From Wenzhouxiangella sp. XN201 (GTDB taxonomy: Bacteria; Pseudomonadota; Gammaproteobacteria; Xanthomonadales; Wenzhouxiangellaceae): a stretch of 64,000 bases of DNA. Both the position numbers and the translations under genes were made by a program. The DNA lies in contig NZ_JAAIVI010000020.1 of assembly GCF_011008905.1 (NCBI RefSeq), positions 372,001 to 436,000 on the forward strand, given 5' to 3'. Positions 1 through 64,000 of this stretch are shown here, one piece after another; position 1 is the first letter of the stretch, and each line of letters starts with the position of its first letter. The notes beneath the pieces are model-generated. The model did not search any database. It was given only the letters and a program-made list of their open reading frames with translations, and was not told the DNA's origin.

Positions 1-1
1 C

Positions 2-76
2 ATGGGCCTGGGACTGCTGGCTTTCTCCGGCTACAGCGCGCTTCAAGCAGGCTTCCGGTCGATCAATCCGCCCTGA
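2..76 (+). CDS. C-terminal fragment of a protein truncated by the window edge (unknown)
   Basis: The reading frame running from the left edge to the TGA at 74-76 encodes a hydrophobic tail (about 24 residues, LGLLAFSGYSALQAG-like) that resembles the end of a membrane protein. The other two forward frames are also open here, so the frame choice rests only on its hydrophobic, protein-like composition. No family can be named from so short a piece. An internal ATG at position 2 is not taken as the start. Confidence 0.3.
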   Translation: MGLGLLAFSGYSALQAGFRSINPP

Positions 77-129
77 CTCACACCTTCGAACAATCTTCAT
101 CCTGACTTTCGTGGTTCTCTCCAGACCCC

Positions 130-309
130 TCAATAGTCGATGAGTACCAACACCACCACGACGGTCACCGGGATGATCAATGCCGCAATCGGGAAGGCCA
201 ATTTTTCGTATCCCGGGGGGAACCACCCAGTGGCGGCGAGTCCCGCTCCCAGGAGCACAAACGCGACCACGTAAGCAATGACAGTCCTGTGTTCTGGTTT
301 GAGTTTCAT
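130..309 (-). CDS. small two-helix membrane protein (hypothetical, 59 aa)
   Basis: A 59-residue frame starts MKLKPEHRTVIAY and ends in VLVLIDY. Residues about 9-27 and 38-56 are strongly hydrophobic with a short WFPPGYEK linker, so it looks like a two-pass inner-membrane protein. It is read away from the aminotransferase that starts at 359, so the 50 bp between them would hold both start regions. I do not recognise a family. The even hydrophobic segments and charged N-terminus make it more convincing than a random frame. Confidence 0.5.
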   Translation of the reverse strand: MKLKPEHRTVIAYVVAFVLLGAGLAATGWFPPGYEKLAFPIAALIIPVTVVVVLVLIDY

Positions 310-358
310 GGCGACAAATTCTACATTGGAGCCATCGAATCACTCCCATGGAGAGGAT

Positions 359-1507
359 ATGCCCAGATTCCCCGAGATCGCCGAGTCCGTGCAGGGCGTA
401 AAGGGCTCGGTCTATTCCGGACTCAAGAAAAAGCCCGCTTCCGGCCGGCCCCCGGTGCCGCTGCATGTCGGCGACACCTGGATGGAACCTGCAGACGGCT
501 GCCGCATGCAGGACCTAACGATCGACGACCATCCCGGCATGCACCGCTACTCGCCCGTGCCGGGCTATCCACAGTTGCGCGATCGCATCGCCGAAGTCCA
601 CGGCGAGCGCACTGGTATCGCCACCGAACGCAGCCAGGTCTTGGTCACTGGCGGCGCGACGGCCGGCCTGGCCGCGGTGGTCGGCGCCCTCGTATCGCCC
701 GGAGAGGAGGTGTTGTTGATCGCCCCTTACTGGCCGCTGATCGCTGGCAGCGTGCGCGCCTTCGGTGCCACGCCGGTGGACGTGCCCATGATGACCGAGG
801 TTGAGGCCGCCGAAGAAGCCGTCGCACGTCTCGAGCAGCACCGGAGCGACAAGACCGTAGCTGTCTACTGGAACACCCCGCACAACCCCACCGGCCGGCT
901 ACTGCCGCGCGACTGGCTCGAAGCGATGAGCAAGTGGGCGCGCAAGCACAATCTTTGGATTTTCTCCGACGATGTCTACGAGGACTACGTCTACAAAGGT
1001 GAACACGTCTACACCCGTTCGCTCTCGCCGGACAACACGATCTCCGTACACAGCTTCTCCAAGGCCTACGGCATGGCCGGCAACCGCTGCGGCTACCTGA
1101 CCGGCCCCAATGAGGCCATCGATGCGGTCAAGCGCATCATGACCAACATCAACTATTCGGCCTGCTCGGCCTCGCAACTGGCCGCCCTGAAAGCACTTGA
1201 CGGTGCGGCCGACGACTGGGTCGCGAATGCGCGTGAGAAATATGCCGAACTGGGCCGGCACGCCGCCATGGCCCTCAAGCTGCCAGAACCCAAGGGCAGT
1301 ACCTTCCTGTTCCCGGATGTTTCGCACGCCCTTGATGATCGAGGTCTGGACGGTTTTCTCGGCGACCTGGCCGAGGCCGGCGTACTGGTCGCCCCCGGTC
1401 CCAGTTTTGGCCCCTACCCCGAACACATCCGCCTCTGCTTCACCGCTGCACCGCCGGCAGAGATACGCCGCGGCGTCAAAATCCTGGCGTCGAAACTACA
1501 AAATTGA
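359..1507 (+). CDS. pyridoxal phosphate-dependent aminotransferase, class I/II
   Basis: This 382-residue fold-type I PLP enzyme transfers an amino group between an amino acid and a 2-oxo acid in the cytoplasm. Visible motifs are the N-terminal VTGGATAGL cofactor phosphate loop, NTPHNPTG around residues 172-178 (the Asn that contacts the PLP ring oxygen is in this motif), SDDVYEDY with the PLP pyridine-binding Asp near 203, and SFSKAYGMAGNRCGY, in which K235 is the Schiff-base lysine. The start at 359 is chosen over an upstream in-frame start at 278 because GGAGAGG lies just before it and the family N-terminus fits. Substrate is not evident; the family includes aspartate and aromatic aminotransferases. 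It has no operon partner. Confidence 0.9.
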   Translation: MPRFPEIAESVQGVKGSVYSGLKKKPASGRPPVPLHVGDTWMEPADGCRMQDLTIDDHPGMHRYSPVPGYPQLRDRIAEVHGERTGIATERSQVLVTGGATAGLAAVVGALVSPGEEVLLIAPYWPLIAGSVRAFGATPVDVPMMTEVEAAEEAVARLEQHRSDKTVAVYWNTPHNPTGRLLPRDWLEAMSKWARKHNLWIFSDDVYEDYVYKGEHVYTRSLSPDNTISVHSFSKAYGMAGNRCGYLTGPNEAIDAVKRIMTNINYSACSASQLAALKALDGAADDWVANAREKYAELGRHAAMALKLPEPKGSTFLFPDVSHALDDRGLDGFLGDLAEAGVLVAPGPSFGPYPEHIRLCFTAAPPAEIRRGVKILASKLQN

Positions 1508-1518
1508 GTTGATCTGTC

Positions 1519-1539
1519 ATCCCGGCCTTGTGCCGGGAT
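1519..1539. terminator. hairpin after the aminotransferase gene
   Basis: ATCCCGGC and GCCGGGAT form a perfect 8-bp inverted repeat around a 5-nt loop, 11 bp after the aminotransferase stop. There is no clear T-run, so this may be a short dispersed palindromic repeat as much as a terminator. A second palindrome, CCGGAG-CGAG-CTCCGG, lies at 1625-1640. Confidence 0.4.
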
Positions 1540-1750
1540 CTCGTATAGCAGCTTGGCACGGCCCTGCCAACGCCATGTACTTATAACGTCGGCGACCCTT
1601 CAAACCGATCGCTGAAAATCACTTCCGGAGCGAGCTCCGGTCCCAGATCTCGAGCGAGAAAATCCGCCCGCCCGCGCCGCTGTCCTGCGGGTTGCCTACA
1701 GTCCGCGCAGGAAACAGCTGCCCCGCTCAACTCAGGGATCCATGGGTCTT

Positions 1751-2245
1751 CTAGTAATTCAAACTGATCGTAAGATCCAAGTTTTCCCCATCGTAGGAAA
1801 AGCTCGCGTCCTCGAACGAGGGCGCGCTCATGGAGACCTTTGCCCCCGATGAGAAGCCATAGCCTTCCTCGGGGGCTCCCAGCCAGTTGGTGTCCATCTT
1901 GCCGTTCATGTTTTCATCATGAATGACGGCCAAGGCATACGTGCCGGGTTCTATATCCAGAAAGTCGCAGCGTCCCTTCGTGTCCTCGATTTTCATCATC
2001 ATGATGCGCGTCGCATGGCGGAGAAACTCAGTCGGGAAACCCTCTGGTGCATCGAAAAGTGCGCATGCTACGGTCCCGGTGCTGTTCTTGATATCCATAA
2101 TTTCCACGTGAATTCCCGAGCATGCTGACTGGCCAAGAGATAAGGAGGGGGTAATCGTAAGAGCGAATATCATAGACAAAGTGAAACACGGAACAGCGAC
2201 CGGGGTCCGGGGCGACCGGCGCCTTGTATCAGGCTGTACGCTCAT
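1751..2245 (-). CDS. DUF2141 family exported protein
   Basis: The protein (164 aa from this start) has the DUF2141 pattern: an extracytoplasmic beta-rich domain with CALFDAPEGFP, then DIEPGTYALAVIHDENMNGKMDTNWLG and a GYGFSSGA segment. Function is unknown; members are secreted or periplasmic. A signal-like hydrophobic stretch (MIFALTITPSLSLG) lies about 24 residues in, so an alternative start at 2173 would give a more typical signal peptide. Neither start has a clear Shine-Dalgarno. It overlaps the end of the DUF4112 gene by 17 bp, suggesting co-transcription of this minus-strand set. Confidence 0.75.
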   Translation of the reverse strand: MSVQPDTRRRSPRTPVAVPCFTLSMIFALTITPSLSLGQSACSGIHVEIMDIKNSTGTVACALFDAPEGFPTEFLRHATRIMMMKIEDTKGRCDFLDIEPGTYALAVIHDENMNGKMDTNWLGAPEEGYGFSSGAKVSMSAPSFEDASFSYDGENLDLTISLNY

Positions 2246-2633
2246 AATCAAAGCCCATGGTATCGGTATCAATATGACTTTCAACGTGTGTCATGATGAT
2301 ACGGACATTCTTGCTGTTTGCTTTAAACGCAACATCAAAGATATCTCCTAACAGGGGAATGAGTCCGACCAGCCAGTCGATAAAGATATTCCAGGCCATT
2401 CGCATCCGTTTACGTCCGGGAACGCCAGCCTGTTTGGCGAAACTGTATATGTAGCCTGATACCGCGACGGTTAAAGTATCTCCAATCACCGGAATCAGGC
2501 CGACAATGGAGTCCAAGCCGAAGTGAACATTTGTTCCGGGTATGGTAAAGGCCCTATCCATCAAGTCCGAGAGTTTCTGAAGTTTTATCAGCGTCTCACG
2601 ATTTATGGAATCTGGATTGTTTTTTGCAGGCAT
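2229..2633 (-). CDS. DUF4112 domain membrane protein
   Basis: This 134-residue protein shows the DUF4112 signature: LDSIVGLIPVIGDTLT followed by a second, similar WLVGLIPLLGDIFDVAFKAN motif. These two repeated hydrophobic, PxxGD-containing segments at about residues 40-65 and 85-105 suggest a paired membrane-associated structure. Function is unknown. It lies between the Pmp3-like gene (10 bp upstream) and DUF2141, all on the minus strand with little or no spacing, consistent with a small envelope-associated operon. Confidence 0.8.
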   Translation of the reverse strand: MPAKNNPDSINRETLIKLQKLSDLMDRAFTIPGTNVHFGLDSIVGLIPVIGDTLTVAVSGYIYSFAKQAGVPGRKRMRMAWNIFIDWLVGLIPLLGDIFDVAFKANSKNVRIIMTHVESHIDTDTMGFDYERTA

Positions 2634-2642
2634 GTTCCAGTT

Positions 2643-2834
2643 TCATCTGGAGGCGATGATATAAACCGCGTGAATAATGCCGGGTATAAATCCGAGCAAT
2701 GTAAGAATGATATTGATCCAGAAGTGCTTGCCCAGACCAACCTCGAGAAATACACCAAGGGGCGGTAGAATCACTGCTAATACGATTTTTAGTAGATCGC
2801 CCAGCATGCTGTCTTGAGTTCGTTCTAAAGGCAT
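2643..2834 (-). CDS. YqaE/Pmp3 family membrane protein (UPF0057)
   Basis: This 63-residue, two-helix protein has the Pmp3/YqaE pattern: KIVLAVILPPLGVFLEVGLGKHFWINIILTLLG followed by FIPGIIHAVYII. Family members are small plasma-membrane proteins linked to membrane potential and salt or cold stress in fungi and plants; the bacterial role is poorly defined. AAGGAG sits 7 nt before the ATG at 2834, which fixes the start. It is the first gene of the minus-strand set Pmp3-DUF4112-DUF2141. Confidence 0.88.
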   Translation of the reverse strand: MPLERTQDSMLGDLLKIVLAVILPPLGVFLEVGLGKHFWINIILTLLGFIPGIIHAVYIIASR

Positions 2835-3293
2835 ATTGTTCTCCTTGGGCAGGGCCTGGTGGGTGAGCCCCGCTGCTGCATAACATCAGAATTTCGTTGC
2901 ATTTGCACCAGGCATTCAGGCAGTTTCCGGCCGAGTTGATATTCAGCCGTCAGGAGCCGCAGGATCTGTGCGCTACCGCACTGACGATCCGTTCCGGAGT
3001 CTGGCAATCTGGCATTGGCTGCTCGCAAGGAGCATCCAGAACCACGCGCATTTATCCGCTCAGTCGGATGAACGCATCGTGACCGGGCTCCCTCACCCGA
3101 ATCGATCGAAGCACGTGGCGCCCGCACTCGTTTCTCCAAACGAGTGCGGGCAACCTTATTGATCCGGTGACTAAGCTAGAGCTTTCCGTATAAGAGCCTT
3201 TCCGGTATAGGTGGGTCGCAGGGGCTATGATTGTCCCGATTTGCGCCACTTCAGAGGCGTCAGTATTAGCGGTTGAGTCCAGGAGTAGCCAAA
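2835..3293. other. intergenic region without a recognisable gene
   Basis: About 460 bp separate the divergent Pmp3-like and DUF421 genes. I see short open frames on both strands but none with a family pattern or ribosome site. The only structured element is the 13-bp inverted repeat at 3121-3150. Confidence 0.5.
3121..3150. terminator. perfect 13-bp inverted repeat
   Basis: CCCGCACTCGTTT and AAACGAGTGCGGG are exact reverse complements around the loop CTCC. The stem is strong but the flank (CAACCTTATT) lacks a T-run, and no gene ends just before it on either strand. It could be a terminator remnant, an operator-like palindrome for the DUF421 gene downstream, or a mobile-element end. Confidence 0.4.
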
Positions 3294-3785
3294 ATGGAAA
3301 TGATTCAATATCTAATCGGAAGTGGTGAGGAGACCATTCTTTGGTGGCAAGCGGCAGTCCGGGCCACCATCGTGTTCTTTCTCGCGATCATCATGGTGCG
3401 TCTTGGGGGGAAGAGGATCTTTGGTAAGCACACCGCGTTTGACATCGTTCTAGGAATTGTTCTCGGCTCGATACTGGGCAGGACCATTACCGGGAATGCA
3501 CCATTCTTTGCCTCGATCATTGCCGCGTTTACCCTCGTGTTCCTTCACTGGTTGATGGCGGTGACTTCCTTCAGATGGGACTCTGTTGGTGACCTGGTGA
3601 AGGGAAACTTCCAAATCCTGGTAAAAGACGGCGAGATCCAATGGGAAAGCATGAAACGCAATCATATTTCTGAAAGAGACTTGCAAGAAGCAATCCGCCT
3701 GCTTGGAAATGGGGCCAGATTGGAAGAAATAAAGATGGCCCACTATGAGAGAAGTGGCGATATCTCCATTCAGATAAAGGATTAG
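3294..3785 (+). CDS. DUF421 (YetF-like) membrane protein
   Basis: This 163-residue protein has the DUF421 arrangement: an N-terminal membrane part with MVRLGGKRIFGKHTAFDIVLGIVLGSILGR, a second hydrophobic segment (FFASIIAAFTLVFLHWLM), and a small soluble C-terminal domain with QILVKDGEIQWESMKRNHISERDLQEAIR. Function is unknown in most bacteria; YetF-type proteins are membrane proteins of the spore-former literature. The ATG at 3294 follows AGGAG by 8 nt, better than the TTG at 3273. It is shorter than many members (about 220 aa), lacking part of the C-terminal tail. Confidence 0.85.
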   Translation: MEMIQYLIGSGEETILWWQAAVRATIVFFLAIIMVRLGGKRIFGKHTAFDIVLGIVLGSILGRTITGNAPFFASIIAAFTLVFLHWLMAVTSFRWDSVGDLVKGNFQILVKDGEIQWESMKRNHISERDLQEAIRLLGNGARLEEIKMAHYERSGDISIQIKD

Positions 3786-3856
3786 CCAGAGCCGAACCAA
3801 GAAGCCAGCTAGTCGGGTGGCTATCTGGGTTGGGAGGCTAGCTCAAGGGTGCGTCC

Positions 3857-4045
3857 TCAGAGCTGCTCGAAGCGGTCTGCGAACACCTGGTCGTCCGGCT
3901 CGGCGGACTCAACCGTAATCGTGCCCGACATGCCCGTGCCGCCTAGGCCACCGTGAAGTTCGCAGAAATAGCGGATCAGCTCGGCCGGTTCGTCGAAGGT
4001 CAGGGTGAACGACCACGCATTCCACCCATTGACGCCGATGGGGTT
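3857..4045 (-). pseudogene. truncated cupredoxin (plastocyanin/azurin-like) C-terminus
   Basis: In the minus-strand frame ending with TGA at 3857-3859 the translation reads NGWNAWSFTLTFDEPAELI, then RYFCELHGGLGGTGMSGTI and a DRFEQL tail. This is the typical end of a blue-copper-type domain, with Cys, His and Met ligands in the order C-x2-H-x7-M. No start codon or upstream half of the domain precedes it; beyond about 4045 the frame loses similarity and the MAPEG gene begins. It is therefore a 5'-deleted remnant of an exported copper protein. A sequencing frameshift is possible, but the missing first half could not be found in the other frames. Confidence 0.6.
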
Positions 4046-4138
4046 TCGCGCCCGTTGCGAAGTGCCCAGGCAGCATTCTCCAAGGAGAAGCGGTGCGCTT
4101 GTAGCCTGGTCCCGCTATCGACTCCGAGTGACGCTCGT

Positions 4139-4531
4139 TCAGCCGTGCAGGATTACCCAGGCGATCAGGACCATGGCCGCCCAGGCGACTGCGAATGCCA
4201 GGGTGCGGACCCAGGGTATTGCCGCGGTGTAGGCGACGGCGTGCACGACGCGTGCCCAGAAGTAGGTCATGGCCGCGGCCTCGGTCATGCCGTTGCCGGC
4301 ATCGAGCAGGTGGGCGGTCAGTATCAGTGCGGCGAAGACGACCAGGTTCTCGACCGCGTTGTAGTGCGCCTTCTTCAGCCGTTCGGCCCAGGGTGCCATT
4401 CTCAGTGGTTGTTCGGGATAGCCGACGGCGTCGGTGATCGGGTTGGCGGCGATCACGTTCAGGGTGTAGGGCACCCATAGGAATGCAGCAAGCAGTGCGC
4501 TCAGGGTCAGATAGTAGAGTTCCGTGGTCAT
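4139..4531 (-). CDS. MAPEG family membrane protein
   Basis: This 130-residue protein with four hydrophobic segments carries the MAPEG pattern: a first helix followed by a loop, then ERLKKAHYNAVENLVVFAALILTAHLL, in which ER/K-HxNxxEN is the glutathione-site motif, and YFWARVVHAVAYTAAIPWVRTLAF in the third and fourth helices. The family contains membrane glutathione transferases and relatives; bacterial members are mostly uncharacterised. It stands alone, next to the cupredoxin remnant. Confidence 0.9.
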   Translation of the reverse strand: MTTELYYLTLSALLAAFLWVPYTLNVIAANPITDAVGYPEQPLRMAPWAERLKKAHYNAVENLVVFAALILTAHLLDAGNGMTEAAAMTYFWARVVHAVAYTAAIPWVRTLAFAVAWAAMVLIAWVILHG

Positions 4532-4649
4532 GGCTTGGGTCCCTCTTGCTTGTTGGTTCTCAGGAGATTAGCACCATTGCCCTCGAAGCCGTATGTGCCG
4601 TGACGACCCTGCGCTCTATGTCACCGGCGCCAGGCTGTCGCGAACTCAT

Positions 4650-5393
4650 TCACTTGCCCCGTGAAGCCGGCCCGAAACCGGCTTCGAGCATGGCGCGATA
4701 CAGCGCCAGATTCCATTCGGCGCCCGAGATGCCCGTGTGTTGCAGCGGGTCCCTTGTTTCCGGAGACACATCGAAGTGCTCTGCAACTTCCGCATTGATC
4801 ATGGATGGACTTCCGGCACCAAAGGCCATGGACGGAAGATCGAGCGTGTAGTACGGGTAAAGATCGAGGAATTCGGTTTCCAGGCGCAGGAGCAGCGCAT
4901 TCAGGAAGCGCCGATCGAAACTGGCGTTGTAGGCGGTGAACAGGAACTGCCGGCTCGACGACACCTCCTTGTGAAATGCCACGAATCGACTTGCCGCAGT
5001 TTCGGGGGTCACTGCGTCCAGAGACTGCCACCGCTCCACCGAGAATCCGTTGATGCTCTTGGCGACGTCACTGACTCGTTCCGGGTGATCCGGCTGGATG
5101 CGGACGAAGAAGCGACTGATTTCATTGCCTTCCAGATCGGTATAGATCGCACCCAGGTCGATCACCTCGTGATGGTCCGGATCCAGGCCGGTGGTCTCGA
5201 CATCCACGATGGCCAGTCCCCAGCGTTCCGGAGTCTCGCGCAGTCCGGCCGGCTCAGCCAGTACCGACGGCATCGCCGCACACAGGCAAAGCACTGCCGC
5301 TAATCGAGGCAAGTTGCAGCAGAGGACGTCCGGCCTACCAGGCAATGCCGTAATCCTCGCCCTGATCGCTGGCTCCGCCCTGCATGGTGCCAT
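4650..5393 (-). CDS. exported DEDDh 3'-5' exonuclease-like protein with a changed catalytic residue
   Basis: The protein resembles DnaQ/RNase T-type exonucleases: ExoI motif VDVETTGLDPD (D64, E66 in the longest frame), ExoII TAYNASFDRRFL (D160), and a terminal ExoIII-like HTGISGAEW. In the DEDDh class the last motif is H-x4-D; here H219 is kept but the position five residues on is Gly224. Before the domain runs a hydrophobic LAAVLCLCAAMPSVLA segment that looks like a signal peptide, unusual for a nuclease of this fold. The start is uncertain: the longest frame begins at 5393, overlapping the ggt gene, while a TTG at 5312 would give a compact signal peptide; neither has a good ribosome site. 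Confidence 0.7.
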   Translation of the reverse strand: MAPCRAEPAIRARITALPGRPDVLCCNLPRLAAVLCLCAAMPSVLAEPAGLRETPERWGLAIVDVETTGLDPDHHEVIDLGAIYTDLEGNEISRFFVRIQPDHPERVSDVAKSINGFSVERWQSLDAVTPETAASRFVAFHKEVSSSRQFLFTAYNASFDRRFLNALLLRLETEFLDLYPYYTLDLPSMAFGAGSPSMINAEVAEHFDVSPETRDPLQHTGISGAEWNLALYRAMLEAGFGPASRGK

Positions 5394-7236
5394 TGTCCCA
5401 ATCGAACCAGATCGCCTGGGTCGGGTTGTAGACGCGTTCCACCACTTCGACGTCGTACCCCATCTTCGACAATGCTGCCCGGGTGTAAGGCGTAGTCATT
5501 TCCTTCGGAACCTCCAGCCGGCCGGGTTCGGCCTGATGGGCACCGAAACTGCTCTGCATCTGGTAACTCATGATGTTGCCCAGACCTTCGGCGGCCTGTT
5601 GCACGTTCATGTCCCACTCGACCATGCCGAGGAAGAATTGCAGCAGGTTCTGGTCCTGCGTGTCGCCGCCCTGCACCGAAAACGCCATCAGGGGCTTGCC
5701 GTCCTTGAGGGCCATCGAGGGGGTGAGCGTCACGCGCGGGCGCTTGCCGGGTGCAACGACGTTGTAGGGGTTGAGCGCCTCGTCGAGCACGAAGCTTTGC
5801 ATGCGCTGGCTCAGGCCGATGCCGGATTCACCCGCGATGAAGGCCGGTACCCAGCCCCCCGACGGAGTGATGGAAACGACCCAGCCGTCGGCATCGGCCG
5901 CCTGGATCGCGGTGGTGCCGGCGCGGAAGCCTTCCTCGAAGTCCATGAGATGCGCCTGCTGGAAGCCTTCCTCGCCTTCGGCTTCGGCGTCGGGCGGCAC
6001 GATCTGCCAGTTCTGGCGCAGTTCCTCGTACGGGTTGTCGCCGGCCTGGAACTGGTACGGATTGCCGGGCAGGTATTCGGTCAGGTTTTGGTCTTCGGGA
6101 ATCAGCTTGCGCCGTTCGGCCGCATAGTCCTTCGACAGCAGGCCCTCGATCGGCTCTTCGGGAGGGAAGTAAGGGTCGCCGTAGTAGAAATCGCGGTCGG
6201 CGAAGGCCAGGTTCATGGCCTGGTAGAGCGTGTGGATATAGCGCGCCGAGTTGTGACCCATCGCCTTGAGGTCGAATCCTTCCAGGATGTTGAGCGCCTG
6301 TAGCATCACCGGGCCCTGGGTCCAGGTCGTGAGCTTGTAGACGTCGATGCCGCGGTAGTCGGTGGTCACGGGCTCCTCGAGTTTGACCTCCCACTCGGCC
6401 AGATCTTCCAGGGTGAACAGGCCGCCAGCCTCGCGCGTAGCCGAGACGATCTCCTCGGCAATGTCGCCGGTGTAGAAACGATCGTAGGCGGCCTGGATGG
6501 CTTCCTTGCGGCTCTTGCCTTCGTCCAGCGCCTGTTGCTCTGCCTCGACCAGTTTCTTGAGGGTATTGGCAAGGTCTTCCTGGACGAAGACTTCGCCTTC
6601 GCGTGGCGCGGCCCGCTGGTCCGGATTTTCCGGGTCGTAGTGCGGCAGGAAGACTTCTCTGGAGGATGGCCACTGCTCGATCACTTCGCGCCGGCGCTCC
6701 ATGTTGTCTGCCTGCGCTTTTTCGATGGGATAGCCCTCGGCCATCTCGATGGCGGGGGCGAGGACCTCGGCCAGACTGAGCTTGCCGTATTCGGCGACCA
6801 TCACCATCAGGCTGCCGGGCGTGCCGGGGGTGACTGCAGCCAGCGGGCCGTACTCGGGCGGGTAGAGCATGCCCTGGTCGCGGAAGAACTCCGGCGTCGC
6901 CCCGGTCGGTGCCACGCCGACGCCGTTGACGCCGATGACTTCGCCGGTCTCGGGGTTGTAGATCAGTGCCTGGGTCTCGCCGCCCCAGCCGAGCGTGTCC
7001 CACATGGTGGCGGTAGCGGCGAGCATCGCCGCCGCGGCATCGACAGCGTTTCCGCCGCGCTCGAACATCTTCGCGCCGGCGGTCGCGCCCAGTGGCTTGC
7101 CGGTCACGGCCACCCAGTGCTTGCCGTGCAGGATGGGCTTGGCGGTGTTCTGAGCGAGCGCGGGTGCGATGGCCAGAACGGCTGTGATCAGTATGACCGC
7201 CAAGGCTCGAACGCGGAATGGTTTGCGGATTGACAT
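5335..7236 (-). CDS. ggt: gamma-glutamyltransferase / glutathione hydrolase
   Basis: This 633-residue periplasmic or secreted enzyme cleaves gamma-glutamyl bonds of glutathione and transfers the glutamyl group. A signal peptide (AVILITAVLAIAPALAQ) precedes the domain. Family landmarks are GGNAVDAAAAMLA, GVGVAPTGATPEFF, YGDPYFPP and the autocleavage site RAGTTAIQAADADG, where T441 should become the N-terminal nucleophile of the small subunit. The GGAG 9 nt before ATG 7236 and the signal peptide settle the start; the frame runs open far upstream (to 7944) only by chance. It is followed, with a possible overlap, by the exonuclease-like gene. Confidence 0.93.
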   Translation of the reverse strand: MSIRKPFRVRALAVILITAVLAIAPALAQNTAKPILHGKHWVAVTGKPLGATAGAKMFERGGNAVDAAAAMLAATATMWDTLGWGGETQALIYNPETGEVIGVNGVGVAPTGATPEFFRDQGMLYPPEYGPLAAVTPGTPGSLMVMVAEYGKLSLAEVLAPAIEMAEGYPIEKAQADNMERRREVIEQWPSSREVFLPHYDPENPDQRAAPREGEVFVQEDLANTLKKLVEAEQQALDEGKSRKEAIQAAYDRFYTGDIAEEIVSATREAGGLFTLEDLAEWEVKLEEPVTTDYRGIDVYKLTTWTQGPVMLQALNILEGFDLKAMGHNSARYIHTLYQAMNLAFADRDFYYGDPYFPPEEPIEGLLSKDYAAERRKLIPEDQNLTEYLPGNPYQFQAGDNPYEELRQNWQIVPPDAEAEGEEGFQQAHLMDFEEGFRAGTTAIQAADADGWVVSITPSGGWVPAFIAGESGIGLSQRMQSFVLDEALNPYNVVAPGKRPRVTLTPSMALKDGKPLMAFSVQGGDTQDQNLLQFFLGMVEWDMNVQQAAEGLGNIMSYQMQSSFGAHQAEPGRLEVPKEMTTPYTRAALSKMGYDVEVVERVYNPTQAIWFDWDNGTMQGGASDQGEDYGIAW

Positions 7237-7323
7237 CGTGTTTCTCCGGGGAGCGATGCGACCGATGATAGCAAGGCCCCGTGATCCACGTCGCCATCTG
7301 CCGATCATGGTAGTTTTGTTGCC

Positions 7324-7680
7324 ATGCAGATGATCGCAAAGTTTGCCTCGCGCTCGGAGGCTGAGGAACGTGCCGCGTTTCTGCGGTCGCGCGGCATTGC
7401 CACGCATGTCTCCGACATGACCTCGCTCAGGCTCAACCTGGCTCACCAGGGCCAGTTCCGGGCCGCGCTTTGGGCCGTGCTGCCCGAGCAGGCCGAAGAC
7501 GCTGTCGCGCTGCTGGAAGATCCCGAGCATGCCGCCGAAACAGCGCTGAACGAGCACGAATTTCAGCGGCTTGAATCCGAAGGTGCCGAAGCGGCGCGAC
7601 GAGCGATGATCCGCTGGATGTTGATCACCGTGGTGGTGCTTGCCGGCCTGGCGGCCCTGGTCGTCGGCCTGGAGGGCTGA
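7324..7680 (+). CDS. DUF2007-like signal-transducing small protein with C-terminal membrane helix
   Basis: The first 75 residues follow the DUF2007 pattern (an ACT/GlnB-like small fold): AKFASRSEAEERAAFLRSRGIATHVSD then FRAALWAVLPEQAEDAVALLED. A single hydrophobic helix (MLITVVVLAGLAALVVGL) ends the protein. The role is unknown, and the family name 'signal transducing' is itself only predicted. It is divergent from ggt, with 87 bp between the two starts. Confidence 0.7.
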   Translation: MQMIAKFASRSEAEERAAFLRSRGIATHVSDMTSLRLNLAHQGQFRAALWAVLPEQAEDAVALLEDPEHAAETALNEHEFQRLESEGAEAARRAMIRWMLITVVVLAGLAALVVGLEG

Positions 7681-7723
7681 GTCCTTGCCCGAAGGTCCGA
7701 GATGCGCGGGGTGATTCGCCGAC

Positions 7724-7752
7724 TTGCCGCGCCCGGATGCCTCCAGTAAAGT
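7724..7752 (+). promoter_or_regulatory. candidate sigma-70 promoter for the kinase-like gene
   Basis: TTGCCG (7724-7729) and TAAAGT (7747-7752) are separated by 17 bp, placing transcription start near 7759, about 35 bp before the TTG at 7795. A three-codon frame ATG-ACG-CCA-TAA lies at 7775-7786 inside the leader. Confidence 0.4.
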
Positions 7753-7794
7753 GCTTCGGGCTGATTCCGGTCTCATGACGCCATAAGAAACCCC

Positions 7795-10575
7795 TTGATC
7801 GCGTACCTGCATTCCCGCCTGTTCTCTTCTGCCCGCAACGATCGGAGGCTTTCCGAAGCGGCTCTGCAGAGGGTGCTGAGGCGGGAACATGCGTTGGTCA
7901 ACGAGTTCGCGCGGCGTATCCCGCATATTCCGCTGGTGCAACACCGGACCGGCCAGGACGATTCAGCACTGGGCACGGCGCGTTTCGCCGATCTCGAAGC
8001 CCGGCCATGCCGGATCTTCCCGACCGGCAATCCGGCCGTGGTCTATGTGGAGTTGCGGTTCCGTTACACCGCTTCGTACGACGGTGCCGTGCACCAGGTC
8101 AACCTGGGCAAGGTGCGTTTGTATGCGCGCATCGAGGATCCGCTCCATTTCAACGGCTGCGTCCACACTGTCGAGCAAGTCAGGGGCCGGGAGAAGTTGC
8201 GCCAGGCTTACTTCCGCCGGATCTTCGCCTTGATGGCCGCACAAAGCGACGGCAATCGGGAACTGGGGGGGTGGCTGAACGGGATACTTTTGCCCGACCA
8301 CGGCGCCAGCGAGCTGGATCTCCTGGCCACGATTCAGAACTTCAACCACAACATCGTGACCCGACCCAGGCCGGCGGCTGCCGGCCGCGACGCCTTTCGT
8401 GAAGCCATGCAGAGCTTTGATTTCGATCGCAAGGCAGGGCGAGAAGGGCCGATTTCGCTGCGAATGTCGGTGCGTCCCCATCAGCGAGATGATGGATGCT
8501 ATGCGCAATCGATTACCAGCGTCCTGATCGGCAATGCCCGCGGGATCGCCTTTCGCGGGCGCAATGGCAAGCTGGCCTACCTTACTCCCGGCAGCATATT
8601 TGAAAAGCGCTTCCGGGCATTCGTCGAGAACCGCACAGCCGACCGGCTTCGGGCACTGGGCCGCAACACCTGGCGCCGCAATGCCGAAGAGCGAATCTGG
8701 GGCGGGCCCGGCGAGTGCGAGGCCTATTTTCACGACCACGATCGCTTTGTGATGAAGGGTCTGGAGTGGGTGCTGGAACGCGATGACGATGACGCGCCGC
8801 GCGTCATGGGCAGTCACCGCAACGTGGCAGCCTACTGCAATGGCGATCAGCGCGTGGCGGTCAAAGCGGTGCCATTCGAATCCGTGGGGGATCTGGTTCG
8901 CCTCATCCAGGCTCACCAGTATGTTCACGGCGTGCAGGCACCGGCCCTGGTCGCCCAGGCCAGTGCCCATCCGAGCTTGACCGACGAAATTCTGGCCAGC
9001 GCCACCAGCCTGCTGAGCGAACGCGACAATGTCCTCGACCCGAACGGAGCACCGGGCCGGAAAGCCATCGAGGCCGACTGGAGCGGCCTGTTCAGCCGAA
9101 ATATCGGCCCACTTCTGCACCAGGTCACCGTCGATTACGAGCGCAAGCTGTTGCTGGCCGTTTTCGACTGGAGTTACGAGGGCATGCTTTCAGATTTTCG
9201 GGCCCAAAAGCGCCTGATCGAAGACTGCTCGCTGAGCCATCGACTGCGCATGGCGGCCAACCTGTTCCGAAACGGGCACCAGATGCTCGAGGATGATGTC
9301 ACCCATACCGACCTGAAACCCGAAAACATCCTCAACTTTCCCGGCAAGGCGTTTCGTGTTTTGCAAAAAGCCAGGAAACAGGGCTGGGACTGTCTCGAGA
9401 GCCATGAGCTCGACAGCCTGACCGTGGGCGAGCCGACGTTCGAGGGCGATTGTTCCGGTATTCACTTCGGTCGCGAAGGCGCCGTGGACAACCTCGCTCA
9501 TGGTGAGGGGCTGCCCACTTCGATCCGCTACTCAAGCTGGAAGTTCAGCAGCCTGGGGCTGAGCGAGGGCACGCAGCCGACGGTGCTGAGGAAACAGGGT
9601 GGGGAGCTGCCGCGCATCGATGCGCTGCTGCTCGAGCAGGATATCGCCAACCGCGGCACCACGGCGTGGGAGATCGTCTACGGTTCGCTTGTCGACTGCG
9701 TTCCACCCGACGAGGAGACGCGCCGGCTCAAGGGGCGGCAGCTCGCACAGGAGCGGGTGAGTCGGCATCTCGACGAGGCCATCCGGCTCAAGCGGCAGGG
9801 GCGGGAAGACAGGCAGGTCATGCTCGATCTCGAGTCGGCCATGCAGCTGTGCGATGGCCGATTGCTCGATATCGTCAGCCTGCGCTCGGAGACGATCGAC
9901 AAAAAGCGCCGCATCACGCCGTTGTTCCAGCATCCGCGCGACAATCGCAACGGCGTGGGCGTCTGGCTCGATCCGCGTGTCATCGATTTGCTCGATCACC
10001 TGGCCTGTGACTTCCGGCGCCAGAACATCACACGCCACCACGTGGCCAAACTCTACCGCACCGCCGAGTCCCTGCTGCGGGCCGAGGCCACTCGCCTCGA
10101 GCGGGCCGACCGCCGCACCGCCCGCAACCGACGACAACGGATGGTGACCTATATGCACGCCCACCGCCTGCACTTCAATCCGGACTGCGGCCTGCTGGGG
10201 CTGGCCGAATTGCCCCGGCAACTGGCCGAGTTTGCCGACCTGGTCGAGCGTATCCCCGACCCGCGTCGCGCATTGCGTGAGTTCACGACCACCTGGAACA
10301 ACCTGCGATTGTGGGGTGCGAGCGCGCTCGACGCCCTGAGTGAAATGCAGGCGTCGGAAGAAGCATTTGTGCAAGCCGACGACAAGGGTCGCCGGGAGCT
10401 CTATCAGCTGGTTCGCTCGACCTTGCTCAAGGAACACGAAACCATCGTCCGGCACGAGTCGCGAGCCGGCGAGGAAAGAATGCAACCGCCTTTCCTGGGC
10501 CTGTTCGAACGCCGCAGATTGCGTGTCTACCTTGATGGCGGTGATCTGCGCTTCAGCCACACCGTTGAACCCTGA
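7795..10575 (+). CDS. large divergent protein-kinase-like protein (926 aa)
   Basis: I do not recognise a named family. The centre shows protein-kinase landmarks: QRVAVKAVPFES, with K357 at the place of the ATP-binding beta3 lysine; THTDLKPENIL, a catalytic-loop HxDxKxxN with D506, K508 and N511; and DIANRGTTAWEIVYGS from D616, like the helix-F DxxSxGxxxxEL motif. No clear DFG metal-binding motif lies between D506 and D616, and there is no classical glycine loop; GSHRNVAAYCNGD may replace it. About 330 N-terminal and 290 C-terminal residues (rich in Arg/Leu helices) are unlike any kinase accessory domain I know. No transmembrane segment is evident. The TTG start lacks a good ribosome site, but no ATG occurs in the first 145 codons. 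Confidence 0.75.
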   Translation: MIAYLHSRLFSSARNDRRLSEAALQRVLRREHALVNEFARRIPHIPLVQHRTGQDDSALGTARFADLEARPCRIFPTGNPAVVYVELRFRYTASYDGAVHQVNLGKVRLYARIEDPLHFNGCVHTVEQVRGREKLRQAYFRRIFALMAAQSDGNRELGGWLNGILLPDHGASELDLLATIQNFNHNIVTRPRPAAAGRDAFREAMQSFDFDRKAGREGPISLRMSVRPHQRDDGCYAQSITSVLIGNARGIAFRGRNGKLAYLTPGSIFEKRFRAFVENRTADRLRALGRNTWRRNAEERIWGGPGECEAYFHDHDRFVMKGLEWVLERDDDDAPRVMGSHRNVAAYCNGDQRVAVKAVPFESVGDLVRLIQAHQYVHGVQAPALVAQASAHPSLTDEILASATSLLSERDNVLDPNGAPGRKAIEADWSGLFSRNIGPLLHQVTVDYERKLLLAVFDWSYEGMLSDFRAQKRLIEDCSLSHRLRMAANLFRNGHQMLEDDVTHTDLKPENILNFPGKAFRVLQKARKQGWDCLESHELDSLTVGEPTFEGDCSGIHFGREGAVDNLAHGEGLPTSIRYSSWKFSSLGLSEGTQPTVLRKQGGELPRIDALLLEQDIANRGTTAWEIVYGSLVDCVPPDEETRRLKGRQLAQERVSRHLDEAIRLKRQGREDRQVMLDLESAMQLCDGRLLDIVSLRSETIDKKRRITPLFQHPRDNRNGVGVWLDPRVIDLLDHLACDFRRQNITRHHVAKLYRTAESLLRAEATRLERADRRTARNRRQRMVTYMHAHRLHFNPDCGLLGLAELPRQLAEFADLVERIPDPRRALREFTTTWNNLRLWGASALDALSEMQASEEAFVQADDKGRRELYQLVRSTLLKEHETIVRHESRAGEERMQPPFLGLFERRRLRVYLDGGDLRFSHTVEP

Positions 10576-10635
10576 TCGCCGGCCCGGCGGCGTTGGCGGC
10601 TAAAAGCCTTCCGGCAGGATTTCGGTGTGCTACAC

Positions 10636-10651
10636 CCCGCCATACGGCGGG
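10636..10651. terminator. short hairpin between the kinase-like and GST genes
   Basis: CCCGCC-ATAC-GGCGGG forms a 6-bp stem 60 bp after the kinase-like stop. It is followed by AGGGCTTCTCCC rather than a T-run, so terminator function is uncertain. Confidence 0.3.
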
Positions 10652-10723
10652 AGGGCTTCTCCCATTCACACGTAGACGTCGAACTTGATTGACGCGCCCG
10701 GAGCCACCATCCAGAATGCCGTC

Positions 10724-11362
10724 ATGAAACTACATACATTTCCCACAGCCCCCAGCCCGCGCCGCGTGCACCTGTTCCTGGCCGAAAAGGAACTGGAGAT
10801 CGAGCAGGTAATCGTCGACATGCGCAAGGCGGAGCACATGTCCGATGAATTCGCCGCCATTCATCCCGACTGCACCCTGCCGGTTCTCGAACTCGACGAT
10901 GGCACCTGCCTGAGTTCCTGTGCCGCGATTTGCCGTTATCTCGAATCCGTTCAGCCCGATCCGCCGCTGCTGGGCAGCTCGCCGGAAGAGTGCGCCCGCA
11001 TCGACGATCGCGATCGCTGGATCGAAATGAATGGCCTGCTGGCGGTAATGGAAGGGTTCCGCAATGTCGCACCCCGGATGAAGGATCACGCTTTGCCCGG
11101 CCGGAGGCCGGTGGCCCAGATTCCCGAGCTGGCTGATCGCGGCCGTGAGCGCTTTCGCTGGTTTCTCGAAGACCTGGATGCCATGCTGGCAAAAACCGAG
11201 TATGTCGCGGGCGAAGCGTTTTCGGTTGCCGACATCACGGCACTCGTGACCGTGGATTTCGCTCAGTGGGGCCTGAAAGTGCCGCGGCCCGACGAATTGA
11301 CCCATCTGGCGCGCTGGTATCAAGCCGTCAGCCAGCGTCCCGCCATCAAGGCCTGCGACTGA
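10724..11362 (+). CDS. glutathione S-transferase family protein
   Basis: This 212-residue cytosolic GST has a thioredoxin-fold N-terminus (KLHTFPTAPSPRRVHLFLAEKELEIE), the cis-proline motif CTLPVLELDDGTCLSSCAAICRYLE, where the SS-like position binds the glutathione gamma-glutamyl part, and a helical C-terminal half ending YVAGEAFSVADITALVTVDF. Typical length is 200-230. The ATG at 10724 starts at the first residues of the fold; the longer TTG frame at 10685 adds a non-conserved tail. Substrate cannot be told. It stands alone. Confidence 0.88.
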   Translation: MKLHTFPTAPSPRRVHLFLAEKELEIEQVIVDMRKAEHMSDEFAAIHPDCTLPVLELDDGTCLSSCAAICRYLESVQPDPPLLGSSPEECARIDDRDRWIEMNGLLAVMEGFRNVAPRMKDHALPGRRPVAQIPELADRGRERFRWFLEDLDAMLAKTEYVAGEAFSVADITALVTVDFAQWGLKVPRPDELTHLARWYQAVSQRPAIKACD

Positions 11363-11401
11363 GCGCGCAGGGGAGGCGAGAGCGGTCCATCGCTCGATCG
11401 C

Positions 11402-12004
11402 CTATTCACCCCAAATCTTGCTGATGTTGGCGATGACCGCCCAGAACGTCCCGGCGGTGACCGCTAATGCAAATACCGCCAGGTAGCCGTCGCGAACGAT
11501 CAGGGCCAGGCCGAAGGCAGTCAGTGCGGCGCCGGCCAGGTTGGCGCTGAAGGGAATGAATTCCAGTGCCGGCATGGTCAGGGCGATGCACACGCAGGCC
11601 ACGGCAATGACCAGCGCCCCTTTGCCGTGAGTGATCACTTCCAGGCGCGGGTGCAGGAAGCGATCGATGAATCGGACCGGTTTTTCGAGCCAATCCAGGA
11701 CCCGGTGCAGGCGAGTGCGATCTACCGAGCGCTGCAACAGGAAGCCTGGTAGCCAGAAAGTCTTGCGGCCCACCAGCAATTGGCCGGCGGTCAACAACAC
11801 CAACAGGCCCATCATGGTCGGTACACCGGGTATATCCCCGATCAGTGGCGCCAGGGTGATCAATCCAGTGACCAGAATGATGGGTCCGAACGAGCGTCGA
11901 CCCACGGCATGAAGAATCGACTCCAGGCGCACCGGATCGTGCACTTTGTCGATTTCGCGAATGCGATCGAGCAGTTGTTCCAGGCTGCGAATCTCGGATT
12001 CCAT
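11402..12004 (-). CDS. ExoD (exopolysaccharide synthesis) family membrane protein
   Basis: The 200-residue protein matches the ExoD family: an N-terminal cytoplasmic helix (SLEQLLDRIREI), GRRSFGPIILVTGLITLAPLIGDIPGVPTMMG, a basic loop WLEKPVRFIDRFLHPRLEVIT and several C-terminal membrane segments. The family was named in rhizobia for exopolysaccharide and alkaline tolerance, but the biochemical role is unknown. Its start lies 9 bp downstream of the membrane LuxR-type gene, so both are probably one transcript. Confidence 0.88.
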   Translation of the reverse strand: MESEIRSLEQLLDRIREIDKVHDPVRLESILHAVGRRSFGPIILVTGLITLAPLIGDIPGVPTMMGLLVLLTAGQLLVGRKTFWLPGFLLQRSVDRTRLHRVLDWLEKPVRFIDRFLHPRLEVITHGKGALVIAVACVCIALTMPALEFIPFSANLAGAALTAFGLALIVRDGYLAVFALAVTAGTFWAVIANISKIWGE

Positions 12005-12013
12005 GATTGGCGC

Positions 12014-12559
12014 TTATTCCCTGTCGGGGATTGCCTCGGGGTCTGGCAGCAGCAGGTCTTCGAGAAAGAACGCCGACAGTTCCGACCGGCCCGCCAGTCC
12101 CGCCTTGCGGTAAATGGCGCGTGCCTGTTCGCGCACCGTCCGCTCGCCCGTTGTTCTCACGGCGGCAATCTCCTTCAGGCTCAGGCCCTTGAGCAAGAGC
12201 AGTGCGATCTCGGCTTCGGCCTTGCTCAACTGCCAGATTTCGAACTGTTCCTGGATCGCTTCGCTCAGCCCACGGATCGTGAATTGATAGCGCTCGCGCC
12301 ACTGGCGGGATTCAGTCTGGACAGAGTCGAGGCGCGTGTGCATTTGGTTGAGCTGGCGTCGTCCCTGGATCATTCGGACCAAAACATAACCGAACATGGA
12401 TGCAGCGAGCAGCAATACCGTCAGCTCCACCAGGACGTGTAACGGTTCGACACCCTCGTTGTAGTCCGAGAGCAGATCCCAGCCGATCAGGGCAGCGATC
12501 GTGCCGAAGGTGATCAGCAAAATGTGCCTGCCGGGCATCTGTGGTGTGTCATTCGACAT
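12014..12559 (-). CDS. membrane-anchored LuxR-type transcription regulator
   Basis: This 181-residue protein has two N-terminal hydrophobic helices (about residues 12-30 and 42-63), a coiled-coil-like linker (QGRRQLNQMHTRLDSVQTESRQWRERY), and a C-terminal helix-turn-helix of LuxR/GerE type: LSKAEAEIALLLLKGLSLKEIAAVRTTGERTVREQARAIYRKAGLAGRSEL. It lacks a receiver domain, so it should sense a membrane or ligand signal rather than a phosphate. It precedes the ExoD gene by 9 bp and may regulate it. Confidence 0.85.
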   Translation of the reverse strand: MSNDTPQMPGRHILLITFGTIAALIGWDLLSDYNEGVEPLHVLVELTVLLLAASMFGYVLVRMIQGRRQLNQMHTRLDSVQTESRQWRERYQFTIRGLSEAIQEQFEIWQLSKAEAEIALLLLKGLSLKEIAAVRTTGERTVREQARAIYRKAGLAGRSELSAFFLEDLLLPDPEAIPDRE

Positions 12560-12655
12560 AAGCGGGCTCAGACGGGTGAACAGGTCATTTGCCGGATTCT
12601 AATGTGATGGGGCCCGGGACATGCTTATTCCAGCTCAAACCGAAGGAGTATCGGC

Positions 12656-13258
12656 ATGAATGTCCCTGCAAACAGCTCATCCATCAAGGTCTGGGATTCA
12701 ATCATCCGAATCGGCCACTGGCTGCTGGTCATTGGCTTTTTCACCAATTACATCATGGAAGACGAGGTGATGTCTCTGCACGTTTGGATCGGCTACTCGA
12801 TCGTGGCGATCGTACTGTTCAGGGTGCTGTGGGGCGTTATCGGCACCGAGCATGCCCGCTTCGGCGACTTCGTCCGTTCGCCTTCGACGGTCGCTCGGTA
12901 CCTCGGCGATCTCTTCCGCGGCCGGGCGAAACACTATCTGGGTCACAATCCTGCCGGCGGAATCATGATCCTGCTGCTGCTCGCCTGCATGACCGCGCTG
13001 GCCTTCAGCGGCATCGTGCTCTACGCCCTGGAGGAAAATGCCGGTCCGCTGGCTGGCTGGGTCATCGAGGCCGGCGAGGGCGGTGCCCAGGCGATATGGT
13101 CAGCAGATGAGCATTTCTGGGAGGAAACCCACGAAGTGCTGGTCAACGTCATGCTTGGGCTGGTGATCATACACGTCCTGGGCGTGGTCATTTCCAGCCG
13201 GCTTCATCGTGAAAACCTGGTGCGGGCCATGTTCACCGGTCGCAAGCCCGTTAGGTAG
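12656..13258 (+). CDS. cytochrome b561 family protein
   Basis: This 200-residue integral membrane protein has four hydrophobic segments and the bacterial cytochrome b561/Ni-hydrogenase b-subunit pattern: VWDSIIRIGHWLLVIGFFTNYI with a haem-ligand His, SLHVWIGYSIVAIVLFRVLWGVIG, and a late EETHEVLVNVMLGLVIIHVLGVV with further His ligands. Such proteins move electrons between the quinone pool and periplasmic partners. AAGGAG precedes the ATG by 9 nt. No hydrogenase or partner gene lies nearby; small cytochrome c partners are absent. Confidence 0.9.
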   Translation: MNVPANSSSIKVWDSIIRIGHWLLVIGFFTNYIMEDEVMSLHVWIGYSIVAIVLFRVLWGVIGTEHARFGDFVRSPSTVARYLGDLFRGRAKHYLGHNPAGGIMILLLLACMTALAFSGIVLYALEENAGPLAGWVIEAGEGGAQAIWSADEHFWEETHEVLVNVMLGLVIIHVLGVVISSRLHRENLVRAMFTGRKPVR

Positions 13259-13364
13259 ACTGCGCGATGCGCAGGAACGGCTGTCGTCCCGGAATGCGCG
13301 TACGCGCATATCCGGGACTTCCCGGTTCTCGATCGCCCGAAGATCGCGCCGGCCGATCAAACGA

Positions 13365-14177
13365 TCAGTGGGCAGCCCCCCGCTGGTCGACTTGCGAAGC
13401 TTGCCGCCGCTTCGTGCCCGGCACCAGCATCGGCACGCGCTGGCGATAGTCTTCGTAGTCCGCGCCAAGGAACTTGATCAGGTCCCGTTCCTCGAGCTGA
13501 ATGGCGATCAGGATGTAGCCGGTCATGGCTGCGGCGAACAGTAGGCCGCCGACGCTCATCACCGGCCCGCCCCAGAACGCGAGGATGAACCCCAGATAGA
13601 GCGGGTGTCGCACCAGGCGGTAGAACAGGGGCGTGACGAAGCGGGGTGGTTCGGGGCGCCGCCCGACGAACTGGTTCCAGACCTGCTTGAGCCCGAACAG
13701 GTCGAAATGGTCGATCAGGAATGTGGCGAGCAGCACCATGGCAAAGCCAGCGGCGAACACGGTCCAGCCAATCGCCTGTCCGAGGCCGGATTCGGCCGAC
13801 CAGATCACCTCGGGAATCGGTCGCCACTGCCAGAACAGGAGTATCAGCATCAGGCTGGCCAACAGGACATAGACACTGCGCTCGGCAGCGGCCGGCAGCT
13901 TCTGCTTCAGCCAGTCCTTGAAACCAATGCGTGCCATGACGCTGTGCTGCAAACCGAACAGCGCGATCAGCCCGAGGTTGACAGCCACCGCCAGGGCAAC
14001 CGGACCGGTCGGGCGCCCTGCATCAATCGAATGCGGCACCAGCTCGGGCAGCCAGGGCAGCGATTGCGCGAGCGCGGTTTGCTGAAGATTGCCGACGAAG
14101 GCAATCAGGTACAGGAACGTGCCGAAAAAGACGGCATAGGCAATCAGACCGAAAAGCAGGATCGCGATGCGTTGCAT
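13365..14177 (-). CDS. mddA: methanethiol S-methyltransferase-like integral membrane protein (MddA type)
   Basis: This 270-residue NnrU/isoprenylcysteine-methyltransferase-fold protein resembles MddA, which methylates methanethiol to dimethyl sulfide with S-adenosylmethionine. Recognisable segments are LFGLQHSVMARIGFK, ERSVYVLLASLMLILLFWQWRPIP, LATFLIDHFDLFGLKQVW, and the cofactor-side YRLVRHPLYLGFILAFWGGP followed by QLEERDLIKFLGADYEDYRQRVPMLVP. Start 14177 is chosen because GGAG lies 9 nt before it; a longer frame to 14240 exists. It is downstream (128 bp) of the hydrolase-LuxR gene on the same strand. Substrate assignment is by similarity of pattern only. Confidence 0.8.
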   Translation of the reverse strand: MQRIAILLFGLIAYAVFFGTFLYLIAFVGNLQQTALAQSLPWLPELVPHSIDAGRPTGPVALAVAVNLGLIALFGLQHSVMARIGFKDWLKQKLPAAAERSVYVLLASLMLILLFWQWRPIPEVIWSAESGLGQAIGWTVFAAGFAMVLLATFLIDHFDLFGLKQVWNQFVGRRPEPPRFVTPLFYRLVRHPLYLGFILAFWGGPVMSVGGLLFAAAMTGYILIAIQLEERDLIKFLGADYEDYRQRVPMLVPGTKRRQASQVDQRGAAH

Positions 14178-14305
14178 GGCGGAATCTCCATAAATTTCGA
14201 AAGCGGGCTTTACGCTATGCGGGGTACGGCATGCAGACAATGGGGCAGGCGGCCCAATTGCTCGACGCCGGGCCGGCTGACTGGGACATTTGTCCCGGTT
14301 TACGA

Positions 14306-15370
14306 CTAAACTTGACTGGCCGGCTCGACCCGGGCGGCCTTGACGATCGCCTGAGCGCGCGAGTGCACACCCAACTTTCGGTAGACGTTCGTGAGGTGAT
14401 TGCGAACGGTCTTTTCGCTGATGTGCAGGGTTCGGGCGATTTCCTTGTTGGTCGCGCCCTGTGCCAGAACGGAGAAGATCTGACGTTCGCGTGCCGAAAG
14501 TCGATCGGTGGGAGTCGCCGCATCATCGGCTGCAACCCCCGTGAAGTCCAGGACTGCTTGCTTGAATTCCCGCCAGGCCGGTTCGTCCGCCTGCAGCACA
14601 TGATTGCGGGAGTCCAGCTCCACGAAGTGCGCGCCGGGAATCTCGCTGGCCAGCCTCTGGCCTTCCGAAAACGGCACGACCTGGTCGTTTCGCGCATGCA
14701 AGACCAGCGTGGGGACTCGAACTCTGTCGAGCAGGTGCCGGATATCGACGTCGCCCCGTGCCTCGAGCAGGGGAACGGCCTGTTCCGGCGAGACTGTCCT
14801 GCGGCACAGTTCGTTGAACCAGTCGATCTGCTCGTGGGTGCCGTCGGGCAGGAAGCGCGACGTGAATGCCTGGCGAAAGACCGGGTTGTCGTGGCCCCAG
14901 CCGAGGCGGATCATCTCGAGCACGGCGAAGAAGTGCTCGTCCTCGCGACCGCCGCGTTTGCCCCATCCCAGCCCATAGCCGCCGTAGAGAATCAGCTTCG
15001 AAACCCGCTCGGGATGTTCGACGGCATAGCGGATGACCGTCACGGCCCCCTGGGAAACGCCAAGCAGGATGGCCGGCTCGTCGATCCCGGCCGCATCGGC
15101 GACGCATTCGAGGTCATTGAGCCAGTTGTCTTCGGAGACATCATCGGCCTGCCAGTCGGACATTCCGCAGCCGCGCTCGTCGTAGCGAACGAAAGAAAAG
15201 TGGCCGGCGAGGAAGTCCATCCAATGTCGCCAGACCGGGCTTTCCCAGTCGTACTGCAGGTGCGTCAGCCAGTTGGCTGCCTTGAGCAGGGTCGGCCCCG
15301 ATCCCACGCGCGACCAGGCCAGTCGTACGCCATCACTGGTGTTGGCAATCCGGATTTGCTGGCGAATCAT
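14306..15370 (-). CDS. alpha/beta hydrolase fused to a LuxR-type DNA-binding domain
   Basis: A single 354-residue protein joins an alpha/beta-hydrolase domain (about residues 1-270) to a LuxR helix-turn-helix (about 285-345: LSARERQIFSVLAQGATNKEIARTLHISEKTVRNHLTNVYRKLG). The hydrolase triad is visible: LLGVSQGAV nucleophile elbow Ser, LVLHARNDQVVP Asp and ELDSRNHVLQ His. The enzyme-like domain probably senses a small molecule, though catalysis is possible. The start at 15370 gives the family N-terminus IRIANTSDGVRLAW; a GTG at 15418 would add 16 residues. MddA is the next gene and a plausible target. Confidence 0.85.
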   Translation of the reverse strand: MIRQQIRIANTSDGVRLAWSRVGSGPTLLKAANWLTHLQYDWESPVWRHWMDFLAGHFSFVRYDERGCGMSDWQADDVSEDNWLNDLECVADAAGIDEPAILLGVSQGAVTVIRYAVEHPERVSKLILYGGYGLGWGKRGGREDEHFFAVLEMIRLGWGHDNPVFRQAFTSRFLPDGTHEQIDWFNELCRRTVSPEQAVPLLEARGDVDIRHLLDRVRVPTLVLHARNDQVVPFSEGQRLASEIPGAHFVELDSRNHVLQADEPAWREFKQAVLDFTGVAADDAATPTDRLSARERQIFSVLAQGATNKEIARTLHISEKTVRNHLTNVYRKLGVHSRAQAIVKAARVEPASQV

Positions 15371-15546
15371 GTCCAGAGCACCCTGGGAGCCCGTTTCCCA
15401 TCGTAGTCGCGCGCTCACCTGTGCGCAAACGGAGACGCGGCAGCTGATGTCGATGACGACTCTCCCGGATGATTTCGAACCTGTCGAATTTGCATCCGCC
15501 CGTTCGATCTAGAAGTATGTAATGACTGACCACGGAGCGCACCGAC

Positions 15547-15996
15547 ATGCCCAATACCGTTCGAATCCATCGTGTTTTTACTGCACCGCCTGAGCGGATT
15601 TACCGCGCCTTCCTGGAGCCCGAGGCCATCGTCAAGTGGAATCCACCCAACGGCTTCACCGCGAAGGTGCACCATCACGAGGCCAAGCCTGGCGGCACCT
15701 TCCAGATGTCGTTCATCAACTTCGGTACCGGCCAGGCCCATACCTTCGGCGGGGAGTACCTCGAACTGATCGAGAACGAGCGCATCGTCTCCACCGACAA
15801 ATTCGACGATCCGAACGTGCCCGGGGAGATGAAAGTGACGGTGACCCTGCGCGAAGTGTCCTGCGGCACGGAAGTGAACATCACGCAGGAAGGCCTGCCT
15901 GACGCCATCCCGCCGGAACACTGCTACCTCGGCTGGCAGGAATCACTTGAGCTGCTGGCGAAACTGGTCGAGCCGGAAATTCCAGACGGGAGTTGA
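15547..15996 (+). CDS. SRPBCC / AHSA1-domain protein
   Basis: This 149-residue protein has the AHSA1 (activator of Hsp90 ATPase-like) helix-grip fold found in many bacterial stress or transport proteins: VRIHRVFTAPPERIYRAFLEPEAIVKWNPPNGF, GGTFQMSFINFGTGQAHTFGGEYLELIENERIVSTDKF and a final helix GWQESLELLAKLVE. It binds hydrophobic ligands in some relatives; the ligand here is unknown. GGAG lies 9 nt before the ATG. It stands alone next to a small membrane protein gene. Confidence 0.85.
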   Translation: MPNTVRIHRVFTAPPERIYRAFLEPEAIVKWNPPNGFTAKVHHHEAKPGGTFQMSFINFGTGQAHTFGGEYLELIENERIVSTDKFDDPNVPGEMKVTVTLREVSCGTEVNITQEGLPDAIPPEHCYLGWQESLELLAKLVEPEIPDGS

Positions 15997-16183
15997 TTGC
16001 TCCTGCCCAGGGCGGGCGGAAGACATCCACCAACTGAGGCGAAAGTGAGTGGACGTTTTCTTTCAAGTGTGGGCCGATAGGAACTTCGCCCCGGATTTCA
16101 AATCCAATGCTAGCCTGATCCTCGTCTTTCGGGACAGACCGGTGCGGCCCCGTTTGCCGTATCTTTCCGGGAGGCATTTCCAT

Positions 16184-16633
16184 ATGCGTACGGTTCGTGG
16201 TGTCGTCGCCGCCCTGGCCCTGATGGCCGGCGTGGTGCTTCTCTTTCTGGTGCCGCTTTCGATCATCATGGGGCCGCAGCGGGCCCTGGACGAAAGCCTG
16301 GCGTTCAACAACCTCTGGATCGGTATCTCGATGGTGGTGTCCCTGATTGCCGCCTGCATTGGCGGCTGGGTGGTGCATCGCCTGTCCGGTTCGCTCGGCG
16401 CAGTCATCGGTCTGGTCGTCGTTGTGGCGGTGTTGGGGCTGATTGATGCCGCCTGGCATCAGTGGTTCCTTCCCGTTCGTTTTCTCGTCGAAGCGCCGCA
16501 GGCCTGGTATCAGATGTTGCTGCTTTCGCGTGAGCCCCTGTGGTACGACTTGACTCTGCCGTTCCTGATGGCCGTTTTCATCTGGGTGGCGGGCGCCAGC
16601 CGGGCGATCGAGCACCCCAATTCGGTCGCATAA
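16184..16633 (+). CDS. four-helix membrane protein, hypothetical
   Basis: This 149-residue protein has four hydrophobic segments (approximately residues 5-24, 42-62, 72-92 and 123-140) and no motif I recognise. GGAGG 9 nt before ATG 16184 sets the start; the frame extends to 16049 but its first 45 codons encode low-quality sequence. A central WHQWF-rich loop could face the periplasm. It lies between two SRPBCC genes, with no clear operon. Confidence 0.7.
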   Translation: MRTVRGVVAALALMAGVVLLFLVPLSIIMGPQRALDESLAFNNLWIGISMVVSLIAACIGGWVVHRLSGSLGAVIGLVVVVAVLGLIDAAWHQWFLPVRFLVEAPQAWYQMLLLSREPLWYDLTLPFLMAVFIWVAGASRAIEHPNSVA

Positions 16634-16655
16634 GGCGGCCAGCGGTCTGCATTGC

Positions 16656-17147
16656 TCAGCTCCCGGCTTGCGCGTTTGCCTGTCTCGCGAGGTAGTCGTT
16701 CAATAACGTCTCCAGGTTGGCGATCCCCCGGGCAAAGTCGGCTTCCTGCAGCGAGGCCACGTGTCGATCCCCTTTGTCGGACAGGGCGGTGATGACCTGT
16801 GCCCATAGCAGTTTGCTCGAATTTTGATCGATCGCTTCAAGACGGACGTCGTACTGCATGGCGCGCAGATGATTGATGCGTACGAAGGCGATATGCCGGT
16901 TGGGCTCATACCGACTGATCACCCAGGTGTCCAGGCCGCCTTCGGCTTCGCGGTTGGTCTGGAAGACGCAGCCGGCCTCGGCCAGTCCCGACTCGGTATA
17001 GAGAAGCCGGCAATCCCACTCGGGAATCCAGTCATATTCCCGCACTGGGCAGAGCAGAGGAAAGACGGCATCGGGTGGGGCGTGGATGCGCTGGATGCGC
17101 TCGAAGCGACGCCGGAGTCGATTGGTTTTCGGTAGGTCGTTTTTCAT
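16656..17147 (-). CDS. SRPBCC family (polyketide cyclase-like) protein
   Basis: This 163-residue protein starts with a basic stretch and then has a ligand-binding helix-grip pattern: RIHAPPDAVFPLLCPVREYDWIPEWDCRLLYTESGLAEAGCVFQTN, then a VISRYEPNRHIAFVRINHL strand pair and a C-terminal helix. START/Bet v 1-type domains bind hydrophobic small molecules; function here is unknown. The ATG at 17147 has GGGAG upstream; an overlapping GTG start at 17165 is less likely. Confidence 0.75.
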   Translation of the reverse strand: MKNDLPKTNRLRRRFERIQRIHAPPDAVFPLLCPVREYDWIPEWDCRLLYTESGLAEAGCVFQTNREAEGGLDTWVISRYEPNRHIAFVRINHLRAMQYDVRLEAIDQNSSKLLWAQVITALSDKGDRHVASLQEADFARGIANLETLLNDYLARQANAQAGS

Positions 17148-17413
17148 GTCTTGCTTTTCTCCCACTGCACTAGACGGGAATGCCTCAGGCAGACAGTTTA
17201 TGCGGGCCGGGTGACTGGGGCCATATGCCGGCTGGGCGGGGTCGCGGTATCCTCACAGTATCTCTTTGCTCTCTGGTGGTCGTGCGCCTCGGCGCCACCC
17301 ACGATACGGGGACGGGCAGCTTCCAGCTTGTGCTCGAGGTGATCGCGGCCATGGACGCGGACCCATCCGATGAATTAACTTGGTGCCACGACTGAAAAGA
17401 CAGCGGTGTCATC

Positions 17414-18736
17414 ATGCACAGAATTCTCATCTTCGGCGTCGGGCTTTTGCTTGCCGCCTCGGCGTCTGCGGGCTGGCAGCTCGCGTGGATCGAGCGCTTC
17501 GATGGCGACGGCGTCAACTGGGACAACTGGACGGCCCAGACCGCTGCCAACTACAACAACGAAGTCCAGTGCTATACCGACGACGACGCGTCTCCGGATC
17601 GAAACTACGATGTCTCCGACGGCACGCTCAAGATCATCGCGCGCCGTCAGGCCATTGACTGCCCCGGGCTCAACGGCACGCCCAAGAGCTGGACCTCCGG
17701 GCGCATCAACACCAAGGACAAGCGGGAATTTCTTTACGGCCGTATCGAGGCGCGAATCCGCGTCCACGACCTCGAGGGCGGCACCTGGCCCGCGTTCTGG
17801 ATGCTGGAAAACCGCATCGACGAACAACCCGTCAAGGGTGACAACGACAACGTCGGGTGGCCCAATCCGGGGGCTTCGGAGATCGACGTGTGGGAGTGGT
17901 TTTCCAATGAGTCCGATTCCTACATCGTCAATTTCTTCAACAATTACGGGGGTGCCTGCGGCAGCGAGGCCCGCTTTCCTTATCCCGGCGGCGCGGCCGA
18001 CGTGACCGAGTGGCATACCTACGCCATGGAATGGAGCGCCGACGAGATTGCTTTCTTCATGGACGGTGAACTGATGCGCAGCTACGACGTCAGTAACTGC
18101 CCGGTCTACGAGGAGCCGATGTTTGTGCTGCTTAACGTCGCCATGGGCGGCAACCTGGGCGGTGCCATCGATCCGGATCTCGACGAGGCGACCATGGAAG
18201 TCGACTACGTGGCTCACTGCAAGCAGTCCTCCGATAGCGAAGCGTCGGGTTGCAACGAGCAAACGCCGCAGGCGTTCGATTTCACGCTGGACGCCGATGG
18301 CCAGTGGGTGGCCGATGAAGAGGAGCTGATCGGGCACGGGCAGGGCCTGGCCCTCGATCACATGCCCTTCGCCGACCTGCTTTTCGTAGCCTGGTTTACC
18401 TATGTCGACGCGGCTGCAACCGATTCGTCCGAGGGTGTCGACAGGATCGGCGCGGTCGACAATCGTTGGCTGACTGCTTCACTCGACGTGGACGGTAATG
18501 TCGCCAGCGGCCCTCTCTACGCTTCGACCGGCGGGCGGTTCGACGCTCCGGCCCAGCCCGGGCAGGAATCGGTGGAAGTTGGCAGCATGACCATCGAGTT
18601 TTCCGATTGCGACCGTGGCCTGGTTCAGTACACCATCGACGACCCGGAACTGGCCGGCGAGTTTGCCATCATTCCGCTGGAAAGGCGGGTGAGCGACTCG
18701 TTTCGTTGCAAGAGCGAGGCCGACCTGAGTGACTAG
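17414..18736 (+). CDS. secreted glycoside hydrolase family 16 (beta-1,3-glucanase type)
   Basis: The 440-residue precursor has a signal peptide (ILIFGVGLLLAASASA) and a GH16 catalytic domain to about residue 275. The active site reads GASEIDVWEW, the E-x-D-x-x-E pattern of laminarinase-type enzymes that cleave beta-1,3-glucans, and WNxWSF-like aromatic positions surround it. From about 285 to 435 a second beta-rich domain follows, with features GHGQGLALDHM, LFVAWFTYVDA, DNRWLTASLDVDG and GLVQYTID; I know this unit only as a recurring tail in exported proteins and cannot name its role. It stands alone. Confidence 0.88.
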   Translation: MHRILIFGVGLLLAASASAGWQLAWIERFDGDGVNWDNWTAQTAANYNNEVQCYTDDDASPDRNYDVSDGTLKIIARRQAIDCPGLNGTPKSWTSGRINTKDKREFLYGRIEARIRVHDLEGGTWPAFWMLENRIDEQPVKGDNDNVGWPNPGASEIDVWEWFSNESDSYIVNFFNNYGGACGSEARFPYPGGAADVTEWHTYAMEWSADEIAFFMDGELMRSYDVSNCPVYEEPMFVLLNVAMGGNLGGAIDPDLDEATMEVDYVAHCKQSSDSEASGCNEQTPQAFDFTLDADGQWVADEEELIGHGQGLALDHMPFADLLFVAWFTYVDAAATDSSEGVDRIGAVDNRWLTASLDVDGNVASGPLYASTGGRFDAPAQPGQESVEVGSMTIEFSDCDRGLVQYTIDDPELAGEFAIIPLERRVSDSFRCKSEADLSD

Positions 18737-18915
18737 CCCGACCGCTCAGCTCAGGTCCAGGGCGACAACGTTGTTGTGGCTACTTTCGAAGTCCGTTACC
18801 ACCCCAGCCGGCTGTATTCATGTTGGATTCTGGCGCGATTGCAGCCTCAATAGGCTGTCGCCGGGCCAACTCGCCCGTGTGGCCGAAACGACGACGGAAC
18901 TGTCAGCTGGAAAGA

Positions 18916-19959
18916 CTACTTATTCGTCGGAATATCCAGCAGCGTCTCGAAGATGATGTTGATTGGTGCGGCCTCACCATCGATCAGGATCATCACTTCC
19001 GACTGCTTGGTGCTGCCGGAGTAGAGAACATTCTGCCGGATTGGCTTCCCTGGCTTCGCGCCCGCTTTGAAGAGGATCGCATCGCTGGCGAATTGGCCAT
19101 CGGGATCGTATTCCTTGATGGATATGCCCGGCAGGTCGGCGACCATGGGTACCAGGCTCCATTCCGCTCGGACCCGCGGCTTTTCGAAGACCAGGGGCAG
19201 CGTGCGCCAGAGTACGAAGTCGGGTGTGGCGAACCAGCACCGGTGAGCGACCAGTCCTGGGTCACGGGCACAACCGCACAGGGGTACATCATTTGGCAGC
19301 CAGTCGTTGGGAATACCGTCGGCGGTTTCGAAATCGCAGAAGCGCGGTCCCGTGGGGGTGCCGGTGTCGACGTAGACCGAGAATGGCAGGGCGCCATCGA
19401 TGCCGAAGTAGGTCCAGGGCACCCAGCCGGGCGGATTCGGGCGGGCGTCGAAAAATGCGTCTCGCACGCCGGAACTACGGAACATTTCGTTGCCGCCCTG
19501 CCGCGTAGCGCACTGGGCATCGGCAGTCGCCGACAGGATCAGCGCATAGTCCGTGCCGCTGGTGATCGGGATCGCGGGCATCGCGATATCCTCCAAGATG
19601 GCCGCGGACGCAAATGAATCGGCCAAGCGGGTCGTGGCTGCCAGCACAACATGCGACGGGGTGCCGTCGGACAGCACTTCGCGGAGTTCCACCGTGACTA
19701 TTCCCGGACTGCCGATGCTGCAGCCGATCACGAGCGTGACGTGATCCAGCGTGCCGTCCAGACGCGATTCGTAGGTCTGCGCCAGCATCTGTTCGGAGTC
19801 GCCGCCGACGGCAACCGCAACGTCGCCACGCCAGCCAAAGACTTGCTGGTCCAGTTCGACACCGGCGTGGCCCATGAAGGTCCAGGTCAGTGCCAGCAGA
19901 GGCAGCCATCGGAGTGGGCGGCGCAGCGGATTGGCGTTTGACGGGCGGAGTACTTTCAT
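18916..19959 (-). CDS. exported protein of unknown function
   Basis: The 347-residue protein has an N-terminal hydrophobic LRWLPLLALTWTFMGHAG segment that should act as a signal peptide and a soluble, Gly/Asp/aromatic-rich remainder with four scattered Cys (CSIG, CATR, FCDFETADG, CGCARDPG). Short aromatic Trp-rich stretches near the middle (ARPNPPGWVPWTYFG) suggest a beta-sandwich. I do not recognise a family. AAGGAA before ATG 19959 sets the start; the frame runs on to 20079. It is convergent with the GH16 gene and divergent from the beta-lactamase-fold gene. Confidence 0.7.
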   Translation of the reverse strand: MKVLRPSNANPLRRPLRWLPLLALTWTFMGHAGVELDQQVFGWRGDVAVAVGGDSEQMLAQTYESRLDGTLDHVTLVIGCSIGSPGIVTVELREVLSDGTPSHVVLAATTRLADSFASAAILEDIAMPAIPITSGTDYALILSATADAQCATRQGGNEMFRSSGVRDAFFDARPNPPGWVPWTYFGIDGALPFSVYVDTGTPTGPRFCDFETADGIPNDWLPNDVPLCGCARDPGLVAHRCWFATPDFVLWRTLPLVFEKPRVRAEWSLVPMVADLPGISIKEYDPDGQFASDAILFKAGAKPGKPIRQNVLYSGSTKQSEVMILIDGEAAPINIIFETLLDIPTNK

Positions 19960-20142
19960 TGTTCGGCTTCCTTGTGGTGCCATTCGGCAGGAAAAGAGGG
20001 CGGTTCTATCAATACAAACGAAATGGGTCGAAAAGTGGTGCCAGGGCATATCGAGTGGCGGCACAGTGACTTCCGGCACGCGCGGTTTCCTTCTGCTTCC
20101 GCCTAGACTGGCGCCACGATCACTTCACCAGGGAGAGTCCGA

Positions 20143-21831
20143 ATGGGCCGAATCATTGCCGGCGTTTTCGCCGCCGCGTTCATTGCTGCGCCCTGCTGGG
20201 GCCAGGCCGATGATGGCTTTGCCGAGCAGGCCAGTGAGATGCTCGGTTCGATTTACACCGAGCAGACACCCGGCGCGGTCGTTGTGGTCAGCCGTGACGG
20301 AGAAGTTGTTTTCAATGAGGCTTTCGGTATGGCCAGTCTGGAACTGAATGTGCCCATGGCGCCTGACCACATCCTGCGTCTGGCTTCGGTGACCAAGCAG
20401 TACACGGCGGCTGCAATCCTGGCACTGGCCGAGGATGGCAAGCTTTCACTCGACGATCCGCTGTCGAAGTTCCTCCCGGACTTCCCGGTGGGTGAGGTGA
20501 CCGTTCACCAGTTGCTCAACCACACCTCGGGCATCAAGAGCTACACCAGTATCGAGGGCTACATGAGTTCCGAGCGGATTCGCAAGGACCTGACGACCGA
20601 TGAACTGGTCGCCGTATTTGCCGATGAGCCGGTGGATTTTTCGCCGGGTGAACAATGGTCGTACAACAACTCGGGCTACGTACTGCTCGGCGCCATCATC
20701 GAACAGGTCACCGACAAGCCCTGGAACGAATTTATCCGCGAACGATTGCTCGAGCCGTTGGAAATCGAGTCGACCGACGCCTATGCCGATGCCACCGTGC
20801 TGCCCGGCCGAGTGCCCGGGTATGCCGGACCGGCCGATGAACCACAGAATGCCGGCTTTCTTTCCATGACCCAGCCGCACGCAGCAGGCTCCCTGATGTC
20901 GACTGCGATCGATGTCGATCGCTGGCAACGTGCGCTCCACGGCGGTCGCGTACTGAGTGACGCGATGTACGAGCGGATGATCGCGCCGGACTCCGTTTCG
21001 CGCGAGGCATACGGCGGTCATGATTATGGCTATGGCCTGCTTCTGACCGAGTGGATGGGCCAGCCCGCGATCTATCATGGAGGCGGCATCAACGGCTTCA
21101 TGACCATGACCTTCTGGTTGCCCGAACCGCAGCTGTCGATCATATTGCTTACCAACCGTGCCGGGCCCGGCCACTCGAACCAGGACATCACCTTGCGTCT
21201 GGCCGGATTGGCGATGGACAAGTCCTACCCGGGCGAACTACCCGAACTGGAGCTTTCCGACGAAGCTTTGAAGGCCTTCCAGGGCACCTACCGAATCGAC
21301 GAGGAAACGGTACGTACCCTTCGCTTCGAGGACGGCAAGCTGATCAGCCAGCGTCAGGGCGGCAGCGAGTTGCGCGTGATACCGGTCGAAGGTGACCGAT
21401 TGGTGTTCACCGAATCCATCAGCTGGTTCACCGTCGAGCGCGATGACTCCGGCGCCATCGTGGCCTTGATTCTGCACCAGGGTTGGGGCGGCGACGGCGA
21501 ACGGGCCGAGCGGGTCAGCGACGAAGTCTGGGAGCGGGAGTCGACCGAAGTCTCCGCGGAGCAGCTCGACCGCCTGACCGGTCGTTACGAAATTCAGCCA
21601 GGTTTCGTCCTGACCGTTCGTGTGGTCGACGGCGGCATGCAAATCCAGGCGACCGGCCAGCCGCCTTTCACGATGCAGGCCGAATCGCCGGTGAAGTTCT
21701 ACAACAGCCAGATTGGTGCCGACATCGTCTTCGACCTGCCCGAAACCGGCCCAGCGAGCGGTCTGACCCTTTACCAGGGCGGGCAGGAGTTGCCGGCCCC
21801 CCGGATCAATGATGAAGTAGACAGTGAGTGA
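20143..21831 (+). CDS. serine hydrolase of the class C beta-lactamase/esterase family
   Basis: This 562-residue exported protein begins with a signal peptide (AGVFAAAFIAAPCWGQA). The beta-lactamase-related domain (about 25-355) shows SVTK (nucleophile Ser in LASVTKQYTA), the YNN motif (WSYNNSGYVLLG) and a final HGG in IYHGGGINGFMT, the KTG-like triad of the family. About 200 C-terminal residues form an additional beta-rich region. Substrate is unknown; relatives are peptidases, esterases or true beta-lactamases, and the class C fold alone does not imply resistance. AGGGAGAG precedes the ATG. Confidence 0.9.
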   Translation: MGRIIAGVFAAAFIAAPCWGQADDGFAEQASEMLGSIYTEQTPGAVVVVSRDGEVVFNEAFGMASLELNVPMAPDHILRLASVTKQYTAAAILALAEDGKLSLDDPLSKFLPDFPVGEVTVHQLLNHTSGIKSYTSIEGYMSSERIRKDLTTDELVAVFADEPVDFSPGEQWSYNNSGYVLLGAIIEQVTDKPWNEFIRERLLEPLEIESTDAYADATVLPGRVPGYAGPADEPQNAGFLSMTQPHAAGSLMSTAIDVDRWQRALHGGRVLSDAMYERMIAPDSVSREAYGGHDYGYGLLLTEWMGQPAIYHGGGINGFMTMTFWLPEPQLSIILLTNRAGPGHSNQDITLRLAGLAMDKSYPGELPELELSDEALKAFQGTYRIDEETVRTLRFEDGKLISQRQGGSELRVIPVEGDRLVFTESISWFTVERDDSGAIVALILHQGWGGDGERAERVSDEVWERESTEVSAEQLDRLTGRYEIQPGFVLTVRVVDGGMQIQATGQPPFTMQAESPVKFYNSQIGADIVFDLPETGPASGLTLYQGGQELPAPRINDEVDSE

Positions 21832-21873
21832 TTCACGCCATGTAGGCGCCGCCATGAATCGCTGATTGCCACA

Positions 21874-21907
21874 GGGCCCGAGCCGCAGGAGAATGTGCTT
21901 CGGGCCC
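21874..21907. terminator. hairpin between the serine hydrolase and esterase genes
   Basis: GGGCCCGA and TCGGGCCC pair as an 8-bp stem about 43 bp after the hydrolase stop and 13 bp before the esterase start. No T-run follows, so the case for termination is weak; it sits in the leader of the esterase gene. Confidence 0.35.
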
Positions 21908-21920
21908 TCATCACTCCGTT

Positions 21921-22799
21921 ATGGATATGAAATCAGGCACAAGACTTTTCCTGACTTCCTGGGTCATGCTTTTTGGCCTCGCGCTTGCGAATGCCTCAGC
22001 AACTGCCGACAGCGTTGAACTGGATCGATTGTTCGGAATGGGGCCGGCGAAGACCTTCACCATTCATTCCAAAACGCTTGACCGCGACTTTCATGTTTAC
22101 GTCCGACTGCCGCTGCAATATGGCGAGTCAGACTGCGATTGGCCCGTCGTGTACATGCTCGATGGCGGCATCCTCTTTCCGATGCTCACGCCATACCACT
22201 TCATGATGGAGATCGACGAGCTGGCGCCGCCGGCGGTACTCGTGGGTATCTCCTACGGCGGCTTGGGTTTTGACAACGGCAACCTGCGATCGACCGATTA
22301 CACGGCACCGGCCCCCGAGCCGGAGTACTACGGCGGCGCAGCCGCGTTCCAGGAATTCCTGGCCGAAGAGCTTATTCCGCGAGTCAGGAAGGACTACCGC
22401 ATCGATCACCAGCGTAGCCTGGTGCTGGGACAGTCCCTGGGTGGACAGTTCACGCTGTACACGGCACTGACCCGGCCGGAGCTGTTCGGAGCCTATCTTT
22501 CCATCAATCCGGCGTTGCATCGCAACCTCGAGTACTTCATTGATGATCTCGAGCCGGCAGAACGGGCGTCACCGGCGCCTCTGATGATTACGCGGGCGAG
22601 TGAAGACGGCGAACCATTCCGGATCGCGCTCGATCGCTGGCTGGAACACTGGCAGTCCGCTCAATCCGATGCATTGGATCTGAGCGTCAAGCCGCTGGAA
22701 GGCCAGCATCATGCATCCTCGGCCCCGGCGGCATACCGTGCCGCGCTTGCCTGGTGGGCAGCAGATAAGCCAACGCAGTGCGCCGAATCCGCTGAGTAG
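21921..22799 (+). CDS. exported alpha/beta-hydrolase esterase (COG2819 type)
   Basis: This 292-residue protein has a signal peptide (LTSWVMLFGLALANASATAD) and an esterase D-like domain: WPVVYMLDGGILFPM, a VLVGISYGG loop, and the nucleophile elbow LVLGQSLGGQFTLYTAL with a Ser in G-x-S-x-G. A C-terminal EGQHHASSAPAAY motif holds the likely His. The family includes feruloyl and siderophore esterases, and the substrate is not evident. The ATG at 21921 or 21927 could be the start; neither has a clear ribosome site. Confidence 0.85.
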   Translation: MDMKSGTRLFLTSWVMLFGLALANASATADSVELDRLFGMGPAKTFTIHSKTLDRDFHVYVRLPLQYGESDCDWPVVYMLDGGILFPMLTPYHFMMEIDELAPPAVLVGISYGGLGFDNGNLRSTDYTAPAPEPEYYGGAAAFQEFLAEELIPRVRKDYRIDHQRSLVLGQSLGGQFTLYTALTRPELFGAYLSINPALHRNLEYFIDDLEPAERASPAPLMITRASEDGEPFRIALDRWLEHWQSAQSDALDLSVKPLEGQHHASSAPAAYRAALAWWAADKPTQCAESAE

Positions 22800-22803
22800 C
22801 GGA

Positions 22804-24165
22804 TCAGGCGTTTTGGCGACTGCGCAGCAGCAGCGAGGCAAGAACCACCCCCACGAGCCCGATCACCGCACCCGGCATTGCCCCCATGAGCAGGGCGCAG
22901 CCCAGGCCGAGCAACAGTGCCAGTCCGCCGATGAGGATTGCCGGCACCGATTCGGAATGCGGCACCGTCTTGCGCCGCTGCGTTTCAATCCACGCCACGA
23001 TCGCGAGCACGGGCACGACCATCAGCAGGCACAGCCCCAGCCACCACAACCGACCGCTCCAGAATCCGGGATCGCCGGGTGAGCCGGCGTCGATGGGTGC
23101 GCCGATCTTCTCGCCCAGCCATGCGGCCGGGAGCTCGGCCAGTTTGTGCCACAGGTACAGCGGCATGCCGAAGGCGCCGAGGAAGGCGACGAAGCCGGCA
23201 AGACGCTCCCGGTCGAGCAGCCAGCGAGCCGGCTGCTCGAACAGCAGAACCAGGCCGACCTGCAGCCACATCACACCGATCAACGCGAGTGTGGGCGGCA
23301 GCATATTGCTGTTGCCGTCCAGATCCTGTCCGATCATGCCGACTGGATAGCCGCTGATGACCGTTGCGACCAGCCAGGCGACTCCGAGGGCGAACAGCGA
23401 CAGGCCCGTCAAGGCGCCCTTGAAACGGCCGCGCTTCCAGGCGATACCGAGCTGCTGCGGCACCAGCCACACCAGGAAGACATTGAGCCAGCCGATTCCG
23501 CCGTCGGTACCAGTCACGCGGGCGCCCAGGGTTGGCCACTGCAGGGGCGAAAAGGCACCGGCGCGCATGATATCGACCGCAGCCGACAGTACGATCAAGC
23601 CGACTACGGCGCCCAGACCAAATCGTCGGTCGGCCTCCACGCTGAGCGGCAGCAGGGCCTGGATGACCAGCAGCATGATCAGAAACCACAGGTGGATGGT
23701 GAGCGATCCGTCGAATGTGTCCAGGAAGCGGCCACCTGTGAACTGCGCGGCTATCACGAAGAGCGTCAATGCGGCCAAGTAGGTGACGGTGGGTCGGGCC
23801 AGGCGCAAGGCGCGGCCGCCCCACCACTGAAGCTGCGAATGGCCCTGGTGCATTCGGCGTGCGACACCGTCCGCGCTGACCGCTGCGGAGACGAAAACGA
23901 ACAGCGGCACGACCTGGACGGCCCAGGTCAGAAAGGCGGCAGGTATCCATTCGTGCAGCAGGTGATCGGTGGCGATGAATTCGCCGCCCTCCAGACGCGG
24001 CAGGGTGGCAAACCAGTGGCCGAAGACCACCACGAGCAGCGCCAGTGCGCGCAGCGCATCGGGGTAGAGGTCGCGTTTCTGTTTGCCGGGTTGACTCAGG
24101 GTTGATGCCGCTTGGATTGAATGTCGCGAGTATAAACTGAGTAACCCACCTGGCCCGACACACAC
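22804..24165 (-). CDS. acyltransferase family 3 (OafA/YrhL type) membrane protein
   Basis: The protein is an inner-membrane acyltransferase of the OafA/YrhL family, which transfers acetyl or other acyl groups to surface glycans or lipids. The conserved first-helix pattern KRDLYPDALRALALLVVVFGHWF, an Arg-rich motif (RLARPTVTYLAAL) and about ten further hydrophobic segments are visible. The start is uncertain: there is no ATG before the domain. GTG 24165, abutting the terminator at 24166-24202, is chosen; the reading frame continues upstream to 24339 but through a terminator and sRNA-like region. TATACT at 24131-24136 could be a promoter -10 further downstream. Confidence 0.75.
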   Translation of the reverse strand: MCVGPGGLLSLYSRHSIQAASTLSQPGKQKRDLYPDALRALALLVVVFGHWFATLPRLEGGEFIATDHLLHEWIPAAFLTWAVQVVPLFVFVSAAVSADGVARRMHQGHSQLQWWGGRALRLARPTVTYLAALTLFVIAAQFTGGRFLDTFDGSLTIHLWFLIMLLVIQALLPLSVEADRRFGLGAVVGLIVLSAAVDIMRAGAFSPLQWPTLGARVTGTDGGIGWLNVFLVWLVPQQLGIAWKRGRFKGALTGLSLFALGVAWLVATVISGYPVGMIGQDLDGNSNMLPPTLALIGVMWLQVGLVLLFEQPARWLLDRERLAGFVAFLGAFGMPLYLWHKLAELPAAWLGEKIGAPIDAGSPGDPGFWSGRLWWLGLCLLMVVPVLAIVAWIETQRRKTVPHSESVPAILIGGLALLLGLGCALLMGAMPGAVIGLVGVVLASLLLRSRQNA

Positions 24166-24202
24166 AAAAAAGAGCCCGCCAACCCCGGCAAGGGCGGCGG
24201 GC
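24166..24202 (-). terminator. Rho-independent terminator of the sRNA candidate
   Basis: On the minus strand GCCCGCC ... GGCGGGC (24202-24196 and 24180-24174) form a 7-bp G:C stem, followed by CTC and six Ts (24171-24166). This is the best terminator in the window by shape. Confidence 0.85.
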
Positions 24203-24288
24203 AAACCGGCTTGGGATGAACGGAGTTCCGTCAGGGCAGAACGGAGGGTCCGTCTGCTCTCCGTTCGGGTGAGCCTTTTGGGGGCTCG
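24166..24288 (-). ncRNA. candidate sigma-54-dependent small RNA, about 123 nt
   Basis: No protein is predicted from this stretch, yet it is bounded by an excellent sigma-54 promoter (24299-24315) and a strong terminator (24166-24202). The predicted RNA starts near 24288. It can fold a first hairpin GAGCC-loop-GGCTC (24287-24283 with 24275-24271), one or two CGGA/TCCG hairpins in the middle and the terminator stem. It lies just downstream of the GlrR-type activator gene. In enterobacteria GlmY is a sigma-54/GlrR-controlled sRNA next to glrKGR, so an analogous role is plausible, but I see no primary-sequence reason to call this GlmY. Confidence 0.6.
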
Positions 24289-24298
24289 CCCCGGTATC

Positions 24299-24315
24299 AG
24301 CAGGTCCCGTGCCAA
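24299..24315 (-). promoter_or_regulatory. sigma-54 promoter (minus strand)
   Basis: The minus strand reads TTGGCACGGGACCTGCT: GG at -24/-25 and GC at -12/-13 with exactly 10 bp between, matching TGGCAC-N5-TTGC (one deviation, C for T before TGC). Transcription start would be near 24288. Its position between glrR and the terminator argues it drives the sRNA candidate. Confidence 0.7.
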
Positions 24316-24333
24316 CGCACGATGAATCAGTTG

Positions 24334-24346
24334 AATCAATGGGTTA
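24334..24346. promoter_or_regulatory. IHF-binding site candidate
   Basis: AATCAATGGGTTA matches the IHF consensus WATCAA-N4-TTR at every position, centred roughly 50 bp upstream of the predicted sRNA start. IHF bending between enhancer and sigma-54 promoter is the usual arrangement. Confidence 0.6.
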
Positions 24347-24446
24347 TAGCGACGCGTCGGCAGGCGACACGCCGGATATGTTGCCAGCCGGCAACAGTCG
24401 GGTCGGCCACAAGCGCGCAGAGCGCCTCGATCAGGGAGTTCCGCCC

Positions 24447-24464
24447 TGTCGTCGATAGGCGACA
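24447..24464. promoter_or_regulatory. GlrR-type operator (TGTC-N10-GACA)
   Basis: TGTC GTCGATAGGC GACA is a perfect TGTC-N10-GACA palindrome, the motif reported for GlrR (QseF) at enterobacterial glmY. It lies about 160-175 bp upstream of the predicted sRNA start, near the 3' end of glrR. A second, degraded copy with the GACA half and 8 of 10 identical spacer bases is at 24352-24369. Confidence 0.6.
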
Positions 24465-24482
24465 GTTCCCGTCAATGGGCCT

Positions 24483-25856
24483 TCAGTCTTTGAAATCGGC
24501 CGGCTCGAGTTCGTGTCGCTTGAGCAGGCGGTAGAACTCGGTGCGGTTGCGTCCGGCCATGCGCGCCGCTTCGCTGACGTTGCCACCGGCCATGCGCATG
24601 ATGCGTGCGAGGTAGTCGCGTTCGAAGGCGTCACGGGCCTCGGCCAGTGGCCTTACGCCGCCCGGGTCGCCCCGCAGTGCCCGCTGGACCAGACTGGCGG
24701 GAATGGGGCCCTTGCGGCACAGTACCCTGGCCTGTTCCACGACATTGGCCAGCTGTCGCACGTTGCCCGGCCAGTCGTGGCCGAGCAGCGCGCGCAGGGC
24801 TTCGCGCGAGAAGCCCTGAATGCGCCTTGATTCGGGGAGATCCTTCTGCAGGTCGGTCAGGAAGTGCTCGGCCAGCGGCACGATGTCTTCGGGCCGGTCG
24901 CGTAGCGGGGGGATGTCGAGTTGAACGACATTGAGGCGGTAGAACAGGTCTTCGCGAAACTCGCCCGCTCTGATGGCATCCTCCAGGTCGCGATGCGTGG
25001 CGGAGATGACCCGTACATCGGTATCGACTTCCCGGGTCGCTCCGACGGGGCGTACGCGCCGTTCCTGCAGGGCGCGTAGCAGCTTGGCCTGGAAGGCGGC
25101 CGGCATGTCGCCGATTTCGTCGAGAAGAAGGGTACCGCTGCGGGCCTGGACGAACAGGCCGTCCCGGTCGCTATCGGCACCGGTGAACGCGCCTTTGCGG
25201 TACCCGAACAGTTCCGATTCCAGCAGCTCGGCGGGAACCGCGGCGCAGTTGATGGCGACGAATGGGCCATCCTTGCGCGGGCTGGCGTCGTGGATTGCGC
25301 GCGCGATGATCTCCTTGCCGCTGCCGCTTTCCCCGTAGATCAGCACGCTGGCATCGCTCTCGGCTACCAGTTCCAGTTCCGAAAGCAGCGTTTCCATTGC
25401 ATGGCTGCGCGTTACGACACCCTGCCGCCAACTCGCATCGCGACTGGCGCTTGCACGGCGTCGGCCGGTGGCCTCGGCAATCGTTTCGAGCAGCTCGGTG
25501 CTGTCGAAGGGCTTTGTGAGGAAGCCGAACGCGCCTTCGCGCGTGGCGGCCACTGCGTCGGGAATCGTACCGTGCGCGGTCAGAATGATCACCGGCAAAG
25601 TCGGATCCCGCTCGCGCAGTTGCCTGAACAGCGCCATGCCGTCCATGCCCTCCATGCGCAAGTCGGTGACAACCGCATCTGGCGTCTGGCTGGCGACCCG
25701 GCCCATCGCAGATTCGCCACTGTCGGCGGTGTCGACCGTGTAGCCGCTGGATTCCAGCCTGAGGCTGATCAGGCGTAGCAAGCCCGGATCGTCGTCGACC
25801 AGGAGGATTCGCGCGGATTCACTGTGGGCATCATTGCTTGATTGCCGTTCCGGCAT
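24483..25856 (-). CDS. glrR: sigma-54-dependent response regulator, GlrR (QseF) type
   Basis: This 457-residue NtrC-family activator has a receiver domain (residues about 15-130, acidic pocket LVDDDP and phospho-acceptor Asp in VVTDLRMEGMDG), an AAA+ domain with Walker A GESGSGKE, the sigma-54-contacting loop GAFTGA, DEIGDM, and a C-terminal Fis-type helix-turn-helix (NVSEAARMAGRNRTEFYRLLKRHEL). It is the last gene of glrK-glrG-glrR; its ATG is 1 bp after the glrG stop, with GGAGG 8 nt upstream. The combined gene order and domain make-up support GlrR, which is known to activate glmY and rpoE in enterobacteria. Confidence 0.88.
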   Translation of the reverse strand: MPERQSSNDAHSESARILLVDDDPGLLRLISLRLESSGYTVDTADSGESAMGRVASQTPDAVVTDLRMEGMDGMALFRQLRERDPTLPVIILTAHGTIPDAVAATREGAFGFLTKPFDSTELLETIAEATGRRRASASRDASWRQGVVTRSHAMETLLSELELVAESDASVLIYGESGSGKEIIARAIHDASPRKDGPFVAINCAAVPAELLESELFGYRKGAFTGADSDRDGLFVQARSGTLLLDEIGDMPAAFQAKLLRALQERRVRPVGATREVDTDVRVISATHRDLEDAIRAGEFREDLFYRLNVVQLDIPPLRDRPEDIVPLAEHFLTDLQKDLPESRRIQGFSREALRALLGHDWPGNVRQLANVVEQARVLCRKGPIPASLVQRALRGDPGGVRPLAEARDAFERDYLARIMRMAGGNVSEAARMAGRNRTEFYRLLKRHELEPADFKD

Positions 25857-25857
25857 C

Positions 25858-26355
25858 TCATCGACCTCCATCACTTTCGCGTTCGTCGAGCTGGTGGTCG
25901 ATCTGGCGCAGTGCGTTGAGCTTGTCGGTCGTTTGGCGGTGCGCCTCGCGCTCGTGTTCCAGTGCCCGGGCGATCCGGTCACGCTCATGCGCCAGTGCCA
26001 GTTGAGTTTCGACCAATTGCACGATAACCGACAGCGTATCGCGTCCATTCCTGGTAACCGGGATAATCGGAGAATCCTCTTTCAGGAGGGTTCGAAGCGT
26101 CTGCAGGCCGACCTCGGTTTCTCGCAGCTCGGCAGGGCCCAGGGTTTCGAGCAGGGCCCGCTCGAGCCGGGCGGGCCAGGAATCGAGGTTGGCTACCCCG
26201 GCGTACCAGATGCCGGCGGTGGACGGGTTGACGCGCATGGCACGGTCGACGCGGTCGATGATGTGGGCGCCGTCGATGTAGTCGGGCTCGGCCGCCGACG
26301 CAGGGGCGGCGATGAGTACTAGCGCAAGAATGAGGAAGATTCGAAAGAACGTCAT
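25858..26355 (-). CDS. glrG: GlrG/QseG-like exported coiled-coil protein
   Basis: This 165-residue protein begins with a signal peptide (IFLILALVLIAAPASA) and ends in a charged coiled-coil (RIARALEHEREAHRQTTDKLNALRQIDHQLDERE). Position between glrK and glrR and the coiled-coil ending suggest the QseG/GlrG partner that modulates the kinase from the periplasmic side. Unlike enterobacterial QseG there is no lipobox Cys near the cleavage site, so it may be soluble and periplasmic. Its ATG overlaps the glrK TGA (ATGA), consistent with translational coupling. Confidence 0.65.
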   Translation of the reverse strand: MTFFRIFLILALVLIAAPASAAEPDYIDGAHIIDRVDRAMRVNPSTAGIWYAGVANLDSWPARLERALLETLGPAELRETEVGLQTLRTLLKEDSPIIPVTRNGRDTLSVIVQLVETQLALAHERDRIARALEHEREAHRQTTDKLNALRQIDHQLDERESDGGR

Positions 26356-27845
26356 GCGGCAACGTCTCCTGAAGGATTGATGGGTAATTCGATGGCAAAG
26401 ACCGTCGACCAGCCGGCGCGTTCCACGAGCTCGACTTCGCCCCGGTGGGTGCGGACCAGGTCGCGGCAGATGGCCAGCCCCAGTCCGCTGCCCGGACGAA
26501 ACTGGTTCTGCGGGCGGGTGCCGCGAAAGAAGGGTTCGAAGAGGCGGTGCCGGTCGGCCGCTGGTACGCCGGGGCCGCGATCGGCCACCAGCACGAGTGC
26601 GCGGTCACCCTGACGTTTGACCTCGACGCCGATGGTGCTGCCGGAGGGCGAAAACTTCAGTGCGTTGGACACCAGGTTGTCGATGGCAGTCGTGAGCATG
26701 TCGGGGTCAGCACTCAATCGGATGCCCGAAGACCGGCTGCGCCTGACCTTGATCCGGTGTGCCTCGATGCGAAGTCGGTGGCCCTCCAGCACGCGCTCGA
26801 CGAGTTCGTCCAGCAACACGCCCTCCTGCCTCACGGGGCCAGGCCGGGCCTGGAGCCGGTTGAAGCGCAGCAGGTTCTCGATCTGTTCCTGCAGGCGGGA
26901 GATGTTGGACTGGATGATTCCGATAACTTCCTGCTGCTGTTCACCCAGCTGGCCGAAGTTCTGGTCGGCCAGCAGGCTCGTGCCTTCTCGAATGGCGCTT
27001 AGCGGCGTCTTGAGCTCGTGCGAAACCTGGCCTACCAGTTGGCGCCGATCACGTTCGGTGCGAACCAGCCGGCGCCGCACCCACTCGAGCCGCGTCGACA
27101 GGGCTCGGAGATCGCGCGGGCTGGTCACCTGTTCGATTCGGGCGGATTCGGGCTGGGCCAGCGCCCGCATGCCGCGGTCGAGGCGGCGAATGCGTCGGTT
27201 GAGAAAGTTGGCCATCAGAAAGGCCAGCATGATCGCAATCGGGACGGTCGAGACCAGGCTCAGCAGCGAGGCGTCACGGGCTGCCTCGCCCATGGCTTCC
27301 AGCCGCTTCAATTCGCGTTGTGAATCGGTTTCGGTGGCGATCAGCAATTCGTTTGCGATCTCACGCAGACCCTCGAACAGCGCCGACAGGGACGGCGGCC
27401 ATTCGGTCTCAACCTCGGCGTTCAGCGTGCGTTGATGCAGCTCTCGGCTTCTCTGAGCAATCGTGTCGGCGAGTTCAAGCAGTGCCTCTCGCTCAATCAG
27501 CGCTGAGAAGCTTGTGAGTTCTTCGGAAAGTGCCCGGTGGCGGTCGTACAGGCTGGTTCGTGCATCCGCGTCCCGCAGAATTCTGAACTGCCGTGCCGAT
27601 CGCTCGAAGGCAATGACACGATCGCTGATCTGGCGCGCCGACTGGGTGACGGAAATCGCGCGCTCAAGTAGTTGTTCGCTCTGGTGTGTAACGCGATCGA
27701 TCTGCTGGCCGGAAACGATCAGGCCGATCAGCAGGGGAAAGGCGACCAGTGCAAAACCGGCCATCAGGAGGGTTAGAACTGATTGCGTGCGCAGACGCCG
27801 CCGCAGCCGACGCCAGCGTCCGGTTCTGCGTTGACTTCCCCCCAT
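26352..27845 (-). CDS. glrK: sensor histidine kinase, GlrK (QseE) type
   Basis: This 497-residue kinase has a first transmembrane helix (SVLTLLMAGFALVAFPLLIGLIV), a periplasmic domain of about 160 residues, a second helix (LLSLVSTVPIAIMLAFLMANFL), a HAMP-like linker, and HisKA with H-box VSHELKTPLSAIREG and ATPase motifs DNLVSNALKFS, DRGPGVP and GSGLGLAICRDLV. The H-box sequence SxxREGTSLLADQ...GQLGEQQQEV closely follows GlrK. The start at 27845 has GGAGAGA upstream. It begins the three-gene operon; its signal is unknown. Confidence 0.86.
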   Translation of the reverse strand: MGGSQRRTGRWRRLRRRLRTQSVLTLLMAGFALVAFPLLIGLIVSGQQIDRVTHQSEQLLERAISVTQSARQISDRVIAFERSARQFRILRDADARTSLYDRHRALSEELTSFSALIEREALLELADTIAQRSRELHQRTLNAEVETEWPPSLSALFEGLREIANELLIATETDSQRELKRLEAMGEAARDASLLSLVSTVPIAIMLAFLMANFLNRRIRRLDRGMRALAQPESARIEQVTSPRDLRALSTRLEWVRRRLVRTERDRRQLVGQVSHELKTPLSAIREGTSLLADQNFGQLGEQQQEVIGIIQSNISRLQEQIENLLRFNRLQARPGPVRQEGVLLDELVERVLEGHRLRIEAHRIKVRRSRSSGIRLSADPDMLTTAIDNLVSNALKFSPSGSTIGVEVKRQGDRALVLVADRGPGVPAADRHRLFEPFFRGTRPQNQFRPGSGLGLAICRDLVRTHRGEVELVERAGWSTVFAIELPINPSGDVAA

Positions 27846-27982
27846 TCTCTCCGTCTGATCAGCACGGCGGTTCAAGGGGCTGACTGGCCTCTTCAGTTGC
27901 GCTTCGCACAAGACAGTATCAGGTCATCGGCCCGGCAGCACAAGCGGTCACTTGTACTGCTTGGTTCCGGCTTTGGCGCCGC

Positions 27983-28939
27983 TCAGTTCGTGGCCCTGGT
28001 GATGCGGTCGCGGATGGCGGACCAGGCCGATTGTTCGGGCGGCCGCTGCACCAGGATGCGTTCGGCACCCAAGTCGTCGAGGCGACGCAGCACGGCATAA
28101 AGGCCGCGGGCGTAAGCGGTGGGATCTTTGGGCAGCGACTGCCAGGCCATGAAGCCACCCGGGTTCGGGGTGTCGTCAAGAGCCAGCACGGCGGCATGGG
28201 CATCCGGCGTCGAGAGAGTTTCGGCGTCGACCAGTTCGAGTTTGGTTTCTGGCGCATAGTGCGAGGGCAGCCGGCCGGGGGCCCTCGGACCTTCCCGCTC
28301 GTCAGCCAGTATCGGAGCTGCGCCGAGTACCCGGCTGAGCTGGTCAAGATCGATCATGCCCGGGCGCAGCACCCTCGGGCGTGCGCCGCTGCAGTCGACG
28401 ATGGTCGACTCGACGCCGATATCGCAGGGACCGCCATCGATGACGGCGGCGACGGTGTCGCGGCCTTTGAACTCACTGATTACGTGGTCGGCGGTGGTCG
28501 GGCTGATGCGGCCAAAGCGGTTGGCCGAGGGCGCGGCGACGGCCCGGCCGAAGATCTTCAGCAGTTTGAGGGTGACTGGGTGCTCGGGCACCCGCAAGCC
28601 GACGGTTTGCTGGCCGCCGGTTACGACGTCGGCGACATGGTCTGCCTTGGGCAGGATCAGGGTCAGCGGGCCGGGCCAGAAGGCGCGGGCCAGACGCCGG
28701 GCTGATTCGGGCACTTCCCGAGCCCAGTCATTCATCGTCTCGCTGCCGGGCAAGTGGACGATGAGCGGATGGTCGGCGGGCCTGCCCTTGGCGGCGAAGA
28801 TGCGGCGAACGGCCTCGGCATTGGCGGCGTCGCCGGCCAGGCCGTAGACCGTCTCGGTCGGTACGGCGACCAGCTCGCCGCGGGCCAGCAGTTCGGCGGC
28901 CCGTTCAAGTTCCTTTTTGCTGGTGCCCAGGCGGATCAC
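27983..28939 (-). CDS. L-threonylcarbamoyladenylate synthase, Sua5 type
   Basis: This 318-residue enzyme makes threonylcarbamoyl-AMP, the first step of tRNA t6A modification. The YrdC/TsaC domain (about 5-200) shows KGRPADHPLIVH, LAGDAANAEAVRRIFAAKGRP and SANRFGRISPT; the remaining 100 residues, after the linker with SHYAPETKLELVD, form the C-terminal Sua5 domain. That length and tail distinguish it from the short TsaC. No t6A partner genes (tsaB, tsaD) lie nearby. It is transcribed towards the glrK operon, with 137 bp between. Confidence 0.92.
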   Translation of the reverse strand: MIRLGTSKKELERAAELLARGELVAVPTETVYGLAGDAANAEAVRRIFAAKGRPADHPLIVHLPGSETMNDWAREVPESARRLARAFWPGPLTLILPKADHVADVVTGGQQTVGLRVPEHPVTLKLLKIFGRAVAAPSANRFGRISPTTADHVISEFKGRDTVAAVIDGGPCDIGVESTIVDCSGARPRVLRPGMIDLDQLSRVLGAAPILADEREGPRAPGRLPSHYAPETKLELVDAETLSTPDAHAAVLALDDTPNPGGFMAWQSLPKDPTAYARGLYAVLRRLDDLGAERILVQRPPEQSAWSAIRDRITRATN

Positions 28940-29089
28940 GGCTCGAGTTTCTCCGGCTGACGATTTGGCCGGTATTATGCCTCGACAGCGTGGCCGATTC
29001 TCCAGAAGACCTCGCCGAAACCCTGGTGGATAAGCAGCCGGGCGCGCATGCCGCGGGCAGCGTGGCCCGCGGCAAGGCCCGGCAGATCA

Positions 29090-29536
29090 TCAATCGATGA
29101 ACTTGACTTCCTGTAGCAGCATTTCGCTGCCCAGCGTGCGCAGCTCGCCGCGCTCGACGCCGGCCTCGCGGGCCTCGTCCATACTGCCGAAAGTGTTCTT
29201 CATCAGTTCTTCGTAGTAGTCCGGTCCCTTGTCGAAGGCCGCCCAGTTTGCGTAGCTCACGCGCAGGATCAGGTTGGGCTCGCCCTCGCGCGGCGCGACC
29301 ACGGAGTACATGCCGTAGCCGAGGACGTGGCCATCTTTCATTTCGGCTTCCAGACTGCGCCGCCAGTTGGCTTTGAGATCGTTGAGATAGGCATTGAACA
29401 TGCCCGGCTTGACGTGCACGTTGGTCAGGGCCAGCACGGCGCCGGGTTCGGTCGAGCGGCTGTGGTCCTGGGCCCAGGCCGAAGCGATACAGGCCAGCAG
29501 CAGGCAGCTGAAGATGATGATTCGAAGCGTTTTCAT
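29090..29536 (-). CDS. small secreted protein of unknown function
   Basis: The 148-residue protein has a signal peptide (IIIFSCLLLACIASAWAQ) and a soluble domain that looks like a dimeric alpha+beta ferredoxin-like fold: ALTNVHVKPGMFNAYLNDLKANWRRS then LILRVSYANWAAFDKGPDYYEELM. I cannot name its family. GGAAAGGAA precedes the ATG at 29536. It is divergent from the membrane winged-helix regulator starting at 29712, whose likely target it therefore is. Confidence 0.75.
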   Translation of the reverse strand: MKTLRIIIFSCLLLACIASAWAQDHSRSTEPGAVLALTNVHVKPGMFNAYLNDLKANWRRSLEAEMKDGHVLGYGMYSVVAPREGEPNLILRVSYANWAAFDKGPDYYEELMKNTFGSMDEAREAGVERGELRTLGSEMLLQEVKFID

Positions 29537-29711
29537 GACATTTCCTTTCCGGTCCGTAACCGGGGGCATGATGGGATCGACGGCGCAAAATGCATCCGCC
29601 GACCGAATCTGCGTGGTTTGGCCCGGAATTGCCTGTCGAAATGCTTGCGATTTGGCCGAAATCGGAGTACAGAAAGGGTGCGCGCTTGCACGCGCAGCGG
29701 GAGGCGCATCT

Positions 29712-30182
29712 GTGAATACGGTTCTGTCATCGGGGGCGATCGAGCATCCACTGCTCGAGCGCTTGTGTGTATCGTTCGATCCGGACGCGAGAATGCTCGT
29801 CCGCGGCGGGCGGAACTGCCACTTGGCGCCGCGCGAATCCGGGGTGCTGGCGGTGTTGCTGCAATCGGCGCCTGACCAGGTCATTTCGCGCAACGATTTC
29901 ATAGATGCCGTTTGGGGCGACGGCGAGATCTGCGAGGATGCGCTGACCGTCATCATTTCCCGTCTGCGGCGCCATTTCGTCCGCCTCGGCATCGCCGAGC
30001 CGGTCATCGAGACCGTGCCGCGACGCGGCTATCGGCTGTGCCGCTGCGACCGCTTCAACGGCGGTGTCAACGAAGCGCGGCGCGCCGGGCGCAGTGCCCG
30101 CACGTTCGGGTTGGCCGCGCTGGTGATGTCGGCGCTGGCCCTGGCGACCTCGTTGGCTGCGCTGTGGGCGGCCATGGACTGA
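29712..30182 (+). CDS. membrane-bound winged-helix (OmpR-type) regulator
   Basis: This 156-residue protein starts at GTG 29712 behind a clear GGGAGG; the longer frame to 29394 is antisense to the neighbour and lacks a family N-terminus. Residues about 5-105 form an OmpR/PhoB-type winged-helix DNA-binding domain (LAPRESGVLAVLLQSAPDQVISRNDFIDAVW ... DALTVIISRLRRHF ... ETVPRRGYRL). A single C-terminal hydrophobic helix (LAALVMSALALATSLAALW) follows a basic linker, as in ToxR/CadC-type regulators, but there is almost no periplasmic domain. Signal reception must involve another protein or the membrane. Confidence 0.83.
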   Translation: MNTVLSSGAIEHPLLERLCVSFDPDARMLVRGGRNCHLAPRESGVLAVLLQSAPDQVISRNDFIDAVWGDGEICEDALTVIISRLRRHFVRLGIAEPVIETVPRRGYRLCRCDRFNGGVNEARRAGRSARTFGLAALVMSALALATSLAALWAAMD

Positions 30183-30191
30183 TCGAGTCGA

Positions 30192-31265
30192 TCAGGAACC
30201 CGATTTCACGCGCCAGGCCAGTTGCTCGCCGGCAGCCAGCGGCACGATCTGGTGATTGCCGGCCGGAATGCCAGTCGGCACGGCCCAGGGCGAGCGCTCC
30301 AGGACGATGCGATCTTCATTGCGCGGCAGGCCGTAGAAGTCCGGCCCGTGCAGGCTGGCGAATTCCTCCAGTCTTTCGAGCGCCCCGGCGGCCTCGAACA
30401 CCGCGGCGTAGAGCTCGATCGCGGCCGGTGCCGAGTAGATACCGGCGCAGCCGCAGTCGGATTCCTTGGCGTGCTTCGGGTGCGGCGCACTGTCGGTGCC
30501 GAGGAAGAAGCGCGGATTGCCGCTGGTGGCGGCTTCGACCAGGGCCTGGCGATGGTGCTCGCGCTTGATCAGCGGCAGGCAGTAGTGATGGGGCCGCAGG
30601 CCGCCGTCGAACAGGGCATTGCGGTTGTACATCAGGTGATGGACGGTGATGGTGGCCGCGATCGGCTCGGGTGCCGAGCGCACGTAGTCGATGGCGTCGG
30701 CGGTGGTGGCGTGCTCGAGCACCAGCTTCAGGCCGGGAAAGCGCGTGCGCAGTTTCTCCAGGTGGCGTTCAATGAACACCGCCTCGCGATCGAATACATC
30801 GATTTCGCCATCGGTGACCTCGCCGTGCATCAGAAGCGGCAAGCCGTACTTTTCCATGGCTTCGATCACCGGGTGGACGCACTCGAGATTCCGCACGCCC
30901 GAATCCGAGTTGGTGGTGGCGCCAGCCGGGTAGTACTTGACCGCGTGGACGAAGTCGCATTCGGCCGCCGCGCGAATGTCGTCGGTTGTGGTCGTTTCGG
31001 TCAGGTAGAGCGTCATCAGTGGCTCGAAGTCGCTGCCTTCCGGTCGAGCGGCCAGAATCCGCTCGCGGTAGGCGCGTGCATCGGCCACCGTGCGTACCGG
31101 CGGCTTCAGGTTGGGCATGACGATGGCGCGGCCAAAACAGCGGGCACTGGCCGGGACCACCGCCGGCAGCATGTCGCCATCCCTGAGATGCAGGTGCCAG
31201 TCGTCGGGGCGGCGGAGTTCGAGTCGATTCACGGGCGGTTCCGTGTGGGGCGAGCCTGCGGGCAT
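30192..31265 (-). CDS. pyrC: dihydroorotase
   Basis: This zinc enzyme closes N-carbamoyl-aspartate to dihydroorotate in pyrimidine synthesis. The class II dihydroorotase pattern is clear: RRPDDWHLHLRDGDML (first metal ligands H-x-H), VMPNLKPPV, KYYPAGATTNSDSG with the metal-bridging Lys, LLMHGEVTD, LKLVLEHATT and TDSAPHPKHAKES with the catalytic Asp. Start 31265 (ATG) gives 357 aa; a GTG at 31232 would give a length nearer that of E. coli PyrC. It is tail-to-tail with the winged-helix regulator and divergent from the zinc-type TonB receptor. Confidence 0.94.
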   Translation of the reverse strand: MPAGSPHTEPPVNRLELRRPDDWHLHLRDGDMLPAVVPASARCFGRAIVMPNLKPPVRTVADARAYRERILAARPEGSDFEPLMTLYLTETTTTDDIRAAAECDFVHAVKYYPAGATTNSDSGVRNLECVHPVIEAMEKYGLPLLMHGEVTDGEIDVFDREAVFIERHLEKLRTRFPGLKLVLEHATTADAIDYVRSAPEPIAATITVHHLMYNRNALFDGGLRPHHYCLPLIKREHHRQALVEAATSGNPRFFLGTDSAPHPKHAKESDCGCAGIYSAPAAIELYAAVFEAAGALERLEEFASLHGPDFYGLPRNEDRIVLERSPWAVPTGIPAGNHQIVPLAAGEQLAWRVKSGS

Positions 31266-31321
31266 TCTAGCGGCCACGGCGGGCAAGCGGGAAAGGCTTG
31301 ACCTGCATTCCTGCTCTCCGG

Positions 31322-31345
31322 GATAATGAAAAGATATAACATTAC
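31322..31345 (+). promoter_or_regulatory. Zur-like palindrome before the His-rich TonB receptor
   Basis: TAATG (31324-31328) and CATTA (31340-31344) form an inverted repeat within an AT-rich stretch; the right half TATAACATTA resembles the Zur box half-site of gammaproteobacteria. The left half diverges in its inner bases. Position, 36-60 bp before the start codon, suits repression by Zur under zinc repletion. Confidence 0.5.
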
Positions 31346-31380
31346 ACTTACCGCGGGATACTCGAAAGAGGATGGACTGG

Positions 31381-33639
31381 ATGATACGAATCGTAACGCT
31401 TGCGGCCGTGAGCCTGTCGCTGGCCGTCTCCGCCCAGGAACTGCCGGAAGAGGCCGACCCGTCTGAAGAGCACACCGAGCGCGGTGAACTGGAAAGGATC
31501 GTGGTCAGCGCAATACCAATCAGGCGCAGCAAGCTGGAATCGGCCCAGCCGGTTGACGTGCTTACCGGCGAGCGCCTCGACGAACGTCGCGGCGTGACGC
31601 TCGGCGAGACCCTGATGAAGGAGCCTGGCGTGCATTCGACCGCTTATGGCCCCGGCGCCGGCCGACCGGTCATTCGTGGCCTGGGCGGTGGTCGGGTACG
31701 CGTGCTGGAGGACTCCCTGCCGTCGGTCGACGTGTCGGCCCAGTCCGATGATCATGCCGTCAGCGTCGAGCCGATGTTGATCGACCGAATCGAGATCCTG
31801 CGCGGTCCGGCCACGCTGTTGTTCGGGTCCGGCGCCGTTGGCGGCGTGGTCAACGTGATCGACAACCGCATTCCGGAACAGGCGGCCGAGCGGGCGCTTG
31901 AAGGGCGCTTCGAGTTGCGCGGCAACAGCGTGGCCGACGAGCGTACCGGCGTGTTGCGGCTCGACGGCGGTAGCGGCCGCTGGGCGTGGAATATCTCGGG
32001 TACCTGGCGTGACGCTGAGGACTACGAGATTCCAGGCCATGCGGAGGCCAGCAACTTTGGTGAAGAGGAAGGTCATGAAGACGAAGGTGTCGATGAGGAC
32101 GAAGTCTTCGGAGTTTTGCCCAACAGTTTTGTGCAGTCGAAGTCAGGCTCGGCTGGTCTGAGCTGGATCGGATCGCGTGGCTTCTTCGGAATCTCGCTCA
32201 AGCAGTATGAGACCGAATACGGCATTCCTGCACCCCACGCCCATGACGATGAAGGTGAGGATGACCACAACGATCATGGTCTGAACGCCGTTCGGTATGA
32301 CTTGCTGGCCGAGGACGAGAACGGGCACGAGGAAGAAGAGGACGTGTTCATCGACCTTGAGCAGACGCGCTGGGATGCCAAGGGTGCACTGGACGATCCG
32401 CTTCCGGGCTTCACCCGCGCCACGCTGCGCATCAGCTACAGCGACTATATGCATGCCGAACGCGATGTGGCTGGCGGGCACGCTGAAGAAGACGGTGACG
32501 AGCACGATGAAGGCGACGAGCATGGCGCTGAAGGCGCTCACACGATCTTCGACGTCGAGGCCCGGAATGCCCGCCTCGAAATGGCGCATCGGCCGGTGGC
32601 CGGATGGCGTGGTGCCTTGGGTTTGCAGTTCGATGACCAAACGCTTTCGGCGGTCGGTGAGGAGGCCTACATACCCGACGGAGACACGCGCTCCTGGGCC
32701 GTGTTCGCACTGGAAGAGAAGGAAACGGGTCCACTAACCTGGACGCTGGGCGGGCGCCTGGAGCGCAACGAGATCGAGGTTGACGAACTGCTGGGACATG
32801 CCGATCACGAACACGAGGATGATCACGGCGACGAGCACGAGGACGAAAACGGTAGCGACGGCCCCCTGCGTCGCAGTTTCACAACCGTGTCCGCCAGTGC
32901 CGGGATACTTTGGCGCATTGACCAGCGCTGGCAGACCTCGCTGAACTATTCCTATGCCGAGCGTGCCCCGTCGCAGGGCGATCTCTATGCCAATGGCCCG
33001 CATGCGGCTACGTTCACCTTCGAGCGCGGTTCGACTGACCTCGACGAGGAAATCACCAACGGTCTGGATTTAATCGTCCACCACCACGGTGAAGACTTCG
33101 ACCTGGAGGCCAGCCTGTTCTACAACGCCCTCGGTGATTTCATCTATCTTGACGAAACGGGAGAGGAGCTTGACGGCTTGCCGCTTCGCCAGACCCGCCA
33201 GGAAGACGCGACTTTCTATGGGGGCGAGTTGCTGGGCGTGTGGCACCTGCCACAAACGCCTGCCGGTCACTTCGACTTGCGCGCCGGTTACGACTGGGTG
33301 CGTGCAGAGCTCGATTCCGGCGAGAACCTGCCACGCATTTCCCCGGCCCGCTATATCGCAGGTGTTGACTGGCATCGTGGCGATCTGCGCGGGAGCCTGG
33401 AATATCAGCACGTGCGCAGTGCCAGGCACCTGGCGCCGGAGGAAGATCCGACCGGTGGTTACGACATGCTCGATTTCAATCTCAGCTACTTTTTCAGGCT
33501 CGGCGGCGCGGAGCTGGAAGTTTTTGGTCGGCTGAACAACCTGCTCGACGAGGAGGCCCGCGTACATACTTCCTTCCTGAAGAACTTCGCGCCGCTTCCC
33601 GGCCGGAACATCGGCCTTGGGTTACGCGGCCGATTCTAA
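31381..33639 (+). CDS. TonB-dependent receptor, ZnuD-type (zinc uptake)
   Basis: This 752-residue outer-membrane receptor has a signal peptide (IRIVTLAAVSLSLAVSA), a plug domain with RPVIRGLGGGRVRVLEDSLPSVD and RIEILRGPATLLFGSGAVGGVVNV, and a beta-barrel ending in Phe. Its extracellular loops are packed with His/Asp/Glu clusters (about residues 220-240, 285-300, 310-325, 370-400, 475-500), as in ZnuD zinc receptors. A Zur-like palindrome precedes it. The ATG at 31381 is used because GAGG lies 10 nt upstream. Zinc is inferred; nickel or other metals cannot be excluded. Confidence 0.85.
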   Translation: MIRIVTLAAVSLSLAVSAQELPEEADPSEEHTERGELERIVVSAIPIRRSKLESAQPVDVLTGERLDERRGVTLGETLMKEPGVHSTAYGPGAGRPVIRGLGGGRVRVLEDSLPSVDVSAQSDDHAVSVEPMLIDRIEILRGPATLLFGSGAVGGVVNVIDNRIPEQAAERALEGRFELRGNSVADERTGVLRLDGGSGRWAWNISGTWRDAEDYEIPGHAEASNFGEEEGHEDEGVDEDEVFGVLPNSFVQSKSGSAGLSWIGSRGFFGISLKQYETEYGIPAPHAHDDEGEDDHNDHGLNAVRYDLLAEDENGHEEEEDVFIDLEQTRWDAKGALDDPLPGFTRATLRISYSDYMHAERDVAGGHAEEDGDEHDEGDEHGAEGAHTIFDVEARNARLEMAHRPVAGWRGALGLQFDDQTLSAVGEEAYIPDGDTRSWAVFALEEKETGPLTWTLGGRLERNEIEVDELLGHADHEHEDDHGDEHEDENGSDGPLRRSFTTVSASAGILWRIDQRWQTSLNYSYAERAPSQGDLYANGPHAATFTFERGSTDLDEEITNGLDLIVHHHGEDFDLEASLFYNALGDFIYLDETGEELDGLPLRQTRQEDATFYGGELLGVWHLPQTPAGHFDLRAGYDWVRAELDSGENLPRISPARYIAGVDWHRGDLRGSLEYQHVRSARHLAPEEDPTGGYDMLDFNLSYFFRLGGAELEVFGRLNNLLDEEARVHTSFLKNFAPLPGRNIGLGLRGRF

Positions 33640-33731
33640 GAACAGGCCGTACCGGATATCTGTAAACTTTTCGCAGCAACTTAAGGTAGACTGTCGCGCT
33701 TTTCGATCACCAACTGAAGGAGACGAGAAGC

Positions 33732-35549
33732 GTGACAGTCCCTTGCCGATTCACCCTGGCCCTTGTTGTATCGACCTGGGCCGGGCTTCCGGCCGCACTG
33801 GCCCAGCCGGATGAAACGTCAGCGCTTGATCGCGTACTGGTCAGCGCCAGTCCCGCGGGCCGCAGCCTCGACGACAGCTTCCAGTCGGTGACCGTCATCG
33901 GCCGCGAGCAGATCGAGAACTGGCCGGGAGCGAGCCTGTCCGACCTGCTCGCCGCAGTGGCTGGCGTCGATGTCCGTCGCCGGGGCGAGCCGGGCGTGCA
34001 GGCGGATCTGGGCATCCGTGGCACCGGCTTTGAGCAGACCGTGATCCTGCTCGACGGCATGCCCATGGGCGACCCGCAGACCGGCCACCACAACCTGAAC
34101 CTGCCGGTGCCGGTCGAGCACATCGAGCGTATCGAGGTGGTCAAGGGTCCCGGTGCCATGGCCTACGGCGGCAATGCCACCGGCGGGGTGGTCAATATCG
34201 TTACCCGGCGTGACGATGCGGCCACCCTGGCCGCGCAAGCACGAGTTGGCAGTCACGACACGCGATCGGCCGGTTTTTCCGGCGCCGTGGCGCCGGGGGC
34301 GAGTCATCATCGGCTGAGCTTCGATCATCTCCGTAGCGACGGACATCTGCCCGAGCGCCGGGCCGATGCCGACCTGGTGCGCGGGCTCTACACCGGCGGG
34401 ACGGAATTGGGGCGGACGGGCTTGCGCTGGGGTCTGGGTGCGGAGAACCGCGACTTCGGGGCCTGGATGTTCTACACCGCCGACTTTCCCGATCAGCGCG
34501 AGCGCACCAAAACGCGCACCGCCTGGCTGGCCGCCGATACCCGGGCCGGCGAGTGGTCGGTCACGCCGCAGCTCTGGTGGCGCGAACACGATGACTGGTT
34601 CCGCACACTTGTATTCGGTACGGCCTACATCAACCGCCACGCCACCCGCATCAACGGCCTGCGCCTGTCGGGCCAGCGCCGCTGGGGTGGGGGCGTGACG
34701 GCGGTCGGCGTTTCGCATGCACGCCAGCGCATCGACTCCAACGCCCTCGATCGCCACGATCGCGACGAGACCCAGGCCTGGATCGTGCATCGTCAGCCGC
34801 TCAATGAGCGCACGGCGGTCGAAGCCGGCCTGGCCTATGTCGATTACAGCGAGTACGGCAGCCAGGGTTTGCCGACCCTTGCGCTACGTCATCGCCTGGA
34901 TGATCGCTGGACTGCCTTCGCCTCCTGGGCACGTTCAACGCGTGCGCCGTCCTGGACCGAGCTGTTTCTGCAGACTTCCGGCAATCGCGGCAGTACCCAG
35001 CTCGAACCGGAACGCTCTGATTACGCCGAGGCCGGCCTGCGCTTTGCTGCCGGTAGCCACCGGATCAACCTGGCTGCGTTCGAGCGTCGCACGGACCGGC
35101 TGATCGACTGGGCGCGCGCGCCGGGCGAAGTGGCCTGGCAGGCGGGGCAGTTCGACGGTCACCGCAGCCGCGGCGCCGAGATCGAATGGCGCTGGCGGGC
35201 GGGCCGGCGCTGGCTCGAACGCGTCGATCTGGCAGCGACCGCGCTCGATACTGAACTCGATCGGCGCGGCCTGGAGATCAAGTACGCCCTCGACTATCCC
35301 GAGCTCGGTCTGGTCGGCGCTGCCGTGTGGCGACTGGGTGATGCGCTGCGCCTGACGACCCGGGCCCGTTACAGCGACCGCAGCACCGGCCAGTCGGGCA
35401 CTCTCGTCGACCTGCGCCTGGGCTGGCGGGTTTCGGGCGTCGAGCTGTTTGTCGAAGGCAATAACCTGCTCGACCGGCGCCTGGTCGAGGCCGGCTTTGC
35501 GCCGCTGCCGGGGCGCTGGCTTTACGGTGGTTTACGTCTGGTACGCTGA
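33732..35549 (+). CDS. TonB-dependent receptor, BtuB-like
   Basis: This 605-residue outer-membrane protein starts at GTG 33732 with AAGGAG 8 nt upstream and a signal peptide (RFTLALVVSTWAGLPAALAQ). The plug has SVTVIGREQIENWPGASLSDLLAAVAGVDVRRRGEPGVQADLGIRGTG, HIERIEVVKGPGAMAYGGNATGGVVNIVTRR; the barrel ends with LYGGLRLVR. Barrel size and plug sequence suggest the BtuB/siderophore class of about 600 aa. No cobalamin riboswitch or B12 gene is visible around it, so substrate is not fixed. It follows the zinc-type receptor by 92 bp and may share its transcript. Confidence 0.82.
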   Translation: MTVPCRFTLALVVSTWAGLPAALAQPDETSALDRVLVSASPAGRSLDDSFQSVTVIGREQIENWPGASLSDLLAAVAGVDVRRRGEPGVQADLGIRGTGFEQTVILLDGMPMGDPQTGHHNLNLPVPVEHIERIEVVKGPGAMAYGGNATGGVVNIVTRRDDAATLAAQARVGSHDTRSAGFSGAVAPGASHHRLSFDHLRSDGHLPERRADADLVRGLYTGGTELGRTGLRWGLGAENRDFGAWMFYTADFPDQRERTKTRTAWLAADTRAGEWSVTPQLWWREHDDWFRTLVFGTAYINRHATRINGLRLSGQRRWGGGVTAVGVSHARQRIDSNALDRHDRDETQAWIVHRQPLNERTAVEAGLAYVDYSEYGSQGLPTLALRHRLDDRWTAFASWARSTRAPSWTELFLQTSGNRGSTQLEPERSDYAEAGLRFAAGSHRINLAAFERRTDRLIDWARAPGEVAWQAGQFDGHRSRGAEIEWRWRAGRRWLERVDLAATALDTELDRRGLEIKYALDYPELGLVGAAVWRLGDALRLTTRARYSDRSTGQSGTLVDLRLGWRVSGVELFVEGNNLLDRRLVEAGFAPLPGRWLYGGLRLVR

Positions 35550-35561
35550 GCCTGCTACGGC

Positions 35562-36134
35562 TCAGCGCATGACGGGTACGCCGAACAGCACCGGGTGCAG
35601 CCAGAAGGCGAAAGCCGCATATAGCGCGAGACCGCCGACGATCACGATCGCGTCGTTGGCCTTCGAGCCGGGCAGTTGCGGAATAGCGCGTTGCGGCCGG
35701 CGCTTGAGCGAGATGCGGTCGGCCACGGCCCACACCAGGAAGCCGCCAAACAGCAGTACGTCCGCCAGGCTGCCGTTGACCAGCAAATGCCCCAGGGCCC
35801 AGGCCTTGACCGCCACCAGCATGGGGTGCTTGAGGGTTTGCTGGATGCGGCCGGGAAAGTAGGCGGCCAGCAGGGCCGGAAAGGCGATCAGCACCAGCAG
35901 CATGGTCAGATGGCGCAGGAAATCCGGCGGCTGGTAGAGAATCACCGGGTCCATTCGCGCCTGACCGTAGCCGATGACGATCAGCACGAGGCCAATCACG
36001 GAGATCAGGCTGTATATCGCCTTGAACGGCAGCTCGCCCAACTTCGCCACCATGGCATCGCGCCCCTGCCAGGCGACGATGCCGAGCGAGTGCGTGCCCA
36101 GAAACAGCAACAGGCCGAGAATCAGCAAGGTCAT
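35562..36134 (-). CDS. NnrU family membrane protein
   Basis: This 190-residue protein with five or six membrane segments shows the NnrU pattern: LLFLGTHSLGIVAWQGRD at the N-terminus and, in the middle, HPMLVAVKAWALGHLLVNGSLADVLLFGGFLVWAVADRISLKRR. NnrU belongs with membrane methyltransferase-like proteins and was linked to nitrite/nitric oxide respiration in rhizobia, and also occurs elsewhere. No denitrification genes are seen here. It is distantly related in fold to MddA at 13365-14177. Confidence 0.88.
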   Translation of the reverse strand: MTLLILGLLLFLGTHSLGIVAWQGRDAMVAKLGELPFKAIYSLISVIGLVLIVIGYGQARMDPVILYQPPDFLRHLTMLLVLIAFPALLAAYFPGRIQQTLKHPMLVAVKAWALGHLLVNGSLADVLLFGGFLVWAVADRISLKRRPQRAIPQLPGSKANDAIVIVGGLALYAAFAFWLHPVLFGVPVMR

Positions 36135-36214
36135 CGAACGCTCCCTCGTGGCAAGACCGGCCTTAGATTGTACTTGGTCGGAACGGGAGCGGCGAGCAGG
36201 GGAAGGGAAGGCGG

Positions 36215-36291
36215 TGGTCGGGGTGACTGGATTCGAACCAGCGACTCCTGCCTCCCGAAGACAGTGCTCTACCAGGCTGAGCTACACCCCG
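36215..36291 (-). tRNA. tRNA-Pro(CGG)
   Basis: The minus strand folds as a 77-nt tRNA with acceptor CGGGGTG/CACCCCG, discriminator A, encoded CCA, T-loop GTTCGAATC and D-arm AGCTCAGCCTGGTAGAGC. The anticodon stem CTGTC/GGCAG encloses the loop TTCGGGA, giving anticodon CGG, which reads the proline codon CCG. Confidence 0.96.
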
Positions 36292-36522
36292 ACGAAGCCG
36301 GCCATTTTAGTGGAAGTGCCGTTGGGTGGCAAGCTTCGGAAGCCGGGAACGAAATTTGAGGTGATTCGGAGTTGTGCCGCCGTAGCCGGAAAGTTAAAAT
36401 GCTGTAATCTCGCTGTCACTGAGGGTTTCTAGAATGCCACGCACTCGTCGAGGGAAACGAGCTGCGGGCCGTGCCCTGGAAGCAGTCCGGATCTTTCAAA
36501 TGTCACTCAACGGAGTACTCAT

Positions 36523-39500
36523 ATGAAACTTGTAGACTTTTCGCGACTGACGCGCGTCTGGTCGGCCTTTGTGGTGTGTGGTGTGCTGGCGCTCGCCAGC
36601 TTGCCGGCAGCCGATGTTTTAGCGCAGAGCACATCCGCTGATCTTCGCGGTCGTGTACTCAACCAAGGCGGTGATCCCGTTTCCGGTGCAACCGTAGTGA
36701 TCCTTCACGTGCCATCCGGCACCGCATCCGAAGCAGTTACCGGCGACAGCGGCGGGTTCTTCCGCAGTGGTCTTCGCGTTGGCGGTCCTTACCAGCTGAC
36801 TGTCCGGGCAGATGGTTTCGAGGTGGCGCAGGAGGAAAACATCTTTCTTGAGCCCGGTTCGCAGGACCCCCTGGTATTCACCCTGGGCGAGCTCGAACGC
36901 GAGATGGATGTTATCCAGGTCATCGGCCGGAAGGTTCCCTCGGCTACCCAGTTGAACAACGGGGTTGGCTCGGCATTCAGTGCCAGCGACATTCAGAATC
37001 AGCCGTCGGCCAATCGCGATGTGATCGCCACGCTGGCGCGCGACCCACTGGTGCAGACTGAAGCGGTCGGTGAGATGTCGGTTTCCGGCGTAAACCCACG
37101 CTTCAACGCCTTTGCCATTGATGGCTCACTGCAGCAGGACGATTTCGGACTATCCGAAGGCACCTATGCCACGACCCGCTCGCCGATCAACCTCGATGCG
37201 GTCGAGTCGGCCACCATTGTCGCCTCGGACTATTCGGTGACCTCCAGCGGCTTCACCGGCGGCCTGGTCAACGTGGTCACCAAGTCGGGCACCAACGAGT
37301 TCGACGGCTCGATCTACTATGCCTACCAGGACGACAGCATGGTCGGGACCGATTACGACGGTGGCGAGTTCGATCCGGGTGAGTTCGAGGAAAAAGAATA
37401 CGGCATCACGCTGGGTGGCCCGATCCTCAAGGACAAGCTGTTCTTCTTCGTTTCCTATGACGAGTACGAAAATGCCTCTCCGGTGGACTTCTCGAACTCG
37501 GATTTCTTCAACGGTGTCGATCCTCAGTTCTTCGAAGTGGCCCGTGGCGTCATTCGCGACACCTTCGGTTTTGATCCGGGCGGCCGTCCTCAGGTTGCCA
37601 ACGTGCCTGAAACCTCCGAGCGTACCCTGGCCAAGGTCGACTGGAACATCAACAACGATCATCGTTTGTCGTTGACCTACCAGAAGTCGGAAGAGAATGA
37701 CACCAGCGTTGGCGCCGACACGTTCGAGTCGGCCTGGTATGACATTCCGCTGTCGATCGAGGCCTACACGGCTGAAGTCTTTTCGGACTGGAACTCCAAC
37801 TTTTCGACCAACCTGCGTATCAACTATACCGAGAAGATGCGCGGTCAGAACTGCCGGGCCGGTACCCAGTTCGGCCAGATTTCGCTCGATTTCTTTGACC
37901 TGGACGACATTGCCGGCAGCCCCTTCGAGGGCCTGGTGACCGAAACCGGCGACTTCATTGCCGGCTGCGACAACTTCCGCCACGCCAATGAATTCGACGA
38001 TGAACGCCTGCAGGTCTTCGCCTCGGGCGAGTACTTCATGGGCGATCACCTGATCACCTTTGGCGGCGAGTACCAGCAGTACGACCTGTTCAATCTGTTC
38101 GTGCCGTTTTCCAACGGTGACTTCCAGTTCGGCAGCTACGACGACCTGGTCAATCGCACGGCCAATATCTTCTATGTCAACGTGCCGTCCAACAATGCTC
38201 GCGATGGCGCCGCTGCCTGGGGTTACGACCACTGGGCCTTCTTTGTCCAGGATACCTGGTCGGTTACTCCCGACTTCGAGCTGAGCTACGGCCTGCGCTA
38301 TGAAAGATTCGACCAGGGCGATGCGCCGCAATTCAGCCAGCCCGTATTCGACGAGTACGGCGTCGATACGAGCAACAATATTGACGGCAACGACCTGATC
38401 ATGCCGCGCCTCGGCTTCTTCTGGCGGCCCTGGGATCGCGCCAGCCTCAGCGGTGGTTTCGGCCTGTATGCCGGCGGTGATCCCAAGGTCTGGACATCCA
38501 ACGCCTTCCAGAACGCGACGTTTGGTGCCTTTGCACCGAATGTCCAGAACGTGGATATCACCCAGGTGCCGCAGCAGTTGATCGACCAGGTTTCCCAGGG
38601 GACGGCTGTGCCGATCGACTATATTTCCAAGGACTTCGACACGCCGTCGGACTGGAAAGCCTCACTGCGCTTCGAGCAGGCATTCGATTTCAAGCTCGGC
38701 GGTCTCGATCTGGGTGAGGACTATCGTTTCACCGCGCAGTGGCTCTACACCGAAGCACGTGACGGCTTCATCTGGAACAATCTCGCGCATGAGAATCCGG
38801 ACGCACTGCCGTTGGGTACAGCGCCGGACGGTCGGCCGATTTTTGCCGACCTGAATGCTCTGGGTATTCCGAACCTGACCGAGCTGACCAACATCAGCGG
38901 TGCCAGCAGCAGTGTCATTTCGGTCGCCCTGTCCAAGTATTACGACAGTGGCGTCAACTTCAACTTCAGCTACGCCTACCAGGACACCGAGATCGTTTCC
39001 GAGGGTACTTCCTCGCGCGGCATCTCGAACTGGCGTGGGACCTTCGCCGTCGACAAGAGTCATCCGGATCCGCGTACTTCGCCGTACCAGATCGAGCACA
39101 GCTTCAAGCTTAATCTGGGCTATGAGCGGGCGTTCTTCGGCGACTACGCCACGCGCCTCGATATGTTTGGGCGCGTATTCAAGGGCGATGTCTTCAGCAC
39201 CGCCTTTGACGTGAGCCCGAACAACGCGCTGTTTGGCCGTGCCGGTCTGGGCGAGTCGCCGTTCGATAATATGCCGCTCTACATTCCGGACCTCAATGGT
39301 GATCCGCGGGTGGTCTACGGTTCGGGCTTCGATGTGGACGGATTCGCACAATACGTTCGCGACAACAACATCCCGATGGGTGAAATCCATGAGCCGTATT
39401 CTTCGGTATCCAACGACTGGAACAGCGTCTGGGATCTGCGCTTCCAGCAGGAAATTCCGGGCATTCCGGGCCTGGACCGTTTTGTCGGCGACAATCGCTT

Positions 39501-39804
39501 CAAGGTCGTGCTCGATATCGAGAATTTCCTGAACCTGATCAACGACGACTGGGGTCGCTACACCAATGGTCCGTTCTTTGGCCAGGCACCGATCGTCCAG
39601 GCTGATCTGGTCTCTGCTGCCGACGTGGCCGCCAACGGTGTCGATGGCGCCTCGGCACTGATCGGGGATCAGCCGCGTCAGGTCTGTCAGGCCGCTAGCG
39701 ACTGCTTGTATCGCTACAACGATTTCGACAATGATCCCACGGCGTTCACTGATCGCCAGAAGTCGGTGTACGAAATCCGCCTGACCCTGCGCTACGATTT
39801 CTGA
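36523..39804 (+). CDS. Oar-type TonB-dependent receptor with carboxypeptidase-regulatory domain
   Basis: This 1093-residue outer-membrane protein has a signal peptide (SAFVVCGVLALASLPAADVLA), an N-terminal CarboxypepD_reg-like beta-sandwich (about 38-125: LRGRVLNQGGDPVSGATVVI ... YQLTVRADGFE), a plug (SVSGVNPRFNAFAIDGSLQQDD, ESATIVASDYSVTSSGFTGGLVNVVTKSGTNEFDG) and a large barrel ending RLTLRYDF. Oar-type receptors take up peptides or polymer fragments. A likely Shine-Dalgarno (CGGAG) lies 8 nt before the ATG. No degradative partner gene adjoins it; a strong bidirectional terminator follows. Confidence 0.9.
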   Translation: MKLVDFSRLTRVWSAFVVCGVLALASLPAADVLAQSTSADLRGRVLNQGGDPVSGATVVILHVPSGTASEAVTGDSGGFFRSGLRVGGPYQLTVRADGFEVAQEENIFLEPGSQDPLVFTLGELEREMDVIQVIGRKVPSATQLNNGVGSAFSASDIQNQPSANRDVIATLARDPLVQTEAVGEMSVSGVNPRFNAFAIDGSLQQDDFGLSEGTYATTRSPINLDAVESATIVASDYSVTSSGFTGGLVNVVTKSGTNEFDGSIYYAYQDDSMVGTDYDGGEFDPGEFEEKEYGITLGGPILKDKLFFFVSYDEYENASPVDFSNSDFFNGVDPQFFEVARGVIRDTFGFDPGGRPQVANVPETSERTLAKVDWNINNDHRLSLTYQKSEENDTSVGADTFESAWYDIPLSIEAYTAEVFSDWNSNFSTNLRINYTEKMRGQNCRAGTQFGQISLDFFDLDDIAGSPFEGLVTETGDFIAGCDNFRHANEFDDERLQVFASGEYFMGDHLITFGGEYQQYDLFNLFVPFSNGDFQFGSYDDLVNRTANIFYVNVPSNNARDGAAAWGYDHWAFFVQDTWSVTPDFELSYGLRYERFDQGDAPQFSQPVFDEYGVDTSNNIDGNDLIMPRLGFFWRPWDRASLSGGFGLYAGGDPKVWTSNAFQNATFGAFAPNVQNVDITQVPQQLIDQVSQGTAVPIDYISKDFDTPSDWKASLRFEQAFDFKLGGLDLGEDYRFTAQWLYTEARDGFIWNNLAHENPDALPLGTAPDGRPIFADLNALGIPNLTELTNISGASSSVISVALSKYYDSGVNFNFSYAYQDTEIVSEGTSSRGISNWRGTFAVDKSHPDPRTSPYQIEHSFKLNLGYERAFFGDYATRLDMFGRVFKGDVFSTAFDVSPNNALFGRAGLGESPFDNMPLYIPDLNGDPRVVYGSGFDVDGFAQYVRDNNIPMGEIHEPYSSVSNDWNSVWDLRFQQEIPGIPGLDRFVGDNRFKVVLDIENFLNLINDDWGRYTNGPFFGQAPIVQADLVSAADVAANGVDGASALIGDQPRQVCQAASDCLYRYNDFDNDPTAFTDRQKSVYEIRLTLRYDF

Positions 39805-39854
39805 TTACGTGCAGTTTCAGGTCGAGGCCGCCGGCTCTTGCCGGGGCCTCAGGG

Positions 39855-39883
39855 AAAACGGCCAGCCTCGCGCTGGCCGTTTT
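39855..39883. terminator. bidirectional Rho-independent terminator
   Basis: AAAACGGCCAGC and GCTGGCCGTTTT form a perfect 12-bp stem around CTCGC. The plus-strand transcript ends in TTTTC, the minus-strand one in a T-run too. It closes the Oar-type receptor gene. Confidence 0.85.
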
Positions 39884-39942
39884 CGTTGGCGTCGGCCATA
39901 ATGGCCCGTTTACTGATGCGTCATAGTGCAGAATACGAAGAT

Positions 39943-41343
39943 ATGAGTGCAGATATCGCGAGGTCAGAACACTGCGACGGCACCAAGGTATCGACCCGGG
40001 TGTACCCGGCTCGTAGCCTGAGTGTGTTGTCGCATGCCGAAGTGGCGCGGCTTTCCGACGCCACCGAGGAAGTTGGCGAGCTGCTGCGGCAAGTAGCGCT
40101 GGCGGTGCTGACTTCGGGCGAGCAGGGCGATGATGCCGAACAGCTGTTCGAAACCTACAGGGACTTTCGCATCGAAGTCCACCAGGTCAATCGCGGCATG
40201 CGCATCGACCTGGAAAACGCGCCGGGCTGCGCCTTCGTCGACGGGGAAATGATTCGCGGCATTCGCGAACTGCTATCGGCGGTGGTGCGCGACATCGTCT
40301 ATTTCCAGACCGAGATTCACCCGAGTCCGTACTTCGACCTGGAAAGTTCGGGCGGCATTACCAACACCGTTTTCGAGGTGCTGCGCAATGCCCGTCTGCT
40401 CGATACCGAGCTCGACCCGCGCCTGGTTGTCTGCTGGGGCGGTCACTCCATCAGCGGCGAGGAATACGATTACACCAAGGAAGTGGGTTACCAGCTGGGC
40501 CTGCGTGGCATGGACATCTGTACCGGCTGTGGTCCCGGTGCGATGAAGGGACCGATGAAAGGCGCAACCATTGCGCATGCCAAACAGCGCACCCTGCCGG
40601 GGCGCTACGTCGGAATTTCCGAGCCGGGCATTATCGCCGCCGAGTCGCCCAATCCGATCGTGAACGACCTGGTGATCATGCCCGATATCGAAAAGCGCCT
40701 CGAGGCTTTCGTGCGACTGGGTCACGGCATCATTGTTTTTCCCGGCGGCGTCGGCACGGCCGAGGAAATCCTCTACCTGCTCGGTGTGTTGCTCAACCCC
40801 AACAACCGGGATATGCCTTTTCCGCTTGTATTCACCGGCCCGGAATCGGCGCGCGAGTACTTCGAGGAAATCGACCGATTCGTCGGCCTCACGCTCGGCA
40901 AGTCGGCGCAGGACCGCTACCGCATCGTCATCGACAACCCGGTTGCGGTCGCCCGCCACATGGCCGAGGGCATGAAAGCCGTCCGCCAATGGCGGGTGGA
41001 TACCAACGACGCGTTCTACTTCAACTGGCAGCTCAAGACCGAACCGGCCTTCCAGGAACCGTTCGAGGTCAGCCACGAGTCCATGGCTGCACTCGATATC
41101 TCGCCCGGCCTGCCGACCCACGAGATGGCGGCCAACCTGCGCCGGCTTTTCTCCGGCATTGTCACTGGCAACGTCAAACCCCAAGGTCTGCGGGCCATCC
41201 GCGAACACGGCCCATTCGAGATCCGCGGCGATCGTGACATCCTCGCCGCTCTCGATGAACTGCTCAAGCGCTTCGTCGCCCAGCACCGCATGAAACTGCC
41301 CAGCGGCAAGCCGTATCAGCCGTGTTATCGCATCGTCGGCTGA
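39943..41343 (+). CDS. ppnN: pyrimidine/purine nucleotide 5'-monophosphate nucleosidase (LOG family)
   Basis: This 466-residue Rossmann-fold protein matches PpnN (YgdH), which hydrolyses nucleoside monophosphates to base and ribose-5-phosphate. The LOG-family centre shows VVCWGGHSISGEEYDYTKEVGYQLGLRGMDICTGCGPGAMKGPMKGA and GIIVFPGGVGTAEEI, the PGGxGTxxE active-site motif. An N-terminal extension (VYPARSLSVLSHAEVARL) and C-terminal domain are typical of PpnN. Start 39943 gives the common N-terminus (MSAD..); an ATG at 39901 and a TTG at 39838 also lie in frame. In E. coli PpnN binds (p)ppGpp. Confidence 0.88.
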   Translation: MSADIARSEHCDGTKVSTRVYPARSLSVLSHAEVARLSDATEEVGELLRQVALAVLTSGEQGDDAEQLFETYRDFRIEVHQVNRGMRIDLENAPGCAFVDGEMIRGIRELLSAVVRDIVYFQTEIHPSPYFDLESSGGITNTVFEVLRNARLLDTELDPRLVVCWGGHSISGEEYDYTKEVGYQLGLRGMDICTGCGPGAMKGPMKGATIAHAKQRTLPGRYVGISEPGIIAAESPNPIVNDLVIMPDIEKRLEAFVRLGHGIIVFPGGVGTAEEILYLLGVLLNPNNRDMPFPLVFTGPESAREYFEEIDRFVGLTLGKSAQDRYRIVIDNPVAVARHMAEGMKAVRQWRVDTNDAFYFNWQLKTEPAFQEPFEVSHESMAALDISPGLPTHEMAANLRRLFSGIVTGNVKPQGLRAIREHGPFEIRGDRDILAALDELLKRFVAQHRMKLPSGKPYQPCYRIVG

Positions 41344-41396
41344 CGACAGGCGTCGGGAGCTTCCCCACCGCGGTTGCGGCACATTCAATCCACGTT

Positions 41397-41428
41397 GGCT
41401 GGTTGGCTTGTTGGCTGGTTAGTTAGTT
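41397..41428. repeat. four reverse-oriented units of the 8-bp repeat upstream of mraZ
   Basis: GGCTGGTT, GGCTTGTT, GGCTGGTT, AGTTAGTT are head-to-tail 8-mers, the reverse complement of the AACCAGCC unit array at 41496-41575. Transcripts across both arrays could form a long imperfect stem. Confidence 0.7.
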
Positions 41429-41495
41429 CGACTACTGCTTGCGGTGCGGGGCGGCTTTGCCGCGGCAGGATGGTCGGCAACCGATACCATCGCCC

Positions 41496-41575
41496 AACCA
41501 GCGAACCAGCGAACCAGCGAACCAGCGAACCAGCCAACCAGCCAACCAGCCAACCAGCCAACCAGCCAACCAGCC
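41496..41575. repeat. ten-unit 8-bp tandem array (AACCAGCG x4, AACCAGCC x6)
   Basis: Ten 8-bp units run without interruption: four AACCAGCG then six AACCAGCC. The period and units rule out a CRISPR (no spacers). It lies about 115 bp before the mraZ start. Apparent open frames through it (NQPTSQPA-type) are translations of the repeat. Confidence 0.9.
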
Positions 41576-41641
41576 CGACCCCCTCCGCAAGCCCCTGAAA
41601 CTGCTTGACACTCTGTCGTGCGGGGGCTATGGTGGCGCGAA

Positions 41642-41677
41642 GTGGGAAATTGTGGGAATTAGTGGATTCTGAGTGGA
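41642..41677 (+). promoter_or_regulatory. MraZ-binding boxes in front of mraZ
   Basis: Four direct repeats with a 10-11 bp period, GTGGGA (41642), GTGGGA (41652), GTGGA (41662) and GTGGA (41673), lie just before mraZ. This is the arrangement of TGGG-type boxes bound by MraZ, which autoregulates dcw in other bacteria. The gap from 41344 to 41692 holds nothing else except the two repeat arrays. Confidence 0.8.
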
Positions 41678-41692
41678 TGCGAGTGTCGAGCT

Positions 41693-42145
41693 GTGTTTTT
41701 TGGTGAAACCGCTATCAATCTGGACGCCAAGGGACGCCTGGCTGTACCGACCCGGTACCGCGAGGATCTTCAGGATGTCTGTGAGAACCGGCTCGTGCTC
41801 ACCTATTCGGCCTTCGATTCCGGCTGTCTTTGGCTCTACCCGCAACCCGAGTGGGAGCGTGTGCGCGAGCACGTAATGAGCCTCTCGACCTTCAATGCCA
41901 GTCATCGCAGCCTGCAGCGTCGGCTGGTGGGCTCGGCGACCCAGCTTGAACTAGACGGCAACTCACGCATTCTGTTACCGCTCACGCTCAGACAGGTGGC
42001 CGGGTTGGAGAAGCGCGTGGTGGTCATGGGAATGGGCCAGCGTTTCGAGATCTGGAACGAGGACGTTCTCAACCAGCGTCGCGAAGCCGAACAACGGGAA
42101 ATCCAGGAGCAGGCTTCGCCGGAAATGGCGCAGTTGGTCCTGTAG
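41693..42145 (+). CDS. mraZ: transcriptional regulator MraZ
   Basis: This 150-residue protein has two SpoVT/AbrB-like MraZ repeats: FFGETAINLDAKGRLAVPTRYREDL and QRRLVGSATQLELDGNSRILLPLTLRQVAGL. MraZ forms a ring and binds repeated boxes before its own gene, restraining dcw transcription. The start is GTG at 41693; the MraZ boxes end just upstream. It is the first gene of the dcw cluster and rsmH begins 4 bp after its stop. Confidence 0.95.
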   Translation: MFFGETAINLDAKGRLAVPTRYREDLQDVCENRLVLTYSAFDSGCLWLYPQPEWERVREHVMSLSTFNASHRSLQRRLVGSATQLELDGNSRILLPLTLRQVAGLEKRVVVMGMGQRFEIWNEDVLNQRREAEQREIQEQASPEMAQLVL

Positions 42146-42149
42146 GTCG

Positions 42150-43097
42150 ATGGCAGGGGACCAGCCACATGTTCCGGTGCTGCAAGGGCCGGCACTGGAT
42201 GCATTGAGGATTCGTGCCGATGGCATTTACGTCGATGGCACATACGGCCGGGGCGGGCACAGCACTGCCATGCTGGCGCGGCTCGGCAAGGATGGACGAC
42301 TGGTGGTAATCGATCGTGATCCACGGGCCATTGCCGACGCGCAGGAGCGATTCGCCGGCGACGAACGGGTGACGATCCAGCGCGCGAATTTTGCCGATAT
42401 CGGTGCGATTGCCGATGAGCTTGGTCTGACCGGTCGGGTCGACGGCTTCCTGCTCGACATTGGTGTGTCCTCACCCCAGCTCGACGACCCTGAACGAGGC
42501 TTCAGTTTCCAGCACGATGGCCCGCTGGACATGCGCATGGATCCCGAGGCGGGGGAGTCGGTTGCCGACTGGCTGGCGCGCGCCGAAGAGGAGGAAATCG
42601 CCCGCGTCATTCGCGAATACGGCGAGGAACGCTTCGCCCGGCGGATCGCCCGGGCCATCGTTCACAGGCGCGCGGAAGGCCGAGCCGTGACGCGCACCGC
42701 CGAACTGGCTGCGCTTGTCAGCGACGCCGTGCCCGGCGGCCCGTCGAAGATTCATCCGGCCACACGCACTTTCCAGGCGCTGCGGATCCACATCAATGAC
42801 GAACTCGGAGCGCTCGATCGCGTACTCGCCGACGGTATCAACTTGCTCGCGCCGGCTGGCCGCTTTGTCGTCATCAGCTTTCACTCGCTCGAAGACCGCA
42901 GGGTCAAGCGAGCCTTCGTGCGCGCCTCGCGGCCGCCGCCGGCCAGTCGTCGTCTCCCCAGCGTCGAGACCTTCGTGCCGAGCCTCAGGCTGATCGACGG
43001 CCTGATCCGGGCCGACGACGACGAGACCGGGTCTAACCCGCGCGCTCGCAGCGCGCGCATGCGCGTGGCCGAGAAAGCGGCCGGGGAGGCGCCATGA
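42150..43097 (+). CDS. rsmH: 16S rRNA (cytosine1402-N4)-methyltransferase
   Basis: This 315-residue SAM methyltransferase modifies C1402 of 16S rRNA. Family landmarks are HVPVLQGPALDALR, YVDGTYGRGGHS (SAM loop), VVIDRDPRA, GFLLDIGVSSPQLDDPERGFSF, DMRMDPEAG and FVVISFHSLEDRRVKRAF. The ATG at 42150 follows the mraZ stop by 4 bp. Its stop overlaps the ftsL start (ATGA), coupling the two. Confidence 0.96.
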   Translation: MAGDQPHVPVLQGPALDALRIRADGIYVDGTYGRGGHSTAMLARLGKDGRLVVIDRDPRAIADAQERFAGDERVTIQRANFADIGAIADELGLTGRVDGFLLDIGVSSPQLDDPERGFSFQHDGPLDMRMDPEAGESVADWLARAEEEEIARVIREYGEERFARRIARAIVHRRAEGRAVTRTAELAALVSDAVPGGPSKIHPATRTFQALRIHINDELGALDRVLADGINLLAPAGRFVVISFHSLEDRRVKRAFVRASRPPPASRRLPSVETFVPSLRLIDGLIRADDDETGSNPRARSARMRVAEKAAGEAP

Positions 43098-43360
43098 TCC
43101 GCTGGCTGCTGCTGTTGTTGCTGACTGCGGCTGTTCTGGCCAGTGCCATTGGCGTGGTCGTGCTGCGCCACGAATCGCGGCAGCTGTTCGTCGCCCTGCA
43201 GGAATCCGAATCTGCACGCGATGCCACCCGGGTCGAGTGGAGCCGGCTCCAGCTCGAGCAGGCCTGGCTGGCCGATGCCGGCCGCGTCGAGCGCCAGGCG
43301 CGCGAACAACTCGACATGAAGGCTCCCGATGACACCCGCATCCTGGTGACTTCGCCATGA
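43094..43360 (+). CDS. ftsL: cell division protein FtsL
   Basis: This 88-residue bitopic protein has one transmembrane helix (LLLLLLTAAVLASAIGVVVL) and a coiled-coil periplasmic part with leucine-zipper-like heptads (RQLFVALQESESARDATRVEWSRLQLEQ). Such FtsL proteins link FtsB and FtsQ and recruit FtsW/FtsI. It overlaps rsmH and ftsI by 4 bp each. Position and topology carry the call, since FtsL sequences are poorly conserved. Confidence 0.9.
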   Translation: MIRWLLLLLLTAAVLASAIGVVVLRHESRQLFVALQESESARDATRVEWSRLQLEQAWLADAGRVERQAREQLDMKAPDDTRILVTSP

Positions 43361-45060
43361 CAGGTCAACGAGCGACATCCGGCGGCACCATGCGGGTCTG
43401 GGTCACGGCCGGGCTGATGCTGCTCGCTGCCGTCACCCTGGTCGCCCGCGCGGTCAACCTGCAGGTGATGGAGGCGGAGTTTCTGCAAAGCCAGGGCGAG
43501 GCGCGCTACCTGCGCGAAATGGCCATTCCCACTGTTCGCGGCAGCATTCTTGACCGCAACGGCGAGCCGCTCGCCGTCTCCACCCCGGTCGAGTCGGTCT
43601 GGGCCCATCCGGGCGAGCTGTTGCAGGCAGCCGATCGCATCTCCATGCTCGCCAGCCTGCTCGAGGCCGATGCCGAAGATCTGGAACGCCGGCTGACCCA
43701 GCGTGCCGATCGCGAGTTCGTCTGGCTGCGCCGCCAGATCAATCCGGGCCTGGCCGAACGCATTCGTGAACTCGAGATTCCCGGTGTGTTTCTTCAGCGC
43801 GAGTACCGGCGCTTTTATCCGACCGGTGAAGTCACTGCCCAGCTGCTCGGCTTTACCAACATTGACGATATCGGCCAGGAAGGTCTGGAATTGGCCTATA
43901 ACGACTGGCTGCGCGGCGAGCCCGGCACCAAGCGCGTCATCAAGGATCGACTCGGCCGGGTCGTGCAGAACGTCGAACTGGTGCGCGAGGCGAAACCGGG
44001 TCGGGATCTGAAGTTGACCATCGACCGACGCCTGCAGTACCTGGCGTTTCGCGACCTCAAGGCCACGGTGATGGAGTACGGTGCGCGCTCCGGCTCGGTG
44101 GTTGTGCTCGACGTGGACACCGGCGAGATCCTCGCCATGGTCAACTACCCGTCCTACAACCCCAACAGCAGCGCGCGCATGGCCTCGGAAGGCCTGCGCA
44201 ACCGCGCGCTGACCGATGTGCTCGAACCGGGCTCGGTAATGAAGCCCTTTGCCGTGGCGGCGGCCCTGGAAGCCGGTATCGCCAGCCCGGACATGATCGT
44301 GGATACCTCGCCCGGCACACTGACCGTCTCGGGCCACACCATTCGCGACGTTCGCAACTTTGGTGAACTGACCGTCGAGGGCCTCCTGACCAAGTCGTCG
44401 AATGTCGGTGTCGTCGACCTGGTGCTGTCGATGGACGCCCGGCATTTATGGAGTATCTACTCGCGCTTTGGCTTCGGATCGGTTTCCGGCACAGGATTTC
44501 CGGGCGAGTCGGCCGGCGTGCTGCGCGACTACGAGCGCTGGCGCAAGCTCGAGCAGGCCACCTTGGCTTATGGCTACGGGCTCTCGGTGACCCCGCTGCA
44601 GCTGGCCCGGGCCATGGCGGCGATTGCCGACGAGGGTCGGTTGCGCCAGCCGACTTTCATCGCCGGCAGTGACAATCCGCCGCATTCGGTTCTCGACCCG
44701 GAACTTGCGCGCCAGCTTGCCGTCATGCTCGAAACAGTCACCGGTCCGGAAGGCTCCGGCCGGGCGGCGGGCGTCGAAGGCTACCGCGTGGCCGGCAAGA
44801 CAGGCACTTCGCGCAAGGCGGCGGCTGGCGGCTACGGCGATCGATACATCGCCAGCTTTGCCGGTTTCGCGCCGGTTTCCGATCCGGCCCTGGTGGCGGT
44901 CGCGGTGATCAACGACCCGGGCGGTGAACGCTACTACGGCGGGCAGGTCGCCGCCCCGTTGTTTGCCAGCGTGATGGAAGCTGGTCTGCGCCTGTTCAAC
45001 GTGCCGCCCGACGATCCCGGACTGCTGATGGCACGGGTGGAGGAAGAAGCCCATGACTGA
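43357..45060 (+). CDS. ftsI: peptidoglycan D,D-transpeptidase FtsI (PBP3)
   Basis: This 567-residue class B penicillin-binding protein cross-links septal peptidoglycan. A single N-terminal membrane helix (GLMLLAAVTLVARAVNL) is followed by the non-catalytic domain and transpeptidase motifs S293-VMK in EPGSVMKPF, SSN (KSSNVGVVDL) and KTGT at K481 (VAGKTGTSRK). It partners FtsW in the divisome. Its ATG overlaps the ftsL stop, and its tail overlaps murE by 8 bp. Confidence 0.96.
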   Translation: MTGQRATSGGTMRVWVTAGLMLLAAVTLVARAVNLQVMEAEFLQSQGEARYLREMAIPTVRGSILDRNGEPLAVSTPVESVWAHPGELLQAADRISMLASLLEADAEDLERRLTQRADREFVWLRRQINPGLAERIRELEIPGVFLQREYRRFYPTGEVTAQLLGFTNIDDIGQEGLELAYNDWLRGEPGTKRVIKDRLGRVVQNVELVREAKPGRDLKLTIDRRLQYLAFRDLKATVMEYGARSGSVVVLDVDTGEILAMVNYPSYNPNSSARMASEGLRNRALTDVLEPGSVMKPFAVAAALEAGIASPDMIVDTSPGTLTVSGHTIRDVRNFGELTVEGLLTKSSNVGVVDLVLSMDARHLWSIYSRFGFGSVSGTGFPGESAGVLRDYERWRKLEQATLAYGYGLSVTPLQLARAMAAIADEGRLRQPTFIAGSDNPPHSVLDPELARQLAVMLETVTGPEGSGRAAGVEGYRVAGKTGTSRKAAAGGYGDRYIASFAGFAPVSDPALVAVAVINDPGGERYYGGQVAAPLFASVMEAGLRLFNVPPDDPGLLMARVEEEAHD

Positions 45061-46516
45061 GCGCTGGCTTTCGCTGAACGAATTGCTTGACGGTCAGGGT
45101 GCCGCGATCGGAGAGTCGGATATTCGCGTGTGCGGCCTGGCCCTCGACTCGCGTCGATTGCAACCGGGCGATGCTTTCGTCGCACTTGCCGGCGCCAGTC
45201 AGCACGGCATGGCTTACGTCTACGAGGCCCGCCAGCGCGGCGCCGCAGTCGTCATACATGATGGCCAACGCGAACTGCCCGAAGATCTGGGTCTTCCGGC
45301 CGTGAGTGTGCCGGAACTGGGCTCGCGGCTCGCCTCGTTGGCGGCTCGGATGTGGGGTGAGGACGTCGATCGGCTCGACCTGGTTGCGGTGACCGGAACC
45401 AATGGCAAGAGTTCGGTGGCCTGGCTGTTGGCCCAGGCCCTCGACGGCGCCATGATCGGCACGCTTGGCTGGGGTCGCCCGGCCCGGCTGGAGCCGGCCA
45501 GCCACACCACGCCCGACGTATTCAGCGTCTATCGCCTGCTGGCGAGCTTGTCCGGGCAGGGCGTCGAGCGGGTGGTGATGGAGGCCTCATCGCATGCGCT
45601 CGACCAGGGTCGGCTCGAGGGTTTGTGCTTCGCGAGCGTGATCTTCACCAACCTGGGCCACGATCACCTGGATTACCATGCCGATCGCGCAGCTTACGCG
45701 GCGGCCAAGGCCCGACTGTTCCGGGATTTTGACAGTGGCCGGCAGATCGTCAACCTCGATGATGAATTCGGTGCCGAACTGGCTGGAGAACTGGCCGGAA
45801 GAGAGCATCTGATCAGCTATTCCCTGACATCCGGTTCCGGGTCCGATGTCTCGGCCCGAGTCATTGCGGCCGATCGTGATGGGTTGGCGCTCGCCTTCCA
45901 ACTGGGCGAGTGCCGCTTCGAGGCGCGCTCGCGCCTGATCGGTCGGGTCAATGCCTGGAATCTGCTGATCGTGGCCGCGGAACTCCAGGCTCGCGGACTA
46001 GACGGTGACGAGATCGCCCGCCGACTGTCGGCGCTCGAGCCTGTGCCCGGCCGGATGGAGCCGGTGCGCTCGCCCGGCGGTCCGCTGGCCATCGTCGATT
46101 ACGCCCATACCCCCGATGCCCTCGAGAATGCGTTGATCAGCGCTCGTGAACTGACCGACGAGGCCTTGTGGTGCGTGTTCGGATGCGGTGGCGATCGTGA
46201 TCGGGAAAAGCGCCCGCGCATGGGCCGCGTGGCCGAGCGCCTGGCCGACCATATCGTGCTGACCGACGATAATCCGCGCCATGAAGACGGTCTGGCCATC
46301 ATTCGTGCCATCCAGGCCGGCATGGAAAAGCCGCAGCGCTCGATCGTCTTCCGTGACCGCGCCCGCGCCATCGCCCACGCCCTGGATCATGCCGGTGATG
46401 GCGACGTCGTGCTGGTCGCCGGCAAGGGGCATGAAACCGAGCAGGTGATCGGCGATCGTCGTTTGCCCTTCGATGACCGTCAGTGCGTGCGCGAGAAACT
46501 CGAGGTGGCAGCATGA
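45053..46516 (+). CDS. murE: UDP-MurNAc-tripeptide ligase (meso-DAP or Lys adding)
   Basis: This 487-residue ligase adds the third residue, probably meso-diaminopimelate, to UDP-MurNAc-dipeptide. ATP loop VTGTNGKSSVAWLL, VMEASSHALDQGRLEG, CFASVIFTNLGHDHLDYH and the DAP-selecting DNPR in LTDDNPRHEDGLAI are visible; the usual DNPRxEDP has Gly for Pro. It overlaps ftsI and murF (ATGA), so expression is coupled. Confidence 0.95.
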   Translation: MTERWLSLNELLDGQGAAIGESDIRVCGLALDSRRLQPGDAFVALAGASQHGMAYVYEARQRGAAVVIHDGQRELPEDLGLPAVSVPELGSRLASLAARMWGEDVDRLDLVAVTGTNGKSSVAWLLAQALDGAMIGTLGWGRPARLEPASHTTPDVFSVYRLLASLSGQGVERVVMEASSHALDQGRLEGLCFASVIFTNLGHDHLDYHADRAAYAAAKARLFRDFDSGRQIVNLDDEFGAELAGELAGREHLISYSLTSGSGSDVSARVIAADRDGLALAFQLGECRFEARSRLIGRVNAWNLLIVAAELQARGLDGDEIARRLSALEPVPGRMEPVRSPGGPLAIVDYAHTPDALENALISARELTDEALWCVFGCGGDRDREKRPRMGRVAERLADHIVLTDDNPRHEDGLAIIRAIQAGMEKPQRSIVFRDRARAIAHALDHAGDGDVVLVAGKGHETEQVIGDRRLPFDDRQCVREKLEVAA

Positions 46517-47853
46517 TGCGCTTCAGCCTTTCCGAACTGGCAAGCATTGCCGGCGGAGAAGTCGTCGGAGCGGACGTCACCGTGCACGGCATGATTCACG
46601 ATGCACGCCGGATCGAGACGGACAACCTGTTCTGCGCGCTGCCGGGCAGTCGACATGATGGCCACGAGTTCCTCGCGCAGGCGCGCGCCGGCGGTGCCGC
46701 TGCGGCGTTGGTGACCCGCCGCGTCGACGACGAGTTGCCGCAAGTGGTGGTCGAGAATGTGCTGGAGGCCATGGGCCGGATTGCCCGGGCCTGGCGTGAG
46801 CGGCTCGATCCTGTGGTGGTCGGCATTACCGGCAGCAACGGCAAGACCACGGTCAAGGAAATGGTGGCAGCCATCCTGTCGCGGCAGGGAGAGACGCTGG
46901 CCACTCGCGGCAACTACAACAATGAGATCGGCGTGCCCCTGACCCTTTCGGCGCTGAACGAAACGCACCGTTTCGCGGTGATCGAAATGGGTGCCAACGG
47001 GCCTGGTGACATCGCCTACCTGGCCGGTCTGGCGCGGCCGTGCATCGGCATAGTGACCAACGCAGCGCCGGCCCACCTCGAGGGCTTCGGCAGTGTCGAG
47101 GGTGTCGCCCGGACCAAGGGTGAAATGTTCTCGGCGCTTCCCGAAGACGGCGTGGCGGTCATCAACGCCGACGACGCCCACGCCGAACTCTGGCGCCGGC
47201 TTGCCGGCGACCGGCAGATCATCACCTTCGGCCTGGAGTCCGAAGCGCAGGTGCGCGGTGAAGCCGACAACGGCCGGGCGCGGGTGGTCACGCCGACAGG
47301 TAATTTCACCTTCAGTCCGCAATTGCCCGGCCGACACAATCTTTACAACGCCCTGGCCGCGAGCGCGGCCGCCATTGCCCTGGCGGTGCCGCCGGACGTG
47401 ATTGCCGAGGCCCTGTCGGCCGTTCGCGGCGTCAAGGGTCGGCTGCAAGTGCGTCATCATCCGGATGGCTGGCGCCTGGTCGACGATACCTACAACGCCA
47501 ATCCGGCCTCGCTTTATGCCGGGCTGCAGGTGCTGGCCGAAATGGGCGGCGAGCACTGGCTGGTGCTGGGCGACATGGGCGAGCTCGGTCCGGACGCAAC
47601 GCGCCTGCACGCCGAGATGGGCCAGGCTGCGCGCGACCTGGGCGTGACGCGCCTGTACAGCATCGGTGATCTGGCTCGCGCCAGTGCCGACGCCTTTGGT
47701 CCGCCGCTGCGCCATTTCAAAACCCGCGAGGCCCTGGCCGATGTCCTGGCCGCCGATCTGCATGACGGCGTCACCTGCCTGGTCAAGGCCTCCCGATCGA
47801 TGGGGCTGGAGCGCGTGGTCGAGCATCTGCTCGGGGAGGCAACACCATGTTGA
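46513..47853 (+). CDS. murF: UDP-MurNAc-tripeptide:D-Ala-D-Ala ligase
   Basis: This 446-residue Mur ligase adds D-Ala-D-Ala. The ATP loop [50 protein letters not shown] and [18 protein letters not shown] are typical. The ATG overlapping the murE stop (46513) is chosen; a frame upstream to 46483 is open. It overlaps mraY by 7 bp. Confidence 0.95.
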
Positions 47854-48923
47854 CCTGGCTGTTCGACGACGTGCTGATGGCCGATGTTGCGCTGTTTGGT
47901 TTCATCACGTTTCGAACCGTGATGGCGGCACTGACTGCCATGATCGTTTCACTCTTCGTCGGTCCGCTGTTCATTCGGCACATGACCGAGCGGCAGATCG
48001 GCCAGCCCATCCGCGAACTGGGTCCGGAATCGCACCTGAGCAAGGCCGGCACGCCGACCATGGGCGGCACCCTGATCCTGATTTCTCTCGTCATCTCGAC
48101 CCTGCTGTGGACCGACCTGGCCAATCGCTATGTCTGGACCGTACTGTTCGTGACCGCGAGCTTCGGCGCGATCGGCTTCGTCGATGACTGGCGCAAGCTC
48201 AAGTACAAGAACAGCGAGGGGCTCTCGGCGCGCTGGAAGTACACCCTGCAGTCCCTGGCAGCACTCATGGTTGCCGCTTTCCTCTTCTGGAGCGCTGACG
48301 TCCCGGCCAATACCCAGTTGTTCGTCCCCTTCTTCAAGGATGTGGCCCTGCCGCTGGGCCTGGGCTTCCTGGTGCTGACCTACTTCGTGATCGTCGGTTC
48401 GTCGAATGCCGTCAATCTCACCGACGGGCTCGACGGCCTGGCCATCATGCCGGCCGTGTTCGTCGCCGCCGGGCTCGGTATCTTCGCCTATGCCACGGGC
48501 CATACGGTGTTCGCCGACTATCTGGCCTTGCCCTACATCCCCGGTGTTGGCGAACTCGCCATATTCTGCGCCGCGCTGGCTGGTGCCGGGCTGGGCTTCC
48601 TGTGGTTCAACACCTATCCGGCGCAGGTATTCATGGGCGATGTCGGTGCCCTGGCCGTGGGTGCCTCGCTCGGACTGGTGGCGGTCGCGGTGCGGCAAGA
48701 AATCGTGTTCTTCGTGATGGCCGGCATTTTCGTGATCGAAACCCTGTCGGTCATTCTTCAGGTCGTTTCCTACAAGCTGACCGGACGGCGCATCTTCCGC
48801 ATGGCGCCGATCCACCATCACTTCGAACTCAAGGGCTGGCCCGAGCCGAAGGTGATCGTCCGCTTCTGGATCATCTCCGTCATGCTGGTGCTTGCCGGCC
48901 TCGCCACGATGAAGATCCGGTGA
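47847..48923 (+). CDS. mraY: phospho-MurNAc-pentapeptide transferase
   Basis: This 358-residue, ten-helix membrane enzyme makes lipid I from UDP-MurNAc-pentapeptide and undecaprenyl phosphate. Motifs are GTPTMGG-like [49 protein letters not shown], and [23 protein letters not shown]. It runs directly into ftsW without murD, which is normally found here. Confidence 0.96.
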
Positions 48924-48928
48924 TCGCC

Positions 48929-50110
48929 ATGGCACAGGTACGACAAGCCTATCGCAGCAAGGACGCCCCCCAGACCGCCGGTCTGGATCCGGTGATCGTG
49001 CTCTCGACCATCGGCCTGCTGGTGGTCGGCGTGGTGATGGTGGCCTCGACCTCGATTGCGGTGGCCGAGGGTTATGCCGTGTCGGTCTGGCATTTCCTGG
49101 TTCGCCATCTGATCTACATCGGTTTGGGCGTCGCCGTGGCCCTTGTGTTGCGCATTATCGGCACCCGCCAAATGCAGGCACTGGCCCCGCTGGCGTTCCC
49201 GGCGGCCGTGCTCGTACTGCTGCTGCCGTTCGTGCCGGGCCTGGGCCATGAAGTCAACGGCTCGACGCGCTGGATCGACCTGGGTGTGGCGCGATTCCAG
49301 GTGGTCGAGGCGGCCAAGCTGCTGGTGATCCTGTTCGTCGCCGCCTACCTCGCCAAGCGGCCGCAACTGGGCTTGTCGCGTTTCGTCGAAACCCTCAAGC
49401 CGCTGCTGGCCGTCGGGCTGCTCGCGCTGATCCTGCTCAAACAGCCGGACATGGGTTCGGCAGTCGTGCTCACAGCCATTGTCGGCGGCATGATCTGGTT
49501 GGCCGGGGCGGCCTGGAAGCACCTGTTCGTACTCGGCCTGGGCAGTGTGCCGCTGTTGACCTTTGCCGCCCTGGAGCCCTACCGCCTGCAGCGCGTGATG
49601 ACCTTCGTCGATCCCTGGTCGGACCCCTTCAACAGCGGTTTCCAGCTTACGCAGGCGCTGATTGCCGTCGGCCGCGGTCAGATCGATGGCGTCGGTCTGG
49701 GGGCGAGCGTGCAGAAGCTCTACTACCTGCCCGAGGCGCACACCGATTTCATATTCGCCGTGCTGGCCGAGGAATTCGGCCTGATCGGCATCCTGTTCGT
49801 GCTGGCCCTGTTCTCCCTGCTGGTGGGGCGGATCCTGCTGGTCGGTATCCAGGCGCATCGCCAGCAGCATCCGTTCTCGGCTTACCTGGTCTGGGGCATC
49901 GGCCTGTGGATTGGCCTGCAGGCACTGGTGAGCATGGGCGTGAACCTGGGCTTGTTGCCGACCAAGGGACTGACCCTGCCGCTGATCTCGGCCGGTGGCA
50001 GCAGTCTGATCATGACCCTGGTGGCCATCGGCGTGGTTCTGCGCGTGCAATGGGAACTGGCGCTCGAGGCACGCCAGACGCCGCGGCGTCGAAGGAGTTG
50101 GCAGGTATGA
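48929..50110 (+). CDS. ftsW: lipid II polymerase / division protein FtsW
   Basis: This 393-residue SEDS protein polymerises lipid II in the septum with FtsI. It has about ten helices and the SEDS motifs VNGSTRWIDLGVARFQVVEAAKL, LKQPDMGSAVVLTAIVG, PYRLQRVMTFVDPWSDPFNSGFQLTQALIAVGRGQI, EAHTDFIFAVLAEEFGLIG and LPTKGLTLPLISAGGSSLI. The ATG at 48929 (GTG 48920 is also possible) starts 5 bp after mraY. It overlaps murG by 4 bp. Confidence 0.95.
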   Translation: MAQVRQAYRSKDAPQTAGLDPVIVLSTIGLLVVGVVMVASTSIAVAEGYAVSVWHFLVRHLIYIGLGVAVALVLRIIGTRQMQALAPLAFPAAVLVLLLPFVPGLGHEVNGSTRWIDLGVARFQVVEAAKLLVILFVAAYLAKRPQLGLSRFVETLKPLLAVGLLALILLKQPDMGSAVVLTAIVGGMIWLAGAAWKHLFVLGLGSVPLLTFAALEPYRLQRVMTFVDPWSDPFNSGFQLTQALIAVGRGQIDGVGLGASVQKLYYLPEAHTDFIFAVLAEEFGLIGILFVLALFSLLVGRILLVGIQAHRQQHPFSAYLVWGIGLWIGLQALVSMGVNLGLLPTKGLTLPLISAGGSSLIMTLVAIGVVLRVQWELALEARQTPRRRRSWQV

Positions 50111-51168
50111 GTGCCAGCCGCATCATGATCATGGCAGCCGGCACGGGTGGCCACATCTTCCCCGGCCTGGCCGTGGCCGGCGCGTTGCGCGGCCGCCAGG
50201 CCGAGGTGAGCTGGCTTGGCACGCCGCAGGGTCTGGAAAACCGTCTGGTGCCCGCGGCCGGCCTCGAACTGCAGCACATCGCCATTACCGGCCTGCGCGG
50301 CCGCGGCGCACTGGGCTGGCTGGCTGCGCCCTGGCGGGTCTTCAAGGCCACGCGCGCGGCCATGCACATTCTCCGGGGTCACCGCCCGGCCTGCGTACTC
50401 AGTATGGGCGGCTACGTCGCCGGTCCCGGCGCCCTGGCCGCGAAGCTGTTGGGAATCCCGGTGCTCATTCACGAGCAGAATGCGGTTGCCGGACTCACCA
50501 ACCGCCTGCTCTCGCCGCTGGCGAGACGGGTCTTGACCGGTTTTCCCGATGTGCTTCGCGGCGGCGAACACGTCGGCAATCCGGTGCGTGAGGATATCGC
50601 GGCCCTGCCCGAGCCGGACGCGCGTTTTGCCGATCGCCAGGGGCCTCTGCGGGTCCTGGTCGTGGGCGGCAGCCTGGGCGCACGCGTCTTTGCCGAAGTC
50701 ATTCCGGCCGCCCTGGCGCGACTGCCGGAATCGCGCCGGCCGCGCGTGCTGCACCAGGCCGGCCGTCAGCTCGAGGTCACCCGGGCGGCCTATGCACAAG
50801 CCGGTATCGAGGCCGAGGTGGTCGAGTTCATCGACGACATGGCTTCAGCCTGGGCCGAAGCCGACGTCGCCATCTGCCGTGCCGGCGCCCTGACCGTGGC
50901 CGAGCTGGCAGCCGCCGGAGTGGCGGCCGTGCTGGTGCCTTTTCCACATGCGGTCGACGATCACCAGTACAGCAATGCGCAATTCCTGGCCGGTGCCGAC
51001 GCTGCCTGGCGGGTGCGCGAGAAAGACTTCACGGCCGGCTGGCTGGCCGAACGGCTGGGTGCGATGAGCCGTTCGCAACTGCTGGCCATGGCACGCAATG
51101 CCAGAGCCCTGGCACGGACCGACGCAGCCGAAGTCGTCGCCGAGGCTTGTCTGGAGGCGGCGGCATGA
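50107..51168 (+). CDS. murG: UDP-GlcNAc:lipid I N-acetylglucosaminyltransferase
   Basis: This 353-residue GT-B enzyme makes lipid II. Landmarks are MAAGTGGHIFPGLAVAG, GLENRLVPAAGLELQHIAI, PVLIHEQNAVAGLTNRLL and, in the C-terminal domain, VVGGSLGARVFAEVIP and ICRAGALTVAELAAAGVAAVLVPFPHAVDDHQ. GGAG precedes the ATG, which overlaps ftsW; murC overlaps its stop. Confidence 0.95.
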   Translation: MSASRIMIMAAGTGGHIFPGLAVAGALRGRQAEVSWLGTPQGLENRLVPAAGLELQHIAITGLRGRGALGWLAAPWRVFKATRAAMHILRGHRPACVLSMGGYVAGPGALAAKLLGIPVLIHEQNAVAGLTNRLLSPLARRVLTGFPDVLRGGEHVGNPVREDIAALPEPDARFADRQGPLRVLVVGGSLGARVFAEVIPAALARLPESRRPRVLHQAGRQLEVTRAAYAQAGIEAEVVEFIDDMASAWAEADVAICRAGALTVAELAAAGVAAVLVPFPHAVDDHQYSNAQFLAGADAAWRVREKDFTAGWLAERLGAMSRSQLLAMARNARALARTDAAEVVAEACLEAAA

Positions 51169-52592
51169 ACGCGCGCAGCAGTACTCCCAGCCTGATGCAT
51201 CGCACGCGCCGCATCCACCTGGTCGGGATCGGCGGCGCCGGCATGTCCGGTATTGCCGAGGTGCTGATCAATCTTGATTTCGAGGTCAGCGGGTCGGATC
51301 TGAACCGATCGGCGACCGTTGCCCGCCTGGAGAAACTGGGCGCCGGGATTCGAATCGGCCATGCCGCCGAATACCTGGGCGAGGCGGACGTCGTGGTCGT
51401 ATCCGGCGCGGTGCCCGAAGACAACCCGGAAGTCGTCGCCGCGCGCGAACGACGCATTCCGGTGATCGCACGTGCCGAGATGCTCGGTGAGTTGATGCGT
51501 TTCCGTCAGGGCATCGCCGTCGCCGGTACCCACGGCAAGACCACCACGACTTCGCTGGTGGCCACCGTGCTGGCCGAGGCCGGACTCGATCCGACCTTCA
51601 TCGTCGGTGGCCTGGTCAATGCCTTCGGCACCGGAGCGCGCCTGGGCGAGGGTCGCTACCTGGTGGCCGAGGCCGACGAGTCCGATGGTTCATTCCTCAA
51701 GCTGCAGCCGGTCATTTCGGTGGTCACCAACATCGATCGCGATCATCTCGACGCCTACCAGGGTAGCTTCAACCAGCTCCAGCGCGCTTTCCTGGAATTC
51801 CTGCACCATCTGCCGTTCTTCGGCGTCGCGGTGGTTTGCATCGACGATGCCCACGTCGCCGAACTGGTGCCCGACATCGGTCGCGCCGTGGTGACTTACG
51901 GTCTCGACGAAACCGCTGACGTGCGTGCCACCGGCCTGCGCCAGACCGGCCGGCTGATGCATTTCGACCTGTGGCTGCCCGGCGATGAGACACCGCGCCC
52001 GGTGGCCCTGGCCCAGCCGGGCCGGCACAACGTGCTCAATGCCCTGGGCGCAGCGGCCGTGGCCTGCGAGATCGGAATTGCCGGCGAGACCATCGTGCGC
52101 GGGCTCAACGGTTTCGGCGGTATCGGCCGGCGCTTCGCCGAGATCGGCGACTTGCGGGCGGGCGGCTCGCGCGTGCTGGCCTTCGAAGATTATGGCCATC
52201 ATCCGACCGAGCTCGAAGCAGTCATTCAGGCCGCCCGCGAGGGCTGGCCCGAGCGTCGCCTGGTGCTGGTCTTTCAGCCGCATCGCTTCACTCGCACGCG
52301 CGATCAGTTCGACGATTTCGCACGCGTGCTGTCCTCAGCCGACGTACTGGTGCTGGCCGACATCTACCCCGCCGGCGAAGCGCCGCTGGCCGGTATCGAT
52401 GCCGATACCCTGGCACGCGCGGTCGGGCGTCGCAGCGACGTGCCGGTTCGCCGTATCGGCGCGGTGGCCGAGGCGGTGGATGTATTGCCCGAGGTCGTCG
52501 AGGACGAGGACCTGCTGTTGGTCATGGGAGCCGGGGATGTCGGCCGGCTCGGCGCGCTGCTGCGCGAACGCTATGCAGAGGAGGCGGCATGA
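51165..52592 (+). CDS. murC: UDP-MurNAc:L-alanine ligase
   Basis: This 475-residue ligase attaches L-Ala to UDP-MurNAc. Features are IHLVGIGGAGMSGIAEVL (UDP loop), VAGTHGKTTTTSLVATVL (ATP loop), LVAEADESDGSFLKLQP, NIDRDHLDAYQG and a FEDYGHHPTELEAVI segment. GGAGG lies 8 nt before the ATG at 51165. It overlaps murG and ddlB by 4 bp each. Confidence 0.95.
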   Translation: MNARSSTPSLMHRTRRIHLVGIGGAGMSGIAEVLINLDFEVSGSDLNRSATVARLEKLGAGIRIGHAAEYLGEADVVVVSGAVPEDNPEVVAARERRIPVIARAEMLGELMRFRQGIAVAGTHGKTTTTSLVATVLAEAGLDPTFIVGGLVNAFGTGARLGEGRYLVAEADESDGSFLKLQPVISVVTNIDRDHLDAYQGSFNQLQRAFLEFLHHLPFFGVAVVCIDDAHVAELVPDIGRAVVTYGLDETADVRATGLRQTGRLMHFDLWLPGDETPRPVALAQPGRHNVLNALGAAAVACEIGIAGETIVRGLNGFGGIGRRFAEIGDLRAGGSRVLAFEDYGHHPTELEAVIQAAREGWPERRLVLVFQPHRFTRTRDQFDDFARVLSSADVLVLADIYPAGEAPLAGIDADTLARAVGRRSDVPVRRIGAVAEAVDVLPEVVEDEDLLLVMGAGDVGRLGALLRERYAEEAA

Positions 52593-53515
52593 GCCTGGGT
52601 GACCCACGCAAGTTCGGCCAGGTGGCCCTGGTGATCGGCGGCGACAGCGGCGAGCGTGAAGTCTCGCTGCGCGGTGGTCGAGCCATTGCAGCGGCGCTCG
52701 AGAAACTGGGCGTGCAGCACAGCGTGGTTGACGGTCCGCGGCGCCTGCTCGAGCAGGTCGCGACCGGTCATTACGACCGGGTGTTCAACCTGCTGCACGG
52801 TCGTGGTGGCGAGGACGGCACCCTGCAGGGCGCCCTTCGCATCTACGGAGTTCCGATCACGGGTTCCGGGGTGCTGGCGTCGGCACTGAGCATGGACAAG
52901 CTGCAGAGCAAGCGCATCTGGACCGCCTGCGACCTGCCGACGCCGCCGTGGGCGGTGGCGCACCGCGTCGATGATGCGGAGGCCATCGTCGAGCACATGG
53001 CGCCACCGATGTTCGTCAAGCCGGCGCGCGAGGGTTCGAGCCTGGGTATGAGTCGTGTGACCGGAGCCGACCAACTCCGCCCTGCACTCGAAAAGGCCCT
53101 GGCCCATGACGAGACCGTTCTGGTCGAACGGATGATCCGTGGCCGGGAGTACACCGCGGCGATTCTCGGCGAGCGCGTGCTGCCGCTGATCCGGCTGGAG
53201 ACGCCGCGCGAATTCTACGATTACGAGGCCAAGTACGAGTCCGGCGACACCCACTACCTGTGCCCCTGCGGCCTGGACGAGGCGTCCGAGGCGAGCCTGG
53301 CCGAATTGTGCATGCACGCCTTTCGTGTTCTCGGCACCTCCGGCTGGGGACGCGTCGACCTGATGGTTGATGAGGACGACAAGCCCTGGCTGTTGGAAGT
53401 GAATACCACGCCGGGAATGACTGATCACTCATTGATGCCGATGGCGGCCCAGGCCGCCGGCATCGATTTTGAGGAACTGGTATGGCGGATTCTGGAAACG
53501 AGCCTGAACGCGTGA
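52589..53515 (+). CDS. ddlB: D-alanine:D-alanine ligase
   Basis: This 308-residue ATP-grasp enzyme makes D-Ala-D-Ala for MurF. Landmarks are VALVIGGDSGEREVSLRGG, VFNLLHGRGGEDGTLQGALRIYGVPITGSGVLASALSMDK, VKPAREGSSLGMSRV and DLMVDEDDKPWLLEVNTTPGMTDHSLMPMAAQAAG. The ATGA overlap with murC and 34-bp overlap with ftsQ keep it in the operon. Confidence 0.94.
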   Translation: MSLGDPRKFGQVALVIGGDSGEREVSLRGGRAIAAALEKLGVQHSVVDGPRRLLEQVATGHYDRVFNLLHGRGGEDGTLQGALRIYGVPITGSGVLASALSMDKLQSKRIWTACDLPTPPWAVAHRVDDAEAIVEHMAPPMFVKPAREGSSLGMSRVTGADQLRPALEKALAHDETVLVERMIRGREYTAAILGERVLPLIRLETPREFYDYEAKYESGDTHYLCPCGLDEASEASLAELCMHAFRVLGTSGWGRVDLMVDEDDKPWLLEVNTTPGMTDHSLMPMAAQAAGIDFEELVWRILETSLNA

Positions 53516-54255
53516 TCCGGCCGGCCTGGCTGGCGACCGCGCTGCTGGTCGGCATCGCCGCGCTGCTGGCGCTGTGGCTGCGCTCGGGCCTGATCGGGTC
53601 GGAGCAATGGCCGATTCTCTGGCTGGACGTGGCCGGTGATCTCGAGCGCACCAGCGGCAGCCAGATCCGCGCCGCGGTCGCCGGACCGGCCGACAGCGGC
53701 TTTTTCGCTGTCGACCTCGAGCTCGTGCGTGATCGCGTCGAGGCGCTGCCCTGGGTGGCGCGCGCTGAAGTGAGTCGGCACTGGCCTGATGCGCTGCGGA
53801 TCGATGTCGAGGAGCACCGGCCGGTGGCGCGCTGGAACGAGGATGGGCTGTTCAGCGATCGCGGCGAGGTTTTCAGCGTCGGCGGCAGCGAAGGCATGCA
53901 GGGCCTGGCACGGCTAAGCGGTCCGGATTCGCGGCGCCATGAAGTGCTCGAGCAGTGGCAACGCATGCGTCGCGAACTCGGTAGCGTCGGGCACGACATT
54001 GCCACGCTGGCGGTCGATGAGCGCGGTGCCTGGCGCCTGCGAATGGACAACGGCGTCTTGCTCGTGCTGGGTCGCGAGCAGGTCGGTCAGCGACTCGATC
54101 GCTTCGTGCGCGTTCAGCGAGCGCTGGCCCGGCTCGAGCGCCCGATCGAGGCTGTCGACATGCGCTACACCAATGGCCTGGCGGTGCGCTGGATGCAGCC
54201 GGAACAGGAACCACAACCGGAACAGGAACAGGGAGAAGAATCACGTCATGGCTAA
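53482..54255 (+). CDS. ftsQ: cell division protein FtsQ
   Basis: This 257-residue bitopic protein has one membrane helix (LATALLVGIAALLALWL), a POTRA-like domain (VDLELVRDRVEALPWVARAEVSRHWPDALRIDVEEHRPVARWNEDGLFSDRGEVF) and the beta domain with a C-terminal RWMQ-containing tail rich in Glu/Gln/Pro. FtsQ recruits FtsB-FtsL. It overlaps ddlB by 34 bp. The ftsA start lies 8 bp before its stop. Confidence 0.92.
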   Translation: MADSGNEPERVIRPAWLATALLVGIAALLALWLRSGLIGSEQWPILWLDVAGDLERTSGSQIRAAVAGPADSGFFAVDLELVRDRVEALPWVARAEVSRHWPDALRIDVEEHRPVARWNEDGLFSDRGEVFSVGGSEGMQGLARLSGPDSRRHEVLEQWQRMRRELGSVGHDIATLAVDERGAWRLRMDNGVLLVLGREQVGQRLDRFVRVQRALARLERPIEAVDMRYTNGLAVRWMQPEQEPQPEQEQGEESRHG

Positions 54256-55477
54256 ACGGCCGGACAAGTCACTGGTGGTCGGGTTGGACATCGGTACCAG
54301 CAAGATCGTCGCCATCGTCGGCGAAGTGCAGGCCGACGGGGAAGTCGAGGTGGTCGGCCTGGGCTCGCACCCGTCGCGTGGACTCAAGCGTGGTGTGGTG
54401 GTCGATATCGAGTCGACCGAGCAATCGATCCAGCGTGCGATCGAGGAAGCCGAGCTGATGGCCGACTGCCAGATTCACTCGGTGTTTGCCGGCATTGCCG
54501 GCAGCCACATCAGTTCGCTCAATTCGCACGGTGCGGTGGCCATCCGCGACAAGGAAGTCACCGACGGCGACGTCGAGCGGGTGCTGGAATCGGCCCGTGC
54601 CGTCGCGATCCCGGCCGACCAGCGCATCCTGCACGTGCTGCCGCAGGAGTACGTCATCGACTCGACCGACGGCATCCGCCAGCCGGTCGGCATGTCGGGC
54701 GTGCGGCTGGAAGCACGCGTGCATCTCGTCACCGCCGCGGTCAGCGCGGTGCAGAACGTGACCAAGTGCGTTGCCCGCTGCGGCCTGCAGGTCGACGACC
54801 TGATCCTGCAGCAACTGGCCTCCAGCTACGCGGTTTTGAGCGAGGACGAGAAGGATCTGGGCATTGGCCTGATCGACATCGGTGCCGGCACGACCGACAT
54901 CGCCGTGTTCACCGAGGGCGCGATCCGCTACACCGCCTGCATCCCGATTGCCGGCGATCTCGTGACCAACGACATTGCCGTTGCACTGCGCACCCCGACG
55001 GTGCATGCGGAGGAAATCAAGATCAAGTACGCCTGCGCGCTCGAACAGATGGCCAGTACCGACGAGACCATCCAGGTGCCGAGCGTGGGCGACCGGCCGC
55101 CCCGGCGGCTCGAGCGCCAGACCCTGGCCCAGGTGGTCGAGGCGCGCTATCGCGAGTTGTTCCACCACGTCCAGAAGCAGCTCAGGCAGTCCGGTTTCGA
55201 GTCCATGATTCCGGCCGGGCTGGTGCTGACTGGTGGCGGTTCGAAGATGGAAGGCGTGGTCGAACTCGCCGAAGAGATTCTGCACATGCCGGTGCGCCTG
55301 GGTGCGCCGCAGCATGTGACCGGGCTGTCGGAAGTGGTCAATAACCAGATTCACGCCACCGGCGTGGGCCTGCTGATCTACGGCAGTCGCATGGATACGC
55401 CGCGACGGACCGGATTGGCCCGCGGCGGCGAGAGCTTGTGGAACCGCATCAGAAACTGGTTCCAGGGAGAGTTTTGA
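54248..55477 (+). CDS. ftsA: cell division protein FtsA
   Basis: This 409-residue actin-like protein anchors FtsZ to the membrane. Seen are the phosphate-1 motif VGLDIGTSKIVAIVGEV, SHTA domain SSLNSHGAVAIRDKEV, phosphate-2 GLIDIGAGTTDIAVF, adenosine motif LVLTGGGSKMEGVVELAEE and an amphipathic C-terminus SLWNRIRNWFQGEF. The ATG at 54248 follows ftsQ closely; a long frame upstream to 53939 is fortuitous. Confidence 0.95.
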   Translation: MAKRPDKSLVVGLDIGTSKIVAIVGEVQADGEVEVVGLGSHPSRGLKRGVVVDIESTEQSIQRAIEEAELMADCQIHSVFAGIAGSHISSLNSHGAVAIRDKEVTDGDVERVLESARAVAIPADQRILHVLPQEYVIDSTDGIRQPVGMSGVRLEARVHLVTAAVSAVQNVTKCVARCGLQVDDLILQQLASSYAVLSEDEKDLGIGLIDIGAGTTDIAVFTEGAIRYTACIPIAGDLVTNDIAVALRTPTVHAEEIKIKYACALEQMASTDETIQVPSVGDRPPRRLERQTLAQVVEARYRELFHHVQKQLRQSGFESMIPAGLVLTGGGSKMEGVVELAEEILHMPVRLGAPQHVTGLSEVVNNQIHATGVGLLIYGSRMDTPRRTGLARGGESLWNRIRNWFQGEF

Positions 55478-55584
55478 AGATGAGTTTGCCCGTAACGCCT
55501 AAAGCGGTGTACCTCGGGCAAGGCACGGGAGCGGCACAAAGCGCCCATCAAGAAGGCGCGTGCCGCCATCCCTTTGGAAAGAGC

Positions 55585-55601
55585 GTCCGGAAAGACCGGA
55601 C
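55585..55601. terminator. short hairpin in the ftsA-ftsZ gap
   Basis: GTCCGG-AAAGA-CCGGAC forms a 6-bp stem followed by ATTTTG. It lies about 40 bp before ftsZ in the only sizeable gap (164 bp) of the core cluster, where an attenuator or ftsZ promoter would be expected. The rest of the gap shows no gene. Confidence 0.4.
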
Positions 55602-55641
55602 ATTTTGTTGATCGTAATGGCGAGCGAAAGGAGTCATCGAT

Positions 55642-56814
55642 ATGCCTTTTGAATTGATCGAAAATTACACACCCGGAGCGACCATCAAGGTCGTGGGTAT
55701 TGGTGGCGGCGGCGGTAACGCTGTCAGCCAGATGGTGGAGTCTGCAATCGAGGGCGTGGAGTTCATCTGCGTCAACACCGATTCGCAGGCGCTGAGGAAT
55801 TTTGCCGGCAAGACCACGTTGCAGATCGGCGCGGGCGTGACCAAGGGCCTGGGCGCTGGCGCCAACCCCGAAGTGGGACGCCAGTCGGCGTTGGAAGACC
55901 GCGATCGCATCTGCGAGATGCTCGACGGCTGCGACATGGTGTTCATCACCGCCGGAATGGGCGGTGGCACTGGCACCGGGGCAGCCCCGGTAGTGGCGCA
56001 AACGGCCAAGGAGATGGGTATTCTCACCGTGGCCGTGGTCACCCGGCCGTTTCCGTTCGAGGGCCAGCGTCGCAGCGCGGTGGCCAAGCAGGGCATCGAC
56101 GAGCTGGCGCATCACGTCGACTCGCTGATTACCATCCCCAACGGCAAGCTGCTGAGCGTGCTGGGCTCGGAGATCACGCTACTCGATGCCTTCAAATCGG
56201 CCAACCAGGTGCTGTCCGGCGCCGTTCAGGGCATTGCCGAGCTGATCACCCGCCCCGGCCTGATCAATGTCGACTTTGCCGACGTGCGTACGGTCATGAG
56301 CGAGATGGGCATGGCCATGATGGGTTCGGGTACCGCCAAGGGTGAGGACCGCGCCCTGATGGCAGCGCAGTCGGCCATCGGTTCGCCGCTGCTCGAGGAT
56401 GTCGACCTCAATGGTGCCTGCGGCATCCTGGTCAACGTCACCGCCGGCATGAACCTGAGCATGAAGGAGTTCGAGGAAGTCGGCACCACGGTCGCCGACC
56501 TGGCCAGCGAGGACGCCACGGTCGTTATCGGCACGGTCATCGACCCGGACATGAACGACGAGCTGCGTGTCACCGTGGTCGCTACCGGCCTGGGGTCGCA
56601 GCGCCCAAAGCGCGAAGAGCGGCCGATGAAGGTCGTGCGAACCGGCACCGACAATCGCCCGGCTTTCACGGCCACCGACGATGATGAGCCGGGGCGGTCG
56701 CACACCGGGCAGCGGGAAGAGGCCGATCGAGGTGAAAGCCGCAAGCTGTTCGGAGAGCAGAAGGAGCTGGATTACCTCGACATTCCGGCCTTCCTGCGCA
56801 ATCAGGCGGACTGA
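55642..56814 (+). CDS. ftsZ: cell division protein FtsZ
   Basis: This 390-residue tubulin-like GTPase forms the Z-ring. The GTP motif [15 protein letters not shown]3/T5 loops, [15 protein letters not shown] and a linker of about 40 residues before the C-terminal peptide [15 protein letters not shown], which binds FtsA/ZipA, are all present. AGGAG precedes the ATG at 55642. It has its own upstream gap. Confidence 0.97.
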
Positions 56815-56864
56815 TCCCGCCACGCGAACCGGCTGGATGCACGAGCGTCTGCCGGGGTGCCGGC

Positions 56865-56894
56865 ACGGGCTTCCGACTCGCCACGGAAGCCCGT
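56865..56894. terminator. hairpin after ftsZ
   Basis: ACGGGCTTCC and GGAAGCCCGT form a perfect 10-bp stem around 10 nt, about 50 bp after the ftsZ stop. The T-run is short (TT), so termination may be partial, letting lpxC be served by its own promoter. Confidence 0.55.
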
Positions 56895-56992
56895 TCGGCG
56901 CCAATGTGACGGAAAAACGACGCGTGGTGTGGCTTTTTGGCAACATGTGTGGTGAATTTCACGAAAAATTGCTTTTTCGCCACGTTTACCTG

Positions 56993-57001
56993 TGCTATTC
57001 T
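56993..57001 (+). promoter_or_regulatory. extended -10 promoter for lpxC
   Basis: TGC-TATTCT is an extended -10 element; transcription would start near 57008, leaving a leader of about 25 nt before the TTG start codon. No good -35 is seen, as is usual with TGn promoters. Confidence 0.5.
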
Positions 57002-57033
57002 CCGCAGCGTCTACCAGCATCCGGGCACGTAAG

Positions 57034-57948
57034 TTGATTCGACAAAGAACACTCAAGAACGTCATTCGCGCCACCGGGGTGGGCCTGCACTCCGGTGACA
57101 AGGTCCTGATGACCCTGCGTCCGGCGCCGGCCAATTGCGGCATCGTGTTTCGCCGCGTCGACCTCGATCCGATTGTCGAGGTCAAGGCCGAGCCGCATAT
57201 GGTTCGTGACACCGCCCTTTCGACCACCATGGTCAATGACGACGGCGTGCGCGTGGCCACCGTCGAGCACCTGATGTCGGCGCTGGCCGGTCTGGGGATC
57301 GACAACCTCTACGTCGACCTCAGCGCTGCCGAAGTGCCGATCATGGACGGCAGCGCAGGGCCCTTCGCCTTCCTGGTTCAGTCGGCCGGCATTGCCGAGC
57401 AGAATGCACCCAAGCGCTTTTTGCGCATCAAGAAGACCATCGAGGTGCGCGACCAGGATCGCTGGGCCCGATTCGAGCCGCACGAGGGCTTCCGGGTCAA
57501 TTTCACTATCGAGTTCGACCACCCGGTCATCCGCTCGCACTCCTGCGAAGCTGACATCGATTTTTCGACCACCTCCTATCTCAAGGAAGTGGCGCGTGCG
57601 CGCACCTTCGGTTTCATGCGCGATATCGAATACCTGCGCCAGCGCAATCTCGTGCTCGGCGGCAGTCTCGACAACGCCGTGGTGCTCGACGACTATCGAG
57701 TGCTCAACGAAAACGGCCTGCGCTACGAGGACGAGTTCGTCAAGCACAAGGTGCTGGACGCCATCGGCGACCTCTACATGATGGGCCGCAACCCGATCGG
57801 TGCCTTCTTCGGTCACAAGTCCGGTCACGAGCTCAACAACCAGCTCGTCAGAACCATGCTGGCCGATCAGGAAGCCTGGGAAGAGGTCACCTTCGAGGAC
57901 GACGAGCCCGCGCCGATTTCGTATGTGCAGCCGGCGCAAGCCGTCTGA
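57034..57948 (+). CDS. lpxC: UDP-3-O-acyl-N-acetylglucosamine deacetylase
   Basis: This 304-residue zinc enzyme commits lipid A synthesis. Landmarks are [21 protein letters not shown], zinc His in [37 protein letters not shown] and [10 protein letters not shown] with the second zinc His and Asp, then [10 protein letters not shown]. The start is TTG at 57034, aligning with the E. coli N-terminus; no ATG or clear ribosome site occurs there. Weak initiation may keep LpxC levels low. Its stop codon begins the 8-bp repeat at 57948. Confidence 0.95.
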
Positions 57949-57987
57949 ACAAGCCAACCCGCTAACCAGCCAACCAGCTAACCAATC
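57948..57987. repeat. five degenerate AACCAGCC-type units between lpxC and dciA
   Basis: AACAAGCC, AACCCGCT, AACCAGCC, AACCAGCT and AACCAATC follow in 8-bp register. The first base belongs to the lpxC TGA and the convergent dciA stop codon (TAG, 57978-57980) lies inside the array. It is the same unit as the arrays before mraZ. Confidence 0.75.
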
Positions 57988-58289
57988 TTCGGTACCACAA
58001 TCACCCGCGTCGAGCTCAGCGGTTTGTCGAGCTGACGGTTCGCCTCCCTGAGCATATCGTCGGCCAGGAGCCGCGCCCGGCTGGCCCAGGCGGGGCTGCT
58101 GGCGGCCAGCACCAGGGTCTTGTCCTCGATACAGGCCAGTCGGACCTGGCCGCGTAGCCGGGCCGGCAGGGTCGATTGCAGGTGCGCATCGAGCCGCTCG
58201 AGCGCGCGCGCCGTGGCCAGCAGGCGGCCGAGACCGCCGTCTCCCTCGGAGATCTGCTCGATATCGCGCTCGGCGCGGCGCTGTCTCAA
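57978..58289 (-). CDS. dciA: DciA-like helicase loader (DUF721)
   Basis: This 103-residue protein has the DUF721 pattern GLGRLLATARALERLDAHLQSTLPARLRGQVRLACIEDKTLVLAASSPAWASRARLLADDMLREAN. DUF721 proteins include DciA, the ancestral DnaB helicase loader. Location between lpxC and secA is usual in Pseudomonas and Vibrio. The start is TTG 58289 with GGAG 10 nt upstream. Its last codons lie inside the 8-bp repeat. Confidence 0.85.
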   Translation of the reverse strand: MRQRRAERDIEQISEGDGGLGRLLATARALERLDAHLQSTLPARLRGQVRLACIEDKTLVLAASSPAWASRARLLADDMLREANRQLDKPLSSTRVIVVPKIG

Positions 58290-58342
58290 GGGGGTGTTGC
58301 TCCGATGCTTGTAAACACCTGTAGTTTAACCCCGCCAAACGC

Positions 58343-58348
58343 TACAAT
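58343..58348 (+). promoter_or_regulatory. candidate -10 element for secA
   Basis: TACAAT at 58343-58348 lies 83 bp before the secA ATG in the 142-bp divergent gap. The hexamer 17 bp further upstream (TGTAGT) is a poor -35. Confidence 0.35.
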
Positions 58349-58431
58349 GGCAGGCTGTGCTTGCACCGTTCCGGTGCTGACCCCAAGTAAAACATTTCCG
58401 AATTCGTTTCATTTCGACCAACGGACCCCAA

Positions 58432-61152
58432 ATGCTTAAATCCCTGATCACCAAGGTGGTGGGTAGCCGCAACGAACGGCTGGTCAAGGCCCTCTACAAG
58501 GACGTCGAGGCGATCAACGCGCTCGAGTCGGAGTTTCAAAACTTCAGCGACGCCGAACTCAAGGCGAAGACCGAGGAGTTTCGCGAGCGCCACACCAACG
58601 GCGAGACGCTCGACCAACTGCTCCCCGAAGCCTTCGCTGCCGTGCGCGAGGCTTCGGTACGCACCCTGGGCATGCGTCACTTCGACGTTCAGCTCATCGG
58701 CGGCATGGTCCTCCATCAGGGCAAGATCGCCGAAATGAAGACCGGCGAGGGGAAGACCCTGGTCGCCACTCTGGCGGTGTATCTCAATGCCATCCCGGAT
58801 AAGGGCGTGCACGTGGTGACGGTGAACGATTACCTGGCTCGCCGCGATGCCGACTGGATGGGTCCGATCTATTCAGCGCTGGGGTTGAGCGTGGGTGTTT
58901 CGGTCCCCGGGATGAAGCCGGACGACAAGCGCGACGCCTATCGGGCCGACGTTACCTACGGCACCAATAATGAGTTTGGTTTCGACTACCTGCGCGACAA
59001 TATGGCCTTCTCGCTCGAGCAGCGCGTGCAGCGCGGCCGGCATTTTGCCATCGTCGACGAAGTCGACTCGATCCTGATCGACGAGGCCCGCACACCCTTG
59101 ATCATCTCCGGACCCACCGACGAGGGCCCGGACATCTATGTCCGAATGAACCGCATCGTCCCGCACCTCGAACCGCAGCAGGAAGAGGACGGGCCCGGCG
59201 ATTTTTCGCTCGACGAGAAGACCAAGCAGGTATACCTGACGGAAGACGGCATGGCCAAGGTCGAAGGGCTGCTGGCCGAGGCCGGCATGATTGACTCCGG
59301 CGCCAGTCTGTACGATTCGGCCAACTTGAGCCTGATGCACACGCTCAATGCAGCGCTCCGGGCGCACCACCTGTTCAACAAGGACGTCGACTACATCGTG
59401 CGCGACGGCGAAGTGGTTATCGTTGACGAATTCACCGGGCGCACGCTGTCCGGGCGGCGCTGGTCCGAGGGTCTGCACCAGGCCATCGAAGCCAAGGAGG
59501 GCGTGCCGATCCAGCGCGAGAACCAGACCCTGGCCTCGATCACATTCCAGAACTATTTCCGGCTCTACGACAAGCTCTCCGGCATGACCGGCACGGCCGA
59601 TACCGAGGCTTACGAGTTACAGTCGATCTACGGCCTGGAAGTGGTGGTCATTCCAACCCACAAGCCCATGGTCCGGGAAGACCAGGCCGACCTGGTCTTC
59701 CTCACCAAGCAGGAAAAGTTCGACGCCATTGTGGAAGACATCAAGGAGCGGGTGGCCAAGGGGCAGCCGGTGCTGGTGGGTACGACCTCGATCGAGAACT
59801 CCGAGCTGATCTCGAAAGAACTCAAGAAGGCCGGGATCAAGCACGAGGTGCTCAACGCCAAGCAGCATGAGCGCGAGGCGCACATCATCGAACAGGCCGG
59901 TCAACCGGGAGCGGTCACCATCGCCACCAACATGGCTGGCCGCGGTACCGACATCGTGCTCGGCGGTAATCTGGACGCTGAACTGCGCGACCTGGGCGAG
60001 GACGCCAGCGCGGAAGAACGCAGCGCGGCCAAGGCGGACTGGCAGAAGCGCCACGACCAGGTGCTGGAAGCCGGCGGTCTGCACATCGTCGGTACCGAAC
60101 GACACGAATCGCGCCGCATCGACAACCAGCTACGCGGACGTTCGGGCCGTCAGGGCGACCCCGGTTCGAGCCGCTTTTACCTGTCGCTGGAAGACAACCT
60201 GATGCGGATTTTTGCCTCCGAGCGGATGGGCAACATGATGCAGAAGCTCGGTATGCAGGAAGGCGAGGCGATCGAACATCCCTGGGTCAACCGGGCGATC
60301 GAGAACGCCCAGCGCAAGGTCGAGGCGCACAACTTCGATATGCGCAAGCACTTGCTCGAATACGACGACGTGGCGAACGATCAGCGCCGCGTCATTTATT
60401 CCCAGCGCAACGAGCTGATGGAAGCCGACGATATCAAGGACACCATCGACGCGATTCGCGAGGAAGTCTTCGATCGACTGATCAGCCAGTTCATCCCGCC
60501 GGGTTCGGTCGACGAGATGTGGGATCCGGAAGGCCTGGAAAAGGCACTGGACGGCGAATTCGGCATCGAGGTGCCGGTGCGCCGATGGCTCGAGGAAGAC
60601 GAGACGCTCGACGAGGCCGGGCTGCGTGAAAAGGTCATGCAGGCGGTCGAGTCGCACTACCAGGCCAAGGAAGGAATGACCGGCTCGTCGGTGATGCGCC
60701 AGTTCGAGAAGGCGCTGATGCTGTCGGTACTCGATCAGCACTGGAAGGAACACCTGGCCAGCATGGATTTCCTGCGCCGTAGCGTGGGCTTGCGAAGCTT
60801 CGCGCAGAAAAAGCCGCAGCAGGAGTACAAGCGCGAAGGCTTCGAGATGTTCACCGAAATGCTCGATAACATGAAGCACGAGGTGATGAAGGGCCTGGCG
60901 CGGGTACGTGTTCGCGACGAGGAAGACGTCCAGGCCGTCGACCAGCAGCGCCGGCGCGAGGCGCCCATGCAGTTCCAGCATGCCGAGGCGCAGTCGGCCA
61001 CCGACGCTGGCCAGGCGGCTGCCGGGCAGGGCGCAGGGGCGGCTGAGAAGCCCGATACGTTCGTGCGAGAAGGCCGCAAGATCGGCCGCAATGAACCCTG
61101 CCCCTGTGGTTCGGGCAAGAAATACAAGCAGTGCCACGGTCAATTGGGTTAG
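58432..61152 (+). CDS. secA: preprotein translocase ATPase SecA
   Basis: This 906-residue motor drives Sec-dependent export. Visible are Walker [18 protein letters not shown] (about residue 107), [19 protein letters not shown], the second nucleotide-binding fold with [16 protein letters not shown] and [46 protein letters not shown], the PPXD/HSD regions, and a C-terminal zinc SEC-C motif [18 protein letters not shown]. Full length matches E. coli SecA. It is divergent from dciA, with mutT-thiE following. Confidence 0.97.
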
Positions 61153-61162
61153 GGCGAAAGTC

Positions 61163-62137
61163 GTGACGCCCGCTCCGGCACGTTCGAGCGAGCGAGTTCA
61201 GGTTGTTGCCGGCGTGCTGCGCGATGCCGAGGGGCGGATCCTGTTGGCGCAGCGTCCGGCCGGCAAGCACCTGGCCGGGACCTGGGAGTTTCCGGGGGGC
61301 AAGCGCGAGCCCGGCGAATCGGCCCCGGCAGCGTTGGCGCGGGAGCTGGCCGAGGAGCTCGGCATTCGCGTGGAATCGGTTTCGCCCTGGCTGACCCTGA
61401 CGCATGCCTATCCCGAGATCGTAGTTCGATTGCAGCTCTACACCGTCGATGGCTGGCATGGCCGGCCGCACGGCTGCGAGGGCCAGTCGCTCAAGTGGGT
61501 GACGAATACCGAGATGCACAGCTTGCCGATGCCGGCAGCCGACCGGCCCATCGTGCGCGCTTTCACCATTGATGACCGCTACGCCATCACGCCCGATCCG
61601 CGCGAATCGGAGGGTCGCGAAAGCCTGCTGGACTGGGCCCGCGCCGCACTCGGGCGGGGCATTCGCCTGTTCCAGCTGCGTGCAAAGTCGCTCGACGAGA
61701 CGGCGCTGGCCGGGCTCGGACGCGAGTTCGGACGCCTGATGGCCGAAGCCGATGCGCGCTGGCTGCTCAATGGACCTCCGGAACTGGCCGCAGAGGTGGG
61801 TGCCGACGGCGTCCACCTGGACGCTGCCCGATTGAATCGTCTGCCGGCGCGCCCGCTTTCCGGCGAATTTCTGGTCGCGGCCTCCTGTCATGACGAGGCC
61901 GCCCTTGCGCGGGCGGGCGAACTGGCACTGGATTTCGTGACCGTCTCGCCGGTCCAGCCCACGGCCAGTCACCCCGGAGCCGACACGCTCGGCTGGGACG
62001 GCTTTGGGTGTCTGTGCCGATGCTCACCGCTGCCTGTCTTTGCCCTCGGTGGCGTGACACCCGCAGATCTGCCACTCGCCCGCGAGCATGGTGGATTTGG
62101 CGTGGCTGGTATTCGCGCCTTCGGCCTTCAGTCTTGA
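61163..62137 (+). CDS. MutT-like Nudix hydrolase fused to a degenerate ThiE domain
   Basis: Residues about 10-135 form a Nudix domain with a full Nudix box GGKREPGESAPAALARELAEELGI; MutT-type members hydrolyse 8-oxo-dGTP. Residues about 140-320 resemble thiamine-phosphate synthase (ThiE): LFQLRAKSLDET, DGVHLDAARL, VAASCHDEAAL and VFALGGVTPADL. ThiE active-site residues appear altered (NG for ND; HLDA for HLGQ), so this half may be regulatory or non-thiamine. Such Nudix-ThiE fusions after secA are common in gammaproteobacteria. GTG 61163 has AGGG upstream. Confidence 0.88.
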   Translation: MTPAPARSSERVQVVAGVLRDAEGRILLAQRPAGKHLAGTWEFPGGKREPGESAPAALARELAEELGIRVESVSPWLTLTHAYPEIVVRLQLYTVDGWHGRPHGCEGQSLKWVTNTEMHSLPMPAADRPIVRAFTIDDRYAITPDPRESEGRESLLDWARAALGRGIRLFQLRAKSLDETALAGLGREFGRLMAEADARWLLNGPPELAAEVGADGVHLDAARLNRLPARPLSGEFLVAASCHDEAALARAGELALDFVTVSPVQPTASHPGADTLGWDGFGCLCRCSPLPVFALGGVTPADLPLAREHGGFGVAGIRAFGLQS

Positions 62138-62850
62138 CCATCGAGATCGTACAGCTGCCCATTCGACCGCGGTCCATGCCCGCGCCCGGCGAGGTGGACG
62201 TGTGGCTGGCACGGCTGACCGAGATGCCGCTGGACGCCGGACCGCCGGGCCGGAGCCGCCGCGAGCAGGTCCTGCGCCAACGCGTTCAACAACAGTTCTT
62301 CCTGCGCCTGCTGCTGGCTGCCTACCTGGGCTGTCCGGGCAAGTCGATCGAACTCGTCCGCAGTGAGCGCGGTAAGCCCATGCTGGCCGGTGAACACGCC
62401 AACAGTCCGCTGTGCTTCAATGTCTCGCACTCGGGCGACTGGCTGGCGGTGGCCGTGGCCGAACGCAATGCAGTCGGCATTGACATCGAAACCCAGCGCC
62501 GCCTGCCGCGTGCGCCGCTGCTGGCCCGACGATTTCTCTCGAGCGCGGAGGCCGACTGGATTGTCGGGCTGGACGAGCCGTTCAGGTCACGCCAGTTCCT
62601 GAAGCAGTGGACCGCACGCGAGTCCCTGGTGAAGGCCCGCGGTTGCGGCCTGGCCGGTTGTCTGGGTGATATGGTTCTGGACTGGCAACCGCCGGCGATT
62701 CGTCATCTGCCCGCGGATTGGGACGGCTCGGAAGATATGGCTTTGACCGGTTTGTCGCTGCCCGACGACCTGATCGGGCACCTGGCGGCCGGGCAGCAAC
62801 CGGTCACGCCGCGGGTTCGTCGCATCAGCCCCGACTGCCGGAACGATTAA
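62134..62850 (+). CDS. 4'-phosphopantetheinyl transferase
   Basis: This Sfp-type enzyme (238 aa from TTG 62134) activates carrier proteins. Visible are FNVSHSGDWLAVAVAERNAVGIDIETQRR with the Mg-binding GIDIE, and FLKQWTARESLVKARGCGLA with the WxxKEaxxKA motif (here W-T-A-R-E-S). The TTG start overlaps the preceding stop, implying coupling; ATG 62176 is the alternative. Typical length is 220-250. The carrier protein it modifies is not in the window. Confidence 0.85.
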   Translation: MTIEIVQLPIRPRSMPAPGEVDVWLARLTEMPLDAGPPGRSRREQVLRQRVQQQFFLRLLLAAYLGCPGKSIELVRSERGKPMLAGEHANSPLCFNVSHSGDWLAVAVAERNAVGIDIETQRRLPRAPLLARRFLSSAEADWIVGLDEPFRSRQFLKQWTARESLVKARGCGLAGCLGDMVLDWQPPAIRHLPADWDGSEDMALTGLSLPDDLIGHLAAGQQPVTPRVRRISPDCRND

Positions 62851-62865
62851 TTCAAGGAGTCGAAC

Positions 62866-63600
62866 ATGTTTCTTCAGCAAGCAACCTGGCCGGAAGTCGC
62901 GGCCTATCTCGAACGATCGACCGGCATCGTGATTCCCATTGGATCGACCGAACAGCACGGGCCCACCGGATTGATCGGTACCGACGCCATCTGCCCCGAG
63001 ACGATCGCCACCGGCATGGCCGAGTCCGGCTTGCTGGTTGCGCCGACGCTGAGTATCGGCATGGCCCAGCACCATCTCGGCTTTCCCGGTTCGATCACCT
63101 TGCGGCCTTCGACGCTTCTGGCGGTAGTGCGCGACGTGATCACATCGCTGGCCGGACAGGGTTTCACCCATTTCTACTTTCTCAACGGCCACGGCGGCAA
63201 TATCGCCACGGTCAACGCGGCTTTTGCCGAAGTCTGGGCGGAAGCCAGCCTGTCAGGGCAGGAATCGGGACTGGCGATGAAACTCGGCAACTGGTTTGCA
63301 GGGCCGCGCGTGACGGCGCTGTCGCGCGAGCTCTACGGCGAGGCCGACGGCAGCCACGCCACCGCCTCCGAAATCTCCCTCACCTGGTATGCCCACCCCG
63401 AGGCCGAGCGGCGTGACGGGCTCGACCCGGTGCGTGCGCCGAACGGACCGATCCGCGACGCGATCGACTACAGAAAGCATTTCCCGGATGGCCGCATCGG
63501 CTCGGAACCGCATCTCGCCACACCCGAACACGGTAAGCGCTTCTACGATGCCGGCCTGGCCGATGCTCTGGATGACTATCGGGCGTTTGCGGGATCCTGA
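62866..63600 (+). CDS. creatininase family amidohydrolase-like protein
   Basis: This 244-residue protein has the creatininase fold signature: IVIPIGSTEQHGPTGLIGTDA (metal-binding E-x-H), SIGMAQHHLGFPGSITL, FTHFYFLNGHGGNIATVNAAF and GSHATASEISLTWYAHPEAE. Members include creatininase and mycofactocin/FAPy amidohydrolases; substrate is unknown. AAGGAG lies 6 nt before the ATG. It follows the PPTase by 15 bp and may be in that operon. Confidence 0.87.
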   Translation: MFLQQATWPEVAAYLERSTGIVIPIGSTEQHGPTGLIGTDAICPETIATGMAESGLLVAPTLSIGMAQHHLGFPGSITLRPSTLLAVVRDVITSLAGQGFTHFYFLNGHGGNIATVNAAFAEVWAEASLSGQESGLAMKLGNWFAGPRVTALSRELYGEADGSHATASEISLTWYAHPEAERRDGLDPVRAPNGPIRDAIDYRKHFPDGRIGSEPHLATPEHGKRFYDAGLADALDDYRAFAGS

Positions 63601-63616
63601 TCAGGGCGTTTTATGG

Positions 63617-63755
63617 AACCGCAGATTACGCAGATTTACGCAGATGAATGAACGATCCTCGGATTGCACAGAGAGACACAGTTTGAAGTTGATTGCTATC
63701 GCCGACCGGTGATCGGGTTGACCTTAATTTCAAATCTGCGTCAATCTGCGGTTGC
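63617..63755. repeat. dispersed palindromic repeat pair (GCAGATT-type)
   Basis: Left arm AACCGCAGATTACGCAGATT (with more GCAGATGAA copies) at 63617-63648 and right arm AAATCTGCGTCAATCTGCGG at 63732-63751 are inverse copies of the GCAGATT(t)ACGCAGAT unit known from many bacterial genomes. The roughly 80 bp between them has no gene. This is a REP-like intergenic element. Confidence 0.7.
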
Positions 63756-63767
63756 ATTAACTCCCTT

Positions 63768-64000
63768 TCAGCGCCAAGTGCGCCAGCCCAGGATTATTCC
63801 TGCCAGCACGGCGATGCCGGCCGGCAGGGAATGGCCCTGCCACAAGGGGGCGACCTGGTAGCCGGCCAGCACGGCGCCGGCAATGATCAGGCCGGTGGCG
63901 AAGACGGCGCCGGGCAGGCGGCGGTTGTGGCGACCCAGCTCAGCGGCCAGCTTTTCGAGATCGTCGGAATCAATGCGGGTTCGCAGTCGGCCCGAGCCGG
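63768..64000 (-). CDS. C-terminal end of a UbiB/AarF-type kinase-like protein (window edge)
   Basis: The minus-strand frame open from 64000 to the TGA at 63768-63770 reads SGRLRTRIDSDDLEKLAAELGRHNRR then two hydrophobic helices (FATGLIIAGAVLAGY and LPAGIAVLAGIILGW). This ending, with its basic helix and double membrane anchor, matches ABC1/AarF/UbiB proteins, which support ubiquinone synthesis. The catalytic part is outside the window, so the call rests on the tail alone. Confidence 0.55.
   Translation of the reverse strand, partial: GSGRLRTRIDSDDLEKLAAELGRHNRRLPGAVFATGLIIAGAVLAGYQVAPLWQGHSLPAGIAVLAGIILGWRTWR

Follow-up and report, generated by a model that had tools for sequence, protein, structure and literature searches.

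Downstream of glrR in Wenzhouxiangella sp. XN201, the 64-kb window (the whole stretch of DNA analyzed here) very probably harbors a sigma-54 transcription unit under GlrR control from which the protein gene has been lost. The case for this comes from three congeners, W. sediminis XDB06 and two further genomes, here termed G011 and G022, in which an orthologous promoter is followed by a gene for a small EF-hand-like protein (81 to 93 residues) and then by a terminator-like hairpin with a T-run. In the window, the predicted product of the unit is instead a structured noncoding RNA of about 120 nucleotides that would end near position 24166. The first-pass annotation had proposed a small RNA (sRNA) beside the glrK-glrG-glrR operon. 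A noncoding GlrR/sigma-54 unit is upheld by the sequence, but the unit looks like an mRNA deprived of its ORF and not like an old sRNA gene.

The promoter downstream of glrR and its predicted transcript

The operon encodes a histidine kinase, a small protein, and the response regulator GlrR (Table 1). Among the NCBIfam models shown for the kinase, none scores above its cut-off, and the small protein has no match in Pfam or NCBIfam. The best NCBIfam model for the regulator is that of GlrR itself (590 bits versus 413 for the next model), a score that lies below the model cut-off of 763. Upstream of glrK, a gap of about 70 bp is followed by a Sua5/YrdC gene. In Escherichia coli, GlrR (QseF) is a known activator of the sRNA gene glmY and of rpoE. 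According to PMC6075780, the QseF/GlrR consensus is TGT-N12-ACA, and glmY, which lies upstream of qseEGF, has three such sites and is assisted by IHF.

Table 1. Features of the glrK-glrG-glrR operon and of the unit downstream of it, in window coordinates
Feature	Position	Strand	Basis or remark
GlrK-type sensor histidine kinase	26352..27911	-	HisKA + HATPase_c; named from operon position
Small protein at the glrG (qseG) position	25858..26355	-	ORF; named by position only
GlrR, sigma-54 activating response regulator	24483..25880 (stretch searched; true start not fixed)	-	Response_reg + Sigma54_activat + HTH_8
UAS1, GlrR-type site TGTCGCCTATCGACGACA	24447..24464	-	-150 from the sigma-54 element
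UAS2, GlrR-type site TGTTGCCGGCTGGCAACA	24379..24396	-	-82 from the sigma-54 element
IHF-type site TAACCCATTGATT	24334..24346	-	Pattern YAA-N4-TTGATW
Sigma-54 promoter TGGCACGGGACCTGCT	24299..24314	-	GG-N10-GC geometry
Hairpin at the 5' end of the RNA (predicted to start near 24288)	24267..24291	-	Folds in all four Wenzhouxiangella
Junction and former 3' UTR; site of the lost EF-hand-like ORF	24203..24266	-	Alignment with the UTRs of W. sediminis
Intrinsic terminator	24166..24202	-	Alignable with W. sediminis and G011; folds there too

All four signals that the first-pass annotation had recognized, namely UAS1, the IHF-type site, the sigma-54 promoter, and the terminator, are confirmed in the sequence of the minus strand. 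To them can be added a second palindrome, UAS2, which was absent from that annotation and matches the TGT-N12-ACA consensus. Each motif taken singly is weak evidence: against expectations from dinucleotide shuffles of the 64-kb window, TGTC-N10-GACA has two matches (0.80 expected), TGGCAC-N5-YTGCW a single match, the sole sigma-54 core of the window (0.15 expected), and YAA-N4-TTGATW one match (0.33 expected). UAS1, the IHF-type site, and the sigma-54 promoter, however, lie within 166 bp in the correct order, and the same layout recurs in the relatives, which together make a chance arrangement unlikely. In the three congeners, the two GlrR-type sites are found at -149 to -153 and -81 to -87. 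UAS1 is identical to the corresponding site at 17 of 18 bases in G011 and at 14 of 18 in W. sediminis; the counterparts of UAS2 lie at -81 in G011, -83 in G022, and -87 in W. sediminis (the last with one end base off), with 13 to 14 of 18 bases equal. The sigma-54 element shares 15 of 16 bases with W. sediminis and 14 of 16 with G011. Conservation, which had been proposed as a check on the first-pass reading, thus extends to the promoter and the terminator; it fails for the IHF-type site, whose exact pattern is unmatched in W. sediminis, G011, and G022. On sequence features, then, the region has the makings of a GlrR/sigma-54 unit, in that GlrR is adjacent, GlrR-type sites lie at activator distance, and a sigma-54 promoter is present.

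The absence of a credible protein gene between promoter and terminator, also claimed in the first-pass annotation, holds up: from 24290 to 24203 the predicted RNA lacks any ATG, GTG, or TTG, which rules out a hidden small ORF before the terminator, and the overlapping frame that opens at a TTG at 24339 begins upstream of the predicted RNA start. A terminator scan over 2 kb gave one site versus 1.4 in shuffled sequences and is uninformative alone; it is the conservation in W. sediminis and G011 that makes the terminator credible. The 5' hairpin shows paired changes, from GAGCC/GGCTC to GAGTT/AACTC, in G022. Further along, an 8-bp stem spans the junction, with GAACGGAG (24266-24259) pairing CTCCGTTC (24225-24218). 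Without its terminator, the predicted RNA folds with z = -3.26 versus -0.98 for the joined UTRs of W. sediminis, the two sequences being of different length (112 and 88 nt) and differently bounded; among 300 fragments taken at random from the window, 5 fold at least as well, so that the signal is only moderate. Structure is also seen in the relatives (z = -2.68 for the 3' UTR plus terminator of W. sediminis and -2.43 for the 3' UTR of G011). Moreover, GGACGA pairs with TCGTCC in the 3' UTR of W. sediminis to form a 6-bp stem that resembles the 8-bp stem of the window in shape. The fold of the predicted RNA need therefore not be new, which slightly lowers the odds of a regulatory sRNA. The predicted RNA also contains three ACGGA motifs, which fall within predicted stems and repeats; a CsrA-type role is no more than a lead.

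Probable loss of the EF-hand-like reading frame

The proteins encoded behind the orthologous promoters are related, those of G011 and G022 aligning to that of W. sediminis at 50% and 48% identity, respectively, and by eye they have a signal-peptide-like start. The W. sediminis protein scores above one curated cut-off for the EF-hand in Pfam (26.4 versus 25 bits), the G022 protein falls below the cut-off (E = 5e-5), and the G011 protein has no match. The unit, counted from its sigma-54 element through the last T of the terminator run, measures 149 bp in the window and 447 bp in W. sediminis, a net difference of 298 bp. When the two units are aligned UTR by UTR, the window sequence matches first the hairpin of the W. 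sediminis 5' UTR and next, with 54 of 68 bases equal, the 3' UTR and terminator of that species, and the coding part is missing. The GlrR tree has the form (G022,(G011,(window,W. sediminis))), with supports of 0.96 and 0.95. The window is thus nested among carriers of the ORF, and on the simplest reading the ORF was lost on the window branch.

This glrR has a patchy distribution: at 70% identity or more it occurs in 4 of 30 genomes of the genus, XN201 and the three congeners, and at E <= 1e-125 in 7 of 398 genomes of the order sample. The three additional members of the order all lie outside the genus, and the 900, 900, and 384 bp behind their glrR genes contain neither a GlrR-type site nor a sigma-54 element. 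The ORF-less state is seen in the window genome only. An assembly error is an unlikely source of it, the site lying at 396 kb in a contig of 494 kb. A 461-bp region of the window matched only itself in its own genome; in the relatives, the same search matched the end of glrR and, in W. sediminis, gave a separate match in the terminator region, more distant from the first than it is in the window. Relocation of the gene within the XN201 genome was rejected: the best match to the lost protein elsewhere, in another EF-hand protein (locus L110), reaches 36% over 50 residues, and there is no close copy. Deletion between direct repeats was considered too weak an explanation, the only repeat flanking the coding sequence in W. 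sediminis being an 8-of-10 match.

The remaining unit gives no sign, in these comparisons, of relaxed constraint or of faster decay than that of W. sediminis. With G011 as the outgroup, the promoter and 5' UTR show 26 window-specific versus 34 W. sediminis-specific changes (207 sites), and with G022 as the outgroup 29 versus 39 (201 sites), counts that have modest power and that are noisy because the promoter is hardly alignable outside its motifs. The 3' UTR and terminator show four changes specific to each in 57 sites. The kept promoter could reflect a recent loss. The window and W. sediminis agree at 59.6% of the fourfold sites of glrR (n = 230), which implies a long branch.

Proposed mechanism and possible roles of the transcript

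By analogy with the QseE/QseF system of E. coli, a signal would cause GlrK to phosphorylate GlrR, which would then occupy both upstream sites; with the DNA possibly bent by IHF, the sigma-54 polymerase would initiate near 24288. In the relatives, the same promoter should give rise to an mRNA for the small EF-hand-like protein. In the window lineage, the comparison shows the frame to be gone and the 5' hairpin to be joined to the 3' UTR and terminator; GlrK-GlrR and sigma-54 should still fire the promoter to yield the noncoding RNA. A bystander transcript or a relic is more likely than a working regulator, which we regard as improbable.

An analogy may be drawn between this unit and the GlmY system (and GlmZ in some enterobacteria). 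Both combine GlrR-type sites, an IHF-type site, a sigma-54 promoter, and a neighboring glrK-glrG-glrR operon, and both have a noncoding product with a terminator, in the window a predicted one. However, the window unit lies downstream of glrR, whereas the GlmY gene is directly upstream of glrK, and the window unit is apparently derived from an mRNA and has no known link to RapZ or glmS. The covariance search suggested with the first-pass annotation gave no match to the Rfam models of GlmY and GlmZ in the window at the gathering score, nor between 24100 and 24520 at E values up to 5. Together with the EF-hand-like gene behind the same promoter in three congeners, this speaks against the kinship with GlmY that had been entertained. 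Other Rfam candidates in the region were set aside: sX13, an sRNA of the Xanthomonadaceae (15.4 bits versus a gathering score of 50), anti-hemB (21 versus 49.5), and Flavi_CRE, which is far below its gathering score. The units of W. sediminis and the two congeners are close relatives of this one, with an orthologous promoter, the same site spacing, and the same 5' hairpin, and in W. sediminis and G011 also a 3' UTR and terminator alignable with those of the window; they differ in having kept the protein ORF.

Several fates of the unit can be envisaged. It may be a dead relic that is no longer used and whose motifs persist as the loss was recent, an account that is possible but well short of an even chance. 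In favor of a relic are the single genome with this state and the GlrR-type EF-hand gene at L110, which could have rendered the local gene superfluous; yet both GlrR-type sites are intact palindromes, the promoter and terminator have changed no faster than those of W. sediminis, and the RNA part folds better than the joined UTRs of that species, if only moderately so. Rather less probable is a regulatory sRNA, possibly a functional analogue of GlmY that acts on envelope genes. The mRNA ancestry of the unit, its place on the opposite side of the operon from glmY, the lack of an Rfam match, and the stem of similar shape already present in the W. sediminis 3' UTR all weigh against this, and they have to be set against the GlmY-like control logic, the structured RNA with its terminator, and a RapZ-family gene in the XN201 genome. 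The least likely role, and a distinctly doubtful one, is that the promoter now drives the downstream acyltransferase gene with the terminator as an attenuator. That gene directly follows the unit in the window, and ahead of the conserved part its frame contains TTG and GTG while lacking ATG; but the terminator intervenes, and a TATACTC motif lies directly upstream of the gene both in the window (24090-24165, minus strand) and in four relatives (L167-L170). The EF-hand-like gene is about 700 bp from the acyltransferase gene in W. sediminis and about 2.7 kb in G011, and in two genomes with the acyltransferase (G017 and G010; L168 and L170) a search with this glrR gave no match at E <= 1e-100. 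In L167 and L168, none of the codons ATG, GTG, and TTG is found in the acyltransferase frame ahead of the conserved part, and a CTG start is possible there.

A precedent for ORF loss is provided by SgrS of Yersinia pestis, which lacks the sgrT ORF and still works (PMC4585118). In both cases, loss of the ORF would have turned a transcript with a coding part in relatives into a noncoding one; SgrS differs in having a known base-pairing function, whereas the window RNA would go back, so far as can be seen, to an ordinary mRNA. It is conceivable, though we think it improbable, that ORF loss left an RNA running from UTR to UTR, still under stress control and by now acting in trans on envelope genes. 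On this account of an sRNA at its birth, the 6-bp stem of the relative's 3' UTR would have been replaced by the 8-bp junction stem. If true, it would suggest a way for GlrR systems to shift their output from proteins (EF-hand, in other places combined with BON) to an RNA such as GlmY. With the preferred reading of a unit that lost its protein gene, the window represents a natural ORF-loss allele with its control intact, an opportunity to examine if noncoding RNAs can originate from mRNAs through loss of the coding part.

EF-hand genes and other candidate GlrR targets

In the XN201 genome, the sigma-54 core TGGCAY-N5-YTGCW has 16 matches, and since the reversed pattern has 11, most of these may be due to chance. 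Three of the 16 have a perfect TGTC-N10-GACA no more than 320 bp upstream: the window unit, L105, and L110. At L110 (1118-1429; contig C19 of XN201, 102347-102658), a second EF-hand gene is accompanied by two perfect GlrR-type sites plus a sigma-54 element; a search for it in the other 29 genomes of the genus gave nothing at E <= 1e-5. At L105, a sigma-54 element (contig C17, 589241-589256) with one perfect and one near-perfect GlrR-type site precedes a gene whose product has a signal-peptide-like start. For W. sediminis, G011, and G022, 30 of 40 sigma-54 matches were fetched, and under a site rule slightly different from that used for XN201, sites were found only at the three glrR-adjacent ones.

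Beyond the genus, a fixed rule for a site plus a sigma-54 element was applied to 48 of 80 GlrR loci, those with at least 52% identity apart from L058 and L082, in which the match lies at a contig end; W. sediminis's own locus is included, and L054 and L063 have little downstream sequence. Such units were found behind 15 of the 48, whereas 12 of the 796 control segments taken from these loci had one; the rule misses units seen by eye (e.g., L026, L028, and L034) and admits some weak ones (e.g., L049, L060, and L061). The Pfam scan covered six of the 15 (L022, which is the same as the W. sediminis unit, L023, L042, L047, L053, and L066) and identifies an EF-hand in all six; a strict EF-loop pattern occurs behind four of the 15, with L027 recognized by the loop pattern only. 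Among ten proteins picked by hand after inspection (nine encoded behind glrR, plus L110), nine have an EF-hand at E <= 0.01, and three of these also have a BON domain. By eye, the EF-hand gene of L023 and L027 is a second unit that follows a small membrane-protein-like gene. These patterns suggest that in several other proteobacteria the genes targeted behind glrR repeatedly encode EF-hand or EF-hand/BON proteins. Among the matches listed in a literature search of titles and the starts of abstracts, with few subscription papers, a link between GlrR/QseF and EF-hand or BON proteins was not found. An output of this kind points to a role in the envelope, with a calcium or metal link that can be tested.

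A further element was noticed in the Rhodocyclaceae. It is about 100 nt long (L034:2731-2834, L154:1499-1606, L155:1499-1608, and L156:1499-1606; mean column identity 93%), consists of a closed fold followed by TTCTTTTT, and sits between a GlrR-type/sigma-54 promoter and a small membrane-protein-like gene; in L155 a further gene lies between the promoter and the element. Rfam gives no match to it at the gathering score in L034, nor with E values up to 1 in L156. By blastn it is found in 4 of 150 genomes of the family, its covariance model recovers 1 of 399 genomes of the order, which is its own source, and a two-sided change is seen in 1 of 30 predicted pairs. The leader of L034 additionally contains a GC-rich hairpin (2672-2734) that is missing from L154-L156 and resembles a REP-type repeat, with matches of 76 to 80% elsewhere in three genomes of the family.
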